From Candidatus Methylacidiphilum fumarolicum (GTDB lineage Bacteria > Verrucomicrobiota > Verrucomicrobiia > Methylacidiphilales > Methylacidiphilaceae), in assembly GCF_949774925.1 (NCBI RefSeq), contig NZ_OX458932.1, forward strand, positions 2,046,001 to 2,110,000: 64,000 nt of DNA, written 5' to 3'. Below are positions 1 through 64,000 of this stretch, piece by piece. A program made the translations under genes and the position numbers. How positions within the stretch are numbered: position 1 is the stretch's first letter; each line of letters opens with the position of its first letter. The notes beneath the pieces were generated by a model, which worked only from the letters and a program-made list of their open reading frames with translations, did no database searches and had not been told where the DNA came from.

Positions 1-345
1 ACAATCAATGGATTGTTAAAGTTGGTGACACCTTGGAAACTGGTTCCATATATCGGTATGGGTGTTGGTGGTTACTACCTGTCTGCTAGTAATATTAGTC
101 AGAGTGTTGCGGGTCACGGGATTGTTAATGGTGCTAGCACTACTGACGGTGGGTTTGTCTTTACTCCAATAGCTGGTGCGGAATATTATTTTACAAGAGA
201 ACTCAGTTTGTTCGTGGAATTTAAGTTCCTCTACATGAACAATCCGGTTCTTAATTACGGGACTTCATTGGGTAATGAGTCCATGCACTTTGGGAACATG
301 CTGAACTATATTGGAGTGCTTGGTGCTAAATACGTGTTTTGGTAA
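1..345 (+). CDS. Outer-membrane beta-barrel protein, C-terminal part
   Basis: The reading frame is open from the first base, so the gene begins outside the window and only about the last 114 codons are seen. The protein alternates polar and hydrophobic residues in short strands rich in Gly, Tyr and Phe (YIGMGVGGYYL, AEYYFTRELSLFVEFKFLY) and ends in the aromatic pair FW, the usual C-terminal signal for insertion by the BAM machinery. This is what the last strands of an OmpA/opacity-type 8-stranded barrel look like. The exact family and any ligand cannot be told from this piece. A strong terminator follows within 25 bases, so the gene ends its transcription unit. Confidence 0.7.
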   Translation, partial: TINGLLKLVTPWKLVPYIGMGVGGYYLSASNISQSVAGHGIVNGASTTDGGFVFTPIAGAEYYFTRELSLFVEFKFLYMNNPVLNYGTSLGNESMHFGNMLNYIGVLGAKYVFW

Positions 346-366
346 AATTTAGGAGTGATAATTATA

Positions 367-395
367 GGGCTTCCAATAGGAAGCCCTTTTTTTTT
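367..395 (+). terminator. Rho-independent terminator of the barrel gene
   Basis: An 8-bp perfect GC-rich stem (GGGCTTCC / GGAAGCCC) with a 4-base AATA loop is followed by nine T residues. It lies 21 bases after the stop of the outer-membrane protein gene. The T run serves plus-strand transcription; the convergent gene at 478-1437 ends before it. Confidence 0.9.
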
Positions 396-477
396 ATTCA
401 TTAATAATAATACAGAATTGACAAAGGCTAATATACACTGGAAAAAGGTGCTAAATAGCCAAGAGAAAAAAGACTGG

Positions 478-1437
478 TTAAATGATGAGAACAATTTTGC
501 CAGTCGCTCCCCCTTCCATAATCATTTTATGAGCCAATGCTGCCTGCTCTAATGGAATTTCAGCACGAATGATTGGCCATAAGCTCTTATTTTTCAAGCC
601 TGCTTGTATAGCAGCAAATATGGCTTTTCTTTGAGAAGAGCTTGCAAGAAAAAGATTTACACCAATGACAGAAACCTCTTTTCTTAAGATATTTCGTGGA
701 TCGATTTCAATTTTTCCACGGCTTCCAATAACAAGAATTTTACCATAGTTCGCTAAAAGAGAAAAATCGTTCTCAAGGTTTTTATTCGCAAGCATCTCTA
801 GAATGATATCGATTCCTTGATTTTGGGTATATTCTAAAATTTTGTTAACATACCCTTCTTCTCCATGATTAAAGACCTTCTCAGCCCCCACATCGAGAAC
901 TAGTTCTTTGCCTTTTGCTGTTCCTGCTGTAGCCAAGACTCGAAGCCCACGACTTTTGGCCCATTGTACAGCCGCTATTCCAACCCCACCACTAGCCCCA
1001 TGAACAAGAACTGTTTGCCCAGCTTCTGCACCAGCGCATTGGAACAATGCATGATAGGCAGTCGCATAAGGACTTCCAATGGCAGCCCCTTGTGAAAAAG
1101 AAAAACCTTGAGGAAGTTCAAAGACGCGATCTTCAGGACAAACAATGTATTGTGCATAACTGCCTAAGACTCCTTGAAAGAAAACGGTTTGACCTTTATG
1201 AAACTTTGACACTCCTTCGCCGACTTCTTCAATAATACCGGCTCCATCGATACCTGGTATAAAAGGAAGATTTGATTGGTAACCAAAACTACCAGCCCTT
1301 AAATAGGTATCTACAGGATTGACTCCAGCTGCTTTAACTGCTATCAGGACCGAGGCCGGCCGTAGCTGAGGAATGAGAGTTTCTTTCAATTCAAGAACTT
1401 CAGGGCCCCCAAAATGTGAGACAAGGATGGCTTTCAT
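478..1437 (-). CDS. NADPH:quinone oxidoreductase-like MDR dehydrogenase
   Basis: A 319-residue medium-chain dehydrogenase/reductase of the zeta-crystallin/QOR type. The N-terminal GroES-like fold carries AGVNPVD (residues 37-43), and the Rossmann domain has the NADPH-binding loop GASGGVG (147-153). The Cys cluster of the structural zinc in true alcohol dehydrogenases is absent, which favours a zinc-free quinone or enone reductase. Such enzymes reduce quinones or alpha,beta-unsaturated carbonyls with NADPH in the cytosol. It lies 41 bases after thiE on the same strand, so it may be the last gene of an accC-thiE transcript, although no functional link is evident. The natural electron acceptor cannot be read from the sequence. 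Confidence 0.85.
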   Translation of the reverse strand: MKAILVSHFGGPEVLELKETLIPQLRPASVLIAVKAAGVNPVDTYLRAGSFGYQSNLPFIPGIDGAGIIEEVGEGVSKFHKGQTVFFQGVLGSYAQYIVCPEDRVFELPQGFSFSQGAAIGSPYATAYHALFQCAGAEAGQTVLVHGASGGVGIAAVQWAKSRGLRVLATAGTAKGKELVLDVGAEKVFNHGEEGYVNKILEYTQNQGIDIILEMLANKNLENDFSLLANYGKILVIGSRGKIEIDPRNILRKEVSVIGVNLFLASSSQRKAIFAAIQAGLKNKSLWPIIRAEIPLEQAALAHKMIMEGGATGKIVLII

Positions 1438-1478
1438 GATTTATCCACTGTAACATAAAATGGTCAAACCCACTATTT

Positions 1479-2147
1479 CTAATTGGCTAGAAGACCTTTT
1501 AAAGACAAAAGATTTCTCATTTGCCGACAAAATTCTGGAATATCCTTAGCGCCTAAAAGAGCAGAAACCATGACTATTCGATCAGCTCCAGCAGACAAAA
1601 CCAAAGAAATATTTTCTTTATTTATCCCTCCGATGAAAAAGACCGGTTTTTTAATCCTCTCTTTGATCGTAGCTATCGATTCGATCCCAACAGGAAGATA
1701 ATCAGGCTTGGTTGGTGTTTTAAAAATAGGTCCAAAGGCTATATAATCTACTGGCTCTTGGGCAGCAGCTAGAGCTTGAGAGAGAGTATGAGTCGATTTC
1801 CCGATTAAGAACTCCTCACTCAAGTATTTCCTTGCCTGTTCAATTGGCATATCCTCTTGACCCAAATGCACTCCATCGGCCCCTATTTCCAAAGCTATAT
1901 CCGGATAATCGTTGATTATAAAAAGAATCTCTTTCTCCACTAAGCTCGATTGTATTTCTCGGGCAAGTTCTGCGATTTTCCTTTTTTCTAGATTTTTTGC
2001 TCGAAGCTGTAAAATATCCACCCTCCCTTCAGCAAGTTGTTCACTATAAGCTTTTAGCTTTTCAGCAGGAACATATCCCAGATCCAAAATCCCATAAAAT
2101 CGCGCCTGACTTAAAAGAAATTTTTTTTTTAAATTGTCCAGTTTCAT
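1479..2147 (-). CDS. thiE: Thiamine-phosphate synthase
   Basis: ThiE joins the pyrimidine diphosphate (HMP-PP) and the thiazole phosphate to give thiamine monophosphate. At 222 residues it has the usual length. Family motifs are in order: QLRAK (47-51), the ND pair (79-80), GADGVHLGQEDM (89-100), GKSTH (116-120), GPIFKTPTK (139-147) and a late FIGGI phosphate-binding loop. The start lies 11 bases after the accC stop, so translation and transcription with accC are likely shared. No THI-box riboswitch was seen upstream of accC or in the 11-base gap. Confidence 0.93.
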   Translation of the reverse strand: MKLDNLKKKFLLSQARFYGILDLGYVPAEKLKAYSEQLAEGRVDILQLRAKNLEKRKIAELAREIQSSLVEKEILFIINDYPDIALEIGADGVHLGQEDMPIEQARKYLSEEFLIGKSTHTLSQALAAAQEPVDYIAFGPIFKTPTKPDYLPVGIESIATIKERIKKPVFFIGGINKENISLVLSAGADRIVMVSALLGAKDIPEFCRQMRNLLSLKGLLAN

Positions 2148-2158
2148 TCAATCCTTCA

Positions 2159-3520
2159 TTACTCATCCAGAGATTTTTTTGCAGCCAGAATTTTGTTTAT
2201 AAGATTGGTCGTATAATCGCCCCTTTTGAAATCTGTATTTTGAAAAACAGACTTGCCTATTGGAATGGTGGTTTTAACCCCTTCAATAATTGTTTCATTT
2301 AATGCTCTGTTCATCCGAGCGATTGCTTCATCCCTGGAATTGCCAATAGCTATAATTTTGGCAAGCATAGAGTCATAATAGGGAGAAATTTCAATTCCTT
2401 GATAAAGATGAGAATCGACACGGATGCCAGGTCCACCAGGAAGATGTAGGAAATCTATTTTGCCTGCACTTGGCCGAAAGTCTTGCAGGCCATCCTCTGA
2501 ATTAACCCGAAACTCTATAGCATGTTTTTTAGGTTCGAGTTCTTCCCATTCTTTGCTTATAGAATAACCTGCAGCTACAAGGATCTGTTCTTTGACTAGA
2601 TCGACACCATAGACTTCTTCGGTCACTGGATGTTCCACCTGTATCCTGCAATTCATTTCAATGAAATAAAAATTACCGGCTTTATCTACTAGATATTCTA
2701 CTGTTCCTACTCCTTCATAATCGACTGATTCAGCAAGTCGGATGCTTGTCTTGCCCATTCTTTTTCTTAAGGCTGGATCCATAATAGGGGATGGAGATTC
2801 TTCGACAAGCTTTTGATTTCTTCGCTGAATGGAACAATCCCGTTCTCCAACATGAACAATTTTTCCTTTAGTATCAGCTAAGATTTGAAATTCTACATGT
2901 CGTGGGTCTTCAATCAACTTTTCAATGTATAAGCTCCCATCTCCAAAAGATTTCTCCGCCTCAAGCTTCGCAGCGACAAACCCCTGAACTAAACTTACAT
3001 CGTTATGAGCTATCCGCATGCCTCTTCCCCCTCCTCCTGCAACTGCTTTAATAATAACCGGATAGCCAATCTGATGGCTAATTTTCAAAGCTTCCTTTTC
3101 TGACTCCACAATGCCATCACTACCCGGTGCCACAGGCACGCCCACTTTTCTTGCATGAAACCGAGCCATGGCCTTATTCCCCATCTTCTTCAGCGTTGTT
3201 GCCTTTGGGCCAATGAATTTGATATTACAGTTGGCACAAATTTCAGCAAAATGAGGGTTTTCAGCTAAGAAACCGTATCCTGGATGAATCGCATCGACAT
3301 CCCCTATTTCTGCTGCACTGATAATCCTATCCATCCTCAAATAACTTTCCGTTGAAGGCCCACTGCCAATACATATCGCTTCATCTGCCTGTTGAACATG
3401 CAAGGATTTCTCATCAGCTTCTGAATAGACAGCTAGTGTTTTTATACCCAGATCACGACAAGCTCGGATGATTCTCAATGCTATTTCACCGCGGTTGGCA
3501 ATTAAGATCTTGTTGAACAT
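2159..3520 (-). CDS. accC: Biotin carboxylase subunit of acetyl-CoA carboxylase
   Basis: This 453-residue ATP-grasp enzyme carboxylates biotin on the carrier protein AccB, the first half-reaction of malonyl-CoA formation for fatty-acid synthesis. It opens with the typical FNKILIANRGEIALRI, has the glycine-rich ATP lid GGGGRGMR near residue 165, and carries the metal/ATP and bicarbonate segment EMNCRIQVEHPVTEEVYGVD near 290-310. Length matches the family (about 450). It heads a minus-strand run with thiE and the oxidoreductase. accB is not next to it, so the gene is separated from its usual partner. A stand-alone PycA/PccA-type subunit is possible but the short length fits AccC. Confidence 0.93.
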   Translation of the reverse strand: MFNKILIANRGEIALRIIRACRDLGIKTLAVYSEADEKSLHVQQADEAICIGSGPSTESYLRMDRIISAAEIGDVDAIHPGYGFLAENPHFAEICANCNIKFIGPKATTLKKMGNKAMARFHARKVGVPVAPGSDGIVESEKEALKISHQIGYPVIIKAVAGGGGRGMRIAHNDVSLVQGFVAAKLEAEKSFGDGSLYIEKLIEDPRHVEFQILADTKGKIVHVGERDCSIQRRNQKLVEESPSPIMDPALRKRMGKTSIRLAESVDYEGVGTVEYLVDKAGNFYFIEMNCRIQVEHPVTEEVYGVDLVKEQILVAAGYSISKEWEELEPKKHAIEFRVNSEDGLQDFRPSAGKIDFLHLPGGPGIRVDSHLYQGIEISPYYDSMLAKIIAIGNSRDEAIARMNRALNETIIEGVKTTIPIGKSVFQNTDFKRGDYTTNLINKILAAKKSLDE

Positions 3521-4280
3521 TGTTGGATCCTATCTCTATAGGAAAAGGAACAGATTAATTTTACCTGAAATATTTATTTCGAGCAAAAACCAATGCTAAT
3601 AAAAGAAAAAAACAAGATCAAGATTCAAAAGAATTTTTTTTATATTTTTAGCAAGTTGTTTCCAATCATAATAAAACTAAAATACTTTAAGACACTCAAA
3701 TCTGATAGAAGCTATTAAAATTAGTCTCATTTTATGGATGTATGCTACGTTTCTCTAAGCTAGGTTATTCTTGAGGCTATCCTCTCCATCGGTCAAGTTT
3801 TCCAGACAGAGCCTTTGGCTTGACTAATGATGAAGGCCGTCCTATTCCCCTGTTTCTTGCCCCACAATGTCCTGTTTGAGGACGGTTCATGGGTTTCCTC
3901 GGCACCTGTTACCCCAGCAGGAATGAGCGACCATTGTGGTAAACTCTCCGCAAAGAAGCCGGGAAGAAGTTGTCTTGAGACACTTCTCGAAGCGACTGAG
4001 TTCAAGATTTGGTGGCAAAGCAAGCAGCAACTGAAGGGGATCCAATTCTCCGCTTAACTCAAACCACTGTCCGCCCTATCCCTCCCAGTGTATTTCCGAA
4101 ATAGCACGCACTCGGACAAGCATTGGTCGAGTGAGCGGCTTGCATCGGTACTTTGTTACAGGCACTTAATAGTAGGGAAGCATGTCAACGCACTGGACCT
4201 ATCATTGCACTAAATGGCCACTGTCCAGCGTTGTCACATGAGGATTGCCCCACCAGCTGGTCTTCTTGTTCTAGGTCCTG
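3521..4280. other. Intergenic region upstream of accC and the tnpB relic
   Basis: About 270 AT-rich bases directly upstream of accC probably hold its promoter; no convincing -35/-10 pair was singled out. From about 3790 the composition becomes GC-richer and continuous with the decayed tnpB at 4289. Short open frames exist on both strands (3793-4057), but none resembles a known protein. The stretch may be the left part of the same element, for example a lost tnpA, but I could not recognise one. Confidence 0.4.
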
Positions 4281-4288
4281 TTGAGCGC

Positions 4289-5532
4289 CAGGTTCCCTAC
4301 CGGTTCTATCCTTACAAGACCGTCCAGGAGGAGCTTTTCGGACTCGCTGGGGGTTCTTTCCTCAATCAATGCACCTCTACCCAGATACGCTCAAGAGACT
4401 GGATCTCGCCTTCTAGTCGTTCTTCCGCCGCTTGCGACAAGGCGAAAAGCTCGGATTTCCCCGCTTCCAGCAAGCAGGACGATTCAGCGGCTTCGGCTTC
4501 CAGCAGCACGAAGGCGACCGGCAGCTGCTCGCTAGAGATCGAAGCGCTCACCGGAAGCTTCGTCTCTCCAGCAGTGAGCAGAGCCCGATCCGGGACAAGG
4601 CCCCTACTCCCAGGGAACTCAGTTGAGGCGAGATCTTCCTTTCCGGAGGCAAATGTCATGCACTGGTCACGATGCACTGCCGGCCGTTGCCGAAAACATG
4701 GAGCGGGCGCTAAGGCTTTTGAGCTGAGCACGGAGCGGTTCCTAACCAGTGCTAGGTTGGAGCCGGGGAAAAGCGAGCCAGTCGTTTCCGAGGGCACCAA
4801 TCCGCGGCATTTGTGCATGACGTACAAGAAGCTTAAGAAGGCAAGGGAGAACGGTCTTCTGCAAGATGGAGGCGGCGATAGAAAGGCACGGGAAACGGAA
4901 GGGATTTCAAGTATCCAAGAGGCTGCGCAAGGAGTACGGGCTGATCACACGAAAGGACGCCATGATGGCGAATGTCAGGAAGGATTCCCTGCACAAGCAG
5001 AGCGCCGCGATGGGAGGGACACAGCAGACTGTTGATCACGGGAGAGCTGAAGCCGAAAAGGATGGGGGCTTCAACCAGAGGCAGCCTAAAAAAGCCAAAG
5101 AAACTGGTTCAGCAAAAAGCCGGATAGAATCGAGAGAGGTTGGACGTATCGTTCGAAGCTTTCGGGGCAATGGTCGGATACAAAGCGGAAGAAGCTGGTA
5201 TCGGACAGCTGGAAGCACGGGAGAGAAAGTTGAAACCAATCCAGTTATGCCACAGGTGCAGCAGTATTGTGAAAAAGACCTTGGGCGACCGGTGGCATGA
5301 GTGCGTCTGCGGGGCATCCTGCCAACGAGACGTGAACTCGACGCTTGAGGCTCCTCCATTGTGCCTTGATGAAATGGAAGAAGGAGCAGCGCTTCGCCCT
5401 TCCGGGGCCGAAGGTTGTTGGATTTGGAAAGGAATAGTCGAGAACCGATCCATACGTGAAGTGGTGCAGCTCTGGACTGATGGAACCTCGGCTAGAAGCC
5501 AAGAAGTCCGGGAGCCGAAGAAACTCTGGTGA
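4289..5532 (+). pseudogene. Decayed IS200/IS605-type tnpB (TnpB nuclease relic)
   Basis: TnpB signatures occur in the right order but in different frames, so the gene is broken by several frameshifts. The N-terminal RQVPYRFYPYKTVQEEL matches the usual start of TnpB. Next come DTLKRLDLAF and FFRRLRQGEKLGFPRF (4393-4470, with an in-frame stop), then ANVRKDSLHK (about 4970-5000), and finally the zinc-ribbon CHRCSSIV / CVCG / QRDVNST near 5240-5345. The last motif normally reads DRDVNAA, so a catalytic RuvC aspartate appears to be lost. TnpB is an RNA-guided nuclease encoded by IS605/IS607 elements. The high GC relative to the neighbours supports an outside origin. Long open frames here on both strands are by-products of GC richness. 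Confidence 0.75.
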
Positions 5533-5638
5533 AACTGCCTATTGTGAAGTGGAAAACTCTTGTTCCTGAGTCGTCAGGCTTGGATGAAGAAGTTCATAAT
5601 CAGAACCGGGGTTGCTCCCTTTAAGATTTTTTCTTTTA

Positions 5639-6250
5639 CTAAGAAAGGTCTTCTAATTCTTCACCTACCTGGAATCGAACAAAACGGCGGATGACAATGT
5701 TTTCGCCAATCTGAGCAATGCGCTGATAAAGTAAATCATTAATAGTGATGCTGGGATCCTTAACGAACGGTTGCTCCAGCAGACAGTTATCAATAAAAAA
5801 CTTTTCCAGCTTCTCTTGAATAATCCGATCCATATTTTCGTCATTCTCAAGTTTCAAGGTGCTAATAATCTTGTTTTTTTCAGAATCTAGGATCGCTTTG
5901 GGGACATCGTTCTTGGAGATGAACTTGGGATTGGCCGCCGCAATTTGAATAGCAATCTCTTTAACAAATTCTTTGAAAGCTGGAGTGCGAGCAACAAAAT
6001 CAGTTTCACAGTTTACTTCTACTAAGACTCCTATTTTATCGCCAGCATGAATATAGGAAGCAATTACCCCCTCAGGGGTCTGTCTTTCAGATTTCTTCTT
6101 TGCTTTGGCCATCCCTTGCTGACGAAGCCATTTTTCAGCCTCTTCTATGCTCCCTCCCGAAGCTTCTAAAGCCTTTTTACACTCCATAATGCCGGCTCCA
6201 GTTTTTTCGCGAAGCTCTTTGACTAAATGGGCAGAAATCACATTGCTCAT
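5639..6250 (-). CDS. tsf: Elongation factor Ts
   Basis: EF-Ts exchanges GDP for GTP on EF-Tu. The N-terminal UBA-like module LREKTGAGIMECKKAL and the TDFVAR motif that contacts EF-Tu are present. The start is placed at 6250 (MSNVISAH) because an AAGGAG ribosome site sits 5 bases upstream; an in-frame codon at 6289 would add 13 unrelated residues. The resulting 203-residue protein is the short form seen, for example, in Thermus, with a single core subdomain rather than the 280-residue enterobacterial form. rpsB lies 102 bases upstream on the same strand, the classic rpsB-tsf pair. Confidence 0.95.
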   Translation of the reverse strand: MSNVISAHLVKELREKTGAGIMECKKALEASGGSIEEAEKWLRQQGMAKAKKKSERQTPEGVIASYIHAGDKIGVLVEVNCETDFVARTPAFKEFVKEIAIQIAAANPKFISKNDVPKAILDSEKNKIISTLKLENDENMDRIIQEKLEKFFIDNCLLEQPFVKDPSITINDLLYQRIAQIGENIVIRRFVRFQVGEELEDLS

Positions 6251-6352
6251 ATATCTCCTTCCATTAACAACCCCAAAAATTGAAATCAAACAACAAGAAT
6301 TGGAGAAAGCTTTATTTAATATTGTTGTTCTTATTATTAAATCATTTGGAAC

Positions 6353-7099
6353 TTAATTAGTCGACAAAATCGCTGCCTCAGAAGTTATATTGCCGGCATT
6401 TTCTACAGGAAGTGAAAACCCCCCTTCCTTTTTCCCTTCTATTATGGCATTACCAATTTCTTCCAAAATAGTTCGAATAGAACGGATAGAATCATCATTG
6501 GCAGGAATTGGATAATCGATATTTTCAGGATTTCCATTGGTATCAACAATAGCAACTATAGGTATATCCAATTTTCTTGCCTCGGATACCGCAATCTCTT
6601 CCTTTACAACATCGACAATAACGATTGCCGCAGGAAGCCTTTCCATATCTTTGATTCCATCCAAGCTTCGATGAAGCTTAGCGTTCTCTCTTCTCAATTT
6701 GGCTACTTCTTTTTTAGGGAGCCTTTCCATCGTGCCGCTGGCTTCAAGTTGATCTATCCACTTCATACGCGCAATTGATTTGCGGATAGTTACCATATTT
6801 GTCAATGTTCCTCCAAGCCATCGATAATTCACATAAAAAGACCCGCTTTTCTTAGCTATCTCCTCAATAAGACCTTGGGCTTGGCGTTTACATCCAACAA
6901 ACAGAACCTTCCCCCCTTCAATTGATGTTTTTTTCAAAAAATCGGCGGCTCTCTTTAAACATTCCATTGTTTTATTGGGGTTTATCAAATGAATTCCCCC
7001 TTTCAGTCCGAGTAAAAAGGGAGCCATTTTGGGATTCCAACGGTCTTTCCTATGACCAAAATATGTTCCAGACTTTATAAGATCTTCTAATTCTACCAT
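6353..7099 (-). CDS. rpsB: 30S ribosomal protein S2
   Basis: This 248-residue protein has the S2 signatures GTYFGHRKDRWNPKM near the start, the central FVGCKRQAQGLIEEIAKKSG followed by YRWLGGTLTNM, and the C-terminal PIVAIVDTNGNPENIDYPIPANDD. S2 binds late on the small-subunit head-platform junction and helps recruit S1. It is first in the rpsB-tsf unit; the shared promoter should lie in the AT-rich stretch after 7099. Confidence 0.97.
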   Translation of the reverse strand: MVELEDLIKSGTYFGHRKDRWNPKMAPFLLGLKGGIHLINPNKTMECLKRAADFLKKTSIEGGKVLFVGCKRQAQGLIEEIAKKSGSFYVNYRWLGGTLTNMVTIRKSIARMKWIDQLEASGTMERLPKKEVAKLRRENAKLHRSLDGIKDMERLPAAIVIVDVVKEEIAVSEARKLDIPIVAIVDTNGNPENIDYPIPANDDSIRSIRTILEEIGNAIIEGKKEGGFSLPVENAGNITSEAAILSTN

Positions 7100-7494
7100 T
7101 TTTATTTATCGTTATGATTAAATTTTTTATTTTACTTTTAACCTTCTTCATTAGCAACAATTAATTTTGTCGCTAATGATAGAACTAAAAAAAGAGGCTA
7201 CACGGGCTTTTATTCAGATATCCTAGAGGATTTTATTACCCGTAGTCGACAGGGATTGTTTCCTTATCCCTACTCCTCTTATTCCTCTGGCAATTGATAC
7301 GGTACTGGTAGTCAAAACAGATGTCAAGGAATTTGCCAAAGCTTTGAGTTTTATCAATAAAATTTCCTCCTGCCTTACGATCTCACTTATTTGCCATGAG
7401 ACTCACGCTGGAATAGAAGAGCTACGCCCAGGAGCTTGGCCTAGCAACCGTGAAGCTCCGAATCGATCTTTGAATTAACCTTGGCAAGAGACTA
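7100..7494. other. Intergenic region with possible coding debris
   Basis: The first 80 or so AT-rich bases probably carry the rpsB promoter. Between about 7231 and 7479 one plus-strand frame stays open for some 80 codons (it includes AIDTVLVVKTDVKEFAKAL), preceded by an in-frame stop. It has no ribosome site or start codon of its own and I recognise no family, so it is at best a remnant. Confidence 0.35.
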
Positions 7495-8120
7495 TCCATT
7501 CCGTCAGATCTCTTTATTTCTGTTCGTCAGCCGAAACAAAGCTAATTTCCTGCTTCCTCGAAGGTCGTCTCTTTGTCTTGGTTGAGAAGGACCACTTCCA
7601 CGTTTTTTTTGCCCGTAGGTGGCGAATACCAGTTCCGTACCAAAGCACAACAGCCAGTTCTTGTGGAGGATGACCAGCCACTTAATCTTGCCTCCGATGC
7701 CAGCATCGAGCAGCCGCTTAAGGCTCCTCGTGTGAGATTACATGCCGGACCCTACCTCCGCGACGCCTCAAACGTCCAGCCCTGGCAGGCACAGAATAGC
7801 TCAAGCACCTATTTCTGCCCTTCCAGCTCGTCCTTCTAATCAGAGCTGGAAACACGGACATAGGCAAGGCACGCCCGTTGGCTTCGGCTTCGGCACGAAA
7901 TAGCTCTGGGCGCAACCGCGGATGATCGTAGGGTAAGCGTCCCCTTGCGTGCAGGCATGAGGCAAAAGCTTGCCCTCGCGTCCCCATCGCCGCAGCATTT
8001 GAGCAGAACCCCCAGGAACTTGGGCGATCTCTTGAAAGCTGACTATCTTGCGAGACAGGTTCAAAACATACACAGTGCTGCGCAAGAAGGTGCAATTGCT
8101 ATGGAAACTGTTCAAACCCT
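7495..8120 (-). mobile_element. IS607-type element relic, tnpA only (copy A)
   Basis: On the minus strand, pieces of the IS607 serine-recombinase TnpA occur in order but in different frames. The MerR-like DNA-binding module reads QMLRRWGREGKLLP (about 8000). The recombinase core reads LKRLLDAGIGGKIKWLVILH and FGTELVFAT (about 7735-7620), then NVEVVLLNQDKETTFEE. No tnpB follows. Instead the sequence jumps to about 70 bases that match the right end of the relic at 58712-59881 (the AAATTAGCTTTGTTTCGGCT block). The left ends of the two copies also match (GGTTTGAACAGTT). The element is therefore an internally deleted, frameshifted copy and cannot move by itself. Confidence 0.75.
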
Positions 8121-8296
8121 AATAAATACCTAGCTCGCAAAAAAAAGATATTTCGACAAGCTCATGAAGCAAAAGCACCTATCATTTTCGCAATTAAAAA
8201 CTTTTTTATCTATAGAGAAAAAAAAAGTTATTGACTCGCTGCTCCAAAATTTCTAGAAAAAAAAGCACGAAATTAAATATTCGAAAGGAGGTGAGA

Positions 8297-9052
8297 GTGC
8301 TGGCTTTTGGGAGAGAATCGATACCCTGCAAATTGCTACTTTCAACTTTCCTATTATTCTTAACCCATTCTCTTTTCGGATATTCGTATAAAGACTATCT
8401 AAAAACTGAAAATCGTGACCATGCCTATCCTTGGCATCGGAATATCGTGACGACTGTTTTTTGGATTGGAGAAGGAAGAACTCCAATCAGCGGAGCTGCT
8501 TGTTCTACCAGCGCATGGGATGTTCACTGGAGAAAAAATTATGGCGGACTTGATGATCCTATTAAACGTGTAGGCTTTCTGCCGCGTCATTTCGCAGCTA
8601 CTTTAAACCCCTTTTATGTGGCTCTTCCTTTCAACGATGTTGCCTATCCAGACTTAGCTAGAAAATGGGTGCCATGGTACAAAATTCCTTCCCCTGAGAA
8701 CCGCTTCGTCTCTCAGTGTAAGGGCCGTTGGGTAGAAATCAGATCAAAAAGTGGAAAAGTTGCCTATGCCCAGTGGGAAGATGTGGGTCCCCTAAGAAGT
8801 GATTTTGCTTCCTATGTCTTTGGTCCAGATAGACCGCATGATCATAATCAAGCTGGATTGGATGTATCACCCGCCGTTAGAGATTATTTAGGATTAAGCG
8901 GTATGAATTTAACGGATTGGAGAATTGTTGATGATTGTCTTGTGCCTCCTGGACCATGGATAAAATATGGGGAACAAGCTATCATCTATTCCGCAATAAA
9001 AGCTAGAGAAAAAGAAGCCTCTTCCCAATGGAGACCTGCTTCTTTTCAATAA
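8297..9052 (+). CDS. Exported double-psi beta-barrel (RlpA-like) protein
   Basis: The GTG at 8297 is taken as start because a perfect AGGAGG lies 5 bases upstream. The upstream in-frame ATG at 8231 has none and would bury the signal peptide. The 251-residue product begins with a basic stretch and the hydrophobic run LLLSTFLLFLTHSLFG, a secretion signal. The mature part has features of double-psi beta-barrels of the RlpA/expansin class: SAACSTSAWD-like and LPFND segments, VEIRSKSGKVAYAQWEDVGPL, and AGLDVSPAVRDYLGL. Such folds bind or cleave peptidoglycan or other polysaccharide. The catalytic aspartate motif of lytic DPBBs cannot be assigned with certainty, so an envelope-binding role is an inference. 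Confidence 0.6.
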   Translation: MLAFGRESIPCKLLLSTFLLFLTHSLFGYSYKDYLKTENRDHAYPWHRNIVTTVFWIGEGRTPISGAACSTSAWDVHWRKNYGGLDDPIKRVGFLPRHFAATLNPFYVALPFNDVAYPDLARKWVPWYKIPSPENRFVSQCKGRWVEIRSKSGKVAYAQWEDVGPLRSDFASYVFGPDRPHDHNQAGLDVSPAVRDYLGLSGMNLTDWRIVDDCLVPPGPWIKYGEQAIIYSAIKAREKEASSQWRPASFQ

Positions 9053-9318
9053 TCAGGAAAAGTTTGATCTAGGAAACCCAAAAGCAGACGTGCAAGTCGT
9101 TTGTTGACTTATGAAAGGGCTCTAGGCCTTTACAGGCCTTAGGACTGAGAAGTCCATTCCAAACAGAAAGGATTTTATGCCTCTTAGGGAAAGGAGAGGG
9201 ACATTGCTTAAGGTCATAAGCTAGACAAAGCTCAGCTGAAGCTATTTTAGCTTCCATTTCTTCACAATTTCTGAGTTGATCCTGGCAAGAAGTTCATGTT
9301 AGGGAATATATTTTCAGA

Positions 9319-9867
9319 GTGGCTACTAAGCATATCGTTTACTTAGACGTTGAAACGCAGAATAGTGCTTCTGAGGTTGGAGGTTGGCAGAAAAAACATT
9401 TAATGCGGATTTCCATTGCTGTCATCTATAGCAGCCTGCATAACAAATATTTCATTTTTAGAGAAGAAGAAATAGATCAGCTGCTAGCCATGCTGAGAGA
9501 ATCGGATTGTATTGTCGGTTTCAATATCTTGGGATTTGATATACCAGTTCTTGATTCATATTCTGTTTTCAGTTTATCCACTCTTCCCTGTATCGATCTG
9601 CTCTTCGATATCGAAAAAAGAATTTCTAGACGCATCAAGCTCGAGCAGTTAGCCCGAGCAACTCTAGGAATAGGGAAAACAGCTCATGGTCTACAGGCTT
9701 TAAGATGGTGGAAAGAAGGAAAATTATTGGATATTGCAGAATATTGCTGCTACGACGTGAAGATTACAAAACTTCTCCATGAGTATGGAGTAAAAAACGG
9801 CAAAGTGTATTATTTTAATGAAAATGGTATTAAGGAACCAATACCAGTGAATTGGAAGATTGATTAA
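9319..9867 (+). CDS. DnaQ/RNase H-like 3'-5' exonuclease (YprB type)
   Basis: At 182 residues this is a stand-alone DEDD-family exonuclease domain. Exo I is IVYLDVETQ (Asp and Glu metal ligands, residues 6-14), Exo II is IVGFNILGFDIPVL (about 71-84), and Exo III lies in YCCYDVKITKLL with the final aspartate. The pattern with an FNxxxFD Exo II resembles the YprB ribonuclease H-like domain that is often fused to a helicase or TPR region; here it is alone. The start is GTG with only a weak ribosome site, so the N-terminus is approximate. Substrate (DNA or RNA) is unknown. Fur follows after about 80 bases and may be independent. Confidence 0.75.
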   Translation: MATKHIVYLDVETQNSASEVGGWQKKHLMRISIAVIYSSLHNKYFIFREEEIDQLLAMLRESDCIVGFNILGFDIPVLDSYSVFSLSTLPCIDLLFDIEKRISRRIKLEQLARATLGIGKTAHGLQALRWWKEGKLLDIAEYCCYDVKITKLLHEYGVKNGKVYYFNENGIKEPIPVNWKID

Positions 9868-9949
9868 ATTAACCTCCACACTTATTAATTGCTTTTCCTA
9901 TCTCTATTCTTGACTATCCTATCCTCTTTATTCATAGTGATTAAAGCTT

Positions 9950-10321
9950 ATGGCACGGAAAACTAAGCAAAAGGAAGCCATTGTCAGTGTATTGAGTAGC
10001 GCCGAAAGTCCATTGTCCCCTGCTGAAATTCAAACTAGAGCTTCTTTACTTGTCCCCTCCCTTGGTATAGCAACGGTTTATCGATTACTACGAATCCTAA
10101 AAGAAAACAAAAAAGTCGTAACCGTTGAAATTCCAGGAGAGTCTCCACGATATGAAATTTCTGGAAGGGCTCACCATCATCATTTCTATTGTCGAAACTG
10201 CCACCAAATTTTCGAATTTGGGAAATGCACTGACAAGATCGAAGAACTTGTTCCCAAAGGATTTCTTGTTCAGGAACATGAAATTATTCTCTATGGCCGT
10301 TGTCCTTCTTGTGCAAAATAA
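9950..10321 (+). CDS. Fur-family metal-dependent repressor
   Basis: This 123-residue protein has a winged-helix N-terminal half (SPLSPAEIQTRASL, GIATVYRLLRIL, the recognition helix being TVYRLLR) and a C-terminal dimerisation half with the regulatory site HHHHFYCRNC followed by a late CPSC. Both CxxC pairs that hold structural zinc are present. The family includes Fur (iron), Zur (zinc) and PerR (peroxide); the lack of the extended His/Asp-rich tail and the short N-terminus do not allow a choice between them. The nearest convergent unit is a transposon relic, so the target genes lie elsewhere. Confidence 0.88.
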   Translation: MARKTKQKEAIVSVLSSAESPLSPAEIQTRASLLVPSLGIATVYRLLRILKENKKVVTVEIPGESPRYEISGRAHHHHFYCRNCHQIFEFGKCTDKIEELVPKGFLVQEHEIILYGRCPSCAK

Positions 10322-10379
10322 GAGGAAGAGCTGTCTAAGAAAAAAGCGAAAGTGCGGCCTTATTCCACTTTAAGACATT

Positions 10380-12496
10380 CCCATTCCCCAGCGTTTTTCG
10401 TGGATAGTTCCCCATTAGAAACTGTTCCCAAGAACATGCTCGGGACTTGCTTACGCCTGACCTAAGTTCGTTCTTTTTGCCTTGATTTTGGAACTCGATA
10501 CCAAGGATTTGCCATGACCGTTTCGTTCTCCGGAGAAGCGGCGTGGTATTGACGAGCCGACGGAGCACCCACATGTCGCAATAGCAATAGCACCCGCGTT
10601 GAGTCCATCCGCTGCGGTTTATCGCTGCCTGAAGCCTGCTGCCCTGGAACAGTCCTCCCCTGTTGAGACTCCAATCGGATCATTACCTGTTTCTTCGGGA
10701 ATCCCTTTTCGAAAGAATCGCATGCAGCCGGTTCCACAGCGTCCACAGGCACATCTCCGGATCTTCAATCCTTTCCTTGAAATTGCATGCGCCAACCCGG
10801 TCTGCATAACTCGCATACTAGTAATACTGGCATACAAAATTGTCCCAAGTGTGATTCTTTGGATGGACATCACCACACTTCGGACAAAACCAGAGAGCTA
10901 TAGGCCAGGCTGATCTTTTCTCTAGGGTAACCTCCCCCATGCGCCAGCATTCGATTCGCTCCCGAAGCATCCAGGTCTGCAGCTTGATGATACATCTGGG
11001 AAGCTCCCTACGCAGAGTGCATCCCTGAATGTTGAGGATCTCCGATGTAGTCTCCAAAGGCTTTCGCAATGCAAGAAACTAGCGTAGGCTTCATGTTCAG
11101 CTGCCGTTCGATTTCCGCCTGCGCCTTGCGCAGCCGCTTTAGGCGCCTTTCGCTGCCTAGGTCGTTTTTTCTGATCCGTCCGGCGTTGCACGGGACTTTG
11201 GCATTCCCTCAGATCGAATGAAGCCTACCTCGCTTCTCCCTCTTTTCCTTGTGGACGCAAGACAACCGGACGAGCAGCTTGCCGAAGCCTTTCCCATACT
11301 GCTTCCCATGATCGTCGGTGAAGACCTCGAAGGAATCGGCATCGATGCCTCCGGCTTCGCCTTCCCGCCGCATCAGAATCTTCACTTCCACTGAATAATG
11401 AATCTCCGCCCGCCTCTTGTTCCGAACGATGAGGATGTCGCCCCGAATCTCCATCTAGCCAGCCAGAGGCATCAGGATCCTCTTGCCGAGCTCAAAACAC
11501 ATGAGGGAGATATATCGCCATCCATTCTCCTCGAAGGTCCGGTACATGCAGGCACCAAAGCTCGCCGAGCGGCTTGATTAAGTTCTCGGCTTCCGTCCAT
11601 CCTTCCATGCGGCGGATCTTAGGACCGATCGCCGTCGAAGAGGCGAAGAGCCGCTTCTCGACCGTCTCGCAGGCATCCTTGCGCACCCGCTTCCACATCC
11701 AGTTCTGCAACCCGTTCGGATTAGCATACCCTTCCGTTGCGATCCGATCCCACTCCCCACATTCGCGAGAGGCTTTCCGCGAAGCGGTCCATGCCGGAGA
11801 AAGAAACGAAAAAACACTCACTCTCTGTTGCGTAGCCAAGGCAAGAGTTCCGCAAGAAGCTCGAGCTTCTTGCGGTTTAGCGGCAGGCTCTTCGTTCGGG
11901 ATCATTCGCTGCCTCGTCTTGTCCGGCTTCACCAGGTTTCCCCATGGCCTCTGGTCTTTTCTTTTTGTATTGGCGCAAACTGAAAAGAGGGCTTGGGAAA
12001 GCAGGGAAGGATCGAAAGGAGCTCCTTGTGCATCTCTTTCTCCAGAGAAAGGGACTTGCCCGTTCATGACGGGAATTTTGGGTCCTAAGAGAGGAGCAAA
12101 ACTTCTAGGGGCCATTCAAAACCAAACCGGACCAGCCGGTCTTTGTGGGCGACCATGACCACCAGAGATCTCCCCTCCTCCATCTCCATCAGACGTGAGG
12201 AAATTCTTTCTCTTGTAGTTTGATCTGCTGCTTTTAATCCCCAGCCGTTCGTCCATCGGTTTGACTTGGGCCAGACAAAACCTTGCCAGATCTTGCCGCT
12301 GAGTCTTCAGATCCTCCCCCTTTTGCCCAGCGATGGAGACTGTTGGTAAGCGCATGTGCGGCGCTCTCATCGCCTTGTGGCTGATCACCCGCAGATAAAC
12401 CTTATGGGGATAATACCGCTGATTTGCCCAAGTCCGTTTGGCGGCTAATACCTCTTCCCGCCGTCTTTCGCTACAGCCTGTTGGCGCTCCGCCCAA
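10380..12496 (-). pseudogene. Decayed large TnpB-type transposase gene
   Basis: Read on the minus strand, the GC-rich block contains broken pieces of a long TnpB-like protein. A strand pair AEIHYSVEVKIL is followed by the RuvC-I segment GGIDADSFEVFTDDHGKQYG and GKGFGKLL (about 11454-11270). A zinc ribbon CPKCGDVHPKNHTWDNFVC follows near 10890-10830, and a tail resembling the DVNAA region after that. The N-terminal part runs through 12116-12496 and 11492-12115. Stops and frame changes separate the pieces, so no protein is made. The GIDxGxxEVFTDxxG form is the subtype often found in thermophile and cyanobacterial IS605-like elements and differs from the relic at 4289. Long plus-strand open frames here are antisense artefacts. 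Confidence 0.65.
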
Positions 12497-12647
12497 TCAG
12501 CACGTCAAACTTCCTCGACGAATATAGATTTGCCATGCTATTTATAACTAGATTAGCATCACAATATCAATAACTATTCTTTACTCTCTAGAACATCCAA
12601 GCCCTAGCTAAAGTAGCACCACCATTTTAAAGGGTTGAAAAGTGTTA

Positions 12648-14102
12648 TTACTTTAGGGCATCAACGCTTGAAGGATGAACTCCTAAAATTTCTTTTGCCT
12701 TTGATTCATCTCCTCCACATTCCTCAAGAACGTGATTATAAATCCAATGGAATAGCGTTTTCAGATTTTCGACGCGATTTTCTTTACGCTCTGCAGCCAC
12801 AATTTCTTCTATAAGAGTATTCAACTCTTTGCTAAAACTCTCGGCCGAGCTTGTCTTTTTTGAATCTTTTTTCTTTTGATAGAACCGAATTTCTTCTGGT
12901 AGATGGCAACTCTGAATCGTAGCGCTGGTTGCCAGAACCATCGCTCTTTGAATGACATTTTCTAATTCTCTAATATTCCCAGGCCAATGATAAGCCATGA
13001 GGTGTTTTATAGCATCCTGTGAAACCCGCGAAGCCGCATTGGGAAGATACCGACGGTGTTTTGCTAAAAAATGATCCACAAGAGCTGGAATGTCCTCCAC
13101 TCTTTCTCTTAGCGGAGGAAGTGTCAGCTTAACAACATTGAGTCGATAATAGAGATCAGCTCGAAACTCCCTTTTAGCCACAGCGGCAGCCAGATCTTTA
13201 TTAGTGGCTGCAATAATTCGCACATCTGTTTTGATCGGCTCGTTACTGCCCAATCTACAAAATTCCCCTTCCTGAAGCACTCTTAGAATTTTTGCCTGAG
13301 TAGTAATAGGCATCTCCCCTATTTCATCCAAAAATACAGTGCCTCCATCCCCTTGTTCAAACTTTCCAATCCGTTGTGCCATGGCACCTGTAAAGGAGCC
13401 TCTTTCATGACCAAAAAGCTCGCTTTCAAGAAGATTCTCTGGGATCGCAGCACAGTTTATAGCAATAAATGGTCTATTAGATCTAAGGCTATACTGATAA
13501 ATGGCTCTTGCTACAAGTTCTTTACCTGAGCCACTTTCTCCTACTATCAAAACGGTTGCATTCGTTGGAGCTACCTGCCCAATCAATTTGTAAACTTTCT
13601 GCATGGCCGGGCTGTTGCCAATGATTTGAAGGCCATGTCTGTCGACAGAAGAATGGGGACTTTCTTTAGAAGCCTCTTTAGTCAGTTTAGAAGCTTCCAT
13701 CGCCTTAATCAGGATCGATTTGAGCTCCAGAATGTTAAAAGGTTTTAGAATGTAATCATAAGCTCCTAACTTCATGGCTTCAATGGCAGTCTGACAGGTA
13801 CCATACGCAGTCATTATGATAACGATTTGTTGGGGAGAAAGCTTTCTTATTTCTTTTAATGTTTCCAACCCATTCTTTCCGCCCATTCTTATATCCATAA
13901 GGACAATATCGACCGTATTCGATCTTAGAAACTTCAATGCTTCTTCACCCGATTTGGCGTTATATGCCTTTAGAGGAAACTCCTCAAGAAACCTTTGAAA
14001 AGAATAAAACACATCTTCTTCGTCATCTACAATGAGTATCGACTGGCCAAAGGAATCTTCTGCTGGGGTGGAACGTAAATTAGTGACTTTTTCTTTCATC
14101 AT
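12648..14102 (-). CDS. NtrC-family sigma-54 response regulator
   Basis: The 484-residue protein has three parts. An N-terminal receiver (residues 18-140) carries the phosphorylation site in VDIVLMDIRMGGKNG. A central AAA+ domain has GESGSGKE (Walker A), the sigma-54 contact loop GSFTGA, GGTVFLDEIGEM (Walker B) and the arginine region PLRERVEDIP. A C-terminal Fis-like helix-turn-helix reads ECGGDESKAKEILGVHPSS. The domain order is that of a two-component activator that opens sigma-54 promoters with ATP. The protein stops only 11 residues after the first HTH helix, so the recognition helix is short and atypical. No sensor kinase gene lies beside it, so its signal and targets are unknown. Confidence 0.92.
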   Translation of the reverse strand: MMKEKVTNLRSTPAEDSFGQSILIVDDEEDVFYSFQRFLEEFPLKAYNAKSGEEALKFLRSNTVDIVLMDIRMGGKNGLETLKEIRKLSPQQIVIIMTAYGTCQTAIEAMKLGAYDYILKPFNILELKSILIKAMEASKLTKEASKESPHSSVDRHGLQIIGNSPAMQKVYKLIGQVAPTNATVLIVGESGSGKELVARAIYQYSLRSNRPFIAINCAAIPENLLESELFGHERGSFTGAMAQRIGKFEQGDGGTVFLDEIGEMPITTQAKILRVLQEGEFCRLGSNEPIKTDVRIIAATNKDLAAAVAKREFRADLYYRLNVVKLTLPPLRERVEDIPALVDHFLAKHRRYLPNAASRVSQDAIKHLMAYHWPGNIRELENVIQRAMVLATSATIQSCHLPEEIRFYQKKKDSKKTSSAESFSKELNTLIEEIVAAERKENRVENLKTLFHWIYNHVLEECGGDESKAKEILGVHPSSVDALK

Positions 14103-14219
14103 AATGCTAACTACATTTCTTTTATTGTAAGGTACTTTTAAAGTAATTTACAACCCAATGACAATTTAGAAAGAAAGAGCGGTTGATTTTTACCATAAGG
14201 CTTTTAAAATCATATCTAT

Positions 14220-14723
14220 ATGACCAATAATAAATTTATTTCTCTCATAAAGACTACGAATTTCTTGTATATAATTATAATAACGCTTTTTTTTTATTTT
14301 TTACCACTACCCTTTCTTTTAGCTTCTGAAAATCCCAAATGGCTAACCAATTATGCACAAGCCCTTTCCGAAGCTAAAAAAGAAAACAAAATGGTGTTAA
14401 TGAACTTTACCGGATCTGATTGGTGTCCTTGGTGCCAAAAACTTGATAGAGAAGTTTTTTCAACTCAAGAGTTCAAAAACTATGCTCAAAAAAATCTCGT
14501 CTTACTCGAAGTTGATTTCCCTCAGCATAAAACTCAATCGGCAGAATTAAAAAAACAGAATGAGGATTTAGCAAACCAATACAACGTGGATTCTTTTCCA
14601 ACATTGATCCTTTTGTCTCCAAACGGGGAAGAGCTTTCCACCTTTGGCTATATGCCTGGGGGACCAGGACCATTCATTGACAAAATTGAGAAATTACATC
14701 AAAAAATCATTTCCAAAAACTAA
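14220..14723 (+). CDS. Exported thioredoxin-like protein (CPWC)
   Basis: A 167-residue protein starting with a long hydrophobic export segment (FLYIIIITLFFYFLPLPFLL), then a thioredoxin fold. The redox motif is WCPWC (Cys69 and Cys72), and SFPTL near residue 125 supplies the cis-proline. The insert LDREVFSTQEFKNY after the active site is typical of the Thioredoxin_7/DsbD-gamma-like group that works in the periplasm, often in disulfide reduction or as a partner of cytochrome maturation. The next two genes encode small exported coiled-coil proteins, but whether they are substrates cannot be told. Confidence 0.82.
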   Translation: MTNNKFISLIKTTNFLYIIIITLFFYFLPLPFLLASENPKWLTNYAQALSEAKKENKMVLMNFTGSDWCPWCQKLDREVFSTQEFKNYAQKNLVLLEVDFPQHKTQSAELKKQNEDLANQYNVDSFPTLILLSPNGEELSTFGYMPGGPGPFIDKIEKLHQKIISKN

Positions 14724-14838
14724 CGCTTCTGTTCATGAATTTCTTCTTGAATGCGACGAACTTGACAGCCTTCTAATTTTTTTTCTAAAAAAAGAAACAC
14801 AGTTTCTATTCATGGTTTAAAAAAGGATGAGGAATACA

Positions 14839-15225
14839 ATGAAAATGAAAAAGTTAAAGTATATTAGCTGTTGTTTTGCTCTTGGAAGCCTTCTGTTGTC
14901 TCCACTTTTTGCTCAAAATCCTGTTGAATCTCAAGCTGATCCCCAAGCACAATCTTCTTCTTCTGAAAACTCCCATCCTCATGGAAAAGCCTATAGGCAT
15001 AAAATGGCTAGAGAGATGCATGAAAGAATGCAGCGATTGATGGATAAACAGGATGAGGAATTAAAGAAACTGGCTAACGAAATGAACAAGGCTCCTAAAG
15101 ACCAAAAATTGGATAAAGTTGTTACCCTTTTAAATACCTTAGTCAATCAGCGTATTCAGATGCATGAAGAAATGAAAGCGATGCATCATAAAATGATGGG
15201 AAATCATAAAGAACATCATGAATAA
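14839..15225 (+). CDS. Small exported His/Met-rich coiled-coil protein
   Basis: The ATG at 14839 (MKMKKLKYIS) has a GAGG site 5 bases upstream; the ATG at 14827 lies inside that site and is less likely. A signal peptide (YISCCFALGSLLLSPLFAQ) is followed by a low-complexity Ser/His linker and a helical region. That region, MARE MHERMQRLMDKQDEEL and onward, is rich in Lys, Glu, Met and His and ends in HHKMMGNHKEHHE. This resembles periplasmic metal-sensing or chaperone-like proteins of the CpxP/ZraP/CnrR superfamily in general appearance, but no signature LTxxQ motif is seen, so the link is weak. The next gene is a paralogue, and the two overlap by 8 bases. Confidence 0.55.
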   Translation: MKMKKLKYISCCFALGSLLLSPLFAQNPVESQADPQAQSSSSENSHPHGKAYRHKMAREMHERMQRLMDKQDEELKKLANEMNKAPKDQKLDKVVTLLNTLVNQRIQMHEEMKAMHHKMMGNHKEHHE

Positions 15226-15778
15226 AAGGGGCACTTCAAAGAAGAATTCCTTTCCATGTTTTTTCCACTTTCCTCAGAGGTTTTCTATTGGGCATAATCA
15301 CTGGATTGCTTCCTTTCTTTTTTTCTTTCTAATTGGAACTGGAATCTACTCTCTTACAGCCCAAGCTCCTCCTCAACCTCATAGCCTCAAAGGAAGCTCT
15401 GAGGATCAACTGTTGGATGCTAATCAGCGAGCCGTTGTATCGGAAATGCAAGAAAGCTTTCGCAGACTACTTGATAAACAGGACAAAGAGCTTGACGAGC
15501 TTCTTAAAGAATTGAAAAAGGCTCCCAAAGAAAAAAAAGTCGATTGTTTAACCACGATTATTACTCGTTTGATCGAACAAAGGAAAGAGATGCATCAGGA
15601 AATGGATGCGATGCGTTCTCGAATGCGTGAGCTAAAATCTCTTTCCCAATCATCCAGCCTTCCAAATGCCTTTGAACCCCCGGCCGCCCCCTCTTCCAAT
15701 GCTTCTTCCAATGCTTCCTCTCCACCCCCCTCTGCTCAGCCCAATCAAGATTCTCAAGACAACGAAACAGCTCGTTAA
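15218..15778 (+). CDS. Membrane-anchored paralogue of the coiled-coil protein
   Basis: This 186-residue protein has a hydrophobic segment near residues 30-46 (WIASFLFFFLIGTGIYSL) that acts as signal or anchor, then a helical domain collinear with the upstream protein. Compare LLDKQDKELDELLKELKKAP with LMDKQDEELKKLANEMNKAP: the repeated KAPK and RIQMHEEM/RKEMHQEM blocks mark a tandem duplication. The C-terminal 50 residues are Ala/Ser/Pro-rich and disordered. The start overlaps the preceding stop by 8 bases, so translational coupling is likely. Function is not known. Confidence 0.55.
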   Translation: MNKRGTSKKNSFPCFFHFPQRFSIGHNHWIASFLFFFLIGTGIYSLTAQAPPQPHSLKGSSEDQLLDANQRAVVSEMQESFRRLLDKQDKELDELLKELKKAPKEKKVDCLTTIITRLIEQRKEMHQEMDAMRSRMRELKSLSQSSSLPNAFEPPAAPSSNASSNASSPPPSAQPNQDSQDNETAR

Positions 15779-15821
15779 ATCCCTTTTCTTTTTTTCCCAG
15801 TTTCGCCAAGATTATTAATAA

Positions 15822-16751
15822 ATGAACCCACCGGCTGTGACTGTTGCCATTCCCACCTATAATGGCGAAAAAACGATCGAAAAGGCCATTCTTAGTGCTC
15901 TCAATCAGTCATGGCCAAACATAGAGATACTCGTCATTAACAATGGGTCTACGGATAAAACAGCTGAAATTATTGAAAGGTTTAGGGGAGCGGTTTTGCA
16001 TGTTTTTTTCAAAGAAAAAATAGGTAGAGCCAAAGCCAGAAATGAAGCATTGCAAAGAGCCAATGGCCACTGGATACAATGGCTCGATCACGACGATTAC
16101 TTAGAGCCAAATAAAATCAAAAATCACTTTTCTCTAACAACCGAATTAGATGCTATTGATGTCTTCTATTCCCCTATCATAGCTGTTTCTCCGGAAGGAA
16201 AAGAGAAATATGTCCCATCGGCTGAAACGATGCACAAACCACTGCTTTCTCTCTGGTTTTCCTCCGAACTGCCCCAAACGGGTGGGTATCTTTGGAAAAA
16301 AGAATCGGCTATAAAAATTGGTGGCTGGAGCGATGATGCCCCACTGTTTGATGATTATGAACTTGTAGGAAGAGCCATTCAATCGAATTTAAGATTTTCT
16401 TTGACGCCGATTCCTGGGGCTTATTGGAATTATAGAGACAAGCCTATGCCGCATGAACAAGCTTTAGATTTTATTGACCAAAAAAAGAAATGCATGGATA
16501 GGATGGTGCAATGGTTGGTTCAAACTGGCCGCATGGATCCTGAGCTTCAAATAGAAATTGGTAAAGCCTATTTTTTAATTGCTAGATGGCTTGCAAGAGA
16601 AGGGAAAATAGAGGAAGCAGTGGCTTTAGAAAGAAAGCAAAAAGCATTAGGCCTTTTTTTTGTCGATGGGTCTTGGAGATACAATGTTTTGTATTCTCTT
16701 TTTGGATTTTTTGCTACTGAAAAAATTCAAAGCCTTTTTAGGCACAGATGA
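15822..16751 (+). CDS. Family 2 glycosyltransferase
   Basis: A GT-A fold enzyme of 309 residues. It opens with VTVAIPTYNGEKTI, has the nucleotide-sugar segment INNGSTDKT, and the metal-binding acidic motif WLDHDDYL near residue 88. A second acidic motif DDYELVGRA near residue 183 fits the acceptor/base region. Such enzymes use a nucleotide-sugar to extend a surface glycan on the cytosolic side of the membrane. The next gene is a clear paralogue (WIQWLDHDDYL against WIQYLDHDDYL), so the pair arose by duplication. Donor and acceptor cannot be predicted. Confidence 0.85.
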   Translation: MNPPAVTVAIPTYNGEKTIEKAILSALNQSWPNIEILVINNGSTDKTAEIIERFRGAVLHVFFKEKIGRAKARNEALQRANGHWIQWLDHDDYLEPNKIKNHFSLTTELDAIDVFYSPIIAVSPEGKEKYVPSAETMHKPLLSLWFSSELPQTGGYLWKKESAIKIGGWSDDAPLFDDYELVGRAIQSNLRFSLTPIPGAYWNYRDKPMPHEQALDFIDQKKKCMDRMVQWLVQTGRMDPELQIEIGKAYFLIARWLAREGKIEEAVALERKQKALGLFFVDGSWRYNVLYSLFGFFATEKIQSLFRHR

Positions 16752-16828
16752 AAATGGTGTTGTCCAGCCGAAAATTATTGAGAATCGAAAAAATATAAAA
16801 TAAAAAGGATTCTATATCTTTTTACAAG

Positions 16829-17782
16829 ATGGATCCAAAAGTCACCATTGGCATTCCTGCATATAATCCTGGAAAATGGATTATCCAAACTTTAGAAAGT
16901 GTTATATCCCAGGCTTGGGAAAAAAAAGAAATAATAGTGATTGACTCAGGTTCTACTGATGAAACTCCTTCTATTTTAAACAAATACAAGGATAAAATTA
17001 AGCTTATCAGTCTAAAAAAAACAGTGGATACCGCTGAGAGTCGAAATTTAATCCTTTTAGAAGCAACTGGCGAATGGATTCAATACCTAGATCATGACGA
17101 TTATTTAGTGGAAGGAAAAATAAAAACTCAATTTGAGGAAGCAAAAGAACAGATCGATTCTGCCGATGTCTTATACTCTCCTACTTATGTTGAAATCTGG
17201 AAAAATGGGGCATCTATCCTCCAAAATAATTTGCTAGGCGCTGACTCCTACAAAGATCCTTTAATTTTATGGCTTTCCTGGGATATGCCACAAATAGGAT
17301 CCTATATTTGGCGAAAACAATCCCTGCTTAAAATTGGCGGATGGGACAACTTACATCTTTGTGAAGATTATAGCCTTTATATGCGCGCCATTACAAATAA
17401 ATTGAAGTTTGTTTATTGTCCTACTCCTGGAGCTGTATATCGTGTAGGTCATAGGCGCAGCCGAGCGGTTAGCCATTTTATAGAAATTCTTAAGGATCAT
17501 GATGCTCTCCTTGAGGAAATGATTGAATATTTGAAAAAAGAAAAGATGCTCACTGAAACAAGACAAGCAGCCATTCTAAAAAACCGATTTCAAAAGTTTC
17601 TAGCCTATAAATCCGTAGATCTCTCTATGGCTGATGCCTATTTCAAAAAACATAAGGAATTATTGGAACAAAAATTGTCTTTCCGTTATCGCTTTGCTCT
17701 TTCTTTAGGGCTTTCCTTTTCAGATATGAACAAAATCAAATACATGAGCAGACGTCTCTTGCCTTTCTTTAAAGAGAGATAG
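16829..17782 (+). CDS. Family 2 glycosyltransferase (paralogue)
   Basis: A 317-residue GT2 enzyme with VTIGIPAYNPGKWI at the start, DSGSTDETPSI in the donor site and LDHDDYL as the metal-binding motif. It matches the preceding gene over most of its length, including MPQIGSYIWRKQS and the later CEDYSLYMRAI motif. The two lie 77 bases apart on the same strand and probably act in one pathway for lipopolysaccharide or exopolysaccharide. The next two genes run on the opposite strand, so the transcript ends here. Confidence 0.85.
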   Translation: MDPKVTIGIPAYNPGKWIIQTLESVISQAWEKKEIIVIDSGSTDETPSILNKYKDKIKLISLKKTVDTAESRNLILLEATGEWIQYLDHDDYLVEGKIKTQFEEAKEQIDSADVLYSPTYVEIWKNGASILQNNLLGADSYKDPLILWLSWDMPQIGSYIWRKQSLLKIGGWDNLHLCEDYSLYMRAITNKLKFVYCPTPGAVYRVGHRRSRAVSHFIEILKDHDALLEEMIEYLKKEKMLTETRQAAILKNRFQKFLAYKSVDLSMADAYFKKHKELLEQKLSFRYRFALSLGLSFSDMNKIKYMSRRLLPFFKER

Positions 17783-17810
17783 ACCTAAAAAAGCCAGCTT
17801 TGATTGTTCC

Positions 17811-18614
17811 CTATTTTCTTTGATTGAGATCCGTCTGAGCAGTGTTGCTATGATCGCAGCTTTTAGACAATTCAAAAAGTTTGCTATACCTAAAAAAATT
17901 AGAAAAGGCCGCCATGGAGGCCACATAGAATCCTGGGAACCCATCAAGAAAACCTAATTTCAAAATGTAGCTTCTAAAAAATCTCCAGGGAGGTCTAAAG
18001 AGCACATCGAGCCAATTCCACGCCCTTCCTTTTTCTAATGCTTCTTTAGCAAAAGAACTAGCGTACTCTGGAAGTTTAGTAATCGTAAAATCGATCGTAG
18101 GAAATGAATAATGGAGGAGCTCTCCTTTCAATTTTTTGACCTTTCCTTGAACGATCACTTTATCATGCTCTCTACTGCCTCCCCACCGCCCATAATCTTT
18201 TCGAAAAAGCCTCAAATTGTAATCAGGATAAAAATCCCCATGGGTGATCCACCGATCGATTAACCATGTTTTCCTTGGAAAATAAGCCCCAACGTACTTC
18301 AGGTGATCTTCTCTAAAAAAGTCATGGATATCTTGCCGTAATGCCTCCGAGACAACTTCATCGGCATCCAATCCTAAAACCCACTGATAAGAAGCCAAAT
18401 CAAGGGCTATATTTTTTTGATCTCTACGACAGCTCCACGGCCTTTCTTCCACACGTGCTCCATAAAGCTTTGCCACAGATTCCGTTTCATCGGTACAATC
18501 GTTGATGACGAGAATAATTTCGCTGACCCATGAGGCAACACTGCCTAAACTTTTGGGCAAATTATGCGCCTGGTTCTTCGCTATCATCGTTAGGCTTATC
18601 GGTAGTTTATCCAT
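17811..18614 (-). CDS. WaaE/KdtX-like family 2 glycosyltransferase
   Basis: A 267-residue GT2 protein beginning ISLTMIAKNQAHNL, with the donor motif VINDCTDETESVAK and the metal motif GLDADEVVSE. The later segments GDFYPDYNLRLFRKDYGRWGG and HDKVIVQGKVKKLKGELLHY are the hallmarks of the subgroup that holds WaaE (KdtX), which adds a glucose to the LPS inner core, and related lipid-A core enzymes. That points to LPS core assembly. It shares its strand with the deacetylase that starts 9 bases upstream, so the pair is probably co-transcribed. Confidence 0.82.
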   Translation of the reverse strand: MDKLPISLTMIAKNQAHNLPKSLGSVASWVSEIILVINDCTDETESVAKLYGARVEERPWSCRRDQKNIALDLASYQWVLGLDADEVVSEALRQDIHDFFREDHLKYVGAYFPRKTWLIDRWITHGDFYPDYNLRLFRKDYGRWGGSREHDKVIVQGKVKKLKGELLHYSFPTIDFTITKLPEYASSFAKEALEKGRAWNWLDVLFRPPWRFFRSYILKLGFLDGFPGFYVASMAAFSNFFRYSKLFELSKSCDHSNTAQTDLNQRK

Positions 18615-18622
18615 GAGAGCAA

Positions 18623-19408
18623 TCAGGCGGTATGTCTAAAAGGCAGCAGCATATGCAAGAAAGTTCTCAAGTTCCTTTTGGGCCTTCGGGCAGTCAGTCT
18701 TTTAAGAGCAAATGGATTTTCTCCTGGCAAATTCACTCCTTCTCCAATTTGACAAGCAGATTCATATCCAGCTTGCTCTACGATATCCAAGCATTGTTTG
18801 GTGAATTGCCCATAAGGAAACGAAAAATGGCGGATGGGTACGGAGAAAGTATCCTCCAGATACTTTTTGGAATCCTCTATTTCCTTTTTCAGTTCCTTAC
18901 TAGAAAGAAGAGGCAAGTGTGGGTGCGAAAAAGTATGACTGCCAATTTCCTGACCAGAAGCAATCCACTCCTTAATCTCCTCTTCAGTCATTAGCTTATG
19001 TGCCGGCTCTCCTAAAGGTCTATCCCATTCATTCGTTTTCCCAATATATCCAGCAACCACAAATAGAATGGCTCGCATGCGAAACCGATTTAAAAGCGGC
19101 AAGGCTCGAGTAAAAACAGATTGATAAGCATCATCAAAGCTGATAATAACACCACGACAGACCGAACAACTTGCTGCAACAAATTCTCCAAGTGTTATGG
19201 AAGGCCATTCCATCGACCAGAATTCTCCTAATTGTCTTTCAAAGAGCAAATTAGAAACCCACAATGAAGGGAATTTTGATTCTTTTGGATTTTTTCCAAT
19301 ATGATGGTACATGAGTATGGGGGTCTTATCTCCATACACTCTTCGGTAATGGGACAGATGGGTAAAGGAGGCATCGAGTTGGGAAGAAACTTTAGGTAAG
19401 CCAGCCAT
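18623..19408 (-). CDS. Polysaccharide deacetylase (NodB fold)
   Basis: The NodB homology region is present. PILMYHHIG leads to the metal and catalytic aspartates in IISFDDAYQSV, the zinc histidines in GSHTFSHPHLPLLS, and HFSFPYGQFTKQ as motif 3. Enzymes of this type remove acetyl groups from N-acetyl sugars in surface polymers. The start at 19408 (MAGLPKVSS) gives about 261 residues; a TTG at 19444 would add 12, and neither has a good ribosome site. No signal peptide is seen, which is unusual for an outside-acting deacetylase and suggests a lipid-linked intermediate in the cytosol as substrate. Confidence 0.8.
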   Translation of the reverse strand: MAGLPKVSSQLDASFTHLSHYRRVYGDKTPILMYHHIGKNPKESKFPSLWVSNLLFERQLGEFWSMEWPSITLGEFVAASCSVCRGVIISFDDAYQSVFTRALPLLNRFRMRAILFVVAGYIGKTNEWDRPLGEPAHKLMTEEEIKEWIASGQEIGSHTFSHPHLPLLSSKELKKEIEDSKKYLEDTFSVPIRHFSFPYGQFTKQCLDIVEQAGYESACQIGEGVNLPGENPFALKRLTARRPKRNLRTFLHMLLPFRHTA

Positions 19409-20348
19409 GAATGCGAATTTATCGATAATTATAGTCAGTTGCAATACCCAACTGTTGCTTCAAGAAGCTCTCCTTTCTATTGAAAAAAGCCAAGACTCTC
19501 TTCCAAAGCTAGTTATTGTCTTTGACAACGGATCAAAAGATGGGACAGAAGAAATGTTAAAAAAATTTTTTCCTTGGGTCCTTTATCTTCGTTCCGAAAC
19601 TAACCTTGGGTTTGCAAAAGCAGTCAACTCTGCAGCCGTACATGCTCAAGGCGACTATCTTTTATTGCTCAATTCTGATGCCAGATTAGAAGCTGACTCC
19701 ATCAAACAAGCTATTCGTTGGATGGAAACACACAAAGAGTGTGCTGTGTGCGGTGCACAACTTCTTAATGAAGATGGGACACTTCAAAATTCAATCGCCA
19801 ATTTTCCTACTCTTTTAACTGAGTTAGGGAATAAGTCGCTGCTGCGAAAGCTTTTCCCGAAAAAATTCCCAGGTAAAGAAAATAAACCTAAAAACCCCCA
19901 AGCCGTTGAATCAGTTATTGGTGCCTTTTTCCTTGTTCGAAAGAAAATTTGGGATGAATTAGGAGGATTAGACGAACGGTTCTTTTTCTTTTTTGAAGAA
20001 ACTGATTTCTGTTTTAGGGTCCTACAAAAGGGCTATCAAGTGTATTATTTGCCACAAGTCAAAGTGTGGCATGGACAAGGGAAAACAGCTAAAACGGCCC
20101 TAGTCGAAGCTCGAATCGAGTATTGGAAATCTCGATACAAGTACTTTAAAATCCACCGTCCCTATCCTGAATTTCTGATCTTAAAAGTCGGTTTGTTGTT
20201 ACGGCTTAGCTTCTCTTTGATATTTGAAAGCCTCCTTTATCTTCTAACTTTAGGCAGACGCAATTCCGAACGCTTAAGGATTGGCTATAAAATCGCCCTT
20301 TGGCATCTCAAAGGAATGCCTGAGAACATGGGGCTATCTAAGGGTTAA
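19407..20348 (+). CDS. Family 2 glycosyltransferase, rhamnosyltransferase-like
   Basis: The 313-residue protein starts LSIIIVSCNTQLLLQEAL and has FDNGSKDGTEEM, LLLNSDARLE (metal-binding DxD-like), VIGAFFLVRKKIWDELGGLDE and FFFFEETDFCFR. These are the motifs of the WbbL/RfbF rhamnosyltransferase subgroup. A hydrophobic stretch near residue 260-280 (LKVGLLLRLSFSLIFESLLYLL) may tether it to the inner membrane. Its ATG shares bases with the start of the divergent deacetylase. The following GT4 gene starts 1 base after its stop, so the two are coupled. A second related enzyme lies at 55789. Confidence 0.85.
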   Translation: MNANLSIIIVSCNTQLLLQEALLSIEKSQDSLPKLVIVFDNGSKDGTEEMLKKFFPWVLYLRSETNLGFAKAVNSAAVHAQGDYLLLLNSDARLEADSIKQAIRWMETHKECAVCGAQLLNEDGTLQNSIANFPTLLTELGNKSLLRKLFPKKFPGKENKPKNPQAVESVIGAFFLVRKKIWDELGGLDERFFFFFEETDFCFRVLQKGYQVYYLPQVKVWHGQGKTAKTALVEARIEYWKSRYKYFKIHRPYPEFLILKVGLLLRLSFSLIFESLLYLLTLGRRNSERLRIGYKIALWHLKGMPENMGLSKG

Positions 20349-20349
20349 A

Positions 20350-21489
20350 ATGCAAAACAAGCTTAAGGTGCTATTGATCAATTCCCTGCTGAAGGGGGGA
20401 GGGACAGACAATCAATGCCTATTGCTTGCAAGGGGCCTCAAAGAATTAGAGATTCCTGTTATCGTTGCTTGTCCACAAAGAGCGGAACTTTCCTCTCTAT
20501 TAGAAGACTATGGGATAGAAACGGTCCATTGGGAAAAAAATCTTTCTGGAATTTTCCAGCTATGGAAAATAATTAACAGTCGAGAAATTTCCATTGTGCA
20601 TGCGCATCATGGGAGAGATTATTGGCCAACCATTGTCGCTGGTTCCTTGGCCGCAAATAAGCCCAAAATTGTTCTCTCGCGTCATATGGCTAAAAGCCCT
20701 GGTTCTTGGATCAGTAAACATTATCTTTTAGAGTCTTGCGACTGTTTGGTTGCCGTCTCTCATTTTACAAAAAAAGTTCTCATCCAGGGAGATTACGATC
20801 CACTATGCCCAATAAAAGAACGGCATCAAAGAGATCCGCTTTTAGGAGACCATAGAAAAATTAAAGTCATCTATGGGGGCATTGACACCCAACGATTTTA
20901 CCCTAAAAAAGCAATCCAATTAAGGAATAAATTGGGGATTGAAGAAGAACATTTTCTTTTCGGAATGATTGGTAGTTATGATTTTCCAGTGGGGAAAGGC
21001 CAGTTGGAATTTATCGAAGCGGCCTACCAAGTTCAAAAGCTGCTTCCAAAGAGCCGATTTCTCCTTATTGGAAGAGGGAACATGCAGCAGTTGCTGGAAG
21101 AAAAAATAAAAAGTTATTCTTTACAAGACCACTTCTTTCTCATCCCTCATAACTCTGAAATAGAAAACTGGATTAATGCACTCGACTGTCTGGTTCATCC
21201 AGCCATCGCCACGGAAGCCTTTGGCCTAGTTATCTTAGAGGCATTTGCCTGCGGCAAGCCAGTCATTGCCTCTTTTTTAGACGGCATCCCTGAAGCTTTT
21301 GAGGCCTGTCAGTTTGGCAGGCTAATTCCCCCATGGTCCATACAAGAATTATGTCAAGCAATGGTCGATATCGGAAATTGGCCACCGATTCCAGAAGAAA
21401 AACGTTGGGAATATCATAAAAAAATTGCCTCTTCTTATTCCTACAACATTATGGCAAAAAACATGTTAAAGTTATATGATACGCTATAG
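20350..21489 (+). CDS. Family 4 glycosyltransferase
   Basis: A GT-B fold enzyme of 379 residues. The ATG at 20350 is chosen because a TAAGGG site lies 6 bases upstream and it starts the Rossmann strand KVLLINSLLKGGGTDNQ. The C-terminal half carries the GT4 signatures VIYGGIDTQRFYP, FGMIGSYDFPVGKGQLEFIEA and the donor-binding block HPAIATEAFGLVILEAFACGKPVIAS, where the EAFGLVxLEA glutamates bind the nucleotide-sugar. This is the last gene of the surface-glycan cluster that begins at 15822; no polymerase or flippase is nearby. Confidence 0.88.
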   Translation: MQNKLKVLLINSLLKGGGTDNQCLLLARGLKELEIPVIVACPQRAELSSLLEDYGIETVHWEKNLSGIFQLWKIINSREISIVHAHHGRDYWPTIVAGSLAANKPKIVLSRHMAKSPGSWISKHYLLESCDCLVAVSHFTKKVLIQGDYDPLCPIKERHQRDPLLGDHRKIKVIYGGIDTQRFYPKKAIQLRNKLGIEEEHFLFGMIGSYDFPVGKGQLEFIEAAYQVQKLLPKSRFLLIGRGNMQQLLEEKIKSYSLQDHFFLIPHNSEIENWINALDCLVHPAIATEAFGLVILEAFACGKPVIASFLDGIPEAFEACQFGRLIPPWSIQELCQAMVDIGNWPPIPEEKRWEYHKKIASSYSYNIMAKNMLKLYDTL

Positions 21490-21721
21490 GTGTTCACTTT
21501 CCTTCCGATTAAAAGGAAAAAGCGTTATATAATTGATTTAAAATTCTAAGGCATAAAAGTTCTCCATTCTACTTGGTTAAGATGAAAAAACTTGATAGAA
21601 AGTACTGTATAAGGGATTGCGCATTAAGTAAAAGAAAGTAGAAGTTTGCTCCCTACTTGAACCCTACACAAAAAGTAATGTAATATATTGCTAATCAATA
21701 AACTATAAAGAATCTGTTTAA

Positions 21722-22768
21722 ATGAATAATTTTCAAAAACAACTAAGTTTTTGGCTTCTTTTGTTATGGATACTATTTAGGACAGCATTCCTTTTTTCTT
21801 CTCCCTTCCAGGAAGTTGCTTCTTTCAGTTCTATTCCCAATATTTCAGAGGCCAGTCTATCTGAAGGAACAATTCTAGGAAACTTTGATGATAAAAACAG
21901 CAAAGGCCATGTGATATTAATCGAAACTTGTTTCATAGTGCCTGCTGATCCACAGGCTGTTTCCAATGCTTTTTTACACTGGGACCCAAGCAAATTCCCA
22001 TCGCTTAAAGTCTTTAGTCATTTGGAGCATGGCTCATCCAATGATTTTCCCTTTAATGCCTTAGCCTTCGATATCAAGAAAGCTCCAATAAAAAAACTGC
22101 TTCAGGAAGCATTTAGAGTGAAACCAGGCCGAAGCTCCATTAACCTAAGTACAGAAGAAATCAAACAACTCCAAGCAGACCTTTCTAACTTTAAGGGGAA
22201 AATTGATGAACATTCCGCACAAGCCCTCCATACCTTTTTTGTGAACGATTTACAGACCAGACTACTTAATTACTCAAAATCTGGACTTCTCAACCTCCCT
22301 CCTTATGAAAACGGCAATAGCCCTGTCAAACCCATAGAAGAAATTGATAAATTGGCAAAGGCGAGCCCCAAAATTTACACCCGTTACCAAGCTCTTCTTG
22401 ATTCTCTGCTCAGTAATTGGACCAGTCAACAACCTCCCCAAAACTATTACTGCAATTTTTTCGATGCGAACGGCATGGGCACACTCTCCCTTGGGTCCAG
22501 CTACGGGTTCAAAACCCAAGAAAGCTGGCAACAGATCAACCTCGAATTTTATGTGAGTGCAATCTACTACAACGGCATGGAAATCGTAGAAATGTGGCCT
22601 TTGGAGTCAAAAGGTAAGAGGACGACTTTGGTTTGGAAAGCGCATATGCTTGCCGTTCCAATTGGTGGGTTATTAGAAGATGTCAATCGAATGGCCTACG
22701 GACTTGCCTTATTGCAGGGTACAAAAAACGCAGATCAAGCTTTTCTATCTGAATTTTCATCGAAATAA
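21722..22768 (+). CDS. Exported protein of unknown function
   Basis: I do not recognise this 348-residue protein. Residues 8-28 (LSFWLLLLWILFRTAFLFSS) form a signal peptide. The mature part is a mixed alpha/beta domain that includes LIETCFIVPADPQAVSNAFLHWDP and, near the end, VEMWPLESKGKRTTLVWKAHMLAVPIGG. Those two segments are arranged as in START/SRPBCC-like lipid or ligand-binding folds, but the similarity is by eye only. It stands alone in a plus-strand unit between the glycan cluster and the convergent panB, and its stop is 1 base from the panB stop. Confidence 0.55.
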   Translation: MNNFQKQLSFWLLLLWILFRTAFLFSSPFQEVASFSSIPNISEASLSEGTILGNFDDKNSKGHVILIETCFIVPADPQAVSNAFLHWDPSKFPSLKVFSHLEHGSSNDFPFNALAFDIKKAPIKKLLQEAFRVKPGRSSINLSTEEIKQLQADLSNFKGKIDEHSAQALHTFFVNDLQTRLLNYSKSGLLNLPPYENGNSPVKPIEEIDKLAKASPKIYTRYQALLDSLLSNWTSQQPPQNYYCNFFDANGMGTLSLGSSYGFKTQESWQQINLEFYVSAIYYNGMEIVEMWPLESKGKRTTLVWKAHMLAVPIGGLLEDVNRMAYGLALLQGTKNADQAFLSEFSSK

Positions 22769-22769
22769 T

Positions 22770-23543
22770 TTAGGTGGCTTCTTGAACCTCTTTTTTATAA
22801 GCCGTTGCTGCTTCTTTGATAAGCAAAGCCAAGTTTAATTTTGGTTGAACGAACTTTGGCCGAAACCATGGGAAAAGTCCCATAAGATCATGGAAAACAC
22901 GGATCTGCCCATCGCAAAATTTACCTGAGCCAATTCCAATTGTTGGAACCTCCACTCTCTTGGTAATTTCTTCTGCCAGCTGATCTTCTACAGCCTCAAG
23001 CACAATAGAAAAGACACCTGCCTTGCTTAAAAAAAGGGCATCATCAATAATCTTCTTTTTTTCCTCTTCCCTTAATCCCTGCTTCCTATACCTTGGAGTT
23101 TCTCCCAAGAATTGAGGCATCAATCCAATATGTCCCATCACCTGAATGCCTTTGGCAAGAAGCAGCTCTACAGTAGCTGCAATTTCCGTTCCACCTTCAA
23201 CTTTTACTGCTTCTGCTCCCGCATCACAAAGCTTTTGGGCACAATAAAGGGCCTGGTTAGGGTTACGATTCCAGCCGTAGGGCATATCGGCAACAACTAA
23301 GGCTTTGACTTTTGCCCGAGCAACCGCTCGAACATGATGAAGCATATCATCCAAGCTGACTTTTGTCGTGTTTTCATAACCCAATACCACCATTCCAAGA
23401 GAATCCCCTACCAACAGGAGCGGCAACCCCGCTTCGTCAACGATTTTCGCTGTCGGATAATCGACCACCGTCAATGCCGCAATCTTTTCGCCACTATTTT
23501 TCCGGTGTCTTATCCAATCTGGTGTTATTTTTGTCGAGTTCAT
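22770..23543 (-). CDS. panB: Ketopantoate hydroxymethyltransferase
   Basis: PanB transfers a hydroxymethyl group from 5,10-methylene-THF to 2-oxoisovalerate, the first step of pantothenate and coenzyme A synthesis. Motifs: KIAALTVVDYPTAK, LLVGDSLGMVVLGYENT, ADMPYG, AGAEAVKVEGG, VMGHIGLMPQ and IGIGSGKFCDGQIRVFHD with the metal and catalytic residues. The start at 23543 (MNSTKITPDW) gives 257 residues, matching the family; an upstream TTG at 23606 would add 21 residues with no family counterpart. It overlaps the end of folK by 50 bases, so the two must be co-transcribed. Folate (FolK) supplies the cofactor that PanB uses. Confidence 0.92.
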   Translation of the reverse strand: MNSTKITPDWIRHRKNSGEKIAALTVVDYPTAKIVDEAGLPLLLVGDSLGMVVLGYENTTKVSLDDMLHHVRAVARAKVKALVVADMPYGWNRNPNQALYCAQKLCDAGAEAVKVEGGTEIAATVELLLAKGIQVMGHIGLMPQFLGETPRYRKQGLREEEKKKIIDDALFLSKAGVFSIVLEAVEDQLAEEITKRVEVPTIGIGSGKFCDGQIRVFHDLMGLFPWFRPKFVQPKLNLALLIKEAATAYKKEVQEAT

Positions 23544-23997
23544 GAAGAAGGCTTTTAATGGTTTTTGAGTATCCTGGAAGGATGAGTTCTGGTCGAATTT
23601 CGGCAAGAGGCCCTAGAACAAAACGTCTTTGACAGATACGCGGATGAGGAATGAGAAGATCAGGTTCAACGATAATGTTAGAACCATAATATAAAATATC
23701 CAAATCTATCGGCCGAGGCCCATTTTTTTCTCGTTCGGAGAGAGGCAATCTTCCTTGAGAAATTTCAAAATCTTGAAGACGCTGCAATAAGCTTCGGGAA
23801 GAGAGAGAGGTGTCAATTTCGACAACACAATTCAGAAAAGGTGGCGAGCCTATGGGACAATCCACTGGCTCAGTTTCCCAAATAGAAGAGCAAAGAAAAT
23901 GTTCTCCTTCAGTTAATCGCTTTAAAAAAGCTAAAGCTTCCCTGATTTGCTCTTCTCTTTTTCCCTGATTGGTCCCCACTCCTATGCCTACTTTCAT
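23494..23997 (-). CDS. folK: HPPK (2-amino-4-hydroxy-6-hydroxymethyldihydropteridine pyrophosphokinase)
   Basis: FolK moves pyrophosphate from ATP to 6-hydroxymethyl-dihydropterin in folate synthesis. The 167-residue protein has GIGVGTNQGKREEQI, the pterin-binding SSIWETEPVDCP, NCVVEIDTSLS and the signature GPRPIDLDILYYG with its two metal-binding aspartates, then IPHPRICQRRFVLGPLAEI. Its last 50 bases overlap panB in another frame. The start at 23997 lies 50 bases after the stop of the upstream methyltransferase gene on the same strand. Confidence 0.94.
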   Translation of the reverse strand: MKVGIGVGTNQGKREEQIREALAFLKRLTEGEHFLCSSIWETEPVDCPIGSPPFLNCVVEIDTSLSSRSLLQRLQDFEISQGRLPLSEREKNGPRPIDLDILYYGSNIIVEPDLLIPHPRICQRRFVLGPLAEIRPELILPGYSKTIKSLLHELDKNNTRLDKTPEK

Positions 23998-24047
23998 AGA
24001 AAAAAATAACGGTTTTTAATTGGTACTGTAAAATTACGGGAGTCTAT

Positions 24048-25016
24048 TCAGCTGATTCGTAAATGAAAAGAAGCCATATCACTATCCCCTATCGCTTCCA
24101 TCATCCTTAAAAATTTGTTCATAGGCTTTTGTCGTTTTGTCAATTCTTTTTGGGAAATAGCCAAGCCAGAGTGCGATTCGGGATTCATAGAAAAGAGTTG
24201 GGATGTCGTCCAAAGATTTTTACCAGAATCGTATGTAACTTTTTCAACTTTCAATCCACATTTTTTAGCAGCCAAGGCCATTGATTTGACACTAAATATA
24301 TGAAGGTGTCGAGGCGGATCCCACATCGCCCAAGCATTTCCGAACTTTCTCCATCCGTAACTATCCACAAGCGGAGTATTAACCAAGATCACCCCATTTT
24401 CCTTGAGATGATCTCTTAAAGTTTTCAAAACAACAAGAGGCTTTTCCAGATGCTCTATCACATGGTTTAAAACGATTAGGTCAAATTGGTGGTCTCTTAG
24501 CTGAGAATAATCCCCTTTTTTTATGACCATTTCTTTTGTCTCAATTTCTGGACCTTGCCAATAAGGATCTAATCCATAAAGCTTTTCAAATCCCCAACTA
24601 TATAGCCTTAAGAGAAATTGAGCCCTTCCACAACCATAATCAAGAATTTTTGAGTGTTGATTGATGCCTAGTTCTTTAAATTGCCAGAGAAAGCCAGGAA
24701 ATAATTTTCTTAAAATCCCTAGAGAGCTTTCTTTCTTGTTTCCTATAAACAAAAGTAACCAGGCTAGATATTTTTTAAAAAGGCTTTTTTTTGCCAAAAT
24801 TCCAAATTCCAAAATTTTGGACTGATAGTTGGCTGTATAATGTCTTGCTAAATCTGTAGGAATAGGGTCGATCTGCAAACAGCCGCACTCTAAACATTTG
24901 AAATAAACGAAGCGCTCAAAACTACCCATAATGGTTTCTTGAGCTATATACACAGGATGACTAGCCTCACAGCCACAAATCCTGCATGTCGAAATATCAG
25001 GGAGTATCATCGCCAT
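24048..25016 (-). CDS. Class I SAM methyltransferase with N-terminal zinc ribbon
   Basis: The 322-residue protein begins with a zinc-ribbon-like domain (CRICGCEASHP ... YFKCLECGCLQIDP), the arrangement seen in sugar- and small-molecule C-methyltransferases. The SAM domain follows with ILDYGCGRAQFLLRL (motif I), YGLDPYW and FDLIVLNHVIEHLEKP. A later part, PPRHLHIFSVKSM, is the usual substrate-side helix of this group. Related enzymes methylate sugars or polyketide-like intermediates. Its position on the folK strand is probably incidental; a glycan-related substrate would fit the neighbourhood but is inferred. Confidence 0.75.
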   Translation of the reverse strand: MAMILPDISTCRICGCEASHPVYIAQETIMGSFERFVYFKCLECGCLQIDPIPTDLARHYTANYQSKILEFGILAKKSLFKKYLAWLLLFIGNKKESSLGILRKLFPGFLWQFKELGINQHSKILDYGCGRAQFLLRLYSWGFEKLYGLDPYWQGPEIETKEMVIKKGDYSQLRDHQFDLIVLNHVIEHLEKPLVVLKTLRDHLKENGVILVNTPLVDSYGWRKFGNAWAMWDPPRHLHIFSVKSMALAAKKCGLKVEKVTYDSGKNLWTTSQLFSMNPESHSGLAISQKELTKRQKPMNKFLRMMEAIGDSDMASFHLRIS

Positions 25017-25070
25017 TTTTTATTGAATAGATTAAAAACTCTTTGCTAAAAATGACTGGAATAACTCAAT

Positions 25071-25589
25071 ATGAGGAACTTTTTATTTACAACTTTTTTC
25101 TTTTTATTCCAATTTTCCCTTTTATTCGCACAAAAAAACTCTGGGCTTGTGCTTCCTTCCCATACGATGATTGTTTTGGTAGCCGAGGCAAAAGGGGTTC
25201 AGATCTATTCCAGTCAGCCTCAAATTGGGGAAAAAAACAGCTTTGAATGGAAATTGACAGCTCCAAAAGCCTTACTATTTGATAAATCTGGAAAACAAAT
25301 TGGCAAGCATTATTCTGGGCCAAGTTGGGAGCTGAACGATGGGAGTAAAATAACCGCTATGCTTCCTCCCATAGCGAAGGTGGACCAACAGACTGCTATT
25401 CCCTGGTTACTTTTAAAAGTTAAATCTCACGAAGGCAAGGGTCTTTTAAGTAATGTCCAATATGTCATTCGGGTTGCTACCCTAGGAGGTCTTCCACCTA
25501 AAAAAGCACCTTCTAAAGAGAATCAATGTTCGAAAATATCCTATCGAGCCACTTATCTTTTTTTAGCCAAGAGGGCCCAATCTTTTTGA
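25071..25589 (+). CDS. Exported DUF3455 family protein
   Basis: A 172-residue protein with a strong signal peptide (FLFTTFFFLFQFSLLFAQ). The mature part follows the DUF3455 pattern: VLVAEAKGVQIYSS, FEWKLTAPKALLFD, GKHYSGPSWELNDGSKI, AIPWLLLKVKSHEGKGLLSNVQYVIRV, then a short Cys-containing tail and YRATYLFL. DUF3455 proteins are small secreted proteins whose role is unknown. It ends 20 bases before the convergent tRNA-Phe. Confidence 0.8.
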   Translation: MRNFLFTTFFFLFQFSLLFAQKNSGLVLPSHTMIVLVAEAKGVQIYSSQPQIGEKNSFEWKLTAPKALLFDKSGKQIGKHYSGPSWELNDGSKITAMLPPIAKVDQQTAIPWLLLKVKSHEGKGLLSNVQYVIRVATLGGLPPKKAPSKENQCSKISYRATYLFLAKRAQSF

Positions 25590-25608
25590 AAAAATCTCAC
25601 TAACCCTG

Positions 25609-25681
<73 letters not shown>

Positions 25682-25749
25682 AGAATGAAAAAAAACAGTT
25701 ATATGATTAAAAAAGGAAAAGCAGCCAAAGTCAACTCCAAAGGATATTT

Positions 25750-26535
25750 TCAGGAAGGAACTCGAGCAGGGGCATAAGGATGGCCAACAAACCCCGAAAT
25801 GGTCGAAAATTCATATTCTTTTTCCAGAAGAAAATCGAGTATTTGCCCTGTCATTTGTGCGGTTTCTTTATGAATATCATGCAAAAGAATGATGGAACCA
25901 GGCTTCGTTTCCTTCTCTATAATCTGCATTACTTTTTGTGCCCCAGGCTTCGTCCAATCTCTTGTATCCACATTCCATAGGGCCACTCCCAGCTTGAATT
26001 TATAGGCTATATGAGCTTGAGAGCGTCGGAATGATCCATAAGGAGGTCTCAGCCATACCGGACGAGTTCCTGTAGCATCCACAATTAAATCTTGAGTAAG
26101 TCGGATCTGGTCTTCTACTTGGGCATCAGACAGCTTAGAAAGTTGTGGATGGTTGAATGTATGATTTCCAATCTCATGTCCCGCTGCCTGCACTTCTCTA
26201 GCTAAAGAAGGATAGACTTTCACATGCTCTCCAAGCATGAAGAAAGTTGCAGGGATTTTCCTGCTTTCTAAAGCGCGCAAAACCATTTCAGTCGTATGGG
26301 GAACAGGTCCATCATCAAAAGTTATTGCAATCCTTCTGCCAAAGCCAGGACCGCTATGAACAAAGGGGACTTCGATATCTAGTGGGTTTTTTGAATGGCT
26401 TGGAGCTGGAGAAGTCGCATTATAGTTGACAATTGGCTGTTGCAGAGAAAAAACATCCCGAAGAGAATATCCAATGCTAACACCAAAGAATGAGAAAATA
26501 ACTTTTTTGAAAAAAAATCTTCTATTCATTGACAA
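25750..26535 (-). CDS. Exported peptidoglycan/polysaccharide deacetylase
   Basis: A 261-residue NodB-fold enzyme with all five motifs: ITFDDGPVPHT (catalytic and metal Asp), GNHTFNHPQLS (zinc His), RPPYGSFRRS, LWNVDTRDWT and SIILLHDIHKET with the catalytic His. The N-terminus MNRRFFFKKVIFSFFGVSIGYS has paired arginines and a hydrophobic run, a plausible Tat-like or ordinary export signal or anchor. The enzyme removes N-acetyl groups from GlcNAc or MurNAc in the wall or a capsule. It is transcribed divergently from citrate synthase. Confidence 0.88.
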   Translation of the reverse strand: MSMNRRFFFKKVIFSFFGVSIGYSLRDVFSLQQPIVNYNATSPAPSHSKNPLDIEVPFVHSGPGFGRRIAITFDDGPVPHTTEMVLRALESRKIPATFFMLGEHVKVYPSLAREVQAAGHEIGNHTFNHPQLSKLSDAQVEDQIRLTQDLIVDATGTRPVWLRPPYGSFRRSQAHIAYKFKLGVALWNVDTRDWTKPGAQKVMQIIEKETKPGSIILLHDIHKETAQMTGQILDFLLEKEYEFSTISGFVGHPYAPARVPS

Positions 26536-26725
26536 AGCCTTTTATTTAGCATTTTTAAGATACAACATCAACTTATTCTTTGAATCTTTGAAATAAGAAT
26601 AACTTTGTAATAAGAACAATATTCGCATTGCATTTGTATTACACTTAAAAATTCATCCTTTCATCAACGATGAGACAGAAAAATACATTTATTTAAACAA
26701 AAACTTATTAGAAAGGACCAAATTT

Positions 26726-27850
26726 ATGACTGAAGCAACGAAAGCTGGACTAGAAGGGATCGTAGCAGGGAAAACTTCTATAAGCACTGTAGGAAAAGAA
26801 GGGCTCGATTTGACTTATAGAGGATATTCCATTCATGATTTAGCAAAAAAGGCAACCTTCGAAGAAGTCATCTTTCTCTTACTCCATGGAGAATTACCCA
26901 CCTTAACACAGCTTAACGAATTCATTGATCAGCTAATGTCCTGGCGTTCCCTCCCCCCTGAACTTCAAACCGTTTTAAAACTCATCCCTAAGGACTGCAA
27001 TCCCATGGATGTCTTACGGACGGGCTGTTCAATGCTTGGAACCCTTGAACCTGAAAAGAGCAGCAGCCTCCAGTTGACTATTGCCAAAAGGCTACTGGCA
27101 ATCATGCCTTCCATGCTACTGTTCTGGTATCAATATCATATGGGCAAAGGATCTATTGAGACTTCATCAGAAAGCGAAAAAACAATAGCCGCTCACATTT
27201 TGCACCTTTTATATGGTCATCCTGCTAGTCCCTCTCAAATACGCGCCCTGGATGTCGCCCTAATCCTTCATGCCGAGCATGAATTCAATGCCTCGACTTT
27301 TACCTGTAGAGTTATTACTTCGACTCTTTCCGACTTTTATTCTGCTATTACTGGAGGAATCTGTGCTTTAAGAGGCCCTTTACATGGAGGAGCCGATGAA
27401 GCAGCCATGGAACAAATCATACAGTTTAAATCAGCGGATGAGGCCGAGGTCGGCATAAAATCCATGCTCACCAAAAAAGAGAAAATTATGGGTTTTGGAC
27501 ATCGAGTCTATAAATATGGTGATCCTCGGTCGGATATCATAAAAGAATGGGCTAAAAAGCTTTCCGATGAGCCCTCAAAGAAAAACCTCTTTGCAATTGC
27601 AGAAAGAATTGAAGAAGTCATGTTCAGGGAAAAGCATCTGTATCCTAATGTAGATTTCTACAGTGCTCTTACTTATCATTTTCTTGGAATCCCCACTTTT
27701 CTTTTTACCCCTCTTTTTGTGATTTCTAGAACTTCTGGATGGTGTGCACATATTTTTGAACAAAGGGCTAATAACCGGCTGATTAGACCCATTGCTGAAT
27801 ATGTGGGTCCTCTTCCCAAGCCATTTATACCCATTGAAGAAAGAAATTGA
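26726..27850 (+). CDS. gltA: Citrate synthase (2-methylcitrate synthase-like)
   Basis: The 374-residue protein is of the short type I/PrpC-like length. The catalytic triad is visible: His in GPLHGGADE (about residue 220), His in GFGHRVYK (about 258) and Asp in NVDFYSA (about 308). The start MTEATKAGLEGIVAG carries the short N-terminus usual for this class. It makes citrate from acetyl-CoA and oxaloacetate for the TCA cycle; the same fold can use propionyl-CoA, and sequence alone does not separate the two. It is a single gene with an AAAGGA ribosome site 9 bases upstream and an AT-rich 190-base promoter region. Confidence 0.9.
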   Translation: MTEATKAGLEGIVAGKTSISTVGKEGLDLTYRGYSIHDLAKKATFEEVIFLLLHGELPTLTQLNEFIDQLMSWRSLPPELQTVLKLIPKDCNPMDVLRTGCSMLGTLEPEKSSSLQLTIAKRLLAIMPSMLLFWYQYHMGKGSIETSSESEKTIAAHILHLLYGHPASPSQIRALDVALILHAEHEFNASTFTCRVITSTLSDFYSAITGGICALRGPLHGGADEAAMEQIIQFKSADEAEVGIKSMLTKKEKIMGFGHRVYKYGDPRSDIIKEWAKKLSDEPSKKNLFAIAERIEEVMFREKHLYPNVDFYSALTYHFLGIPTFLFTPLFVISRTSGWCAHIFEQRANNRLIRPIAEYVGPLPKPFIPIEERN

Positions 27851-28255
27851 ATCTTGAGAGTGAATAGTTCAAGTTTTCAAAAGAAACAAAAGGGCTACGT
27901 TTAACGCTCGCATGCCTAAAGATAAAAGCGGATGCGATGCGACATCGTTGACCCGCGTCTGAAGTTTGATGCCTTGAAGGGATTCAGTGGCAACTAGAAA
28001 ACAAGGCTGACAATATTTGTTAAGAAAGCTGCCCCTTGGTCTTATCCCTCTGCGCTCAGGCCAAAAGATAGACAAGAGGCTTGAGCCTATAATCAATGGA
28101 TGTTCCAAGTGGGATTCAGTGGGTTATGAAAAAAAGGGGGCTGTTACAACTCTACTTTCTAGAGGAGCAAATTATAAAAAATAGGAAGCTAGCTATTCCT
28201 TTCATTCTTCTACAAAATATCCAGAGGAAGCCTCTAATGCTTAAATAAATGAAAA
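27851..28255. other. Intergenic region, nothing recognised
   Basis: A minus-strand frame stays open for 79 codons (27869-28108) but has no ribosome site and matches no family I know. A 12-base segment, CCACTGAATCCC (minus strand), occurs at two places about 110 bases apart (near 27985 and 28120), perhaps a remnant duplication. No terminator or promoter was singled out. Confidence 0.35.
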
Positions 28256-30202
28256 ATGATCGGTTTTTTTAAAAATAAAAAAGAAAACAATCTTGATTGG
28301 AATATTTTTTTTGGGTCGCACAGTTACGATCCAAGAAAAATATCCCCAACAGTAAAAGGGATTGGGAAAGAGAGTCTTACTCAAATCGTTAACCTTTTTT
28401 CAAGCCATAAGAAAGAGATAGAGAAAAAAATCATTGTTCTCTATTCCACGACTAGTGGGGTTGGGAAAAGCCATCTAGTAGGAAGATTATTCCAGTATTT
28501 TTCGCCAAACTTTTTTCTTATTTCAATTCCTCCTCTTTTCTCTCCATCCGGTTTTTTTCAATACCTTCGGCAATGTATTTACAATGAGCTACTTTTCCCT
28601 GAAAAATCTGGCTCGACAGGATGCTGGCCTGGCCAAGCAAATCAACGCGATGTGCTTGCCTATGGCATTCTTCTTGAGCTAGTAAATGAAGCCGCCCAAA
28701 AAAATAAAAGCTTATACAGGAAAATTCGTTCCGCTATTGTTTTTCTAAAAAAAAATCCGACCTCGCTTCTCCCCGAAGAAGTCGTTCCAGAATGGGTGGA
28801 ATGGCTGAAAAGAGACTTCCCTTTTGTCCTTCCCATTTTGGAGAAAGAACTGACCGGATGGGGAGCTTTCGCTAACGACCCAAGAGATTGGATCAAAGTC
28901 ATCTATGGGTTTTCTGTCCTCGGACAAGACAGACGAATAACAGAAATGTGTAAAAATTGGTTTTTTGGAGAACCTTTCATAAGTCCCGAACCTTCCTTTT
29001 TTGATATCCCCTATAAACCTTTGCAGATAGACAAAGAAGAAGAAGCAAAATTAAAAATTAAAGATCTATTCCACCTTTCCTTAAGAGTCCGACCCTTTCT
29101 TCTTGTTTTCGATCATTGGGACCACCTCCTCAATAGCGAATCTTTGCTCGAGAGATTTCTTTGCTTTCTTTCAGAACTTCTTTCCTTTCCCAACAGATTC
29201 CTATTGATCGTTGGGACTGAACCTTTTCTAAAGGCTCTCCAAACTAGTAGTCAAATTTGTCCTCATTTACTGACCATCCGTATGGAAGTTCCTCCCAAAG
29301 AAGATCTTGTGGCAGTAGGATGCTCAAGGTTGGCCATGATAAAAGGGTTAAAAAAGGAGAAAAAAATGGCCTTAGAACAGCTATGTCGGAATTACGAAGG
29401 GCCAACAGCCTTTCCTGCATACTTTGAATTCGGTTACAACAAAATTTTATCTCAATTAAAAAATCCACAAATCTCTGCCATGCCTCTTTTCGAAACCGTT
29501 CTGCTCGAAGCTAAACTGGCTATAGAATTAAATCCAAGGCTCCTCCCTTTCCAAGCACCTATGATCTGGTTCTTGACAATGGCAGCCAGAACCATCTCCT
29601 GGATAACCGTTACCAATCTAGAACAGCCCTATTTTGATCTCTGTTGGACTGTCCACTCGCATCTTTACTGGCTTAGTCTTGAGCCTTTTGCTTCTTTTTT
29701 GACTGAAGCATTCTTATCCGAAGTAAATAGAAATAAGGTCGATCCTAACCTCTCTTTAATTTGTTTCCTCCCTCCCACAATCCCTCCTCCCTTCCATTCC
29801 AAGCTCAAACAAGCAAAAGACCTACCCGTTCAATTCCATCTAGTTGATTTCGAACAGTTCACTGAAATCTCTGCCCTTTATCTTCTTTTCATCACTGCCT
29901 ACCAAGACACTCTTTTCGAACAGTCCGGAATAAAAGAAAAAATTGAAGCTTTAGCCCGCTATCTGATTTCCAAACAAGATCCTTCGGTCGAGCCATCGTA
30001 TGAAGAGGACCTCCAACAAACCTACTACGAAATTGTTCGCGACACGGTAAGAGACAAAAAATCCGTTGGCTTTTCCGCTCTACAAGAGAGTTTACCCTTA
30101 AAACTAACTAGAAAAGATATTCTGCGTGCCGCAGGTTTTTCCCCAGAAATTCTTGTCGTTCCTTCTCTCGCAGGCCTCCCACATTTCCTTTGGATTCATT
30201 AA
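28256..30202 (+). CDS. Orphan P-loop ATPase-like protein
   Basis: I do not recognise the family of this 648-residue protein. It has a phosphate-binding loop, STTSGVGKSHLVGRLF (residues 64-79), with Thr/Ser in place of the first Gly of Walker A, and a hydrophobic strand ending in acid, FLLVFDHWDHLL (about 281-292), as Walker B. IVGTEPFLKAL at about 322 could be sensor 1. The N-terminal FGSHSYDPRKI may be a recognition element, and the rest (350 residues) is mostly helical. This looks like a STAND/AAA-like switch or helicase loader. It has no partner on either side: the next gene is convergent and the previous one ends 400 bases earlier. Confidence 0.6.
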   Translation: MIGFFKNKKENNLDWNIFFGSHSYDPRKISPTVKGIGKESLTQIVNLFSSHKKEIEKKIIVLYSTTSGVGKSHLVGRLFQYFSPNFFLISIPPLFSPSGFFQYLRQCIYNELLFPEKSGSTGCWPGQANQRDVLAYGILLELVNEAAQKNKSLYRKIRSAIVFLKKNPTSLLPEEVVPEWVEWLKRDFPFVLPILEKELTGWGAFANDPRDWIKVIYGFSVLGQDRRITEMCKNWFFGEPFISPEPSFFDIPYKPLQIDKEEEAKLKIKDLFHLSLRVRPFLLVFDHWDHLLNSESLLERFLCFLSELLSFPNRFLLIVGTEPFLKALQTSSQICPHLLTIRMEVPPKEDLVAVGCSRLAMIKGLKKEKKMALEQLCRNYEGPTAFPAYFEFGYNKILSQLKNPQISAMPLFETVLLEAKLAIELNPRLLPFQAPMIWFLTMAARTISWITVTNLEQPYFDLCWTVHSHLYWLSLEPFASFLTEAFLSEVNRNKVDPNLSLICFLPPTIPPPFHSKLKQAKDLPVQFHLVDFEQFTEISALYLLFITAYQDTLFEQSGIKEKIEALARYLISKQDPSVEPSYEEDLQQTYYEIVRDTVRDKKSVGFSALQESLPLKLTRKDILRAAGFSPEILVVPSLAGLPHFLWIH

Positions 30203-30312
30203 TCGAAAAGAATTCATTCTTTCCAATAGCTGTTCGATCCCAATGGAGTCCTCCTTTTTACTTATACAGTTATTGGGAGAGAATAAGAAATTCGGTTATA
30301 GATCCAAGCTTT

Positions 30313-32850
30313 TTAGAAGCCTTCTGTTAAAAAGTGCTCTTTTTTAAGCCTATTCAGGGTTTCATGGAATTCCTGTTGGGTAGGTCCACCAAGGGATTCT
30401 AGTTTTCGGTAAATGGTGAGGGCTCCAACCCAATCTTTCTGTTCTTCCTTTATTAAAGCTGCTTCTACTCCAGCTTTAATTCTCCAATAAAACTCGGGGA
30501 AAAGAGTCGATTGCAGCGCATGTGAGGTCTCTCGGTCAGCGTCATATTTTATATGGTCTGTCCTCCCATTGAGAACATCCAAAAAGGAAGCCAATGCATC
30601 CTCAATTCTTCCTTGCTTTTGAAGGCAAACGGCAAATTTGAAAGCAGCCTCGTCTTTTTCCTCAATATCAGCTGATGGATCTTTTATCACATTGGAATAA
30701 AGAGAAGAGGCTTCCTGATAATATTTTTTTTCTTTAGCTGCCATGGCAAAAAAGCAATCGGCTTTTCTTAAGAGCGCAATCACGTGCAGTTTTCCTGTCG
30801 GCTCTTTATCCAATACCCCATCAAAAAGTGAAACGGCGGCTGGGTATTGGCTCTGATCAAAATAAATCTTGCCTTGCAATAATCTAGCTTCGGATTTTAT
30901 AGGGGAATTTTCTGGAATCTTTTCCAAAAGCAGCACGGCCCCCGAGAGATCTTTGCACTCGATCGCTGCTTTTGATGCCCAATAATAAGCTTGATCTCCT
31001 AACTCACTGTTGGGATAGTCTTTCGGCACTTCTTCAAAAAGCCATCGTGCCCCATAAAAATCCGCTTCATCATAGGCATACTCAGCAGCCGAAAACAAAG
31101 CTTTAGGGGCAATAGGATCGGAAGGATACTTTCTTAAAATTTCTATCATCTTCTCTCTGGCAGCATGCGCACCTATATGGCCAGCGAGATAATCAGAAAA
31201 AACAGCCAGGTATAATGCCTCAGGAACAAATTTGTCGGTTGGGTAATCATCACAAAGCCTCATAAATTCTTCAGTAGCCTCGGCATATTTTGCCTGTTTT
31301 AAAAAGAGTTTTCCAAGATTTAAAAGTAAAATGGCTTTCTCCTTTTTTATCAAAGGATCCGATAGCGCTTTTTCGAGTATGCCAATAGCATTGTCAAATT
31401 GATTGAGTTCTTCCCAAAGATTAGCTTCGGTAAGATAAATCTCCAAGCGGAAGCTACTGGTAGGATATTTCAATAAAAAAGCTTCTTTTGCTTTGAGAAA
31501 ATCATCCACATTATGCATCCGAGCCCTCGAAAGAAGGACATTGTAAAGGGCCTCTTCTTCAAGTTCTCCCTGCTTTTGAAAAGCCTGCGCAAATTTATCA
31601 GCACTATCTTCAAATTTTGATTTATCATAATCAATTAGCCCCAGATAAAACAATGCATGTTCGCTTACATGCGCATCCGTCGAGGCTAGTGCTTTATAGA
31701 AGTATTTTGTAGCAGGTTCCTTAGAACCCATCTCATAATAAATTCTGCCTAGGCTATATTCCACCTGTTTATCGGTCCCTAACAAGGATTGACTATCCAA
31801 AAGCTTTTCCAAAAGAAGCAGTGCAAAATCATATTGTTCGTTTTTTGCTTCTTCTTCAGCCTCAATAAATCTTACCCAGGCTCCAATCTTTGATCCCTTT
31901 TCAAGAGGGAACATAGAAAAAAGCTTCTGTCTAGCCTCGTTGAGCCGACTTAAAGCGATAGCTGCATCCAAGTAGTATTTGACAAAAAGAAGCTGTAACT
32001 CTTCTTTTTTACACAAACTAAGCCCTTTTTCAAAAGCCTGCATCGCTTTTCCCGTTTCTTCTAAAGCCAGATAAGTTTTTCCAAGTTCCAAGAAGCCAAG
32101 AATGTTAATATCCCTAGAAAAACCCGCTTGATCCACAACAGACTGAAAATAGGGAACAGCCTCTTGAGGATGGTTTTGTTCCAGTAGCTTTCCTGTCCAG
32201 TACTTGGCTTCTATACCACTTTCCGAATTAGGGCTTTTAGCTATAACCGAATGAAAATACTCTTTAGCTTCATTTTGATTGCCATTACTTAATGCAATCT
32301 TTCCAAAGATTAGCAGGGCTTCAGCACAACTAGCCGCATTTTTAGAATGTAAGACTTTACTGATCGTTTCTTGAGCTTCCTTAGTCTTCCCATCTTGCCA
32401 TAAAGAAAAGCCTTTTCTAATCCAAACCTTTTCAAGGAGTGCCGTATCCAGAAGATATTTTTCAGCTGTCTCATATTCTCGAATCGCTTCTGTCCATTTT
32501 CCCATAGCTCGGTAAGCTTCAGCCCTCCAAAAAGCGATTTTCCCAGAATCTTCAACGGAAAATGGCGGTAGTCCTTTTTGCGATAAAAGCGTAACAAGAT
32601 CCTCGTATTTGGCCAGGAAATACAAGGCTTCTGCATGCTTGAGATAAACAGCAGCAAGATCTGAGGATTGAGGATAATTCTTTTCAAATTCTTTCGATAA
32701 TTCGACCACGCGACTAAGCAGGCTATCATCCATTGATTCATTGATCTGATCATAAAGATGTTTTTCAAGACCCAGCGCAAAACTGTTCCAAGAGCTAGAG
32801 CAGTAAGTGGTTAGAAAAAGAAAAAAAAAGAGCAAAAGGCGCTTGATCAT
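30313..32850 (-). CDS. Exported TPR-repeat protein
   Basis: The 845-residue protein starts with a signal peptide (LLLFFFLFLTTYCSSS; Cys17 could be a lipobox, LTTYC is not a good one). The rest is a long array of helix pairs of TPR/SEL1 type, for example YFLAKYEDLVTLL, IREYETAEKYLLD, EAVPYFQSVVDQAGF, FEDSADKFAQAFQKQG and AVSLFDGVLDKEPTGK, with Ala and Tyr at the repeat consensus positions. This is the architecture of periplasmic scaffolds such as YbgF/CpoB-like or BamD-type proteins. The start overlaps the uvrA stop (ATGA), so the gene is translationally coupled to uvrA despite the different job. Confidence 0.78.
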   Translation of the reverse strand: MIKRLLLFFFLFLTTYCSSSWNSFALGLEKHLYDQINESMDDSLLSRVVELSKEFEKNYPQSSDLAAVYLKHAEALYFLAKYEDLVTLLSQKGLPPFSVEDSGKIAFWRAEAYRAMGKWTEAIREYETAEKYLLDTALLEKVWIRKGFSLWQDGKTKEAQETISKVLHSKNAASCAEALLIFGKIALSNGNQNEAKEYFHSVIAKSPNSESGIEAKYWTGKLLEQNHPQEAVPYFQSVVDQAGFSRDINILGFLELGKTYLALEETGKAMQAFEKGLSLCKKEELQLLFVKYYLDAAIALSRLNEARQKLFSMFPLEKGSKIGAWVRFIEAEEEAKNEQYDFALLLLEKLLDSQSLLGTDKQVEYSLGRIYYEMGSKEPATKYFYKALASTDAHVSEHALFYLGLIDYDKSKFEDSADKFAQAFQKQGELEEEALYNVLLSRARMHNVDDFLKAKEAFLLKYPTSSFRLEIYLTEANLWEELNQFDNAIGILEKALSDPLIKKEKAILLLNLGKLFLKQAKYAEATEEFMRLCDDYPTDKFVPEALYLAVFSDYLAGHIGAHAAREKMIEILRKYPSDPIAPKALFSAAEYAYDEADFYGARWLFEEVPKDYPNSELGDQAYYWASKAAIECKDLSGAVLLLEKIPENSPIKSEARLLQGKIYFDQSQYPAAVSLFDGVLDKEPTGKLHVIALLRKADCFFAMAAKEKKYYQEASSLYSNVIKDPSADIEEKDEAAFKFAVCLQKQGRIEDALASFLDVLNGRTDHIKYDADRETSHALQSTLFPEFYWRIKAGVEAALIKEEQKDWVGALTIYRKLESLGGPTQQEFHETLNRLKKEHFLTEGF

Positions 32851-35690
32851 CTCTGTCGCTCAAATAAGGCTCGTAGGTATCTCCCAGTCCAGCTTATGGC
32901 TTCTCTGGCCACTTCTTCCGGGCTACCAGTTGCAACGACTTCTCCCCCCTTCTCCCCTCCCTCCGGTCCTAAGTCTATAACATAATCTGCCGACTTAATA
33001 ACATCAAGATTATGTTCGATCACAATCACCGTATTGCCTCGTTCCACTAGATTATGGAGCAGTTTGAGAAGCAAATCAATATCGGCAAAATGCAGACCGG
33101 TTGTCGGCTCATCAAGAATATAAAGTGTTCTGCCTTCAGTCTTTCTTTGCAATTCCACAGCTAGTTTCAGTCTCTGTGCTTCGCCTCCCGAAAGAGTGAT
33201 AGCAGGTTGTCCAAGTTTTAAATAGCCAAGACCAACTTTCGACATCATTTCAAGTTTTTCGAATAGAGGAGGGATATTCTTAAAAAAATCACAGCCTTCT
33301 TCTATAGTCATATCCAAGACATCCGCAATATTCTTCCCCCGGTAAGTGACTTCTAATGTCTCCCGATTGAATCGTTTCCCTTGGCATGCTTCACAAACAA
33401 CAAAAATTGGAGGAAGAAATGCCATTTCCACTTCTATAAGCCCCTCTCCTCTACACCGTTCACACCGACCTCCGGGAACATTAAAACTAAACCTCGCAGC
33501 GGAAAATCCCATGACCTTCGATTTGGGAAGTTTTGCAAAAAGTTCCCTAATGATGGGCAAAGCCCCACAATAACTTGCTGGATTGGATCGAGACGATCTG
33601 CCAATAGGAGATTGATCTACAATGATAATTTTTTTAATCAAGGACAATCCTTCCACTCTATCACATAGATCTAATCCAGTCTTTGGATCATTGCTTTGCT
33701 GCAAAAATATTTTTGCAAGGACATCATTGACAAGAGTGCTTTTACCTGATCCGCTTACCCCTGTGACACAGCAGAAAAGTCCAATAGGAAAAGCAATATC
33801 GATGTTTTTTAAGTTATGCTTTCTGACGCCAAAGAGCCGTATAAACTTTCTTGATGGTTTTCTTCGTCTTGCTGGAATTGGAATAGAAAGTTCCCCGCGT
33901 AAGTAGGCCCCTGTCACGGAAGCTTTGGATTTGAGTATATCCTCTAAAGTTCCAGAAGCAACAATATGTCCGCCAGCCGAACCTGCTCCTGGCCCAAGTT
34001 CAACGATATAATCGGCTTCCCTAATACTCTTTTCATCATGTTCTACCACCACAACTGTATTACCCATGTCTTTGAGCCTTTTTATTGTCCTAATCAATTT
34101 CTCTGTATCTCTTGGGTGAAGACCAATGCTTGGTTCATCCAACACATAGAGCAAGCCTGTCAATTCTCCTGAAAGTTGTGTGGCCAATCTTACCCTCTGC
34201 GATTCTCCCCCAGACAAAGTGCCAATCTCTCTGTTCAATGTCAGATACCCAAGTCCAAGTTCTTCTAGGTTTTGGAGCCTAGCTGCTAATCCAGAGAGCA
34301 TTTCTTGAGCTGCCTTATCACTTGTGTAAGACGCTAAGAGTTCTCTTACCCAACACAAAGCCTCCGATACAGTAAGATCCAGCACCTTCGATATGTTAAA
34401 TGCCGGCCAGCCCTTCAATTCAATAGTCACAGCTAAGGCTTCTGGATTAAGTCTTTGCCCATTGCAGGCTTTGCAAGGAACCGAAAGAATAAATTCTTTC
34501 AGCCTAGCCTTAAGGATTGCAGACTTGCTTTCCTCATACATTCTTTTGAGAGCAGGAATAACGCCTTCAAAAGGCTTAAAACTTTTTCTTTTCTTTTTTG
34601 TTGAGATACTCGAAGAGCCAAACAAAATAGCCTGCTTAAATTCCTCCGAACAGTCTTGCCAGCTCCTATCGATAGGTTCTCCAAACAAAGCGGCTTGTTC
34701 GAGCAATTCTTTAAGGAACACTTTAGATAATCCTCCCCCGATTTTTTCCCAAGGAGCCAAAGGATTATCTTTCAAAGAGACAGTTGGATCGGGAATCAGC
34801 AAAGCAGGATCAAAATCAAGCTCACACCCTAACCCCTGGCATTTAGGACAAGCTCCCAAAGGAGAATTATACGAAAAGTGTCTTGGACTTAGTTCCTGAA
34901 AAAGAAAACCTATTTCTGGGTCATAATGAAGATTACTCATGACCCATTCCCCCGATTTACCTTGAGTATCCTGAAAGACAGCACATAATACACCTCTTCC
35001 TATCCTTAAAGCCAATTCTACAGAATCATAAAGACGGCTCGTTATATCTGGCTCAATCCGTATCCGGTCAATCAGTATTTCTATGGAATGGGCTTCCTCT
35101 GGGGAAAGACTCACCACCTCTTCGATTTCTTGGAGGCGGCCATCGATTCTTGCTCTCAAGAATCCTTCTTTTTGCATCTGCTCTAAAAGAGGAATAAAAT
35201 TGCCTTTTTCTTTTTTGATTAATGGAGCCAAAAGCATAACCGGAGTCTGCTGTGGTAATGCCATAAGACGAGCCACTATTTCTTCGACTGTATACTTTTT
35301 TAGTTTTTTCCCAGTCAACGGATGGTGAGGCTCGCCAAGATGGGCAAAAAGTAACTTCAAATATTCATAGATATTGGTCGAAGTAGCCAAAGTGGAACGT
35401 GGAGAGGCTGCAGAAGTTTTCTGTTCTACTGCCACAGCAGGAATCAAGCCTTCAATTAATTCCACCTCTGGTTTTTCAAGCTGCTCAAGAAATTGTCTTG
35501 AGTAGACCGAAAGGCTTTCCATATACCTTCTTTGGCCTTCGGCATACAGAGTATCAAAAGCAAGCGAGGATTTTCCTGAGCCGCTGACTCCTGTAATTAC
35601 CGTCAGCTGGCCTTTAGGAATATTTAAAGAAATGTTTTTTAAATTATGTTGCTTGGCTCCTTTGATCCTAATAAAAGAGTTCTCTATCAT
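32847..35690 (-). CDS. uvrA: Excinuclease ABC subunit A
   Basis: UvrA finds bulky DNA lesions and loads UvrB in nucleotide excision repair. About 947 residues hold two ABC ATPase modules: GVSGSGKSSLAFDTLYAEGQRRY with the first ABC signature LSGGESQRVRLA, and later GVSGSGKSTLVNDVL with LSGGEAQRLKLA and LYILDEPTTGLHFADI. Three Cys pairs of the zinc sites are visible: CPKCQGLGC, CKACNGQRL and CERCRGEG/CEACQGKRF. The ATG at 35690 (MIENSFIRIKG) is preferred to an earlier GTG at 35696 because of ribosome-site spacing. The downstream TPR gene overlaps by 4 bases. Confidence 0.97.
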   Translation of the reverse strand: MIENSFIRIKGAKQHNLKNISLNIPKGQLTVITGVSGSGKSSLAFDTLYAEGQRRYMESLSVYSRQFLEQLEKPEVELIEGLIPAVAVEQKTSAASPRSTLATSTNIYEYLKLLFAHLGEPHHPLTGKKLKKYTVEEIVARLMALPQQTPVMLLAPLIKKEKGNFIPLLEQMQKEGFLRARIDGRLQEIEEVVSLSPEEAHSIEILIDRIRIEPDITSRLYDSVELALRIGRGVLCAVFQDTQGKSGEWVMSNLHYDPEIGFLFQELSPRHFSYNSPLGACPKCQGLGCELDFDPALLIPDPTVSLKDNPLAPWEKIGGGLSKVFLKELLEQAALFGEPIDRSWQDCSEEFKQAILFGSSSISTKKKRKSFKPFEGVIPALKRMYEESKSAILKARLKEFILSVPCKACNGQRLNPEALAVTIELKGWPAFNISKVLDLTVSEALCWVRELLASYTSDKAAQEMLSGLAARLQNLEELGLGYLTLNREIGTLSGGESQRVRLATQLSGELTGLLYVLDEPSIGLHPRDTEKLIRTIKRLKDMGNTVVVVEHDEKSIREADYIVELGPGAGSAGGHIVASGTLEDILKSKASVTGAYLRGELSIPIPARRRKPSRKFIRLFGVRKHNLKNIDIAFPIGLFCCVTGVSGSGKSTLVNDVLAKIFLQQSNDPKTGLDLCDRVEGLSLIKKIIIVDQSPIGRSSRSNPASYCGALPIIRELFAKLPKSKVMGFSAARFSFNVPGGRCERCRGEGLIEVEMAFLPPIFVVCEACQGKRFNRETLEVTYRGKNIADVLDMTIEEGCDFFKNIPPLFEKLEMMSKVGLGYLKLGQPAITLSGGEAQRLKLAVELQRKTEGRTLYILDEPTTGLHFADIDLLLKLLHNLVERGNTVIVIEHNLDVIKSADYVIDLGPEGGEKGGEVVATGSPEEVAREAISWTGRYLRALFERQR

Positions 35691-35696
35691 GTTCAC

Positions 35697-36053
35697 AACC
35701 TAAAGACTTCAACCAAACCGATAAATAAATTGACTAAAAACAAAGCGCCGTCTCTTTATGTATTCCGGTATTCAAGACTCATCGATCCATTTTTTGCCTC
35801 TGTCCTGATTCCTTTCTATTTTTCAAATGCATGGCATTAGCTCCTAAAACTACCACCCCCAACTTTAATCCAACTTAATTCTTCAACGTAGCTACGACTT
35901 TCTTTGGCAGTAAGGACTAATATACAAGGAACTATGTCGATTGCCTAACAGCTAAATCGGATGAATTTTCTCCGTGCCTTCAATAAAGATTTTCTGCGTT
36001 TGTCAGAGTTCCGACCAATCCACTAGCTGCTCAAGCCACTAAGAACTCACTTC
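35697..36053. other. Intergenic region between uvrA and tlyA
   Basis: About 350 bases of mixed composition without a supported gene. The part next to uvrA should hold its promoter. Short frames on either strand have no ribosome sites, and no RNA gene or hairpin terminator stood out. Confidence 0.4.
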
Positions 36054-36881
36054 TTACAGATGAGGCTTTAAGTCAATACAAGGGTCTTTTTGTTCAATCA
36101 CCCACAAATATTCCTGATTTCCTTCCTGCCCTAAAATGGGGGAAGGAATGACTGCCGCTGTTTTCATAGGGAAATTAGCTGTAAGCCAAAGCTCAAGATC
36201 TTTGATTACTCGATTTCTAATGCCCTCATCCCTTATGACTCCTTTCTTGCCAACCTCCTTTTTCCCTGCTTCAAATTGAGGTTTAATCAAAGCACAAACC
36301 AATCCATTGGGAGTAAGTAATGGAAATAGGGCAGGCAAGATCAATTTCAGTGAGATAAAGGAAACGTCAACGGTTATTACATCAAAAAGTTGATTAGAAA
36401 AATCTTCTTTTTTCAGATATCTTGCATTCATCCCTTCCATTATTTTGACTCGAGGATCAGACCTTATTTTCCAATGCAAAAGCCCCTTTCCCACATCAAC
36501 ACAATAAACGGTTCGAGCGCCATGCTGAAGTAAGCAGTCGACAAACCCACCAGTCGAAGATCCGACATCCAAACATATCTTCCCTTCCACATGCAAATGA
36601 AAAGAATGAAAAAGGACTTCCAGTTTATATCCCCCTCTACTGACATACTTTTCCCTTTGCTCGATTTTTAGGGGTTGGTCAGGATCAAGAAGTGAGCTTG
36701 GTTTAAGTCTAGCTCCAGGCTTATCGAGGATTGAAACTTTTCCTGCAAGAATAAGCCGCTTAGCCTCTTCCCTAGAGGATGCCATCCCTTTCCTCACAAG
36801 CTGCTGATCAAGCCTTTCTTTTCTCACTATCAATGTAAAATTTTTTTGTAATTTTAAATTGCAACTTGCTCTACTTATCAA
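36054..36881 (-). CDS. tlyA: TlyA-family rRNA 2'-O-methyltransferase
   Basis: An N-terminal S4 RNA-binding domain (RLDQQLVRKGMASSREEAKRLILAGKV) precedes an FtsJ-like SAM domain with KICLDVGSSTGGFVDCLLQHGA (motif I), CVDVGKGLLHWKI and FDVITVDVSFISLKLILPAL, and late IKPQFEAGK. This is the TlyA (hemolysin A-like) family, which methylates ribosomal RNA at C1409 (16S) and/or C1920 (23S). The true start is probably GTG at 36827 (VRKERLDQQ), which would remove 18 atypical residues, but no good ribosome site exists for either choice, so 36881 is kept as the outer limit. It is read away from the tRNA-Asn and the foreign block. Confidence 0.88.
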   Translation of the reverse strand: MISRASCNLKLQKNFTLIVRKERLDQQLVRKGMASSREEAKRLILAGKVSILDKPGARLKPSSLLDPDQPLKIEQREKYVSRGGYKLEVLFHSFHLHVEGKICLDVGSSTGGFVDCLLQHGARTVYCVDVGKGLLHWKIRSDPRVKIMEGMNARYLKKEDFSNQLFDVITVDVSFISLKLILPALFPLLTPNGLVCALIKPQFEAGKKEVGKKGVIRDEGIRNRVIKDLELWLTANFPMKTAAVIPSPILGQEGNQEYLWVIEQKDPCIDLKPHL

Positions 36882-37062
36882 TTTAATAAAAAACTCATTA
36901 AAACAAAAAGATAAGGAAGTATTTTAAATATAAAGCATGCTTTGGAACAGAAACTCATGGAATGCGTTTGAAAATTAAACATTTTTTGTTTTCGATCATT
37001 TTCAGTTTAAACATAATCCTTTTGGATTAAAATAAAGTAGCATAAACAATTTAAATAAAAAT

Positions 37063-37137
37063 TCCGGAGTAGCTCAGTGGTAGAGCGGACGGCTGTTAAC
37101 CGTTTGGTCGTAGGTTCGAATCCTACCTCCGGAGCCA
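37063..37137 (+). tRNA. tRNA-Asn (anticodon GTT)
   Basis: The acceptor TCCGGAG pairs with CTCCGGA, followed by discriminator G and an encoded CCA. The D arm is GCTCAGTGGTAGAGC, the anticodon loop is CTGTTAA with GTT at 37095-37097, and the T arm is GTAGGTTCGAATCCTAC. Foreign, GC-rich DNA begins directly downstream, so this gene is the native left border of the accessory block. Confidence 0.98.
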
Positions 37138-39035
37138 AATTTAATCCGCTAAACTTGAGTGTTTCCTTTTTAACGTAAGACCTTGTGGAGCGATCCCATC
37201 GGGGTCTCATCGTTTCAGAAGTGGCCACGCACACTTACAACCGCCCGCACATCTACCCCGAGCGGGATGTCAGCGGAAGCATGCCTTCTTCGAGCCGCTC
37301 AAAATTGGTTTCGCTAGCGGCAAAGGCGCCTTCGGAACGAGGCAGACCATCCGGCACAACACGGACGCAGCCCTGGAGCTCAGGAAGGAGATGAAGGCCA
37401 CAACCGGCATCCAGTCCGTGGACGTGCGCCCTCCTGTAGAATTTTGACCTGCTCGGATAAGTGGTCCGTTCCCTGACAATCTTTTATAATACAGCTGTCC
37501 AGACTCACTAGCCAGTCGTCGCACGTATTACCAGAGAGCTCGGCTAGGTCGACGTCGCGAATGATTCGATTCGCACCCGAAGGAGTATGCCGAGGCGTCT
37601 TCCGGAGGTTTCGTCGTCAATTCCTAAGGTGGGAAATCCAGATATGCGGGCTTGCGGGCGTCATCTTCGGGGAAAAATCGGCGGCGCCCCGAAAAGCGGG
37701 AGCACCTCGCCTGACTCTTCCCCCGCCTACCGCTGCTAAGCAAGAATCACGAGACCCATTCTACCGGCGCAGCATGCTCAATATCGACGGTGGCCACAGG
37801 TTATTCGAGCGCTTTATTACAGTCGAGCGGCTCGCCACGGATAAGGCCTTCGCCGGATTCGTGGCCAGCTTAAACAACCACGGCACGCTTCTGCTCGACC
37901 ATACCCGGTCGCGATCCAAGAAATTCGCACCGGTTAGGTGATAGGCACCCAAAAGGATCCCATTCATCACGCTGACTACCTGTTCATGCGCTAGAAGATG
38001 CGATGCTTTGCAGAGGTGGACAAGCGTGATTCAGTTTCGCCTGCTTGCGAATGCCGAGAGGGATGGTGCCATGGATATTGACGGTTCAAGGCTCGATTCC
38101 GGCGCTGCCGCAGGCAGATCACCGCCGTCCTAACATGATGGACCAATACAAAAAAACTCATTGTTCTCAAGAGGGACAACCCATTGAAGCTGCAGTGACA
38201 TTTCCACCGCAAGGCCGTCCTCTATGCTTCGTAACCAGCATACCTTGACGCGGTATTGGCGGAACAACAAGGAAATAGAGAGCTTCCTGTCCCGCCCATG
38301 AGCCTGGGTGTGTTCCAGTTCAAGGACCTGGCCATGTATTAGGAGGAACCCTTCGAGTTCATCGCCTAGGAGAGAAATGGGAAGGAAAAGTGACAGACAC
38401 CTAAATGGAACCCATGAACCATGGAATGAACCCAAAAGAGCCCTTGAATGCGAACACACGCGGTATACTAAGATACTTCATCTAAGGCACTCTAAGGCGC
38501 GATTTCTAGAACCACGACCACTTTTGCCGAGCCGTCGTGGCGATGAAGGACACCACAGTCCACGGTTGACTATTTGAGAACTTCTCCGGAACGCCGGTTC
38601 TGGAGGCCCAGAAGGAGGATATCCTTGCTATCGTGACCACTAATCCGCTCGTCGATATAATAACACAAGCCTCCATCGTGGCTTGCATGTCCAACCCCGA
38701 CCCCCCTCTCCGACTGGGTTATGAAGAAAGGCAAAGGCGCACCCTGGTCTCCTGTTTACGGGGGGATTCTTACCTTCGGTAACCCCGAGACATTCCTTCT
38801 GGCAATTGACTGGCTGGAGCGGAGCAATCCGGCGGTCCCTGCCTCTACCGTGCTTCCTGGTCCCTATCCTGACAAATGAGTGCGGAATCCAGGTTCTGCT
38901 CTATACGGTTCGAGATTGCTGGGCCAAGAGCTTCAAGGGGCTAACCGGCGAAATCTAGCGCTGAAACTCAGTAACTAACTGGTCTCCATCTGGAGCCATG
39001 TATGCGCAAATTCTCGGTATTCCAGCAATTTATTC
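37138..39035. other. GC-rich coding debris left of the defence operon
   Basis: About 1.9 kb of GC-rich sequence with many short open pieces but no intact gene. Pieces that read like real protein include the heavy-metal-domain-like stretch at 37240-37450, a piece at about 37750-37940 (LNIDGGHRLFERF), one at about 38600-38690 (EDILAIVTTNPLVDI) and one at about 38720-38880 (WSPVYGGILTFGNPETFLLA). They lie in different frames with stops between them. None could be assigned with confidence. The composition matches the operon to the right, so this is likely the decayed left part of the same import. Confidence 0.5.
37190..37720 (+). pseudogene. Possible heavy-metal-associated (HMA) domain protein relic
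   Basis: In the plus strand, one frame (37277-37447) reads PLKIGFASGKGAFGTRQTIR and then ALELRKEMKATTGIQSVDVRP. The last part has the spacing of an HMA_2 domain (a helix followed by a GVxSVxVNP strand). It ends at a stop, and its beginning lies in another frame (about 37190-37270). A second piece at 37561-37720 (RGVFRRFRRQFLR ... GLAGVIF) could be the arginine-rich linker and membrane start seen after such domains. The assignment is tentative. Confidence 0.25.
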
Positions 39036-39064
39036 TTGACTGGAATGGACCGTTTGCCTATACG
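39036..39064 (+). promoter_or_regulatory. Predicted sigma-70 promoter of the defence operon
   Basis: TTGACT (39036-39041) and TATACG (39059-39064) are separated by 17 bases, the ideal spacing. It lies about 130 bases upstream of the first ATG of the operon at 39196. A second weaker pair, TTGGCA then TAATTA with 17 bases between, sits at about 39149-39177. Confidence 0.5.
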
Positions 39065-39076
39065 CATGAATGTATT

Positions 39077-39158
39077 AATTGGCATACACTGTGCTATTAT
39101 CTGAAGATAAAAACAGCGGAAATATTGCGGATACATATGAAATTACAATTGGCATACA
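39077..39158 (+). repeat. Direct 12-bp repeats, candidate operator
   Basis: The sequence AATTGGCATACA occurs at 39077-39088 and again at 39147-39158, 70 bases (nearly seven helical turns) apart, between the predicted promoter and the first gene. Repeats in this position are candidate binding sites for the HTH regulator encoded by the first gene. Function is inferred from position only. Confidence 0.45.
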
Positions 39159-39231
39159 TGGGGAGTGATTTTAATTACTAACGAGAGGATTTTAAATGGC
39201 TGCTGAAGAATGCTAGGTTTGCGCCGACGAC

Positions 39232-39723
39232 GTGGCTGCCTACTTTGGGGTGGCCAAGAACTCGGATTATAGATGGATCGATGAACGAAGGCTCCCTGCT
39301 TACTGCGTGGGATGGCTCTTTCGTTTCAAGCTATCCGAAATAGAAGAGTGGGTGCGCCAGAACAATGAGCGAGAGATGACTCCAAATTTCGTCCAAAACC
39401 AACCCTCCTCGAAAACCCTGACGAATCGATCAACACCGATGGCATGTTCAAGGAAAAGGGACGGGAATGAGGAAATAGCCAGATTCTTCAACACAACGCG
39501 GTCGTTCATCCAGGGCAACCCTGACTTGCGTGATCCCCAGGTCGAAGGATGGTTCCCCACGCGCCAGAACTTCCGGATCGCCATGCCGTTCAGACGAACA
39601 GATAAAGCTCTCGAAGCCTTGCCTCTAGTCACAGCACCCATTCGACACCAAGACTCCGTGGTCGACGAGTTGAAAAACATCATGCACACCCTTCTTGACC
39701 GCGCATACCAGGAGAACTTATGA
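39232..39723 (+). CDS. Excisionase/MerR-type HTH regulator, N-terminus interrupted
   Basis: The first 45 residues form a winged helix of the HTH_17/excisionase type: VAAYFGVAKNSDYRWIDERR, LPAYCVGWLFRFKLSEIEEW. The expected start is the ATG at 39196, which has a GAGAGGA ribosome site, but its 7th codon is TAG (39214-39216). Family members often have Trp-Val at this point, so TGG to TAG is the simplest explanation. The GTG at 39232 could restart translation and would keep most of the HTH. Residues 48-163 are a second region (LRDPQVEGWFPTRQNFRIAM ... DELKNIMHTLLDRAYQEN) that I do not recognise. The stop overlaps the HNH start by 4 bases. Such HTH proteins frequently head defence operons and act as local repressors. 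Confidence 0.65.
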   Translation: MAAYFGVAKNSDYRWIDERRLPAYCVGWLFRFKLSEIEEWVRQNNEREMTPNFVQNQPSSKTLTNRSTPMACSRKRDGNEEIARFFNTTRSFIQGNPDLRDPQVEGWFPTRQNFRIAMPFRRTDKALEALPLVTAPIRHQDSVVDELKNIMHTLLDRAYQENL

Positions 39724-40469
39724 AAGGACGCAGAGATAAGCCCCAGCATGAGGACCAGGCAGCTAAACGCCCGAAACAGCGCAAGTCGGTTTCATCTTTG
39801 GCGAGCAAGAAGCTTTATCAGGAAGCCGACAATCGCTGTCCATTCTGCGGTGTTGCTGACGTAGCCGTGCTAGAGATTCATCACATAGACGAAGACCCCT
39901 CGAACACTAAGATTGAGAATCTGATTGTCGTGTGCAGGAACTGCCACACCAAGATCACGTGTGAGGAGATTTCGCCGGCGGATGTCCATGCGAAGAAGGT
40001 AGAACTGTTTTGGCTTCACAAGGCGGCACCCTGGCGGGACGAAAAGAGTCTCGGGCAGTCGGTTAATGTGGATGCCGCGAGTGTCAGCGGCAGCATTATC
40101 GCCAACACCGTGACCTTTGGCCGCAAACGGTCACCCCGAATGCAATACCCGGTGGATTCTATCGGTGCGGACGCCATCAAGAAGGGATACACCGACTATC
40201 TGATCAAACGCTACTTCGATTATTGTAAGGCCGACGCTAGCTATCTATGGCAGTTTGCGCCCTTTCAACCATGCCGAAATTCACTTACCATTCAGCGCAA
40301 GTTCAAGGTAAAAACATTCTTCATCCATGTCTCACGCTTTGAGGAGCTCTGTGACTACATCAATGGCCGAGTGGGCCAGACTAATCACGGCTGGTACAAC
40401 TGTGCGCGATCCGTTCCGAATTACGGCTCATTTGAAGAATACGAGGCGGAGCAACTAAGGCATGAATAA
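39720..40469 (+). CDS. HNH endonuclease
   Basis: The 249-residue protein has a zinc-bound HNH core near its N-terminus: CPFC (Cys40, Cys43), LEIHHIDEDPSNTKIENL (His54/His55 and an Asn) and VCRNCHTKI (Cys72, Cys75, His76). The C-terminal 150 residues (DYLIKRYFDYCKADAS, FKVKTFFIHVSRFEELCDYI) have no clear match and may choose the target. HNH enzymes nick or cut DNA, and those beside a methyltransferase often serve as restriction partner. It overlaps the HTH stop by 4 bases and the methyltransferase start by 8 bases, so all three are translationally coupled. Base composition matches the rest of the island, not the flanks. Confidence 0.85.
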   Translation: MKGRRDKPQHEDQAAKRPKQRKSVSSLASKKLYQEADNRCPFCGVADVAVLEIHHIDEDPSNTKIENLIVVCRNCHTKITCEEISPADVHAKKVELFWLHKAAPWRDEKSLGQSVNVDAASVSGSIIANTVTFGRKRSPRMQYPVDSIGADAIKKGYTDYLIKRYFDYCKADASYLWQFAPFQPCRNSLTIQRKFKVKTFFIHVSRFEELCDYINGRVGQTNHGWYNCARSVPNYGSFEEYEAEQLRHE

Positions 40470-41703
40470 TGAGCGTCACATACAATGTCATGCGGAATGC
40501 GAGACAAAAGGGGCGCTGCGGATTCCCGACAGCGTCTACGGACGTCTTGTCTTTTCCCAGTACTGCGCACCTAAGAACGTCTGTCGAACATTGCCAACAA
40601 ATGCCCAATCGCCAATTCTTGGTCTCAATACAGTGTGCCCATATTACACCATGTTCCCCCTGGAATTTCCGCTCCGCCGTCTAACCAATGCCGATAAGAA
40701 CGAGTGGGTTCTTGATCCCTTCTGCGGCCGTGGGACAACCCTATTTGCCGCTCGTCTTCTCGGTCTCGGCTGCGTTGGCATTGACAGCAACCCTATTGCG
40801 GCGGCGATAGCAGCAGCGAAATTGGCACAGACCACATCGGATGCCGTTGTTGAAACGGCTCGGTCAATTCTTACGAGCCAATCCTCGCCGATTTCGATGC
40901 CAGCAGGTGACTTCTGGAACCTCTGCTATCATCCTGATACATTGAAAGAGATTTGCATTCTGCGAGAACGGCTGATGGAGTCTTGTAAGACCGCTGAAGA
41001 GATTGTGTTGCGTGCGCTGCTGTTGGGCATACTCCACGGGCCGCGCAATCGCGGACTTCCGACTTACCTTTCGAATCAGATGCCACGTACATACGCAACA
41101 AAACCCAATGCTGCCGTTCGCTACTGGCAGCGCACCAATAAAACAGAACCGCCACGTGTCGATGTTCTGAATGCTGTGAAGCGCCGGGCGGAATATTCTC
41201 TTAGGATTATTCCGCCGCCTTCCAAAGGAGCAGTCTACTTCGGCGATGCCCAGCATACCGATAGGGTGGTTCCAGCTTCCTACAGATTCAACTGGGTCGT
41301 GACATCTCCACCTTATTTCGGTATGTGCACCTACCGCCCTGATCAATGGCTTCGCAACTGGTTTCTTGGAGGCGCTGATGCTGTGGATTATTCACAGGAA
41401 GGTCAGATCTCTCATTCCGCTGATAGGTTTACCGAGGAATTGTCTAACGTATGGAAATCGGTTGCAAAACGATGCTCTCCAGGCGCCATTCTTATCATTC
41501 GCTTTGGCTATCTGCCTAGCGTTCCAGTGGACGCCCGGGAAATTCTACAAATGTCTTTGAATCTTGCAGATTCCGGCTGGCGCATTCGGCGATGGATCGA
41601 TGCTGGATCGGCAAATAACGGCAGGAGACAGTCCGAACAATTTTGCCGCATGATGAAAGCTGCAACAAGAGAATTCGATGTATATGCCAGGCTCGAGGGA
41701 TAA
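40462..41703 (+). CDS. DNA N4-cytosine/N6-adenine methyltransferase
   Basis: A 413-residue SAM-dependent DNA methyltransferase. The SAM-binding motif WVLDPFCGRGTT (83-93) precedes GIDSNP (106-111), and the catalytic motif TSPPY (281-285) comes about 195 residues later, so the order is motif I, a long middle region, then motif IV. SPPY with serine is most common in N4-cytosine enzymes but also occurs in N6-adenine ones. The 190-residue middle region should hold target recognition. It acts on DNA in the cytosol and is likely the self-marking part of the operon. Its start overlaps the HNH stop by 8 bases; NurA begins 2 bases after its stop. Confidence 0.88.
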   Translation: MNNERHIQCHAECETKGALRIPDSVYGRLVFSQYCAPKNVCRTLPTNAQSPILGLNTVCPYYTMFPLEFPLRRLTNADKNEWVLDPFCGRGTTLFAARLLGLGCVGIDSNPIAAAIAAAKLAQTTSDAVVETARSILTSQSSPISMPAGDFWNLCYHPDTLKEICILRERLMESCKTAEEIVLRALLLGILHGPRNRGLPTYLSNQMPRTYATKPNAAVRYWQRTNKTEPPRVDVLNAVKRRAEYSLRIIPPPSKGAVYFGDAQHTDRVVPASYRFNWVVTSPPYFGMCTYRPDQWLRNWFLGGADAVDYSQEGQISHSADRFTEELSNVWKSVAKRCSPGAILIIRFGYLPSVPVDAREILQMSLNLADSGWRIRRWIDAGSANNGRRQSEQFCRMMKAATREFDVYARLEG

Positions 41704-41705
41704 AT

Positions 41706-42869
41706 ATGTTCGATCCGAATGAACTCCCTAATCTAAAAGCTGCAATCCGTGCCGCAACCGTTCGGGATAGAAGGTTGCTAGACGACCTACGTTCGGAGAT
41801 TCGCGCCCTTGCAGCTGAAGTCAGAGCGATCAAACCCAGGTCCACAACTTCGGTATCCCTGGTGGCGAGCGATGGCGGAAACAACAAGCTCGTTTTTGAT
41901 CCATTTCATGTTCAACTTGTGAGGGTTGTGGATTCTTACGGTGAGCAACTCTGTCTCGACGCGGTGACACCAACAACTGATACCGATGTCCTGAGTCGCG
42001 CGCAGTTTAACGACGATGGATCTCCGAGAACGGCATTGGGTCGTGTAATGGAAGATTTAAATGTGACGCCGCGCACATTGAATCGTCTCAGCCACATGAT
42101 TCCGGATTCAAAGAAGGTGCGAGAGTCTCCCGACGAGATATCCCCCTCATGGGTGCTTGTCTATCGCGACCTCTGCGAGTGGGCTGCGCTTTATGAACGA
42201 ATCTGCTACCGGACCTTTGCCACCGATACGATGTTGGTTCGGGACGGTCTATTGCGCAGCAAGCTCTTTCGCGGAGAATTCTTCATCGAGTTCACAAAAC
42301 GAATAGAAGAATCAATAGAGAGAATACGCCAAGAGACTCGCCGGAAGGTGTTTCTCGTCGGCCTCGCGAAACACAGCAAGGTCTTGGCGCGTTACAGCTT
42401 GGCAATGGCCCTTGAAGGGATATTCCCACATGGCGCGCCTCGTTATGTGAGTGTGCCGCGAACATTGGAAGCGAAAGCTTATGTATGGCCCGAGTATGCC
42501 CGTGGGGCTGAAGTGGAAGATGGTTCCGGTGAGGCCTCCAAGTTCGTTGCTGGAGACATGTACTTTGTGCGGTTCGGAGAGCGAAGTGGCGATCCCCTCT
42601 GGACGGTCGATATACTGAGCAGCCAGGCCCAAAAGGCGGATGAGGTATTTGGATATCTGCTTGCAGATGCCATCCACGGATTTCCTGTTCCTTTTTATCC
42701 ACGATGTCTCCAGAAAGCACATGAATTCGCTGAAATCGTAGATTTTGATCTCGACATTCTTCAAGATGAGGTCATTGTAGCAGTACGCAGCTTACTCAGC
42801 GAAAAGGAAATCCCCGCATTGGAGGCCTTGCGTCTACAAGGCGATGTTTCGGCACGGAGGTATGAATGA
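41706..42869 (+). CDS. NurA-domain nuclease
   Basis: The 387-residue protein starts at the ATG at 41706, behind a GAGGG ribosome site; a longer frame from 41643 lies inside the methyltransferase. An N-terminal helical arm (residues 10-45) leads to NurA motifs: the first metal aspartate in VASDGGNNK (residue 56), a glutamate-bearing helix LCEWAALYERI (157-166), the second acidic loop MLVRDGLL (176-183) and the lysine motif VGLAKHSKV (218-226). The C-terminal HGFPVPFYPRCLQKAHEFAEI (324-344) is the typical last helix. NurA nucleases form a ring-binding complex with HerA; archaeal NurA resects DNA ends. The stop overlaps the HerA gene start (ATGA). Bacterial NurA-HerA pairs are known from accessory islands. 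Confidence 0.75.
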   Translation: MFDPNELPNLKAAIRAATVRDRRLLDDLRSEIRALAAEVRAIKPRSTTSVSLVASDGGNNKLVFDPFHVQLVRVVDSYGEQLCLDAVTPTTDTDVLSRAQFNDDGSPRTALGRVMEDLNVTPRTLNRLSHMIPDSKKVRESPDEISPSWVLVYRDLCEWAALYERICYRTFATDTMLVRDGLLRSKLFRGEFFIEFTKRIEESIERIRQETRRKVFLVGLAKHSKVLARYSLAMALEGIFPHGAPRYVSVPRTLEAKAYVWPEYARGAEVEDGSGEASKFVAGDMYFVRFGERSGDPLWTVDILSSQAQKADEVFGYLLADAIHGFPVPFYPRCLQKAHEFAEIVDFDLDILQDEVIVAVRSLLSEKEIPALEALRLQGDVSARRYE

Positions 42870-45010
42870 AACTCTTCTCACGCGAAACGACAGTTGGCAT
42901 ATTCAGAGGCTTCAGTGAAGGGGGGTTAGAGTTTCACGCCGATCTCGTACTGCCTTACAAGAATGAGTTTCAGCGCGCTCCTATGCATGGTCAGTTTCTC
43001 GTTGTTCAGCTAGAAGACGAGGATGAAGCAGTCCTCGGTCGCATAACGTCAATCTCATCTCAAGGACGTCTCGTTTCCTCGGCAGGCGAGGACTATGGCA
43101 TTCGAGCCGTTTCAGAAGAGCGGCCGATACCTGAAGACCTCCGTGAACAGTACCTCAAGTATCGAGTGAACATGCGAGTGCTGGGTGTGGTGAGAGTCGT
43201 CAACGGCGATCTCGTCTTTGCGGCCTCCCACCGCCGTCTGCCGCACGTCGGGAGCAAAGTGGCCTTTCTGACCGATGAGGTCCTACGGGAAGTAGCCGGT
43301 CACAACATAGTTGATGCCGCTGAGATAGGATATTTCGCACTGGGCGAATTCATCTATGCTTCCGGTGATTCACGGCTTGTCCGTGCTCCCTGGATGCAGA
43401 TTAAGAGTCCGCTGGTAATTCCGAAATTCCACGTTCTTGACCTTGTGGCAAGACGAACTCTTGTTTTCGCAAGGGCGGGCTTTGGTAAGTCAAATCTCGT
43501 GAAACTTCTATTCGCCAATCTTTATCGAAACACGCCTACGGTAGAGAAACGTGGAGGCAAGCAAGTACCAGTCGGAACTGTGATTTTCGATCCCGATGGC
43601 GAATATTTCTGGCCAGATGATAAGAACCGCCCTGGGCTTTGTGACGTGCCCGAATTGCTGGATAAAGTGGTTGTCTTCACGCCGAAGGCTGGTCCCAGTT
43701 CATTTTATCAATCTTTCGTTGCCGGAGATATTCGTTTAGACATCCGTAGGTTACGACCAAGTGATGTGATTTCAATTGCTTTGCCACCGGAAAAGCAGGA
43801 TCAGCAGAACGTACGAAAATTGAAGGGTATGAATGAGGCCGATTGGCATCAACTTGTCGATCTGATCCATCGGGATGGGAATGGTGCCGATGGGCAGACA
43901 GTCAGGCGACTGATAAGGCTTGAGGACAGCCAGGATGCTGAAATGGTCGCGGCACGGGCCAACATGACAACAATTGTTCGAATGCTGCACGACCCGAGCA
44001 GCCAGATGATGGATATGCTGCTTGTAGCCCTACGGGAGGGTCGAATATGCGTTATTGACGTATCTCAAATGCGGGGTATGCCAGCGCTTGTTCTATCTGG
44101 ACTTATCCTGCAACGAATATTTGATCACAACCAGGAAGAGTTTACAAAGGCCAAGCCAGAAACAATTCCGGTCATCGCCGTCGTTGAAGAGGCGCAAGCT
44201 GTCCTTGGCAGCTCAGGGAGCTCTGGCGAAGGACCCTACGTATCCTGGGTCAAAGAGGGACGTAAATATGACTTGGGGGCTATCTTGATTACGCAGCAAC
44301 CAGGATCAATATCAGGAGAAATCCTGAGCCAAGGGGATAACTGGTTTGCGTTCCATCTTCTGTCGGCCGGTGATCTTCGAGCGGTAAAGAGCGCAAATGC
44401 ACATTTCAGCGATGATATCCTGTCATCTCTTTTGAACGAGCCAATCCCTGGTCACGGCGTGTTCTGGAGTAGTGTGGGCGGCAAGAGTTATCCAATCCCT
44501 ATTCGTGTGTTGTCCTTTGAGGGGCAATACCAAGCGCGAGATCCGAAGTATGACCAACCAGCGAGTGAAACCGCTGCTGTGGGACTTCGTCAGCGATTTA
44601 GCAATGCGCTGGCATCTGCGCGTCGTTTAGTGCCTGTCGTTGATACGCCGCATACCCCACAGGCTATGGGGGCCTCGGTTCTTCACGAGGAACCGGAGGC
44701 GGATGAGGAACAAGATGCCCTGGCAATCTACGAGGCAGCGACGATTGAAGCATTCAAGAACGACAAGGGCTTTTTAATAAGCAGGCTGACACAACAAGGC
44801 TTACCGTGGAGGGGTGTCAAAGAACGGTTAAAAAAACTCCTTCCCGACGTGTTGTCGGATCGGGACACGATTGCACACCAACTGGTCCCCAAAGCGATGA
44901 CCGCTTTGTTCGGAGAACAGGGAATTGGCTGGACTACAGAAAAGCGGCCTTCAAAAAGCGGATCAGAATTCACAACATGGATTGTGGTGATTCAAGAAGG
45001 AAGCCGATAA
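42866..45010 (+). CDS. HerA-like hexameric ATPase 1 (NurA partner)
   Basis: A 714-residue HerA/FtsK-superfamily ATPase. Residues 1-190 form a beta-rich HAS-barrel-like region. The P-loop is FARAGFGKSN (201-210), followed by VIFDPDGEYFW (239-249) and the Walker B strand VIAVVEEAQAVLG (435-448). A conserved block GRKYDLGAILITQQPGSI near residue 465-482 with its Gln matches the HerA sensor region, and a DNA-binding-like C-terminal tail follows. HerA hexamers pump double-stranded DNA and regulate bound nucleases. The gene overlaps nurA by 4 bases and is followed after 22 bases by the SIR2 gene, so its natural partner is NurA. It differs clearly from the second HerA copy. Confidence 0.88.
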   Translation: MKLFSRETTVGIFRGFSEGGLEFHADLVLPYKNEFQRAPMHGQFLVVQLEDEDEAVLGRITSISSQGRLVSSAGEDYGIRAVSEERPIPEDLREQYLKYRVNMRVLGVVRVVNGDLVFAASHRRLPHVGSKVAFLTDEVLREVAGHNIVDAAEIGYFALGEFIYASGDSRLVRAPWMQIKSPLVIPKFHVLDLVARRTLVFARAGFGKSNLVKLLFANLYRNTPTVEKRGGKQVPVGTVIFDPDGEYFWPDDKNRPGLCDVPELLDKVVVFTPKAGPSSFYQSFVAGDIRLDIRRLRPSDVISIALPPEKQDQQNVRKLKGMNEADWHQLVDLIHRDGNGADGQTVRRLIRLEDSQDAEMVAARANMTTIVRMLHDPSSQMMDMLLVALREGRICVIDVSQMRGMPALVLSGLILQRIFDHNQEEFTKAKPETIPVIAVVEEAQAVLGSSGSSGEGPYVSWVKEGRKYDLGAILITQQPGSISGEILSQGDNWFAFHLLSAGDLRAVKSANAHFSDDILSSLLNEPIPGHGVFWSSVGGKSYPIPIRVLSFEGQYQARDPKYDQPASETAAVGLRQRFSNALASARRLVPVVDTPHTPQAMGASVLHEEPEADEEQDALAIYEAATIEAFKNDKGFLISRLTQQGLPWRGVKERLKKLLPDVLSDRDTIAHQLVPKAMTALFGEQGIGWTTEKRPSKSGSEFTTWIVVIQEGSR

Positions 45011-45032
45011 TCACAGGAAAAGAGGAAAAACG

Positions 45033-46445
45033 ATGAACGCGACTTTCCGCTTGTCCGATTATCAGATACGCATCGGGAAAGAGGACATCATAGAGCGGCA
45101 CCTACATGGCATTTTGAGCGCTGATTCTGAAAACGCCGAGAACCAAGAGAAGGCTCGGAAATCTCTCGATGAGCTCCTCAAGGAAATGCGCGTCCGGTTT
45201 GGCACAATAATAAAAACCGACAACCTCTCATTCCTGCTCGGAGCCGGTGCCTCCCTATCTGCTGGAGGTGTGTCTCTTGCAAATATACCGAAGTCGCTCG
45301 AGAAGGCACTCATCGACAAAGCGAAGGGCGAGCAAAAAGGGAAAGAAGCTCCCGCCTGGATAGAGCTTTTCTATATGATTGCTTCAGTCCTGTCCCGAGA
45401 AGACTTCTCGTACGTCACCCGCTCCCAACTTTTCCAGTCGAACGAAGAGAAGAACATTCCCGCAATTGGTGTGAACCTTGAAGCCTATCTCAGCCAATTG
45501 CAAACATGGCATGCCGGAATGCTCGATGTGACCGAGATATTGAAACTGACAGGCAGCTCTGAATTGTCAATCGCTAAGAGCGATTTGAGTCGTTTGATCA
45601 AAGAGATAACTGGCTCTTTGACGATTCTCCTAAACCTGCCAAAGTCTGGCTTGGATGAGCCACTTCAGCATCATAGAAAATTCATTAAGAAGGTCCTTAC
45701 TCGACCGTTAAACCTGCGACGTGCAAATCTCTTTACACTCAACTATGACACCCTGATTGAACAAGCCGGAGATGCCGAAGGAGCAGTGCTTGTCGATGGA
45801 TTCGTGGGAACACTTCGGCGTGTTTTCAGGCCAGAGTCTTACGACATAGATTTTTATTTTCCCGCACAGACCACTGAAGGACGGGTTCATCGATTTGATC
45901 GGGCCCTTCATCTTTATAAGCTTCATGGCTCAATTACTTGGCATCGCTGCGAGCCGGATTGGGAAAATCCATTCGGAGTGTATGCAACATTCTATAATCA
46001 GGACTGCTGTACAGACGATGTGTTGATCTACCCCACACCCTTAAAGTACGGACAAGCGCTGGGTTTGCCGTATTCCGAACTGTTCCGTAGATTTGGAAAT
46101 GCAATAGCACAACCACAATCAGCCCTGTTTGTGATCGGTTATGGCTTTGGGGATGATCACATCAATGCATTGATCCGACAGGCGCTTGCCATTCCGAGCT
46201 TTACGCTCGTCGTGATGGACCCTGATCCGAAGAACGATTTCGTTAGGAAACTGGAGAAGCTCGAAGATGAACGCGTCTGGATTGTCAAGGGCGGAGAGTT
46301 AGGGACATTCGAAGGTTTTGTTACGAAGCTTCTGCCTGACCTAAGAGAAGAGGAAATCGATGCCAAAGTAATGAAAACCTTCAAGGAGCTATCGTCGTTT
46401 TCCGGTCGAAAAGCGGAAGGTGCGGAAGAGGAAAAAGGAAAATGA
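45033..46445 (+). CDS. SIR2-domain protein, predicted NADase effector
   Basis: The 470-residue protein carries a SIR2-like domain with the NAD-binding GAGAS (70-74), the catalytic asparagine and aspartate in FTLNYDT (Asn237, Asp239), the catalytic histidine in YKLHGS (His298) and the cap GYGFGDDHIN (369-378). Helical extensions at both ends are typical of phage-defence SIR2 proteins rather than sirtuin deacetylases. In SIR2-HerA systems this domain consumes NAD+ after a phage signal and stops the cell's growth. Its stop overlaps the second HerA gene start (ATGA), an organisation like the known SIR2-HerA (Nezha) pair. All catalytic residues I can check are in place, so it is probably active. 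Confidence 0.9.
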   Translation: MNATFRLSDYQIRIGKEDIIERHLHGILSADSENAENQEKARKSLDELLKEMRVRFGTIIKTDNLSFLLGAGASLSAGGVSLANIPKSLEKALIDKAKGEQKGKEAPAWIELFYMIASVLSREDFSYVTRSQLFQSNEEKNIPAIGVNLEAYLSQLQTWHAGMLDVTEILKLTGSSELSIAKSDLSRLIKEITGSLTILLNLPKSGLDEPLQHHRKFIKKVLTRPLNLRRANLFTLNYDTLIEQAGDAEGAVLVDGFVGTLRRVFRPESYDIDFYFPAQTTEGRVHRFDRALHLYKLHGSITWHRCEPDWENPFGVYATFYNQDCCTDDVLIYPTPLKYGQALGLPYSELFRRFGNAIAQPQSALFVIGYGFGDDHINALIRQALAIPSFTLVVMDPDPKNDFVRKLEKLEDERVWIVKGGELGTFEGFVTKLLPDLREEEIDAKVMKTFKELSSFSGRKAEGAEEEKGK

Positions 46446-48685
46446 TGACAAGTGACCATGAAATTGGCCGAGTCGTCGCAGTCGACACCGCTCAGGTGAC
46501 GGTTGAATTGAACCACGACCTGAAAGCCCTGACCCGATCCACCTATGAGGGTACGCTAGAAGTCGGGCGTATCAACTCTTACATCATAATTCCTGTCGGT
46601 ACGCGACGTATTGTCGCTATGGTCACACGTGTTCTATTGACAGAGGAAAGTGAACTGAAAGCCGATAAGACAATGGTGATATTGCCTTCATCCCGAAGGT
46701 TGATGAAGGCAACGATGATCGGTACTATTGACGAGGGTAGATTCCGACAGGGCATCAATTTGTTTCCGGTCCTTGATTCGCCAGTTCTTATCACGACGCG
46801 AAAGGACCTCGATGCGATATTCGGTAAGTCTTCCCTGCAAGATGATGTTCCATCAGATGAACCGGGTTTCTGCATTCCAATTGGTCGATCCGCGATCTTC
46901 CAGGATTACGACATCAAAATCAATCCAGACGCATTCTTCGGGAAACATGCCGCTATTATCGGCAGCACTGGCTCTGGCAAGTCCTGCACGATTGCCACTA
47001 TCATTCAGTCGATTATCAAACAGGCATCGGTAAAGCAAACGCGATTCATAATCCTCGATACCAATGGTGAGTACCGCACATCATTCCAAAAGCAAAATGA
47101 GGACAAGGCATGGGCTGACGCGGACGCAGCATTCAAGGCGCTCTATATACCTACCGATTCTACGGAAAAAGAGAAGCTCGTTATCCCCTACTGGTTCATG
47201 GATTCTGAGGACTTCGTCCGTTTGTTCAGGGCATCTCCTGGCGTTCAGCGGCCAGTCTTGCTTAACGCTTTGTCGTCTGCTCGTGACTCTGAGGAAGGTA
47301 CCGAGAACTGGCTCCATGTTCGCCAGGACATAATTATGGAGTGCAGACGGATACTTAGGCTCTGTTATGGTACTGAAACCAAAAATGCGCAGTCAATCAG
47401 GCAGTTATGTGATGGGCTTATTATCCACATCGAAGAGCCTGCCATCGTTGATCATCTGCGCCTGTTATCTCAACATTACCCAGATATTACGGCCGATAGT
47501 ATAAAAACATGTTTCGAGCAAATACGAGATATTGCACGGGGAGGAATCCGAACCAAAGGGCAGCAATATGAAGCCTATGCAGTCATCGATGTGAATAAAC
47601 GATGGCGTATTGAGAATGCCATCAACCCGTTGTTGGGTAAGTTATTACAACCTCCAGAAAATAGCACTGTACTTAGCACGGCGTCGGCAGATTGCCCGAG
47701 GTTTTTTAGTAAAAGCGCATTTCGCTACCGAAATCTTGAGCATGCCATGACTCGTGACGAAGTAAGCTCTTTGCAGGCTCGGGATAATTGCTCCACGATG
47801 ATAATGCGCATTTATCGGCTACTGGAGGACTCGCGATTCGAGTTTTTGTTCGGACCCATATGCTCGGAATGGCCATCGGTCATGCACTCTCTTGCTACTT
47901 TCATGCGGGACATTCTGGGTGCTGAGTGCTCGAGTAAAACAGAACTCACTGGTACAGAAGTGTGCCCGGAAGGGTTACTACCTTTCTATGACAGGCAACG
48001 ACGTGGTTCGACTCGGTCTAATGTTGTTATCATTGATCTTAGCCTCCTCGCCTCCGAAGTTCTTGAAAATGTGACCGCACTTATTGGACGCCTTATTCAT
48101 GAGTTCTTGCAACGACTGAGCGATCCGGTGAGTGGGGTAGGCCGCGGGGAATACCCGGTCGTTCTTGTTCTTGATGAGGCCCAAAACTATATCCGCGAGG
48201 GCAGAAAAACGGAGGAAGACTCCATTTCGAAACTTGTTTTCGAGCGCATCGCCCGAGAAGGTAGAAAGTATGGGTTGGGATTGGTTGTAGCTTCCCAACG
48301 CCCAAGTGAATTATCCAAAACGGTTCTCTCGCAGTGCAATAGCTTCATCGTTCATCGTCTGCAGAATCCTGAAGATCTGCGCTATTTCCGGGAAATTGTG
48401 CCCGGCATATACGGCCAGCTTCTCGATCAACTTCCAGCTCTTGCCCCACGAAGCGCCTTGGTATTGGGAGAGTGTGTTCAGGCTCCCGCGTTGGTGGAAA
48501 TGCGAGAAGCCAGTCCTGTTCCAAAAAGCAAGAACCCAAAATTCTATCGTAGCTGGACCCAAGAGGAGAAGCACCCTGATTTTGAATCCATATGTGAAAG
48601 GTGGGAGGGTAAGCAACCCGGTTGCCCAGCTCCTGCTAATCAGCCTCATGGTGGTGCGCCTGAGCATGGAGGTGAGACGGAATGA
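46442..48685 (+). CDS. HerA-like hexameric ATPase 2 (SIR2 partner)
   Basis: At 747 residues, it has an N-terminal HAS-barrel (IGRVVAVDTAQVTVEL ... GRINSYIIIPVG), the P-loop IIGSTGSGKSCT (172-183), FIILDTNGEYR and the Walker B VVLVLDEAQNYI (about 573-584). The block GRKYGLGLVVASQRPSELSK near residue 605-625 and SALVLGECVQAPALVEMREA are the most HerA-like parts. It is the last intact gene of the operon. It overlaps the SIR2 stop by 4 bases, so the SIR2-HerA ratio is fixed at translation. A ring of HerA2 is expected to sit on DNA and to gate or assemble the SIR2 effector. Confidence 0.9.
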   Translation: MMTSDHEIGRVVAVDTAQVTVELNHDLKALTRSTYEGTLEVGRINSYIIIPVGTRRIVAMVTRVLLTEESELKADKTMVILPSSRRLMKATMIGTIDEGRFRQGINLFPVLDSPVLITTRKDLDAIFGKSSLQDDVPSDEPGFCIPIGRSAIFQDYDIKINPDAFFGKHAAIIGSTGSGKSCTIATIIQSIIKQASVKQTRFIILDTNGEYRTSFQKQNEDKAWADADAAFKALYIPTDSTEKEKLVIPYWFMDSEDFVRLFRASPGVQRPVLLNALSSARDSEEGTENWLHVRQDIIMECRRILRLCYGTETKNAQSIRQLCDGLIIHIEEPAIVDHLRLLSQHYPDITADSIKTCFEQIRDIARGGIRTKGQQYEAYAVIDVNKRWRIENAINPLLGKLLQPPENSTVLSTASADCPRFFSKSAFRYRNLEHAMTRDEVSSLQARDNCSTMIMRIYRLLEDSRFEFLFGPICSEWPSVMHSLATFMRDILGAECSSKTELTGTEVCPEGLLPFYDRQRRGSTRSNVVIIDLSLLASEVLENVTALIGRLIHEFLQRLSDPVSGVGRGEYPVVLVLDEAQNYIREGRKTEEDSISKLVFERIAREGRKYGLGLVVASQRPSELSKTVLSQCNSFIVHRLQNPEDLRYFREIVPGIYGQLLDQLPALAPRSALVLGECVQAPALVEMREASPVPKSKNPKFYRSWTQEEKHPDFESICERWEGKQPGCPAPANQPHGGAPEHGGETE

Positions 48686-48732
48686 CCAAAAGCTTTCATC
48701 CCACGTTCACCATCACCAACCGGATCACCTAG
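48682..48732 (+). pseudogene. Truncated Fic-like gene start
   Basis: The stop of the second HerA gene overlaps an ATG (ATGA). From it 16 codons read MTKSFHPTFTITNRIT and then a TAG. The F-P-x-FTITNxIT pattern is what precedes the helical domain of many Fic-family AMP-transferases. After the stop no frame carries a Fic motif. It appears to be the first codons of an eighth gene of the operon that was cut off. Confidence 0.35.
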
Positions 48733-48851
48733 GGCTGATCCGCATGCCGGCGGACCAGGGAAGGTGCGATCCTCAGGAAGCCAGAAAATCGTGCATCTTC
48801 TCGTCAGGCCCTAACCAAATCTTTTCAGACCCATAGGGAGATTACCCGGAA

Positions 48852-49598
48852 ATGGATATTCCACGGATCTTCAACATCACCGAAAGCGCTCACCGTATCC
48901 ACAACCCGATCACATCCGAGAAGCTCGCCATTCTCGATGCGGCGCTGCGCCTGGAATCTAAGGCCCGGGTGCTCGACCTCGGCAGCGGTTCGGGAGAAAT
49001 GCTGTGCGCTTGGGCGCGTGACCACAACGTCATCGGCACCGGCATCGACATGAGCCGGTTGTTCAACAAGCAAGCGAAGGGCCGTGCTGAATAACTCGGT
49101 GTCTCCGATCGAGTCGAGTTTATCCATGGCGATGCTACCGGCCACGTTGCCGACCAAAAGGTCGATGTGGCGGCCTGCGTCGGCGCCACGTAGATCGAAA
49201 GAAGAGCGGTCGGCATAATCGAGTTTCTGGCGCGGAGCCTGCGCACCGGAGGGATCATCCTCATCGGTAAACCCTACTGATGGCAGATACCGCCGATGAA
49301 AGATGTTGCCAAGGGTTGTCTTGCCCACGCGATCTCCGATTTTCTCATGCTTCCGGAACTGCTTGCGTATTTCGGCCGCTTCGGCTACGTCGTTGTCGAA
49401 ATGGTTCTGGCTGACCATGATGGCTGGGACAGATACGAGGCGGCCAAATGGCTCATCATGCGCCGATGGCTTGAAGCCAATCCTGACGACGAATTGGCAA
49501 AAGAGGTTCTAGCCCAACTGACCTAGGAACCCGTGCGCTACGCAACTTACACACGTGAGTACCTGGGATGGGGCGTGTTCGCTCTGATGACGCGGTGA
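48852..49598 (+). pseudogene. SAM methyltransferase pseudogene with four in-frame stops
   Basis: One frame reads as a complete class I methyltransferase of about 249 codons: MDIPRIFNITESAHRIHNPI, VLDLGSGSGEML (SAM loop), GTGIDMSRLF, VEFIHGDATGHVAD, VDVAACVGAT, FLARSLRTGGIILIGKPY, DGWDRYEAAKWLIMRRWLEA, YLGWGVFALMTR. It is interrupted by TAA at 49092, TAG at 49191, TGA at 49278 and TAG at 49524, with no frameshift anywhere. Two of the stops fall where homologues of this type usually have Trp, so single G-to-A changes would explain them. The gene is dead but decayed only by point mutation. Its substrate class is unknown (ubiquinone/small-molecule type motif). Confidence 0.82.
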
Positions 49599-49689
49599 TG
49601 AGTTGTGGCATCCAGCGAAGATGGGGAAATATATCCTGATGCTGCTTCCACCTCACAGGGAACGGCCTGGACTTTGATAACCAGTAGAT

Positions 49690-50174
49690 ATTGAAGAATT
49701 TCAGTTAAAGGCAGAAGAAAAAGAACGGTTATGAAAAGGGTTGCATCGCCAATGGAAACAAGGTGGTCCAAAGCGTAATACGCCCAAAGACATTGTCGTG
49801 AAACCGAAATCGGAGTATGAGCTGCTTTTTCGTTACGCCTGTCTCTACTGGAGTATTCCGGTTTCCTCAGGATATGGTAGAAGGATTCGGTTTCTCGTGT
49901 TCGGCAAGAACAATAGTAAGCTGATTGGCTTATTTAGCTTAGGAGACCCAGTTTACTCAATACAAGCGCAAGACCGTTGGATTGATTGGACGATGAAAAC
50001 AACGTATACTACCTGAATCATATTACGGTGGCTTATTTATGGAAGTTTATGTACTTGGACCATCCATTATCTTCATTTCTGATGGGCAGAGAGCTGACAA
50101 GAATGTTTTATAGGCAACAAGGAATTATGAAATGTTTTACACTAAATACAAATACAAAGTCAGTGGATCATTGA
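49690..50174 (+). pseudogene. DUF4338 / DruA-like gene relic
   Basis: A first frame (to 50016) reads YACLYWSIPVSSGYGRRIRF, LVFGKNNSKLIGLFSLGDPV and then QAQDRWIDW, matching the DUF4338 core (WSxPVSxGYGRRxRFLV, KLIGxxALGDPVF, RDxWIGW) that is the domain of DruA in Druantia anti-phage systems. Just after DRWIDW the match continues in another frame (49986-50174: NNVYYLNHITVAYLWKFMYL, DHPLSSFLMGRELTRMF), so a one-base shift broke the gene. The N-terminal two thirds are missing. No DruB-E homologue is nearby. Base composition is lower in GC than the defence operon. Confidence 0.65.
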
Positions 50175-50524
50175 TTAGTGAGGCATGCGAAAATCTTCTC
50201 TTCAATTTCAGCATATTCGCAAGTAAGTCGCCAGACTTGGCTTGACTATTGTAGCGTCGAATACATGCTCCACGAGCAATGCGGTGATGAAGAGGGAATA
50301 AGAAGATGCTTAAATTGCTAAAACAAAGGAAGTTGGATGCAATTAAATATGCCCGTTAAAGGGAAAAAATTTATAAACTATAGGTCATGGGTGCATCGCT
50401 TCAAAATATATAGTGGCCGAAACTGCTACCAACCTGATCGATTGACATGAATACCGGTCAGAAAGATCCCTTTCTCTCCTAAAAATCCTTTCTACTGCGG
50501 CTCTCCAAATGAACAAACGCTACG
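50175..50524. other. Right edge of the accessory block, nothing recognised
   Basis: About 350 bases with stops in all frames. The composition returns to the AT-rich native level toward 50400. I searched by eye for a copy of the tRNA-Asn 3' end, the likely right attachment site, and found none. Confidence 0.4.
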
Positions 50525-51064
50525 CTAGATCGATTGAATATCTAGAGATAAAGGATTTTGAGATATTTTATTCTTACTGTTGAGTCTTTTTTCTGGAGCA
50601 AAGAGTGATTGACTTCTTATAAACCCCTTGAGATACCACCCTTTTTCTTCCTCGTTATAATATAACCACAAACAACTAGCCGGTTCCATTTGAAAAAAAG
50701 GTGAAACCTTACTTTTTACTAGAAGCCTGACAGCGAGTTTTGAAAGGGTAGGTTCATGCCCAACAATAATGGAATCTTCTTCAATTTTTTTTATTTCTTT
50801 GAGCAGATCAGAAATTGAATCTCCAGGTAAAAGGCCTTTTAAAAGCTGTAACTTGATTTGCCTTGAGAGAGCTTTTGCAACAATTTCAGCTGTCTGTCTG
50901 CTTCTATCCTTTGGTGAATGGAAAATTTTTTTAGGACTAATGCCAGCGAATTTCAAAAACTTACCAACCTGCAAGGCTACTTCCCTGCCTCTAGCAGCTA
51001 GGGGACGGTCTGGATCCAGTTCTTTTGGAATCGCTTCTGCATTTTGTATAAGCACTAGTTCCAT
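50525..51064 (-). CDS. SixA-like phosphohistidine phosphatase lacking the RHG motif
   Basis: The 179-residue protein has the order of a SixA/phosphoglycerate-mutase-fold enzyme: start MELVLIQNAEAIPKELDPDR, PLAARGREVALQVGKFL, the second arginine in HSPKDRSRQTAEIVAKAL, and IVGHEPTLSKLAVRLL with the second histidine. In active enzymes the first motif is LIRHGEA: the Arg grips phosphate and the His becomes phosphorylated. Here it reads LIQNAEA (codons CAA AAT GCA), so both catalytic residues are gone. It may bind phospho-ligands without hydrolysis. The C-terminal 30 residues are basic and extend past the usual end. Confidence 0.75.
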   Translation of the reverse strand: MELVLIQNAEAIPKELDPDRPLAARGREVALQVGKFLKFAGISPKKIFHSPKDRSRQTAEIVAKALSRQIKLQLLKGLLPGDSISDLLKEIKKIEEDSIIVGHEPTLSKLAVRLLVKSKVSPFFQMEPASCLWLYYNEEEKGWYLKGFIRSQSLFAPEKRLNSKNKISQNPLSLDIQSI

Positions 51065-51281
51065 ACCACATTAACTAGCATAAATGATAATTTTTTTATT
51101 GACCTTTTGAAAGTTTTTTCTTTTGGGAGCTTTTTTCTAATATTTCTTTTCTTTGCTGGGGAGAACCGCTCTATCCATTAACACATATTAAGGAGTAGCA
51201 TACCATTTCTGCCTTAGAGAAAAGACTATCTATACTTTTATACTTTCCCTCTAACCGGTTCTTTGTTTTATTTTCCTTTCT

Positions 51282-52856
51282 ATGGATAGTCAGCCTACAC
51301 CAGAAATTCCCTGGAAGCCTCGACATAATCCTTGGATAATCGCTCTTTCGGTGATGCTTGCTACATTTATGGAAGTCCTGGACACCACTATCCTCAATGT
51401 TGCTCTTCCTTATATAGCAGGTGGACTTTCTGCCAGCAATTCTCAAGCCACTTGGGTTCTTACGAGCTATCTTGTTTCCAATGCTGTTGTTTTGCCAATG
51501 ACAGACTGGCTTGGCAGGACTTTCGGAAGGAAAAGACTGCTTCTGGCCTGCATTTCACTTTTCACAATCAGTTCGGTTATGTGTGGTGGGGCTCCTAACC
51601 TTGGAGCCTTAATTTTTGCTAGAGTCCTGCAAGGAGCTGGTGGGGGAGGGCTTCAGCCCATTTCTCAAGCAATATTGCTAGAGAGTTTCCCTCCGGAAAA
51701 AAGAGGCCAAGCTATGGGCCTATTCGCTCTTGGGGTAGTGGTTGCTCCTATTTTAGGCCCAGTGTTTGGAGGCTGGTTAACAGATAATCTCAATTGGAGG
51801 TGGTGTTTTTTTATTAATTTACCGGTGGGAATATTTGCAATTATAGCTTCTTATTTTACGGTAGAAGATCCTCCATACTTAAGAAGGAATTCAGAAAAAA
51901 AATTAGATATCCTCGGTTTTTCTTTTCTTTGTCTTTGGCTTGGCTGTCTTCAAGTCCTTCTTGACAAGGGGCAAGAAGACAATTGGTTTGATGCCATCTG
52001 GTTAAGATGGATGGGGGGACTATCTCTTTTTGGAATGATTTGTTTTATTTTTCGTGAGCTCAAAACGCCTAATCCGCTTGTCGATTTAAGAATTTTTAAA
52101 GACAAAAATTTTACTGTGGCCGTCTTTGAAGTATTCATCGTTGGGGTAGTCCTCTATGCCACGCTGTCGGGTTTACCTCTTTTTTTGCAAACCCTCATTT
52201 CCTATACTGCTTATCAGAGTGGCTTAGCAATTAGTCCTAGAGGCATAGGTGCTGTAGCAGGAGCTATGATAGCTGGCAGATTGCTTGGGCTAATAAGCGG
52301 CAGGCTTATTGTGGCTCTTGGATTTATATTCCTGGCTATATCTTCTTTTCAAATCGGTTTTTTTAATCTTGAAATAGCCAAGCTAAATATCATCATTCCA
52401 AACATCATCAATGGGATTGGTGCTCCTTTCGTATTTATCCCGCTGACGACAGCAGCTGTTATTACGCTCAAGCAAGAACAGATTGGAGCGGCTACTGGCC
52501 TATTCAACCTTTTTCGAAATATTGGAGGCAGCATAGGTACCTCTATGGTTCAAACCTTTATCCAAAGACTTGCTCAAGCCCATCAAATTATCCTGGTTGG
52601 GTATTACACACCAGACAATCTCAATTATTTATCAAGGTTTTCAGGGATCGAAAGCTATCTAGCCATGCACAATGGTTCCGTTCAAGGTGCTTCCCAAGCC
52701 CTAAAAGTTTTGTATTCTACTCTAACCAATCAGGCAAACCTTCTTGCCTACATGGAGATTTTTCAGGTAATGGGCTGGATCTGTGTCTTTTCCATTCCTT
52801 TGGCTTTTCTTCTGGCCAAAGATTCAAAAAAAACTGGGCCTATAGCTATGCATTAA
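51282..52856 (+). CDS. MFS drug exporter, DHA2 (EmrB) type
   Basis: A 524-residue membrane protein with about 14 hydrophobic segments. Near the start is the DHA2 motif LDTTILNVALPYIA, then WVLTSYLVSNAVVLPMTDWL, the loop motif GRTFGRKRLLLAC between TM2 and TM3, GAGGGGLQPISQAILLESFP in TM4-5 and GPVFGGWLTD in TM5. Such proteins expel drugs or other amphiphiles with protons and usually work with an EmrA adaptor, which is not encoded next to it. The unit is single and stands before enolase. Confidence 0.9.
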   Translation: MDSQPTPEIPWKPRHNPWIIALSVMLATFMEVLDTTILNVALPYIAGGLSASNSQATWVLTSYLVSNAVVLPMTDWLGRTFGRKRLLLACISLFTISSVMCGGAPNLGALIFARVLQGAGGGGLQPISQAILLESFPPEKRGQAMGLFALGVVVAPILGPVFGGWLTDNLNWRWCFFINLPVGIFAIIASYFTVEDPPYLRRNSEKKLDILGFSFLCLWLGCLQVLLDKGQEDNWFDAIWLRWMGGLSLFGMICFIFRELKTPNPLVDLRIFKDKNFTVAVFEVFIVGVVLYATLSGLPLFLQTLISYTAYQSGLAISPRGIGAVAGAMIAGRLLGLISGRLIVALGFIFLAISSFQIGFFNLEIAKLNIIIPNIINGIGAPFVFIPLTTAAVITLKQEQIGAATGLFNLFRNIGGSIGTSMVQTFIQRLAQAHQIILVGYYTPDNLNYLSRFSGIESYLAMHNGSVQGASQALKVLYSTLTNQANLLAYMEIFQVMGWICVFSIPLAFLLAKDSKKTGPIAMH

Positions 52857-52928
52857 CAAATTGAACTCCAAAAACTCTATCGATATTTTCTTGATTGGTT
52901 TTATTTTTCTGCTTTGCTAAGGAATAGG

Positions 52929-54203
52929 ATGGCTAACACATTCATACGCAAAGTACTCGCAAGACAAGTCCTTGACTCAAGGGGAAATCCTACAGTAGAA
53001 GCTGAAATTCATTTAGAAAGTGGAATCAAGGCTAGAGCGATTGTTCCCTCTGGAGCAAGTACAGGGAGTAACGAGGCCCTGGAATTAAGAGATGGTAACA
53101 AGGAACGGTATGGGGGCAAAGAAGTTTCTAAAGCCATTAGGAATATAACAAAAACAATAGCTCCGGAGCTAATAGGAAAAGATGCAGCTAACCAAGCGGA
53201 AATTGATCGGATATTGATTGATCTGGATGGCTCGAAAAACAAATCTGTCTTAGGAGCCAATGCCATTTTAGCAGTTTCTCTTTGTGTGGCACGGGCAGCA
53301 GCCATGGCCGAAGGCATTCCACTGTATAGGCATCTTGGAGGCTCACAAGCCATCACTCTTCCCATTCCTTTTGCCAATGTTATCAATGGTGGCGTTCATT
53401 CGGATGCGCCTCTTGATTTTCAAGAATTTATGATCGTGCCTAAAGGCGCTCCCTCATTCAAAGAAGGACTCAGGTATGGAGTAGAAATTTTTCATACCTT
53501 AAAAACTCTCCTCCAAGACAAAAAATTGGGAACAGGCATAGGAGATGAAGGAGGATTTGCCCCAGTTATTTCATCTGCTGATCAAGCTTTCGATTTACTT
53601 ATCGAAGCAACAGAAAGGGCTGGATATATTCCAGGAAAAGATGTTTTTTATGCCATGGATGCTGCGGCAACCGAACTTTTTGAAGAAAGCTCCAAAATTT
53701 ACGTATTCAAAAAGTCTCAACATATAAAGTTGCCAGCTTCGCATCTTATTGAACTGTACCGAGAGCTTGCTAAAAAGTATCCTCTTGTGTCAATCGAAGA
53801 TGGGATGGCTGAAAGCGATTGGGATGGCTGGAAACAGCTTACCCAACAGCTTGGAACTTCCCTTCAGCTGGTCGGAGACGATCTGTTTGTTACCAACAAG
53901 GAATTTCTTGAGCAAGGAATTAAAGAAAAAGTGGCCAATGCTATTCTTATCAAAGTAAATCAGGTGGGAACCCTGACAGAAACTTTTCATACAGTAGAAA
54001 CGGCTAAAAGGCATGGATACAAAGTCATGGTCAGTCATCGATCCGGAGAAAGTGAAGATCCTTTCATCGCCGATCTTTCAGTTGCCTTAAATGCCGGGCA
54101 AATTAAAACAGGATCTTTTTGTCGGTCAGATCGGTTATGTAAATACAACCAACTGCTTCGAATTGAAGAAGAGTTAGGAGAAAGTGCTATTTATGGAATT
54201 TAG
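52929..54203 (+). CDS. eno: Enolase
   Basis: The ATG at 52929 ([27 protein letters not shown]) is chosen because AAGGA lies 5 bases upstream; an earlier codon at 52914 adds five odd residues. The 424-residue protein has [32 protein letters not shown], the metal ligands in [24 protein letters not shown] and [10 protein letters not shown], the catalytic lysine in [13 protein letters not shown] and [17 protein letters not shown]. It interconverts 2-phosphoglycerate and phosphoenolpyruvate. DivIC/FtsB follows 20 bases later, an eno-ftsB order that is common in bacteria. Confidence 0.97.
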
Positions 54204-54223
54204 CTTATTGGAGAGGCTATAAA

Positions 54224-54598
54224 GTGATTAAATTCAAATCTCTGAATTTTTGGATCTATTTTATCCAATCGACGAAGCTCCTTATTTTTTTGGGCTTGTT
54301 TGCGCTCCTCTTAAGTATCTTTATACCGATTATTCGCAAAATTGACCAGTTAGAAAAGAAAAAAGAGCTTCTTGCCAAAGAATACGCGGAGGCTGAATTA
54401 AAAAATAAAGAATTAAGTTGCAAGCTACATCTTCTGAAGCATGATCCAAGTTTTATTGAACGGATCGCTCGTGACCGTTTGAACATGGGAAAACCAGGTG
54501 AAATTATATTCCGATTTTATCCTTATGGCTATGTTCCGTTGAATAAAAAAAGTGTTAACAAACGGGAAAATAAAGAACCAGTAGAAAAGAAACCCTAA
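54224..54598 (+). CDS. FtsB/DivIC-type septum formation protein
   Basis: A 124-residue single-pass protein: a basic start, one membrane helix (TKLLIFLGLFALLLSIFIPII, about 17-37), then a coiled coil (IDQLEKKKELLAKEYAEAEL) and the short conserved tail DPSFIERIARDRLNMGKPGEII, the DivIC/FtsB signature. FtsB works with FtsL and FtsQ to trigger septal wall synthesis. The start is GTG. The eno-ftsB linkage supports the call. The last 20 residues are Lys/Glu-rich and variable. Confidence 0.9.
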   Translation: MIKFKSLNFWIYFIQSTKLLIFLGLFALLLSIFIPIIRKIDQLEKKKELLAKEYAEAELKNKELSCKLHLLKHDPSFIERIARDRLNMGKPGEIIFRFYPYGYVPLNKKSVNKRENKEPVEKKP

Positions 54599-54599
54599 A

Positions 54600-55694
54600 C
54601 TAGTTCATAAAATATAAAGCAATACTGTCAGCGACAAGCAAACCACGCCGCGTCAGCACAAACCGTTCTCCTACTATCCTTCCTAGCCCTTCAAAGACAA
54701 GCCACTGAATGACTTCCCTTTCTTTTTGGCCAAAATAGCTTAAAGCCACTCCTTGATTGGTTCGAAGGCCCAAAAAGATTTTTTCCTTGTTCTTAGATTC
54801 TCCATCCAATGACTCCATCTCGGCTATGGCAAGCTGCCCTTCCTTTACCGCTTTGACATAAAGGGAGTGATCAGCAACATTTTTCCATCTTTTGGTTCCT
54901 ACTGTTGAACAGGCGCTAGGACCAATACCTAAATAATCTTTGCCTTGCCAGTAAGCTTGATTGTGAAGGGATTTATATCCAGGGAGAGCAAAGTTGGAAA
55001 TCTCATAATGGATAAAACCATGCTTGGTTAATAAATCAGAAGCTTCATACATCATTTCAATCTCTTTTTGTTCATCACGACGAAATTTCCCTTCTTGTAA
55101 GGCTTTGAAAAATGGCGTGTTTTCCTCGTAGGTTAAACAATAAAGGGAAATATGCTTGGGAGCTAAATCCAGAGCCATTTGTAAAGATTGTTTTAAAGAT
55201 TGTAGATCCTGCCCTGGAATGCCAAAGATAAAATCCAAATTGATATTTTCAATCCCCGCTTTTCTAAGAAGATAAACCGAGTCGACCACATCCTTAGGCT
55301 TATGTCTTCTACCAAGAATCAACAGGTCTTGTTCGTTCATTGATTGGGCTCCTACGCTCACTCGGTTAACACCAACTTCTTTCCATTCGGCTGCTTTTTG
55401 CTCTGTAATCGTCCTTGGATTGGCTTCAATCGTTAGCTCTTGAAGGTTTTCCTTACGAAGAATAGAGAGAAGCTGTTTGATTTCTTCTGATTTGGCTAAA
55501 GAGGGGGTGCCCCCTCCTATATATACCGTTTTTGGATCCAAAGAATAATAGTCTTTTAAAATTTCTACCTCCCTAATTAGAGCTTCTGTCAAAAGTGCTA
55601 TGTCTTTTCTTTTCCCTATTGTTACGTAAAATCCACAATAAGGACAAATAATGGCACAGAAAGGGAAATGGAAATAAAGATGTTCAATGCGCAT
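54600..55694 (-). CDS. hemW: HemW-like radical SAM protein
   Basis: A 364-residue radical SAM protein that begins YFHFPFCAIICPYCGFYVT: the three cysteines of CxxxCxxC bind the 4Fe-4S cluster. The CxF after the third cysteine groups it with HemW rather than with HemN, which is longer and has a further N-terminal tip. VYIGGGTPSLAKSEEI, LTIEANPRTIT, VSVGAQSMNEQDLLILGRRH and the C-terminal YWQGKDYLGIGPSA are family hallmarks. HemW binds heme and hands it to enzymes; older annotations call it coproporphyrinogen III oxidase. The gene converges on ftsB with 1 base between. Confidence 0.9.
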   Translation of the reverse strand: MRIEHLYFHFPFCAIICPYCGFYVTIGKRKDIALLTEALIREVEILKDYYSLDPKTVYIGGGTPSLAKSEEIKQLLSILRKENLQELTIEANPRTITEQKAAEWKEVGVNRVSVGAQSMNEQDLLILGRRHKPKDVVDSVYLLRKAGIENINLDFIFGIPGQDLQSLKQSLQMALDLAPKHISLYCLTYEENTPFFKALQEGKFRRDEQKEIEMMYEASDLLTKHGFIHYEISNFALPGYKSLHNQAYWQGKDYLGIGPSACSTVGTKRWKNVADHSLYVKAVKEGQLAIAEMESLDGESKNKEKIFLGLRTNQGVALSYFGQKEREVIQWLVFEGLGRIVGERFVLTRRGLLVADSIALYFMN

Positions 55695-55788
55695 AAAAAT
55701 GCTACAATAATCAGGCTTTGGTTCGATAAGATAAAATACACTATCTTCAGAGAACGTGGATTAAAAGTGCAAAACTCCTCTTAATCTC

Positions 55789-56715
55789 ATGATGGCAAAC
55801 AGCAAGATCGAAGAGTCGATCGACTGGTCAGTTATTATTGTTACTTTTCAGAGTCAAAAAGTTATAAAAAATTGTCTTGAGGCTTTATTCTGCCAAAGAG
55901 GCGTGCGTATTGAAATCTTTGTCGTTGACAATAATTCAACAGACGGCACAAAAGCAATCCTTGAAGCGTTGTCCACTAAGATTTTTTTTATCGAGAATCC
56001 CAGTAATGAGGGTTTTGCTAAAGCCGCCAACAAACCTCTCTCCCAAGCGAAAGGCCGATTTGTTTTATTTCTTAATCCTGATGTTGTGATTAAAAATCCT
56101 TATTTCTTAGGAAAACTAGCTGCTTTATTCGATGAATCAAAAACGGTTGGAGCCATTGGCCCCTCGTTATATTATCCTGATGGGAAGATTCAGTCGACTA
56201 CCAGTTTGCAATATCCCAATCAAAAATGGACACTTGGATCTATCCCAAAATATCCTGGGAATATTGCTGCATTGCTTGGAGCCTGCCTAGCCATCCGTAA
56301 GGAGATACTCGATCAAATTGGCGGTTTTGACGAAGACTATTTCCTTTATGGAGAGGATCAAGATATTTGTTTGCGCATCCGTAAGCTTGGGTTTAGTCTT
56401 GCCTACAGCCCCCAAATTCAAGCGTATCATGTTGGAGGGCATAGCAGCGAGAACCTTTCTTACAAACTTCTATGGGACAGAAAACTACAAGCCGAATATA
56501 TTTTCTACAAAAAGCACTATCCTCAAAAAGCCATCAATCTAATCGCCTTTTCTCAGCTGATTAAAAGCAATTGGCAACTCTTTCTCCTCTTCTTTTTTGG
56601 AAGCTCTCTCTTGCCAAAAAGCCGACTTCATGAAAAAATCTGCAAATACAAGGCAATTCGTTCTCAGGCTTTTGCCCATCTTTTCCATCGATTCAACCAA
56701 CAAAGACAACCATGA
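55789..56715 (+). CDS. Family 2 glycosyltransferase, rhamnosyltransferase-like
   Basis: The 308-residue enzyme has SVIIVTFQSQKVIKNCLEAL, VDNNSTDGTKAI, PSNEGFAKAAN, FLNPDVVIKNPYF (acidic metal site), LLGACLAIRKEILDQIGGFDE and FLYGEDQDICLRIR. These are the marks of the WbbL/RfbF subgroup and it resembles the gene at 19407. A start at 55789 or the next ATG cannot be separated. It overlaps the next gene by 4 bases (ATGA), so the two are coupled in a small glycan operon. Confidence 0.87.
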   Translation: MMANSKIEESIDWSVIIVTFQSQKVIKNCLEALFCQRGVRIEIFVVDNNSTDGTKAILEALSTKIFFIENPSNEGFAKAANKPLSQAKGRFVLFLNPDVVIKNPYFLGKLAALFDESKTVGAIGPSLYYPDGKIQSTTSLQYPNQKWTLGSIPKYPGNIAALLGACLAIRKEILDQIGGFDEDYFLYGEDQDICLRIRKLGFSLAYSPQIQAYHVGGHSSENLSYKLLWDRKLQAEYIFYKKHYPQKAINLIAFSQLIKSNWQLFLLFFFGSSLLPKSRLHEKICKYKAIRSQAFAHLFHRFNQQRQP

Positions 56716-57458
56716 TGACTCAGGACTTTAAGAAAGATTTTTTCGTTCTGCTTTCCCTTTTCGATGCCAAAAAAGCTTTTGCTTTTAGTCGGTATAATGA
56801 TGGAGAAGCTCTCATTTTATCTAATCAGAAAGTTGGTTGCAAAGGAGAATGGGAATATAATCCCACAAAGAATCTATCTTTCAGAGCTGATTTAAGAAAA
56901 TCTCTCCAAGCAACCGATCCTAGATTCTTTTATGGAGTACCATCTTGGGACACAAGTCCAGAGATGCATAAAACCGTTTTGCGTTATATCCAAGTTCCTC
57001 TTTCTCAAATCACTTTTGCCGCACTTTTTGCTAATGCAAATCATGATCTTTTTCTCAAAGAATTCCATCCACGAATCAAAAATTGGCCTTATGAAATCTT
57101 TTTTATAGGAAACTCCAAATTGAACCCCCAATTAATCCAGAATGTCACAGGAGCAAAAGAAATTCTGCCAATCTATGGCAACTGCATCCGCTTTTGGGAC
57201 AAAAACAAAAACAAAATTTTAGCTCAACTAGATTGGATGGCAACAAGATCAGACCATTCCCTATTTCTTATTGCAGCAGGCCCTTTAGGCAAGATATTGA
57301 TCCATGCTCTTTGGGAAATTTCTCCAAATAATACCTATTTAGATATCGGTTCAGCTCTTGACCCACTCCTTTTTGGGAAAAATACCAGAGCCTATCATAA
57401 AGATGCCCAAAACCGATCGCTAGTTCTCCAATGGGCTCCCAGAGGAGAATCTAACTAA
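56712..57458 (+). CDS. GT-D-fold-like glycosyltransferase (DUF1792-like)
   Basis: The 248-residue protein starts the domain with FAFSRYNDGEALIL; RxxDGE is the metal/donor motif of GT-D enzymes such as the streptococcal DUF1792 glucosyltransferase. Later, FLIAAGPLGKILIHALWEIS and YLDIGSALDPLL form the Rossmann-like half seen in that family. It would act on a surface glycan beside the upstream GT2 gene, with which it overlaps by 4 bases. The identification rests on motif order, not on overall similarity, and so is moderate. Confidence 0.6.
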   Translation: MMTQDFKKDFFVLLSLFDAKKAFAFSRYNDGEALILSNQKVGCKGEWEYNPTKNLSFRADLRKSLQATDPRFFYGVPSWDTSPEMHKTVLRYIQVPLSQITFAALFANANHDLFLKEFHPRIKNWPYEIFFIGNSKLNPQLIQNVTGAKEILPIYGNCIRFWDKNKNKILAQLDWMATRSDHSLFLIAAGPLGKILIHALWEISPNNTYLDIGSALDPLLFGKNTRAYHKDAQNRSLVLQWAPRGESN

Positions 57459-57468
57459 ATGGAAAAAT

Positions 57469-58128
57469 TTATAAAAGACGTTTAGCAACGACTCTTTGGG
57501 AAAGAAGCAAAGGAGAACTAGTGAATATCTGCCACTGGGAGCTTTCTAGATGTAATGCCTGAATGAACTCTTGATCACAAAAACCCGCTTGAACCGCACG
57601 GCAAACTACTGGATAAGCCGCTCGAACCAATCCAATTTTATGAAAAACCCAAAGTTCAAACCTCTGGAAATAAGAGCGGTAAGGCTCCGAAAATACTAAG
57701 AGAAATGCATTGCTATTTTGTATTTTTTCGCTAATCCTCTGTATTTTCGATTCATCAAAAGCATAAAAGAACCAATTGGCTATAATAAAAGAGTATCTGT
57801 CCCAAACTTCGAATTCGAGAATATCCGTTTGAACCCATTTCCAAGGAAGTGGCCATTTTATAGGACGAGGCGTGCTATCAATTCCAGTAATGTCGATCTT
57901 TTCCCGAAGCGATTTATCAGAATAAAGAAATCTACCTAAATATCCATCCGAATCACCTAATAAAAGACCAGAAGAAAATTGGTGAATATGTTTTTTTAAA
58001 ACTCTTGCAAACCAATGATAAGTCCTCATGGTCAAGTGCAGCCGTGAGAGCTCATTTGCTTTTTGAGAAGCAATTTGTAGCTGTCTTGATTGAATTGGTG
58101 AATTTTCAGTAATGAGGATCCTTCCCAT
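57469..58128 (-). CDS. Methyltransferase-like protein
   Basis: A 219-residue protein whose middle resembles the core of a class I methyltransferase: GLLLGDSDGYLGRFLYSD (motif I with GDSDG), DITGIDSTPRP (acidic motif II) and YSFIIANWFFYAFDE (motif IV region). Motif I lacks the usual GxGxG spacing, so SAM binding is uncertain. The C-terminal part RAAYPVVCRAVQAGFC is unassigned. It is convergent with the glycosyltransferase pair, so a joint role in glycan modification is only a guess. Confidence 0.45.
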   Translation of the reverse strand: MGRILITENSPIQSRQLQIASQKANELSRLHLTMRTYHWFARVLKKHIHQFSSGLLLGDSDGYLGRFLYSDKSLREKIDITGIDSTPRPIKWPLPWKWVQTDILEFEVWDRYSFIIANWFFYAFDESKIQRISEKIQNSNAFLLVFSEPYRSYFQRFELWVFHKIGLVRAAYPVVCRAVQAGFCDQEFIQALHLESSQWQIFTSSPLLLSQRVVAKRLL

Positions 58129-58239
58129 TGTTATTTTTTTTTACATTTCTTGTGAAATAAACTTATTTTTAAAAGGGAAACAAAAAGAAAAAACTTACTT
58201 TTGTTCATCGCCCTTTTTCCACGCAAGTGTGTTTACACT

Positions 58240-58680
58240 ATGAACATCAATAAACAACCTACCACTTCGTACCGGTGGGAAACTTTTTCCCACATGGCAG
58301 ACATCGGCATTAGGGGCTTTGGCAATAGTCCAGAAGAAGCTCTGATCGCCGTATCTCTGGCACTGATTTCCGTCATAACCGATCCCCAAAAAGTCAGTCC
58401 CACAAGCTCTGTCAGTATAATCTGTCAGGACGATAGTTATGACTTACTCCTCTACGATTGGTTAAATTGTCTGATATTTAAAATGGCTACAGAAAATATG
58501 CTTTTTTCAGCATTCGAAGTGGAATTACACTTACCATTTTTACGAGGAACCGCTTGGGGAGAAACCGTAGATAGAGAAAAACACAATCCGGCAGTGGAAG
58601 TCAAAGGAGCAACTTTTACAGAGCTTTTTTTTGGGCAGAATGGTAATCAATGGATAGCGCAATGTATAGTAGACGTATAA
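58240..58680 (+). CDS. Archease
   Basis: Archease stimulates the RtcB RNA ligase by aiding its guanylylation and letting it use several NTPs. The ATG at 58240 (MNINKQPTT) gives 146 residues; an upstream ATG at 58201 adds 13. Family motifs are FSHMADIGIRGFGNSPEEAL, where the conserved DxGI and histidine sit, LLYDWLNCLIFKM, FSAFEVEL and VEVKGATFTELF. rtcB follows at 59954 on the same strand, 1.3 kb away, with a decayed IS607 element in between, so the archease-rtcB pair has been split by that insertion. Confidence 0.88.
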   Translation: MNINKQPTTSYRWETFSHMADIGIRGFGNSPEEALIAVSLALISVITDPQKVSPTSSVSIICQDDSYDLLLYDWLNCLIFKMATENMLFSAFEVELHLPFLRGTAWGETVDREKHNPAVEVKGATFTELFFGQNGNQWIAQCIVDV

Positions 58681-58711
58681 GGAGCTGGTGATCCTTTCTA
58701 TCCTCTCGAAA

Positions 58712-59881
58712 TGGTTTGAACAGTTCCATAAAAACGGCACTTTCTTGCGCAGTAATGTATAGCTTGAACCTGTCGCACAAGATGGTTAGCATTCAAAAGT
58801 CCCCCTGAGTTCCTGGGGGTTTCTGCCCAAACGCTGCGACGATGGGAATGTGAGCAATTCTTCTGTATGTTCGAAGTTACCAATAACACACCACAGATGC
58901 CAATTGGGCAGTTAGAAGTCGCCTTCAAGAACTTTTGGGCAGGACGTGCAAAGTCCCCGAAGTACCGCAAGAAAGGTGGGCATGACTGTTTTAGCCTGAC
59001 CAACGACCAATTTTCCCTTGACGGGTGCCACATCCGCATACCCAACCTGGGTTAGGTAGGGAGGTGAGAGTCGTAGCGTTTCACTGCCAAGATCCTGTCT
59101 GCTACCGTCTTTCGGAGGTGGACCGGTGGATTTTCAGCATTTCTCTTGATACTGACGCTATCGCCCTGCGTCCCACCGACAGCCAAGGCGCGATTGGGGA
59201 GGATTTAGGGGTATCGGCCATGGCACCCTCTCCAGGAAAGAAAAGGCCATCGGTTCCAATCCACCCAAGGCCTTAATCAAGCGATTGCAGCGACCGCCTT
59301 AGAGTCTCTCGCTCAAGCACCAAGCCACCAAGAGAAAGATCAGGTGGGCGGGCAATGCTCTGGTTCCCAAAGGAACACGGTTGCCCGTATCGGAGAATGC
59401 GAAAAAGACAAGAGCCAAGGGGGTCTAGGCTCCACACCCGCATCGCTAATATCCGGCAGGACGCCTGGCATAAGCTCACCTCCAACCTCACCTGACATTT
59501 TCATCCCATTATCACTCAATACTGGAATGGGCGTGGGAGGCTGAAAAGCTATCCCCTAGCCCGGTCCATTGCCGACAGGAGTATTTTCGAATTTTAGCGA
59601 TAATTAGAATACTAGGCGGAATAGAGTGGGGGTTTGCCGGTGGACTTGCCCGGACTGTGGAAGCCTTTAGGACCGGGACGTGAATGCGGCCAAGTCTCTA
59701 CTGGCGTATGGCTTGGCAGGACTAAGCGACTCTACGGCGTGTTTCGCTTGATCTGAAACTTGGGGTGAGGAAGGCACCAGCCATCATCGCAAGAGGGGGG
59801 AGAGAACGGCTTCGTAAAAGCAGGAAATTAGCTTTGTTTCGGCTGACGAGCTGAAAAAAGCGAGTCTGACGGAACGGATGG
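58712..59881 (+). mobile_element. IS607-type element relic, tnpA fragment plus tnpB (copy B)
   Basis: The left end (GGTTTGAACAGTT) leads into a TnpA DNA-binding piece (EFLGVSAQTLRRWECEQF) that stops after about 50 codons. TnpB pieces follow in several frames: PIGQLEVAFKNFWAGRAK, YRKKGGHDCFSLTNDQF and HIRIPNLG (58900-59050); WIFSISL then IGEDLGV with the RuvC-I aspartate (59120-59220); IANIRQDAWHKLTSNLT (about 59450); and the zinc ribbon WTCPDCGS, then DRDVNAAKSL (59645-59700). Many stops intervene, so no nuclease is made. The 70-base right end matches copy A at 7495-7575. It lies between archease and rtcB. Confidence 0.78.
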
Positions 59882-59953
59882 GAATTTTGTAAGCCCCTTC
59901 TATAATTGCAATTTCCTTGAATGAGGATTTTATTTCTAAAAGGAGGGGTAGTT

Positions 59954-61384
59954 ATGGAAATGTCCTTGCTTGAAAAAATTTCAGAGAGCTGTTGGCAGAT
60001 TCCTGCTCATGGGACAATGAGGGTTCCAGTGATTATTTATGGATCTGAAAAAATAATCCAACAAATGGATCAAAAAGTTGCCGAACAGGCTTCCAACGTT
60101 GCCTCTTTACCTGGAATTGTTAAAGCATCTTTTGTAATGCCTGATGCTCATTGGGGATATGGATTTCCGATAGGAGGCGTTGCAGCTTTCGATCCCGATC
60201 AAGATGGAGTGATATCGGCAGGAGGCGTTGGATTTGATATCTCCTGTGGAGTCAGAACCCTTTTAACAGGATTGCAAGAAAAAGACATCGAGCCAATCAA
60301 AAATAAACTTGCCGATCTTCTATTCAAAGAAATTCCAGCAGGAGTGGGGAGTCATGGAAAGATTCACTTGGATAAGAACGAAATGGATAAGATGCTTGTC
60401 GGTGGTGCAAAATGGGCTATAGAACAAGGCTATGGAAAAGAGGAGGATCTTCAGAGAATTGAAGAAGGGGGATGTATGCCTGGAGCTGATCCTCAAGCCG
60501 TTTCCAATCTTGCAAAAGAACGGCAAGCAAAAGAAATGGGCACGTTGGGATCAGGGAACCATTATGCGGAGGTACAAGTTGTTGGCAAAATTTTTGATGA
60601 GGCAATAGCCAAACTACTTTCCATCCATGAAGGAGATATCGTAGTGAGTATTCATTGTGGATCAAGAGGCTTAGGACATCAAATTGGGACGGATTATTTA
60701 AAGGAGATGGTAGTTTGTGCGCAAAAACTCAAGATTGAATTACCCGAAAGAGAACTCGCCTGTGCTCCGATCCAATCGGATCTTGGGAAGAGGTATCTTG
60801 GAGCGATGCGAGCAGGAATTAATTGTGCGTTGGCTAACAGGCAGATCCTCACGCATTTGATTAGAAAAGTATTTTCCTATTTCTTTCCAAATATTTTCAT
60901 GCCTCTGCTCTATGATGTCTCTCACAATACCTGCAAAGTCGAGGAGCATTCGATTAATGGAGGCTCAAAAAAACTTTTTGTGCATCGAAAAGGAGCCACT
61001 CGTGCTTTTGGTCCAGGACACCACGAAATTCCTGAAGATCTGAAAGAGGCTGGTCAACCAGTCCTTATAGGTGGCAGCATGGGTACCCATTCCTATATCT
61101 TGGTTGGTACAACTCAAAGCGAACGGCTTGCTTTTTCTTCTGCAGTACATGGAGCTGGGAGAGCCATGAGCAGATCTAAGGCTTTGAAAGAGTGGAAAGG
61201 CAAAGAGATCATTAAAAGCCTTGAAGCAAAAGGCATTCTGATTCGAGCTGTTTCAGAGCGCGGTGTTGCTGAAGAAGCCCCCTTAGCCTATAAGGATGTC
61301 AGTGATGTCGTAGAAGCGGCACATAAAGCAGAGCTTGCAAAACTGATCGCCAGACTCGATCCCTTAATTTGTATCAAAGGCTGA
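59954..61384 (+). CDS. rtcB: RNA-splicing ligase RtcB
   Basis: RtcB joins RNA 2',3'-cyclic phosphate ends to 5'-OH ends with GTP and manganese. The ATG at 59954 has AGGAGG 8 bases upstream and starts MEMSLLEKI; an earlier codon at 59921 lies before that site. The 476-residue protein has MPDAHWGYGFPIGGVAAFD, GVGFDISCGVRTL (metal Cys), GTLGSGNHYAEVQ, SIHCGSRGLGHQI, HNTCKVEEH, and the guanylylated histidine region SSAVHGAGRAMSRSKA. All metal and active-site residues I could check are present. The intact reading frame despite the insertion upstream suggests it is still expressed, presumably from its own or an element-borne promoter. Confidence 0.96.
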   Translation: MEMSLLEKISESCWQIPAHGTMRVPVIIYGSEKIIQQMDQKVAEQASNVASLPGIVKASFVMPDAHWGYGFPIGGVAAFDPDQDGVISAGGVGFDISCGVRTLLTGLQEKDIEPIKNKLADLLFKEIPAGVGSHGKIHLDKNEMDKMLVGGAKWAIEQGYGKEEDLQRIEEGGCMPGADPQAVSNLAKERQAKEMGTLGSGNHYAEVQVVGKIFDEAIAKLLSIHEGDIVVSIHCGSRGLGHQIGTDYLKEMVVCAQKLKIELPERELACAPIQSDLGKRYLGAMRAGINCALANRQILTHLIRKVFSYFFPNIFMPLLYDVSHNTCKVEEHSINGGSKKLFVHRKGATRAFGPGHHEIPEDLKEAGQPVLIGGSMGTHSYILVGTTQSERLAFSSAVHGAGRAMSRSKALKEWKGKEIIKSLEAKGILIRAVSERGVAEEAPLAYKDVSDVVEAAHKAELAKLIARLDPLICIKG

Positions 61385-61707
61385 TTGCATCCACACTACA
61401 GATTGTTCTATTCAAGTCATCTTTGGTTAGCAAAAGAGTTTAAGACTAATACTTCTGGATGAGGGAAACCTATTCCGCTGTCATTTTCCTTCCCGACAGT
61501 CATTAGCCTTAGGAAAGATTATCTTATACCCAAAATAGGGTAAGAGAGAGGCAAACAATTTATCACTAACTATTATCTACCTTCTCTTCTCCTCTGGCTG
61601 AGTAGGAGGACTCGTCTGTTCATAACGAGGGAAAAGTAGAAATATTCCAAAAAATAAAGAATGATTTTTTTGCTTGGAAAAACCATATTACACATAAATT
61701 CAACACA
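61385..61707. other. Intergenic region between rtcB and the site-2 protease
   Basis: About 320 AT-rich bases with short open frames on the minus strand only. The stretch CTACCTTCTCTTCTCCTCTGG near 61580 is pyrimidine-rich. No clear terminator, RNA gene or promoter was picked out by eye. Confidence 0.4.
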
Positions 61708-62811
61708 ATGAAATGGTCTTGGAGGATTGGTTCTATTTTTGGCATTCAAATTTACGTTCATTTCACTTTCTTCCTTCTTCTTAGTTGGATTGCTGTAGTT
61801 TATTATTCAGAAAGGGGAAGTCTGGAAGATGCCCTTTTGGGTATTCTTTTTACTCTGGCTCTTTTTTTTGTCATTGTGCTTCATGAATTAGGACATGCGA
61901 CTGCGGCCCGGTTTTTTAAAATTTCTACAAAAGATATTACGCTATTACCCATTGGCGGTGTAGCCAGGCTTGAAAAAATACCAGAAGATCCCATTCAAGA
62001 GCTGATCGTTGCCATAGCTGGACCTGCCGTCAATATCATTCTAGCACTATTCCTATACCTCATTATGGTCATAGTTGGAATTCCCATCGATGCTAAACAG
62101 CCAGACATGATCCATGGCAACATCCTGGCTCAATTTTTTTGGACGAATATCATTTTAGCTGGATTTAATCTCATACCTGCTTTCCCAATGGATGGCGGCA
62201 GAATTTTACGTGGGCTTTTAGGAATTAAGATGGATTTTCTGCACGCTACCCGAATAGCCGCTTCGGTTGGTCAAACGATTGCTTTGGCTTTTGGATTTAT
62301 TGGACTTTTTACCAATCCTTTTCTTATTCTAATTGCTCTATTCGTATGGTTTGGAGCTTCTCAAGAAGCAAACTTAGCTCAGGTCAAATTTACTCTTAGT
62401 AAAACCACTATCAGCCATCTTATGCTCCGGGAATTCCACGTTCTTTCACCTACAGACACTTTAGCAAAGGCTATCGAAATCACTCTCGCTACCCAACAGC
62501 ATGATTTCCCCGTCGTGGAGAACAACAAACTGGTTGGGATGCTCTACAGGGCAGATCTGCTCATGGGCTTGATGCAAAAGGGCCAGGATGCTTTCGTAGA
62601 GGAAGTCATGACCAGAGAGTTTGTAGTCGTTGAATCTTCTGATAAAGCCGAAGAGGTGTTCTCCAAACTCCAATCTATTCCCTATGCCACCATTCCCGTG
62701 ACAGAGAAAGGAGAACTTGTCGGGTTGTTGACTAAGGAAAACATCGCTGAATTTTTGATGTTTCATACGGCTATGACAGAACGAAAAACCAGATCCTTTT
62801 TTGAGACATAA
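61708..62811 (+). CDS. Site-2 protease-like metallopeptidase with CBS domains
   Basis: The 367-residue membrane protein has the M50 zinc motif VLHELGHATAARFF (HExxH near residue 60) and the third ligand in FNLIPAFPMDGGRILRGL (about 155-172), embedded in 5-6 membrane helices. The C-terminal 140 residues hold two CBS repeats (VLSPTDTLAKAIEITLATQQHDF and VVESSDKAEEVFSKLQSI with PVTEKGELVGLLTKENI) that usually bind adenosine nucleotides and tune activity. Enzymes of this class cut anti-sigma factors or other membrane proteins inside the bilayer. Substrate is unknown. Confidence 0.92.
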   Translation: MKWSWRIGSIFGIQIYVHFTFFLLLSWIAVVYYSERGSLEDALLGILFTLALFFVIVLHELGHATAARFFKISTKDITLLPIGGVARLEKIPEDPIQELIVAIAGPAVNIILALFLYLIMVIVGIPIDAKQPDMIHGNILAQFFWTNIILAGFNLIPAFPMDGGRILRGLLGIKMDFLHATRIAASVGQTIALAFGFIGLFTNPFLILIALFVWFGASQEANLAQVKFTLSKTTISHLMLREFHVLSPTDTLAKAIEITLATQQHDFPVVENNKLVGMLYRADLLMGLMQKGQDAFVEEVMTREFVVVESSDKAEEVFSKLQSIPYATIPVTEKGELVGLLTKENIAEFLMFHTAMTERKTRSFFET

Positions 62812-62920
62812 AAGAAGCATGCGCTATACTAGATCTGAAAGAAGCTTTTATGATAGAAAGCCTTTCCCTAACAAGTCCATTCATGTCCCTTCTTGCTTTA
62901 AAAATTGTCTTGAATGAACC

Positions 62921-64000
62921 ATGAAAGACAAACAAGCCTTAATTCTTACAGTCAATAGCGGCTCAACAAGCATTAAAATAAGTATTTTTGATTCGGAAAC
63001 TGAATCTCTTGTTCTGCATGGAACAATAGAAAGAATCGGAATAACAAATAGCCTTTTCCAATTCAGAAATAGAGAGGGAGAAATACTTGCTGAAGAGCTT
63101 CTCCAATTGAAAGACCATGATGAAGCAATAGCCAAGCTCTTTTCCTTTCTCAAAAAGCATAGGCTAGAATCGTCTCTTTTGGCTGTGGGACATAGAATAG
63201 TGCATGGTGGACAACTTTTCCAGGAGCCCCGACTCGTTACATCTGAAATGTTGGAAAACTTAAAAGAACTTATCCCTCTTGCCCCAGATCATTTGCCAAG
63301 CCAAATTTTGGCCATAGAATCATTTCGCAAACACATTCCACAGACTAAGAATATCTGCTGTTTTGATACAGCCTTTCACAAAACAATCCCCCATTATGCC
63401 CGCCACTATGCCCTTCCAAAGTCCTTAAGAAACATGGGGATTGTTCGATATGGATTTCACGGCCTTTCTTGTGAGTACGTCATGGAGGAGCTACAGGAAA
63501 AAGAAAAAGAAAAAGCTTGGGGCAAAATCATTATCGCCCATCTTGGAGGAGGAGCCAGTCTGACGGCTGTCTATAACGGCCAAAGCATTGATACAACCAT
63601 GGGATTTTCTCCTCTTTCTGGTTTAATCATGGGAACTCGATGTGGAGATCTCGATCCTGGAGCCGTTCTCTATTTGATAAAGGAAAAAGGGTTTAGAGCA
63701 ACAGAACTTTATGAGTTGTTAAACAAGCAATCCGGATTGCTTGGCTTAAGCGGGAAAAGTCCAAATATGAAGGATCTTCTTGAAGATTCAACGAAAGAAG
63801 CCAAAGAGGCGGTAGATACCTTTGTCTATCAAGCAAAGAAATTTTTGGGGGCATTCATTACTATCCTCAATGGATTGGATATTCTTGTATTTACAGGGGG
63901 GATTGGAGAAAATTCTGCTCAGATCCGAGAAAAAATATGTAAAAATCTGGATTTTTGGGCCATCCAGCTTGATCCCATAAAAAACCAAGCCCATAACGAA
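62921..64000 (+). CDS. ackA: Acetate kinase, 5' part
   Basis: The gene runs off the right edge; 360 codons are seen of about 400. Motifs: LILTVNSGSTSIKISIF (phosphate loop 1), GHRIVHGG, CFDTAFHKTIPHYA, RYGFHGLSCEYV, IIAHLGGGASLTAVYNG (adenosine/phosphate loop 2), TMGFSPLSGLIMGTRCGDLDPG and LVFTGGIGENSAQIRE. It interconverts acetate and ATP with acetyl phosphate and ADP. A phosphotransacetylase is not visible in the window. Confidence 0.95.
   Translation, partial: MKDKQALILTVNSGSTSIKISIFDSETESLVLHGTIERIGITNSLFQFRNREGEILAEELLQLKDHDEAIAKLFSFLKKHRLESSLLAVGHRIVHGGQLFQEPRLVTSEMLENLKELIPLAPDHLPSQILAIESFRKHIPQTKNICCFDTAFHKTIPHYARHYALPKSLRNMGIVRYGFHGLSCEYVMEELQEKEKEKAWGKIIIAHLGGGASLTAVYNGQSIDTTMGFSPLSGLIMGTRCGDLDPGAVLYLIKEKGFRATELYELLNKQSGLLGLSGKSPNMKDLLEDSTKEAKEAVDTFVYQAKKFLGAFITILNGLDILVFTGGIGENSAQIREKICKNLDFWAIQLDPIKNQAHNE

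Follow-up and report, generated by a model that had tools for sequence, protein, structure and literature searches.

Pseudo-phosphatases are, to our knowledge, known mainly from eukaryotes. STYX and MK-STYX, eukaryotic proteins of the tyrosine phosphatase type, offer a model of how such a protein may work, as conserved inactive phosphatases with a binding or regulatory role; their fold and catalytic chemistry are unrelated to those of the SixA type. In branch 2 of the histidine phosphatase superfamily, the flea salivary proteins XcAP-1 to -3 have lost the His of the RHG motif and are reported to be inactive on pNPP and to be binding proteins with biogenic amines and leukotrienes as their ligands (PMC10728186). 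Hence, the inactive histidine phosphatase that serves as a binder is a general kind that is already known. The SixA of Escherichia coli is reported to act on NPr-P and pHis-Ndk, with its His8 required (PMC7948535, PMC6282199, PMC12934123). SixA H8A has no observable effect on NPr-P; in a blot time course the signal kept was 64% with the H8A control versus 86% with buffer (PMC7948535); it leaves the phosphorylation of EIIANtr unchanged (PMC6282199) and has no action on pHis-Ndk (PMC12934123). In the open-access literature, searched by titles and the opening lines of abstracts, no bacterial pseudo-SixA was named; nor was any open-access paper found that pairs Methylacidiphilum with a (phospho)histidine phosphatase, or QHG with a histidine phosphatase.

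Here, we analyze a window of 64,000 nucleotides from the genome of Candidatus Methylacidiphilum fumarolicum, a single contig of 2,476,671 bases, and within it an open reading frame (50525..51064, reverse strand) whose translation, a protein of 179 aa starting with MELVLIQNAEAIPKELDPDRPL, we refer to as pseudo-SixA. The first-pass annotation had noticed in it the segment LIQNAEA where active enzymes have LIRHGEA, with the second Arg and the second His of the pocket retained, and the raw sequence bears this out. Codons 7-9 (51038..51046, reverse strand) read CAA AAT GCA from 51046 to 51038, and the resulting QNA replaces RHG or RHA with N8 where the phospho-acceptor His stood. R54 (in SPKDRSRQTA; 50903..50905, reverse strand) aligns with the second pocket Arg of SixA, and H103 (in VGHEP; 50756..50758, reverse strand) with the second pocket His. 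Two of the four residues of the pocket (Arg-His, Arg, and His) are kept, R54 and H103, and two are replaced, Q7 and N8, these being equated with R7 and H8 of SixA by alignment and not from model coordinates.

Pfam His_Phos_1 (PF00300) scores pseudo-SixA at 35.8 bits (cut-off 21.7) and covers only residues 18-73, and the NCBIfam SixA model (TIGR00249) extends over residues 1-144 with 73.3 bits, thereby missing its cut-off of 74.5 by 1.2 bits. An AlphaFold2 model built on a 22-sequence alignment has a mean pLDDT of 85.2 and a pTM of 0.80; the folded core comprises residues 1 to about 156, and from residue 159 the confidence is low, residues 159-179 forming a variable tail. The top Foldseek matches of this model are SixA-like proteins. 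VIA-align ranks E. coli SixA first (1ujb, Z 22.2, rmsd 2.0 over 151 residues), in a tie with the Nostoc protein 3f2i (Z 21.5); Z was at least 8 for 364 of 999 aligned chains, and the best 50 of these 364 belong nearly all to the histidine phosphatase superfamily. Such SixA-like best matches point to a SixA fold, as had been proposed from the letters, and the model has the alpha/beta/alpha architecture of branch 1 of the superfamily. The likeness to SixA (TIGR00249; 1ujb) embraces the fold over residues 1-155, the second Arg, and the second His. The differences are the Asn in place of the phospho-acceptor His of RHG/RHA, found in all five genomes of the genus, the Gln in place of the first Arg, and the score below 74.5, and with these residues catalysis would not be expected. 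XcAP-1 to -3, on the other hand, are secreted animal proteins of branch 2 in which the second His is reported to be lost as well (PMC10728186).

A scan of genome contigs with pseudo-SixA returned a sole relative, from Methylacidiphilum sp. Yel (91% identical), and a family profile matched in 14 of the 62 genomes of the order, with the strong full-length matches (>270 bits) falling in two genera of one family. Every Methylacidiphilum genome examined (5/5) has an intact QNA copy, encoded by CAA AAT followed by GCA or GCG. The sister genus (g3), perhaps Methylacidimicrobium, has an intact orthologue in five of seven genomes, four with AHG and one with THG, and here the catalytic His is kept; the THG protein (L011) has also lost the Arg at the position of R54, so that both Arg are missing. 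Across the clade the second Arg is kept in 9/10 and the second His (H103) in 10/10, and the residues invariant beyond the pocket include W133, K119, and G147. Another sister-genus genome, G006, carries a VHG copy that a frameshift around residue 42-50 breaks in two (L037, about 10026-10500, reverse strand), the conserved neighbors being absent from the 20 kb around this fragment, and a profile search of the seventh, G012 (83% complete), gave no match to pseudo-SixA. The gene is hence dispensable in at least one lineage of the sister genus. The third genus of the family, represented by one genome, has an intact SixA-like paralogue only.

Orthology of the QNA and AHG genes is confirmed by their gene order. 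In 10/10 intact loci pseudo-SixA is divergent from a gene for an MFS transporter (524 aa; 51282..52856, forward strand), the two sharing in the window an intergenic region of 217 bp (51065..51281), and the enolase gene (52914..54203, forward strand) adjoins in 9/10, the tenth contig stopping within the MFS gene. The neighbors of pseudo-SixA (MFS, enolase, DivIC/FtsB-like, and HemN-like radical SAM proteins) include no phosphorelay gene, and a function deduced from the operon or its neighbors was rejected, the order being conserved within two genera yet offering no phosphorelay link. The ORF lists of the window and of the sister clade L218-L221, read by eye, have no neighbor genes in common.

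To survey the distribution of the motif, 387 genomes of the phylum were searched with two profiles, A1 matching in 166 of them and A4 in 190. The loci read numbered 156, with 80 further A4 matches taken largely in order of E-value and with copies already included and the broken G006 copy omitted; 130 sequences were left in the census when identical ones were dropped. Since the census consists of the best-scoring matches to the two profiles, its motif counts are not those of a random sample: RHA 65, RHG 42, RHS 3, and RHC 2 among the proteins that have both Arg and His, and QNA 6, AHG 4, THG 1, QHG 3, RSG 1, RSA 2, and RTA 1 among those that lack one or both. One entry (L106) duplicates the gene of the window; the six QNA sequences represent five genomes and the tree has 129 rows. 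The earlier description of QNA as a replacement of the whole catalytic triplet consequently holds for N8, but not for A9, which is no loss because RHA is the commonest motif (65/130). Only N8 is diagnostic, for Ala at 9 is ordinary and Gln at 7 is also found where the His is kept (QHG, 3/130).

In the tree of these SixA-like proteins, the QNA and AHG/THG sequences form one clade (support 100/97). Its sister group (fork 91/93; the group itself 90/77) consists of three QHG and two RHG proteins, the latter being L047 and an Ilyobacter protein (L091). The verrucomicrobial QHG types L043 and L044 and the two RHG proteins resemble pseudo-SixA in an HS-K-R signature (HSPKDR, HSGKTR), and L043 and L044 also in the Gln that replaces the first Arg; all four differ from it in keeping the catalytic His. 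The third QHG protein, L155, has the same Gln and His in an ORF that is truncated and lacks its second half. Plasmid records searched for QHG-type relatives gave a single match, to Ilyobacter, with RHG, and a search from Ilyobacter gave five weaker records; a PDB sequence search with L044 gave nothing at E 0.01. The change from RHG to QNA claimed by the first-pass annotation stands as regards the lost phospho-acceptor, but would not have occurred in one step, given the AHG/THG of the sister genus and the QHG or RHG of the nearest relatives outside it. By parsimony, Arg 7 would have been lost before the two genera split, probably to Gln and perhaps already in common with the QHG relatives, and His 8 would have been replaced by Asn once, on the Methylacidiphilum stem. 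Four proteins of the verrucomicrobial family f54 (L192 RSG, L199 RTA, L204 and L205 RSA) likewise have Ser or Thr for the phospho-acceptor His and, unlike pseudo-SixA, keep the first Arg. Their separate clade (100/97) shows that the His was lost there independently; three of their four genomes have another RH copy in the census.

The gene is under purifying selection and is not decaying. For the core, taken as the first 156 aligned codons, dN/dS by the Nei-Gojobori method lies between 0.058 and 0.210 in all 10 QNA pairs and between 0.103 and 0.219 in all 10 AHG/THG pairs, much like the 0.080-0.122 of the intact paralogue of the genus (9/10 pairs computable); when the tail is counted in and the full length compared, the QNA pairs range from 0.075 to 0.314 (9/10 computable). 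With dS saturated (>1) in 6/10 QNA pairs the single ratios are rough, and none is near 1. Under a simple Jukes-Cantor simulation, the probability that QNA is retained neutrally between two genomes is 6e-4 at d = 1.5 and 1.7e-4 at d = 2, and the former active-site positions are therefore constrained rather than abandoned. Of the features that define a pseudophosphatase, the lineage-wide loss of an essential catalytic residue and purifying selection are thus found, the second on core ratios with dS saturated in 6/10; a non-catalytic binding or regulatory role would be the remaining one.

All 10 genomes with an intact pseudo-SixA also encode another SixA-like protein, whose motif is RHA (RHATA); its G010 copy runs off the contig end. 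This paralogue exceeds the TIGR00249 cut-off in 5/5 genomes of the genus. It occurs in 12/13 genomes of the family whether or not an intact pseudo-SixA is present, and the co-occurrence of the two therefore has no statistical weight. The RHATA paralogues form a separate clade (100/100), which rules out that pseudo-SixA is a recent duplicate of them; judging from the tree, it is an old separate subfamily, and this weakens a simple decoy model.

Our preferred reading, to which we give a probability of about 0.55, is that pseudo-SixA is a conserved pseudophosphatase of the SixA fold, disarmed stepwise, that binds a phosphohistidine protein or other phospho-ligand without turnover. That catalysis through the His has been lost has good support: at N8 the phosphohistidine intermediate would be unable to form, and no SixA-type action would be expected. 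The idea of a pseudo-enzyme, put forward by the first-pass annotation, gains from the genus-wide QNA, the purifying selection, and SixA as best structural match. Because R54 and H103 are kept, the binding of a phospho-group is plausible and a binding pseudophosphatase is favored; less surely, this half-pocket together with the conserved surface would hold the ligand. Going beyond an inactive but conserved protein, we infer that the likeliest ligand is a phosphohistidine protein such as HPr~P or NDK~P, which pseudo-SixA would bind stoichiometrically, either shielding it from the intact RHATA paralogue or presenting it to that enzyme. Against binding, H103 may be retained for the fold alone, the half-pocket is not kept everywhere to judge by the missing R54 of L011, and no phosphorelay gene adjoins.

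Four other explanations have to be weighed against this reading. A sequencing or assembly error, or a lone mutant strain with RHG in its orthologues, can be dismissed as refuted, since five genomes of different species agree on QNA and even differ synonymously at A9. Plain decay of a functionless gene would accord with the frameshifted copy in G006, the lack of a copy in G012, and the variable C-terminal tail, but the gene is intact in 5/5 and 5/7 genomes of the two genera with the low core dN/dS reported above, and a pseudogene is on these ratios disfavored and most improbable. It is somewhat less far-fetched, though still unlikely, that pseudo-SixA remains a phosphatase by another route, in which the retained R54 and H103 would activate water or another residue. 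The catalytic His is still present in the sister genus, and a fructose-2,6-bisphosphatase in which Ala replaces the His reportedly retained more than a tenth of its activity (PMC10728186). SixA H8A, on the contrary, was dead in the studies cited above, and in pseudo-SixA the first Arg is missing as well. The earlier verdict that the protein "should not be a phosphatase" accordingly keeps its force from the SixA mutants, although the bisphosphatase deprives it of its absolute character.

The alternative that comes nearest is a neofunctionalised non-catalytic protein from which phosphate binding is gone, and which would be a partner or regulator of, for example, the MFS transporter or enolase, or would pair with the intact SixA paralogue as a heterodimer. 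The constancy of the MFS and enolase neighbors speaks for such a role, as do the partial loss of the pocket, extending in L011 to both Arg, and the clade-wide invariance of W133, K119, and G147 beyond it. Gene order alone is no proof of interaction, however, and the retention of the second Arg and second His in the clade (9/10 and 10/10) speaks against it. This role accounts for the data nearly as well as a phospho-binder does, but we hold it to be doubtful by comparison with the preferred reading.

A narrower version of the binding pseudophosphatase is bolder, and we advance it only tentatively. Pseudo-SixA would here be a dedicated phosphohistidine reader that, bound to HPr~P (or NDK~P), protects or reports the phosphorylated state and opposes the paralogue, having been disarmed first at the Arg and then at the His, with a parallel in another verrucomicrobial family. 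In support of the phospho-ligand proposed in the preferred reading, matches to HPr, EI, and NDK occur in 13/13 genomes of the family, and phosphohistidine carriers that a SixA-fold protein could recognize therefore exist. Hpt gave no match in these genomes (0/13), the same search matching in 8/14 control genomes, which disfavors an Hpt phosphorelay as substrate. The HPr of the window's genome has 105 aa and a GIHARPA site and adjoins an EI-like ORF; the start of a further ORF nearby looks to us like that of an HPr kinase. NDK appears as several partial matches within one frame of about 400 aa (G000:C1:1580177-1581277 and its counterparts), suggesting a fused or tandem NDK.

A disarmed yet selected bacterial SixA, an AHG intermediate, and an RSx parallel would together make up a natural series leading from a phosphatase to a binding protein. 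A naturally occurring protein that binds phosphohistidine might also be gained from pseudo-SixA; this modification is labile, and few reagents for it exist. Annotation by score alone would label at least one orthologue an active SixA, for the G003 protein reaches 74.6 and is the one in five of the genus that passes the TIGR00249 cut-off.

Elsewhere in the window, a HerA-like (DUF87) ATPase, a SIR2-like protein, and a second HerA-like ATPase are encoded in tandem (42866-48685, forward strand). PADLOC matches in this segment are SIR2 with an E-value of 6e-83 and HerA, for the second of the ATPases, with 1e-155, and on these matches we regard it as a putative anti-phage island of the SIR2-HerA type with two HerA-like proteins. 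It adjoins genes for a DNA methylase (40462-41703) and an HNH protein (39720-40469). An ORF of 80 aa (48852-49094, forward strand) resembles the start of a SAM methyltransferase (DLGSGSGEM) and may be a relic at the island's margin.
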